A DNA stretch of 5,368 bases from a bacterium (GTDB taxonomy: Bacteria; NPL-UPA2; JAGMAN01), in the NCBI GenBank assembly GCA_023130215.1, contig JAGMAN010000010.1:1-5368 (forward strand). The letters run 5' to 3'. Of the stretch, positions 1 through 5,368 are shown one piece after another. The notes under the pieces were generated by a model. It had not been told where the DNA came from. It did not search any database and saw only the letters and a list, made by a program, of their open reading frames with translations. A program made the position numbers and the translations under genes. The stretch's first letter is position 1, and every line of letters starts with the position of its first letter.

Positions 1-1098
1 ATTGAAGACTTCTGGCATCGGGAGCACTTGAAGCGGGGATATCAACTCATCTACACTCCTCATATTGCTCGGCGAGAGCTGTGGCGAAGGAGCGGACACC
101 TTGACTATTTTCAGGAAATGATGTATCCTCCTATGAAAGGTGATGGAGAGGATTATCTGGTTAAGCCAATGAATTGTCCATTTCACATAAAGATTTATAA
201 ACAGAGTGTGCGCAGTTACCGCGAGCTTCCCGTCCGTTATGCTGAGTTAGGTACTGTCTACCGCTATGAGCGTTCCGGGGTTCTTCATGGACTGCTCAGG
301 GTGAGAGGGTTCACTCAGGATGATTCGCATATCTTCTGCACTCCCGGGCAGTTAGGAGATGAGATTTTAGGTATCATTGATTTAACTCAGTATATGCTGA
401 AAACATTTGGCTACGAAGAGTTTGAGGCCGCTCTTAGCGTTCGTGATCCGTCTCGTAAGAGGGATTATTTGGGAGATGATGAAGGATGGGAGCGGGCGGA
501 ATCTGCGCTGAGTTCAGCCTTAGAGAAGAAAAATCTCACTTATAAAAGGATAGAGGGAGAAGCCACCTTCTACGGTCCCAAGATTGACATTAAACTGATA
601 GATGCCCTTGGGCGGGGCTGGCAGGGACCGACCATCCAGTTAGACTTCAATCTTCCCAGCCGTCTTGATGTCACTTACACGGCAGATGACGGGAAGAGGC
701 ATGAGGTGGTAATGATTCATAGAACAGTGCTGGGAACTATGGAGAGGTTCGTTGGGGGACTGATTGAACATTACGCCGGGGCTTTCCCCGCCTGGTTAGC
801 TCCCGTTCAGGTTAAAATCCTGACCCTGAGTGAAAAGCATGAGGATTATGCCAGGGAGGTTCTCTCTCAACTTGAGAGGAAAGAGATTAGAGTAGAGGTT
901 GATTCAGCAAATGAGACCATTAGCTATAAGATAGCTCGGGCAGAGCGGGAGAAGATTCCTTATATGTTAGTGGTTGGGGATAAAGAGATAAAGACCAACA
1001 CCGTCTCAGTCAGGGAGCGAAGGGGCGGCCATCAGAGGACAGATAAGATAGAGGAGTTTGTTGTTAGAGTGGAAGAGGAAATTAAAGAAAGGGGGTGA
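1..1098 (+). CDS. thrS: Threonyl-tRNA synthetase, C-terminal part (5' end outside window)
   Basis: Class II aminoacyl-tRNA synthetase that charges tRNA-Thr in the cytoplasm. The frame is open from base 1 (it begins IEDFWHREHL), so the TTG at 28 is not a start. About 365 codons are visible, against roughly 600-650 residues for the family; the N-terminal TGS and editing domains lie upstream of the window. The catalytic core spans about residues 1-262. It shows the three family zinc ligands, Cys in MNCPFH (175-177), His in DDSHIFC (328-330) and His in VMIHR (718-720). It also shows the motif 2 arginine in YRYERSG (262-264) and the motif 3 arginine in TMERF (745-747). The anticodon-binding domain runs from WLAPVQV (about residue 265) to the end. 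The segment WQGPTIQLDF has Gly-Pro where E. coli has Cys-Gly, a variation I believe occurs in other bacteria. The TGA stop lies inside the infC Shine-Dalgarno, 6 nt before infC. Nothing suggests a pseudogene; the truncation is the window edge. Confidence 0.98.
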   Translation: MEDFWHREHLKRGYQLIYTPHIARRELWRRSGHLDYFQEMMYPPMKGDGEDYLVKPMNCPFHIKIYKQSVRSYRELPVRYAELGTVYRYERSGVLHGLLRVRGFTQDDSHIFCTPGQLGDEILGIIDLTQYMLKTFGYEEFEAALSVRDPSRKRDYLGDDEGWERAESALSSALEKKNLTYKRIEGEATFYGPKIDIKLIDALGRGWQGPTIQLDFNLPSRLDVTYTADDGKRHEVVMIHRTVLGTMERFVGGLIEHYAGAFPAWLAPVQVKILTLSEKHEDYAREVLSQLERKEIRVEVDSANETISYKIARAEREKIPYMLVVGDKEIKTNTVSVRERRGGHQRTDKIEEFVVRVEEEIKERG

Positions 1099-1099
1099 T
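1089..1099 (+). promoter_or_regulatory. Extended Shine-Dalgarno for infC, overlapping the thrS stop
   Basis: The string AAGGGGGTGAT matches the ideal AAGGAGGTGAT at all but one base, and that mismatch (G for A) can still form a G-U pair with 16S rRNA. The G run ends 9 nt before the ATT at 1105, which is good spacing. An out-of-frame ATG at 1098 is only 2 nt from the G run, too close for efficient initiation. The site therefore selects the ATT start and probably compensates for that weak codon. Confidence 0.8.
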
Positions 1100-1104
1100 G
1101 GGTA

Positions 1105-1620
1105 ATTCCAGGAGAGGCAAGAACAAATACCCGGATTAGGGCTTCACAGGTCCGAGTAATTGGCAGCGATGGCAGTCAGGTAGGGATAATACCGACAAGA
1201 GAGGCTTTGAGGTTAGCTCAGGAGAAAGGCATGGACCTGGTTGAAGTAGCTCCGCAGGTTTCCCCCCCTGTCTGCCGCATCATGGATTACGGGAAATATA
1301 GATATGAGCAAGCCAAGCGCAGTCGGGAGGCCCGCAAGAAACATAAGACGGCGGTGCTTAAAGAGATAAAGTTTCGGACTAAGATTGGGGAGCATGACTA
1401 TCAGGTAAAATTGCGCCATGTCCAAAGTTTCTTAAAGGATGGCGACAAAGTGAAGGTGACCATAATGTTCAGAGGGCGTGAGATGCAGCATCAGGATATC
1501 GGACGAAGAATCCTGGACCGTTTGACGGCGGATGTAGGTGAGTTAGTGAAAGTAGAAGAGAAAATTAGAATGGAAGGCAGAAATATGGTCACGATCTTTG
1601 CTCCGGCGAAGAACAAGTAA
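1105..1620 (+). CDS. infC: Translation initiation factor IF3, ATT start codon
   Basis: IF3 binds the 30S subunit, blocks 50S joining and proofreads the start codon and initiator tRNA. After the thrS stop (1096-1098, same frame) there is no ATG or GTG, and the first TTG (1207) falls inside the conserved N-domain. Conserved IF3 sequence ([14 protein letters not shown], then [10 protein letters not shown]) lies upstream of that TTG, so it cannot be the start. ATT at 1105 gives 171 residues, close to the usual 170-180. The N-domain covers about residues 1-75 and includes [12 protein letters not shown] with the conserved DYGK at 61-64. A basic helical linker follows, and the C-domain starts near KEIKFR (86-91) and includes GDKVKV (113-118) and FRGRE (122-126). 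AUU starts on infC are established in E. coli and Geobacillus, where IF3 represses its own initiation; the same control is inferred here. rpmI follows after 13 nt. Identity is certain. The exact start is very likely but rests on reading-frame logic. Confidence 0.96.
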
Positions 1621-1633
1621 AGGAAACCAAGTC

Positions 1634-1831
1634 GTGCCAAAGCTGAAGACAAAACGAGGAGCGGCCAAGAGATTTAGACTAACTAAATCAGGAAGGATTA
1701 AGCGCAAGAAAGCTTATGCCGGTCACATTCTGACCAAGAAGTCCTCCAAGCGAAAGCGAGGGTTGAGGCAAGCCAGTGTCATTGGTGGAGCGGATAGGAA
1801 GGCGATAAAAAGGCTGATGCCATATGCTTAA
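1634..1831 (+). CDS. rpmI: 50S ribosomal protein L35 (bL35), GTG start
   Basis: Small, very basic 50S protein that binds 23S rRNA. The frame stays open upstream to 1598, but that extension overlaps infC and resembles nothing in the family. The L35 N-terminus is normally MPKMKTK, and here VPKLKTK begins at the GTG at 1634, giving 65 residues, the usual length. An AGGA at 1621-1624, just after the infC stop, is 9 nt upstream and serves as ribosome-binding site. Family landmarks are AAKRF near the N-terminus, the [10 protein letters not shown] block in the middle and the KRLMPYA terminus. In enterobacteria and Bacillus this gene lies between infC and rplT and is under L20 autogenous control. I could not identify an L20-binding operator structure here. 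Confidence 0.96.
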
Positions 1832-1840
1832 GGGGTGATG
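1830..1840 (+). promoter_or_regulatory. Shine-Dalgarno for rplT, overlapping the rpmI stop
   Basis: AAGGGGTGATG spans the rpmI TAA stop and precedes the rplT ATG at 1846 with suitable spacing. It is nearly the same string as the site before infC, one G shorter, and likewise contains an out-of-frame ATG (1838) too close to the G run. That decoy would encode only six residues before a stop. Confidence 0.7.
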
Positions 1841-1845
1841 AAGAG

Positions 1846-2205
1846 ATGGCTCGAGTGAAATCCAGCGTTACTGCCCGGAAGCGGCACAAAAAATACATAA
1901 GACTGGCTAAGGGCTACTGGGGAAGAAGGAGCCGCACCTATGTGATAGCTCGGGAGGCAGTGGAGAAGGGTTGGATGTATGCCTTCCGGGATAGGCGAGT
2001 GAGGAAACGGGATTTCAGGAGGCTTTGGCTGGTGCGCATAAATGCGGCGGCCCGCGTCCATAACCTCAGTTATTCCAGATTCATGGATGGACTTGGGAAG
2101 GCAGATATCAGGTTAAATAGAAAGGTATTAGCTGATTTAGCGGTAAATGATCCAGGAGCCTTCGGTAAATTGGCGGAAATAGCAAAGGAGCAATTATGTA
2201 CATAA
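1846..2205 (+). CDS. rplT: 50S ribosomal protein L20 (bL20)
   Basis: Binds 23S rRNA directly and is needed early in 50S assembly; in E. coli and Bacillus it also represses its own operon. The 119 residues match the family length of about 117-120. The N-terminus [16 protein letters not shown] is the typical rRNA-threading basic tail. [11 protein letters not shown] and [16 protein letters not shown] follow, then the globular part with [17 protein letters not shown]. The ATG at 1846 is the only start consistent with the family and has a strong Shine-Dalgarno across the rpmI stop. The last ten bases overlap the start of the following trkA-like gene, which ties that gene translationally to L20. 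In many bacteria pheS comes next; here three potassium-transport genes intervene. Confidence 0.98.
2184..2190 (+). promoter_or_regulatory. Ribosome-binding site for the first trkA, inside rplT
   Basis: AAAGGAG lies in the last codons of rplT, 5 nt before the ATG at 2196. It fixes that ATG as the start of the first RCK protein and shows that the gene is read by ribosomes arriving at or finishing L20. Confidence 0.7.
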
Positions 2206-2843
2206 TCATCGTTGGCTGTGGTCGAGTAGGAGCAGTTTTAGCTGATCTCCTTTCCCGGGAAGGCAACGGTGTAGTAATTATCGATACCGATGAGGGGCGC
2301 TTCAAGGGTTTGGATCCCCGATTCAGCGGGGTGACCATCCTGGGAGATGGGGCTGACATAGATATCTTGAAGGAGGCTAAAATCAAAGATGCCCAGGTTT
2401 TTGTGGCCGCCACTGGGGACGATAATTCCAACCTCACCTCCGCCCAGATAGCCAGGAAGATATTCAATGTTCCTCGAGTGTTAGTGAGGGTGAAGGATCC
2501 AAGGAAAATGGATGTTTATCGAGAATACGACCTGGAGGCAGTCTCAGCCACTACCCTGGCTGCCCATCGCTTGGCTGAGATGGTGAAGACTCCCCGGGAG
2601 ATACAGGTCCTGGTCAACCTGGGAGAGGTGAGGGTAGTCCAGTTTAAATTGCCCACCCGGGAGACTTCTATAAAACTTGCCAAAATGGTGAGAGCTGGAA
2701 CTTTCTCACCATGTGCTATTTTAAATGAGGGTAAAGTCACTCTGGAGAATCTGGTGGAAGGTCTTCTGCCGGGGGCAGAGGTAGTAGGGGCGGTATCTTC
2801 CGGCAAGATGAAGCTGCTGGGACAGCTCTCACAGGAGAAATAA
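2196..2843 (+). CDS. trkA: TrkA-family K+ uptake regulatory protein, half-length (RCK_N + RCK_C), copy 1
   Basis: Cytoplasmic RCK (KTN) subunit that binds a dinucleotide and gates a Trk/Ktr potassium channel. It has 215 residues, about half of the 458-residue E. coli TrkA, so it carries one RCK_N and one RCK_C domain instead of two of each. The Rossmann fold shows GCGRVG at 7-12 and Asp30 at the end of the second strand, which favours NAD(H). GDGAD at 50-54, TGDDNSNL at 73-80 and [11 protein letters not shown] at 92-102 are typical RCK_N motifs. RCK_C covers about 135-215. The gene overlaps rplT by 10 nt and abuts a second RCK gene with TAATG, followed by trkH, so it most likely forms the gating ring with those products. 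All fold landmarks are present. Which ligand (NAD, ATP or a cyclic dinucleotide) it prefers cannot be told from sequence. Confidence 0.93.
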
Positions 2844-3496
2844 TGCAAGTCGTTATAGTGGGAGGAGGAAACGTTGGTTATTCATTGACCCGGGCACTGC
2901 TTTCCAACAAGCATCAGGTAACCATAATTGAAGAAAAGTCGGCTAGATGCAGCGGCCTGGTCAAAGACCTGAAGGCGGTGGTCATTAATGGAGATGGAAC
3001 CAATTTAAAGACCTTAGCCGATGCAGAAGTGCAAAATGCTGATGTCTTAATAGCCCTTACCGGGCGGGATGAGGACAATTTAATTGCCTGCCAGTTAGCC
3101 CACCAGCATTTCAAAGTACCCCGGACCATCGCCCGGGTAAGCAACCCCCAGAACAAAGAACTGTTTAAGAAGTTAGGGGGAGTAAATATGGCTGTCTGCA
3201 CTACAGAGATAATCTCCTCATTAGTGCAGGAAGAGGTCTCCTTGAAAGACATCATTACCCTGCTCACCTTAAAGGAGGGGAAGGTAGCTATTGTGGAGAA
3301 AGAGATAGGGGAGAGTTCCCCGGCTAAGGATAAAAAGATCATGGAGTTAGCTCTCCCGGAGGAATGCGTTATCATTTCTGTCATTCGGGGCAGCCAGATA
3401 ATCTTTCCCCATGGGCAGACCACTCTTAAGGTGAAGGATAAGGTTTTGGCCTTAACTACCGCTCAGAGGAAAGCTACTCTCCAGCAAATAATTTAA
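2843..3496 (+). CDS. trkA: TrkA-family K+ uptake regulatory protein, half-length (RCK_N + RCK_C), copy 2
   Basis: Second cytoplasmic RCK subunit, 217 residues. It has GGGNVG at 7-12, acidic Glu30-Glu31 after the second strand, GDGTN at 50-54, TGRDEDNL at 73-80 and VPRTIARVSNP at 92-102. RCK_N runs to about 130, and RCK_C from about 135 to the end includes GKVAIVE and a terminal beta-rich part. It aligns with copy 1 without gaps over the first 102 residues (39 identities by my hand count), so the two look like diverged duplicates. The ATG at 2843 shares its A with the upstream TAA stop, with GGAG a few bases upstream, so translation is coupled and near-equal amounts are expected. By analogy with the two-subunit Thermotoga maritima TM1088A/TM1088B ring, a mixed octamer beneath TrkH is plausible; that is inference. 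Confidence 0.93.
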   Translation: MQVVIVGGGNVGYSLTRALLSNKHQVTIIEEKSARCSGLVKDLKAVVINGDGTNLKTLADAEVQNADVLIALTGRDEDNLIACQLAHQHFKVPRTIARVSNPQNKELFKKLGGVNMAVCTTEIISSLVQEEVSLKDIITLLTLKEGKVAIVEKEIGESSPAKDKKIMELALPEECVIISVIRGSQIIFPHGQTTLKVKDKVLALTTAQRKATLQQII

Positions 3497-3501
3497 AGCA
3501 T

Positions 3502-5004
3502 ATGTCTCCTCTGAACCACAAGTATTCCAGCCTAATAAGTTATTTAGGACTATTAACCATGGGGCTGGGAGTTATTCTTCTTCTGCCTCTCTTCAGTCTC
3601 CTTTTCTGGCCAGAGGAGATGAGCCACCTGGGTAGCTTTCTCATCCCGGCCATATTCTCTATCCTAATAGGGCTTTGCCTCTGGAGGGGCTTTCGGCCGG
3701 GGGGCGAGAGCCCGCCCTTGACCGCTCCTGATGCTTCCCTCATGGTAACGGTCATCTGGTTGATAGCGGTCATCCTGGGTTCTCTCCCCTTTGTCCTGTC
3801 CAAAATCCTATCGCCATTAGATGCTATCTTTGAGGCCATGAGCGGATGGACGACCACCGGACTGACCATGGTCAATCCGGACAATACTGCCTCCATTTTC
3901 CTCCTCTGGCGAAGCCTGATGCAGTTTGTGGGAGGAGCAGGACTGGCAGTAATCATGCTCTCGGCCATCATTGGCTCTTTGGGACCCGGGGTCTATGAGG
4001 CAGAAGCCAGAACAGACCATTTAGTTCCTCACATCATGCATACCGCTCGAATGATTGTCAAGATTTACCTGGCCTACTATATCCTGGGAGTCCTTCTTTA
4101 CCTGGCGGCTGGAATGGAAATCTTTGATGCTATCTGCCATGCTATGTCCGGCTTAGCCACAGGTGGTTTCTCCACTAAGAGTGAAAGCATAGCCTACTGG
4201 CAAAGCGTCCCGGTGGAGATTGTAAGTTTAGTGCTCATGCTCCTGGGGACGACTAATTTTGCTACTCACCATGCTCTGATCTCCAGCCGGGGAAAGAAAG
4301 GACTGAAGGATGCTGAGATAAAACTGATGGCATGGTTGATTATTATAATTACACCCTTGGTTATCTTTGGGTTAATGAGCCCCCGGCTTGGCATCAGCCT
4401 GTCATATGCTGGTCCCCCTGGTCTGTGGGAGGGTTTCCGAAATGGTCTCTTCCAGGTAGTCTCCGCCCTTAGTGGAACCGGCTACTCCACAACAGCGCTT
4501 AGCCAATGGAGTCAGTTTTCACTATTTCTCATTATCGTTCTAATGGTCATTGAAGGAGGAACGGGCTCCACTGCCGGTGGAATCAAACTTTACCGAATAG
4601 CCATTATCATTAAGTCAATCTGGTGGTGGATAAAGAAGCAATTCTATCCCTCCTCAGCCGTTATCCAGAGGACGATCTGGAGGCGGGGGGAAAGGCTGGA
4701 GATACAGGATAAACATATCCAGGCAGTAGCTGGCTTCACCGGCCTTTATCTTCTAACCTATCTCATCGGGGTAACCATCTTCTTAGGAAGTGGATTTTCC
4801 CTTCCTCAATCCATGTTCGAGTTCGCCTCAGCTATGGGAACAGTAGGGCTCTCACTGGGAATCACCAGGCCGGATATGCCCATAGCCTGCAAGATAGCCC
4901 AGATATTGGGCATGTGGTTGGGGCGTCTTGAGTTCATAGCCATCTTTCACGCCTTCATCAGGGTCGGACGAGATTTGAGGATAAGGAAGGTAGAAAAGGA
5001 ATGA
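3502..5004 (+). CDS. trkH: Trk-type K+ uptake membrane subunit TrkH
   Basis: Integral-membrane channel-like subunit of the Trk/Ktr/HKT superfamily that takes up K+ across the cytoplasmic membrane, gated by TrkA-type rings. It has 500 residues, close to the usual 480-500, and is hydrophobic throughout. The four membrane-pore-membrane repeats are recognised by their filter loops: MSGWTTTGL (113-121), MSGLATGGF (215-223), LSGTGYSTT (323-331) and AMGTVGLS (444-451), each with the filter glycine. EGGTGSTAGG (351-360) is the intramembrane gating loop after the third pore. GMWLGRLEF (470-478) carries the conserved Arg475 of the last helix. Two further helices near the N-terminus (about 12-35 and 45-62) fit TrkH rather than the shorter KtrB. 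The gene starts 5 nt after the second trkA with no clear Shine-Dalgarno, and its stop overlaps the next start (ATGA). TrkH rather than KtrB or TrkG is favoured by length and by the extra N-terminal helices. Confidence 0.96.
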   Translation: MSPLNHKYSSLISYLGLLTMGLGVILLLPLFSLLFWPEEMSHLGSFLIPAIFSILIGLCLWRGFRPGGESPPLTAPDASLMVTVIWLIAVILGSLPFVLSKILSPLDAIFEAMSGWTTTGLTMVNPDNTASIFLLWRSLMQFVGGAGLAVIMLSAIIGSLGPGVYEAEARTDHLVPHIMHTARMIVKIYLAYYILGVLLYLAAGMEIFDAICHAMSGLATGGFSTKSESIAYWQSVPVEIVSLVLMLLGTTNFATHHALISSRGKKGLKDAEIKLMAWLIIIITPLVIFGLMSPRLGISLSYAGPPGLWEGFRNGLFQVVSALSGTGYSTTALSQWSQFSLFLIIVLMVIEGGTGSTAGGIKLYRIAIIIKSIWWWIKKQFYPSSAVIQRTIWRRGERLEIQDKHIQAVAGFTGLYLLTYLIGVTIFLGSGFSLPQSMFEFASAMGTVGLSLGITRPDMPIACKIAQILGMWLGRLEFIAIFHAFIRVGRDLRIRKVEKE

Positions 5005-5368
5005 GGGAAAAAGAAATCAAAGAATTAGTGGAGCGGTTAAAGCCTCTGGAAGTTCATATATTGAAAAATATGATTCCAGGGAAAAGCCACAGCGAATCGG
5101 ATATGATAAAGAACCTTGACCTCTCTGAGGGTCAAGTTATTGGCACCTTCGGGTGGCTGAAAGCAAAAAAATTGGTTGAGGAGCTCCCGGAGAGTGAAGA
5201 GAGAACATCTTATGTGCATAGTACGGAAGAGGGACTCGATTATGAAACAAAGGGACCACCAGCCATCATTGCCGAGTTGACACGTAAGAGTGCTGTCCAC
5301 AGGACGCCCTTTAGGGCTGCAAGCGAAGGGCAGGCCAACCTGACCTTAAATGAATTAGCCTCAAAACT
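5001..5368 (+). CDS. pheS: Phenylalanyl-tRNA synthetase alpha subunit, archaeal/eukaryotic-type N-terminus (3' end outside window)
   Basis: Probable catalytic alpha subunit of PheRS, which charges tRNA-Phe as a complex with PheT. The frame is open from the ATG at 5001 to the window edge, 122 full codons. The start overlaps the trkH stop (ATGA), with AAGGAAGG at 4983-4990 as ribosome-binding site. Residues about 9-85 look like a winged-helix domain: LKPLEVHILKNM, a helix-turn-helix ending in LSEGQVIGTFGWLKAKKLVEE (41-61), a wing, then YVHSTEEGLDYETKG (71-85). Residues 114-122 (LTLNELASK) may begin a second winged helix. This order is characteristic of the N-terminus of archaeal, eukaryotic and spirochaete PheS. 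Ordinary bacterial PheS begins with an antiparallel coiled coil instead. The position downstream of rplT, where bacterial pheS normally sits, supports the call. The catalytic motifs are not in the window, so an unrelated winged-helix protein is not excluded. Confidence 0.8.
   Translation, partial: MREKEIKELVERLKPLEVHILKNMIPGKSHSESDMIKNLDLSEGQVIGTFGWLKAKKLVEELPESEERTSYVHSTEEGLDYETKGPPAIIAELTRKSAVHRTPFRAASEGQANLTLNELASK
5115..5136 (+). repeat. Short inverted repeat inside pheS
   Basis: CTTGACC (5115-5121) is complementary to GGTCAAG (5130-5136). Two further pairs within the loop (T5122-A5128, C5123-G5127) leave one bulged G and a three-base loop. No T run follows, so it is not an intrinsic terminator. 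It is within coding sequence and may be chance; a role in mRNA structure early in pheS is only a possibility. Confidence 0.4.

Follow-up and report, generated by a model that had tools for sequence, protein, structure and literature searches.

The open reading frame at the right end of the window, the 5368-bp stretch of DNA analysed here, is the beginning of a pheS gene of archaeal/eukaryotic type, situated in the place where bacteria usually carry their own pheS and interrupted in frame by a short interspersed repeat. The best explanation of these observations taken jointly, to which a probability of about 0.87 is given, is that the window carries the start of an archaeal-type PheRS alpha subunit gene, that this gene was acquired by in-place displacement, and that a genus-specific mobile repeat lies within it. 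The repeat within the pheS reading frame is more surprising than the replacement of PheRS.

Gene organization and host organism

The window covers contig C2 from end to end; the contig belongs to an assembly (G000) of 1.01 Mb, 136 contigs and 90% completeness. All its genes are on the forward (+) strand: the 3' part of thrS for threonyl-tRNA synthetase (1–1098; TIGR00418, 488.9 bits), infC for IF3 (1105–1620), rpmI for bL35 (1634–1831), rplT for bL20 (1846–2205), two trkA-like genes (2196–2843 and 2843–3496; matches to the TrkA NCBIfam model with E = 4.9e-28 and 1.4e-46, respectively), the potassium transporter gene trkH (3502–5004; TIGR00933, E = 6.5e-86), and the start of pheS (5001–5366). 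The infC, rpmI and rplT genes were identified as open reading frames, the latter two together with tblastn matches to rpmI-like genes at the equivalent place and with a syntenic rplT in relatives. The probable start codon of infC is ATT at 1105, preceded by a Shine-Dalgarno-like stretch (window 1099–1125). No ATG, GTG or TTG is present in the interval from the thrS stop to the conserved InfC N-terminus, and the ATT context is kept in two relatives (L094 and L097). In E. coli, translation of infC is known to begin at AUU.

Four related genomes were used for comparison: G001 (contig C58, JAUWHM010000143; locus L094, PheS protein L006), G002 (candidate division NPL-UPA2 MAG-914, contig C10, JAJOKU010000109; locus L097, PheS L008), G003 (contig C82, JAADIA010000079; locus L095, PheS L092) and G004 (NPL-UPA2 bacterium Unc8, contig C20, NDHY01000005; locus L096, PheS L093). 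In a tree of ThrS, InfC and RplT, the window was grouped with L094 and L097 (100/99), L095 and L096 were next (100/100), and all five loci were set apart from Nitrospirota. Since the window groups in this tree with the named NPL-UPA2 genomes Unc8 and MAG-914, its host is, as judged from these three proteins, a member of candidate division NPL-UPA2, whose first genome was recovered from serpentinising groundwater (PMC6305446). Loci L094 and L095 are titled 'Nitrospirota bacterium' at NCBI, yet both cluster with NPL-UPA2 in the same tree, and for this reason the names look wrong.

The pheS fragment encodes an archaeal/eukaryotic-type N-terminus

The pheS reading frame begins at the end of trkH, sharing the 4 bp ATGA with its stop, and runs off the contig after 122 codons. 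Residues 12–88 matched positions 3–76 of the 496 positions of NCBIfam NF003210 (PRK04172, the archaeal-type PheS alpha model) with 26.5 bits and E = 2.7e-6, and no other family was matched in the NCBIfam profile search. The preliminary description had read all 122 residues as archaeal-type winged-helix PheS; this holds for residues 12–88, but residues 94–109 (5280–5327) are an inserted repeat. By sequence alone, a winged-helix N-terminal region is found in place of the bacterial coiled coil.

At 122 residues, the fragment cannot reach the NF003210 cut-off of 350 bits, and its identity therefore rests on congeners. The PheS proteins of the four relatives (L006, L008, L092 and L093) are all full-length (510–543 aa), all encoded behind trkH, and score 523–567 bits against the same model. 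In two congeners and one relative (G001, G002 and G003), an alpha subunit of 529–543 residues with a class II domain (531–543 aa in the congeners alone) is followed by an archaeal-type pheT of 548 aa (L094), 565 aa (L097) and 552 aa (L092, which scores 496.7 bits with pheT_arch), in agreement with the expectation of a class II alpha subunit of about 500 residues and then an archaeal-type pheT of about 550. In Unc8, pheT is not adjacent to the archaeal-type pheS, behind which lies instead a large unrelated open reading frame of 665 aa.

Among solved structures, a profile made from these PheS proteins spans nearly the whole of the human and other eukaryotic PheRS alpha chains, N-terminal domain included, and bacterial PheS structures match it in the catalytic part only. 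The window fragment itself gave chance matches only in a phmmer search of the PDB. In a tree of the N-domain, window PheS falls inside the NPL-UPA2 PheS clade (97/93). Taken with the full-length syntenic orthologues of the congeners, the window reading frame is identified by sequence comparison as the N-terminus of an archaeal/eukaryotic-type PheRS alpha subunit.

Within this clade the window protein is divergent. Its first approximately 120 residues share approximately 34% identity with congeners, which share 57% with each other; the identity of ThrS, InfC and RplT between the window and congeners is 86%. The N-domain tree places window PheS outside the group of L094, L095 and L097 (98/96), and in the AU test a clade of the window with L094 and L097 was rejected (p = 0.03). 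These two results would fit the uptake, by recombination into the slot, of a PheS allele belonging to some other NPL-UPA2 lineage, an event that we regard as possible but as having less than an even chance, as opposed by the facts that approximately 105 residues only are compared, that the N-domain evolves fast in general (28–60% identity within NPL-UPA2), and that the AU test kept a clade of the window with L094, L097 and L095 (p = 0.42). On these approximately 105 residues, the divergence reflects either a recombined NPL-UPA2 allele or fast evolution.

The archaeal-type pair occupies the bacterial pheS-pheT slot

In NPL-UPA2 congeners the order of genes is thrS-infC-rpmI-rplT-trkA-trkA-trkH-pheS-pheT, as supported from thrS to pheT by loci L094, L095 and L097. 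The gene thus stands, as the preliminary description had pointed out, downstream of rplT, that is, in the canonical bacterial position behind thrS-infC-rpmI-rplT on the same strand, with the three Trk genes (2196–5004) intervening. Two genomes of the same GTDB phylum as the window and of other orders (G006 and G008) carry both genes in their bacterial form behind thrS-infC-rpmI-rplT, with 340 and 339 aa for PheS and 680 and 663 aa for PheT, respectively. The trkA-trkA-trkH set is present between rplT and pheS in all genomes of the NPL-UPA2 order seen (L094–L097 and the window), and is absent from there in G006 and G008.

Between the two histories left open at the outset, in-place replacement or retention of an ancient alternative enzyme, replacement is the better supported, and it is favoured as the simplest because G006 and G008 of the same phylum keep bacterial pheS-pheT after rplT. 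An archaeal-type pheS-pheT pair would have replaced the bacterial genes at their usual position after rplT in the common ancestor of the NPL-UPA2 order, and trkA-trkA-trkH would now stand between rplT and the incoming pheS. As predicted from the family, the enzyme would charge tRNA-Phe as an alpha2-beta2 PheRS of archaeal form.

Retention would mean that the archaeal-type PheRS is old in this lineage and never was a replacement, the bacterial pheST of the sister orders being the later arrival. In its support, archaeal-type pheST adjoins rplT also in Nitrospirota, either directly behind it (L098 and L099) or in convergent orientation (11 loci), and because of this the association with rplT is either older than NPL-UPA2 alone or has arisen repeatedly. 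This history is nevertheless unlikely, as sister orders of the same phylum carry the bacterial type in exactly that slot and as the bacterial type is found in most bacteria sampled. The convergent Nitrospirota loci are L104, L108, L111, L120, L121, L123, L128, L130, L137, L139 and L142; in L098 and L099, pheST is co-directional with thrS-infC-rpmI-rplT.

In a PheS tree built of sequences other than archaeal ones, NPL-UPA2 formed one clade (96), apart from Nitrospirota and Spirochaetota. No archaeal PheS references were found in plasmids or viral contigs. The archaeal origin of the donor is taken from family models and published work, and the pair may also have come by transfer from bacteria to bacteria. 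Long-branched PheS proteins of archaeal/eukaryotic type were also seen in other bacterial phyla (L009 in G024, L168, and L007 in G038), of which L009, with the longest branch, may have a separate origin.

Comparison with known archaeal-type PheRS of bacteria

Archaeal-type PheRS in bacteria is already known from Spirochaetaceae, and its presence in NPL-UPA2 is a new example of the same kind. The spirochaete enzymes, with an alpha subunit of 513–528 aa and a beta subunit of 514–573 aa, both of archaeal form as in NPL-UPA2, were read as having been transferred from archaea and having replaced the bacterial enzyme (Andam and Gogarten 2011, PMC3191353). They belong to another phylum, and differ from the NPL-UPA2 genes, which lie in the bacterial rplT-pheST slot with Trk genes between; rplT was near pheS in none of the Spirochaete loci compared. 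The present analysis found archaeal-type PheRS to be common in Nitrospirota MAGs as well, which, together with Spirochaetota, make up a large group of related sequences in the PheS tree and, like NPL-UPA2, often have the genes adjoining rplT. They differ in forming a separate PheS clade and in being mostly convergent with the rplT operon, only L098 and L099 having pheST directly behind. No report of archaeal-type PheRS in NPL-UPA2 or Nitrospirota was found in the papers searchable here.

An interspersed repeat is inserted in frame in pheS

Residues 94–109 of the window PheS (TRKSAVHRTPFRAASE, 5280–5327) are without counterpart in other PheS proteins. They correspond to an interspersed coding repeat on the + strand (5280–5325), which is read in frame within pheS as TRKSAVHRTPFRAAS(E), is absent from pheS of congeners, and has a near-identical copy in frame in coaE on contig C6, with a 100% match to the query over 50 bp. 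The core of the repeat is a 22-bp sequence, ACACGTAAGAGTGCTGCAAGCG, with a net insertion of 21 bp encoding TRKSAAS. The pheS copy is composed of the left core (5280–5295), an internal stretch of 24 bp (5296–5319), and the right core CAAGCG (5320–5325).

A total of 61 copies, mostly in frame within genes, were collected from three congeneric genomes. Matches to the left half of the core numbered 10 in G000, 28 in G001 and 24 in G002, and none was found in G003 or G004. Among 386 genomes from across bacteria, the 22-mer was present in three, all of this genus; the repeat was absent from plasmids and, as an exact 16-mer, from viral contigs. The genes with copies are those for RpoD, an NtrC-like regulator, MurG, YchF, asparagine synthase, CoaE, EF-G (fusA), Mfd, bL25, MoeA, an acyltransferase, RmlD, uL15, trigger factor, Tmk and AspS. 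The right flank of the repeat prefers AAnG. No terminal inverted repeats were seen in 33 minimal copies, and no transposase for the repeat was found. Folding of the 22-bp core (z 0.8) and of the window copy (z −0.25) showed no gain over shuffles. The idea that internal modules form mini-hairpins was dropped, as their folding was not convincingly above that of shuffles (z 0.80 to −1.86).

The repeat is an insertion, since empty sites exist in congeners for both coaE and rpoD. RpoD has seven extra residues in G000 only, the four relatives being empty. At the first site in CoaE, 15 extra residues are present in G000 and seven in G001, with none in G002, G003 or G004; at the second, seven are present in both G001 and G002 and none in G000. 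The two coaE sites imply different groupings of the species that carry the insert, so that one of them must have undergone precise loss, recombination or parallel insertion. Pairs of filled and empty sites gave a net gain of exactly 21 bp for minimal copies, and no more than 1 bp was common to insert and target. The orthologous copies in coaE, murG and ychF carry internal extensions that differ between species, indicating that growth between GCTG and CAAGCG came after insertion.

All 24 expanded copies have a length of 22 bp plus a multiple of three, and 46 of the 53 copies within open reading frames of at least 150 codons are in sense orientation. The core includes TAA in one of the sense frames (CGTAAG); all five copies read in this frame carry GAAAG for GTAAG, compared with four of the 48 others (Fisher p = 4e-5, orthologous copies counted), although such p-values are too small and overstate the significance because related repeat copies are not independent. 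The pattern is plain even so: the repeat is shaped by the reading frame. Since it is read in three sense frames and in antisense, tolerance of the insert, rather than the peptide itself, is probably the point.

The repeat would, on these observations, be a non-autonomous mobile sequence, which inserts a net 21 bp (seven codons) or longer variants with the frame kept, and which would have spread through essential genes by surviving where a short added peptide of seven residues does no harm. It could alternatively be a functional peptide tag or a regulatory site kept by selection and not mobile, as the identical peptide in many proteins and the preserved reading frame might suggest. This is improbable, because the use of all three sense frames and antisense leads to different peptides and because presence or absence varies between congeners at the same site.

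Three kinds of known small elements may be compared with the repeat. The very small dispersed repeats of cyanobacteria (SDR5), mobile sequences of approximately 24 bp, are similar to the NPL-UPA2 repeat in small size and are not known as in-frame insertions across essential genes. MITEs are defined by terminal inverted repeats and target-site duplication, neither of which was found, the sequence shared with the target being 1 bp at most. Rickettsia palindromic elements, palindromes of approximately 150 bp, lie in frame in unrelated genes and encode a conserved peptide (review PMC10969869). The NPL-UPA2 repeat resembles them in being a short repeat located in frame in unrelated genes and encoding a peptide, but its core is 22 bp, it is not palindromic, and it grows internally by multiples of 3 bp. 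There is about an even chance that it represents a new class of minimal mobile DNA, restricted to one genus, with a net insertion of 21 bp free of inverted ends or clear target duplication, that places seven codons into essential genes and is later extended at a single internal position by lengths divisible by three, with modules that differ between species.

The remainder of pheS in the window genome

In the 90%-complete G000 assembly, neither the catalytic part of pheS nor an archaeal-type pheT was found. A separate bacterial pheST elsewhere in the genome would have spoken against the present assignment, and neither a bacterial pheS nor a bacterial pheT was detected in this assembly. A scan of the genome contigs with the window fragment, which is too divergent for this use, gave no match. 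Repeat copies lie at or close to the ends of several G000 contigs (C119 ends inside a copy, C87 in a copy, and C2, the window itself, 43 bp past a copy), and because of this an assembly break is the likely explanation for the missing rest of pheS and pheT. That the reading frame encodes a winged-helix regulator instead, as the low NF003210 score (26.5 bits) and the restriction of the sequence to the N-terminal winged-helix part might suggest, is most improbable in view of its start at the trkH stop in the same slot as the full-length congener pheS and its position in the NPL-UPA2 PheS clade of the N-domain tree (97/93).

Implications

The repeat raises the question of how a 21-bp sequence moves without obvious ends or transposase and settles in rpoD, fusA, coaE and pheS without killing the cell, and the presence/absence pairs between congeners make its movement directly testable. 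The occurrence of bacterial and archaeal PheRS in one and the same slot in sister orders of one phylum offers a clean case for the displacement of an essential two-subunit enzyme, and the swap of PheRS can be used as a synapomorphy of the NPL-UPA2 order.
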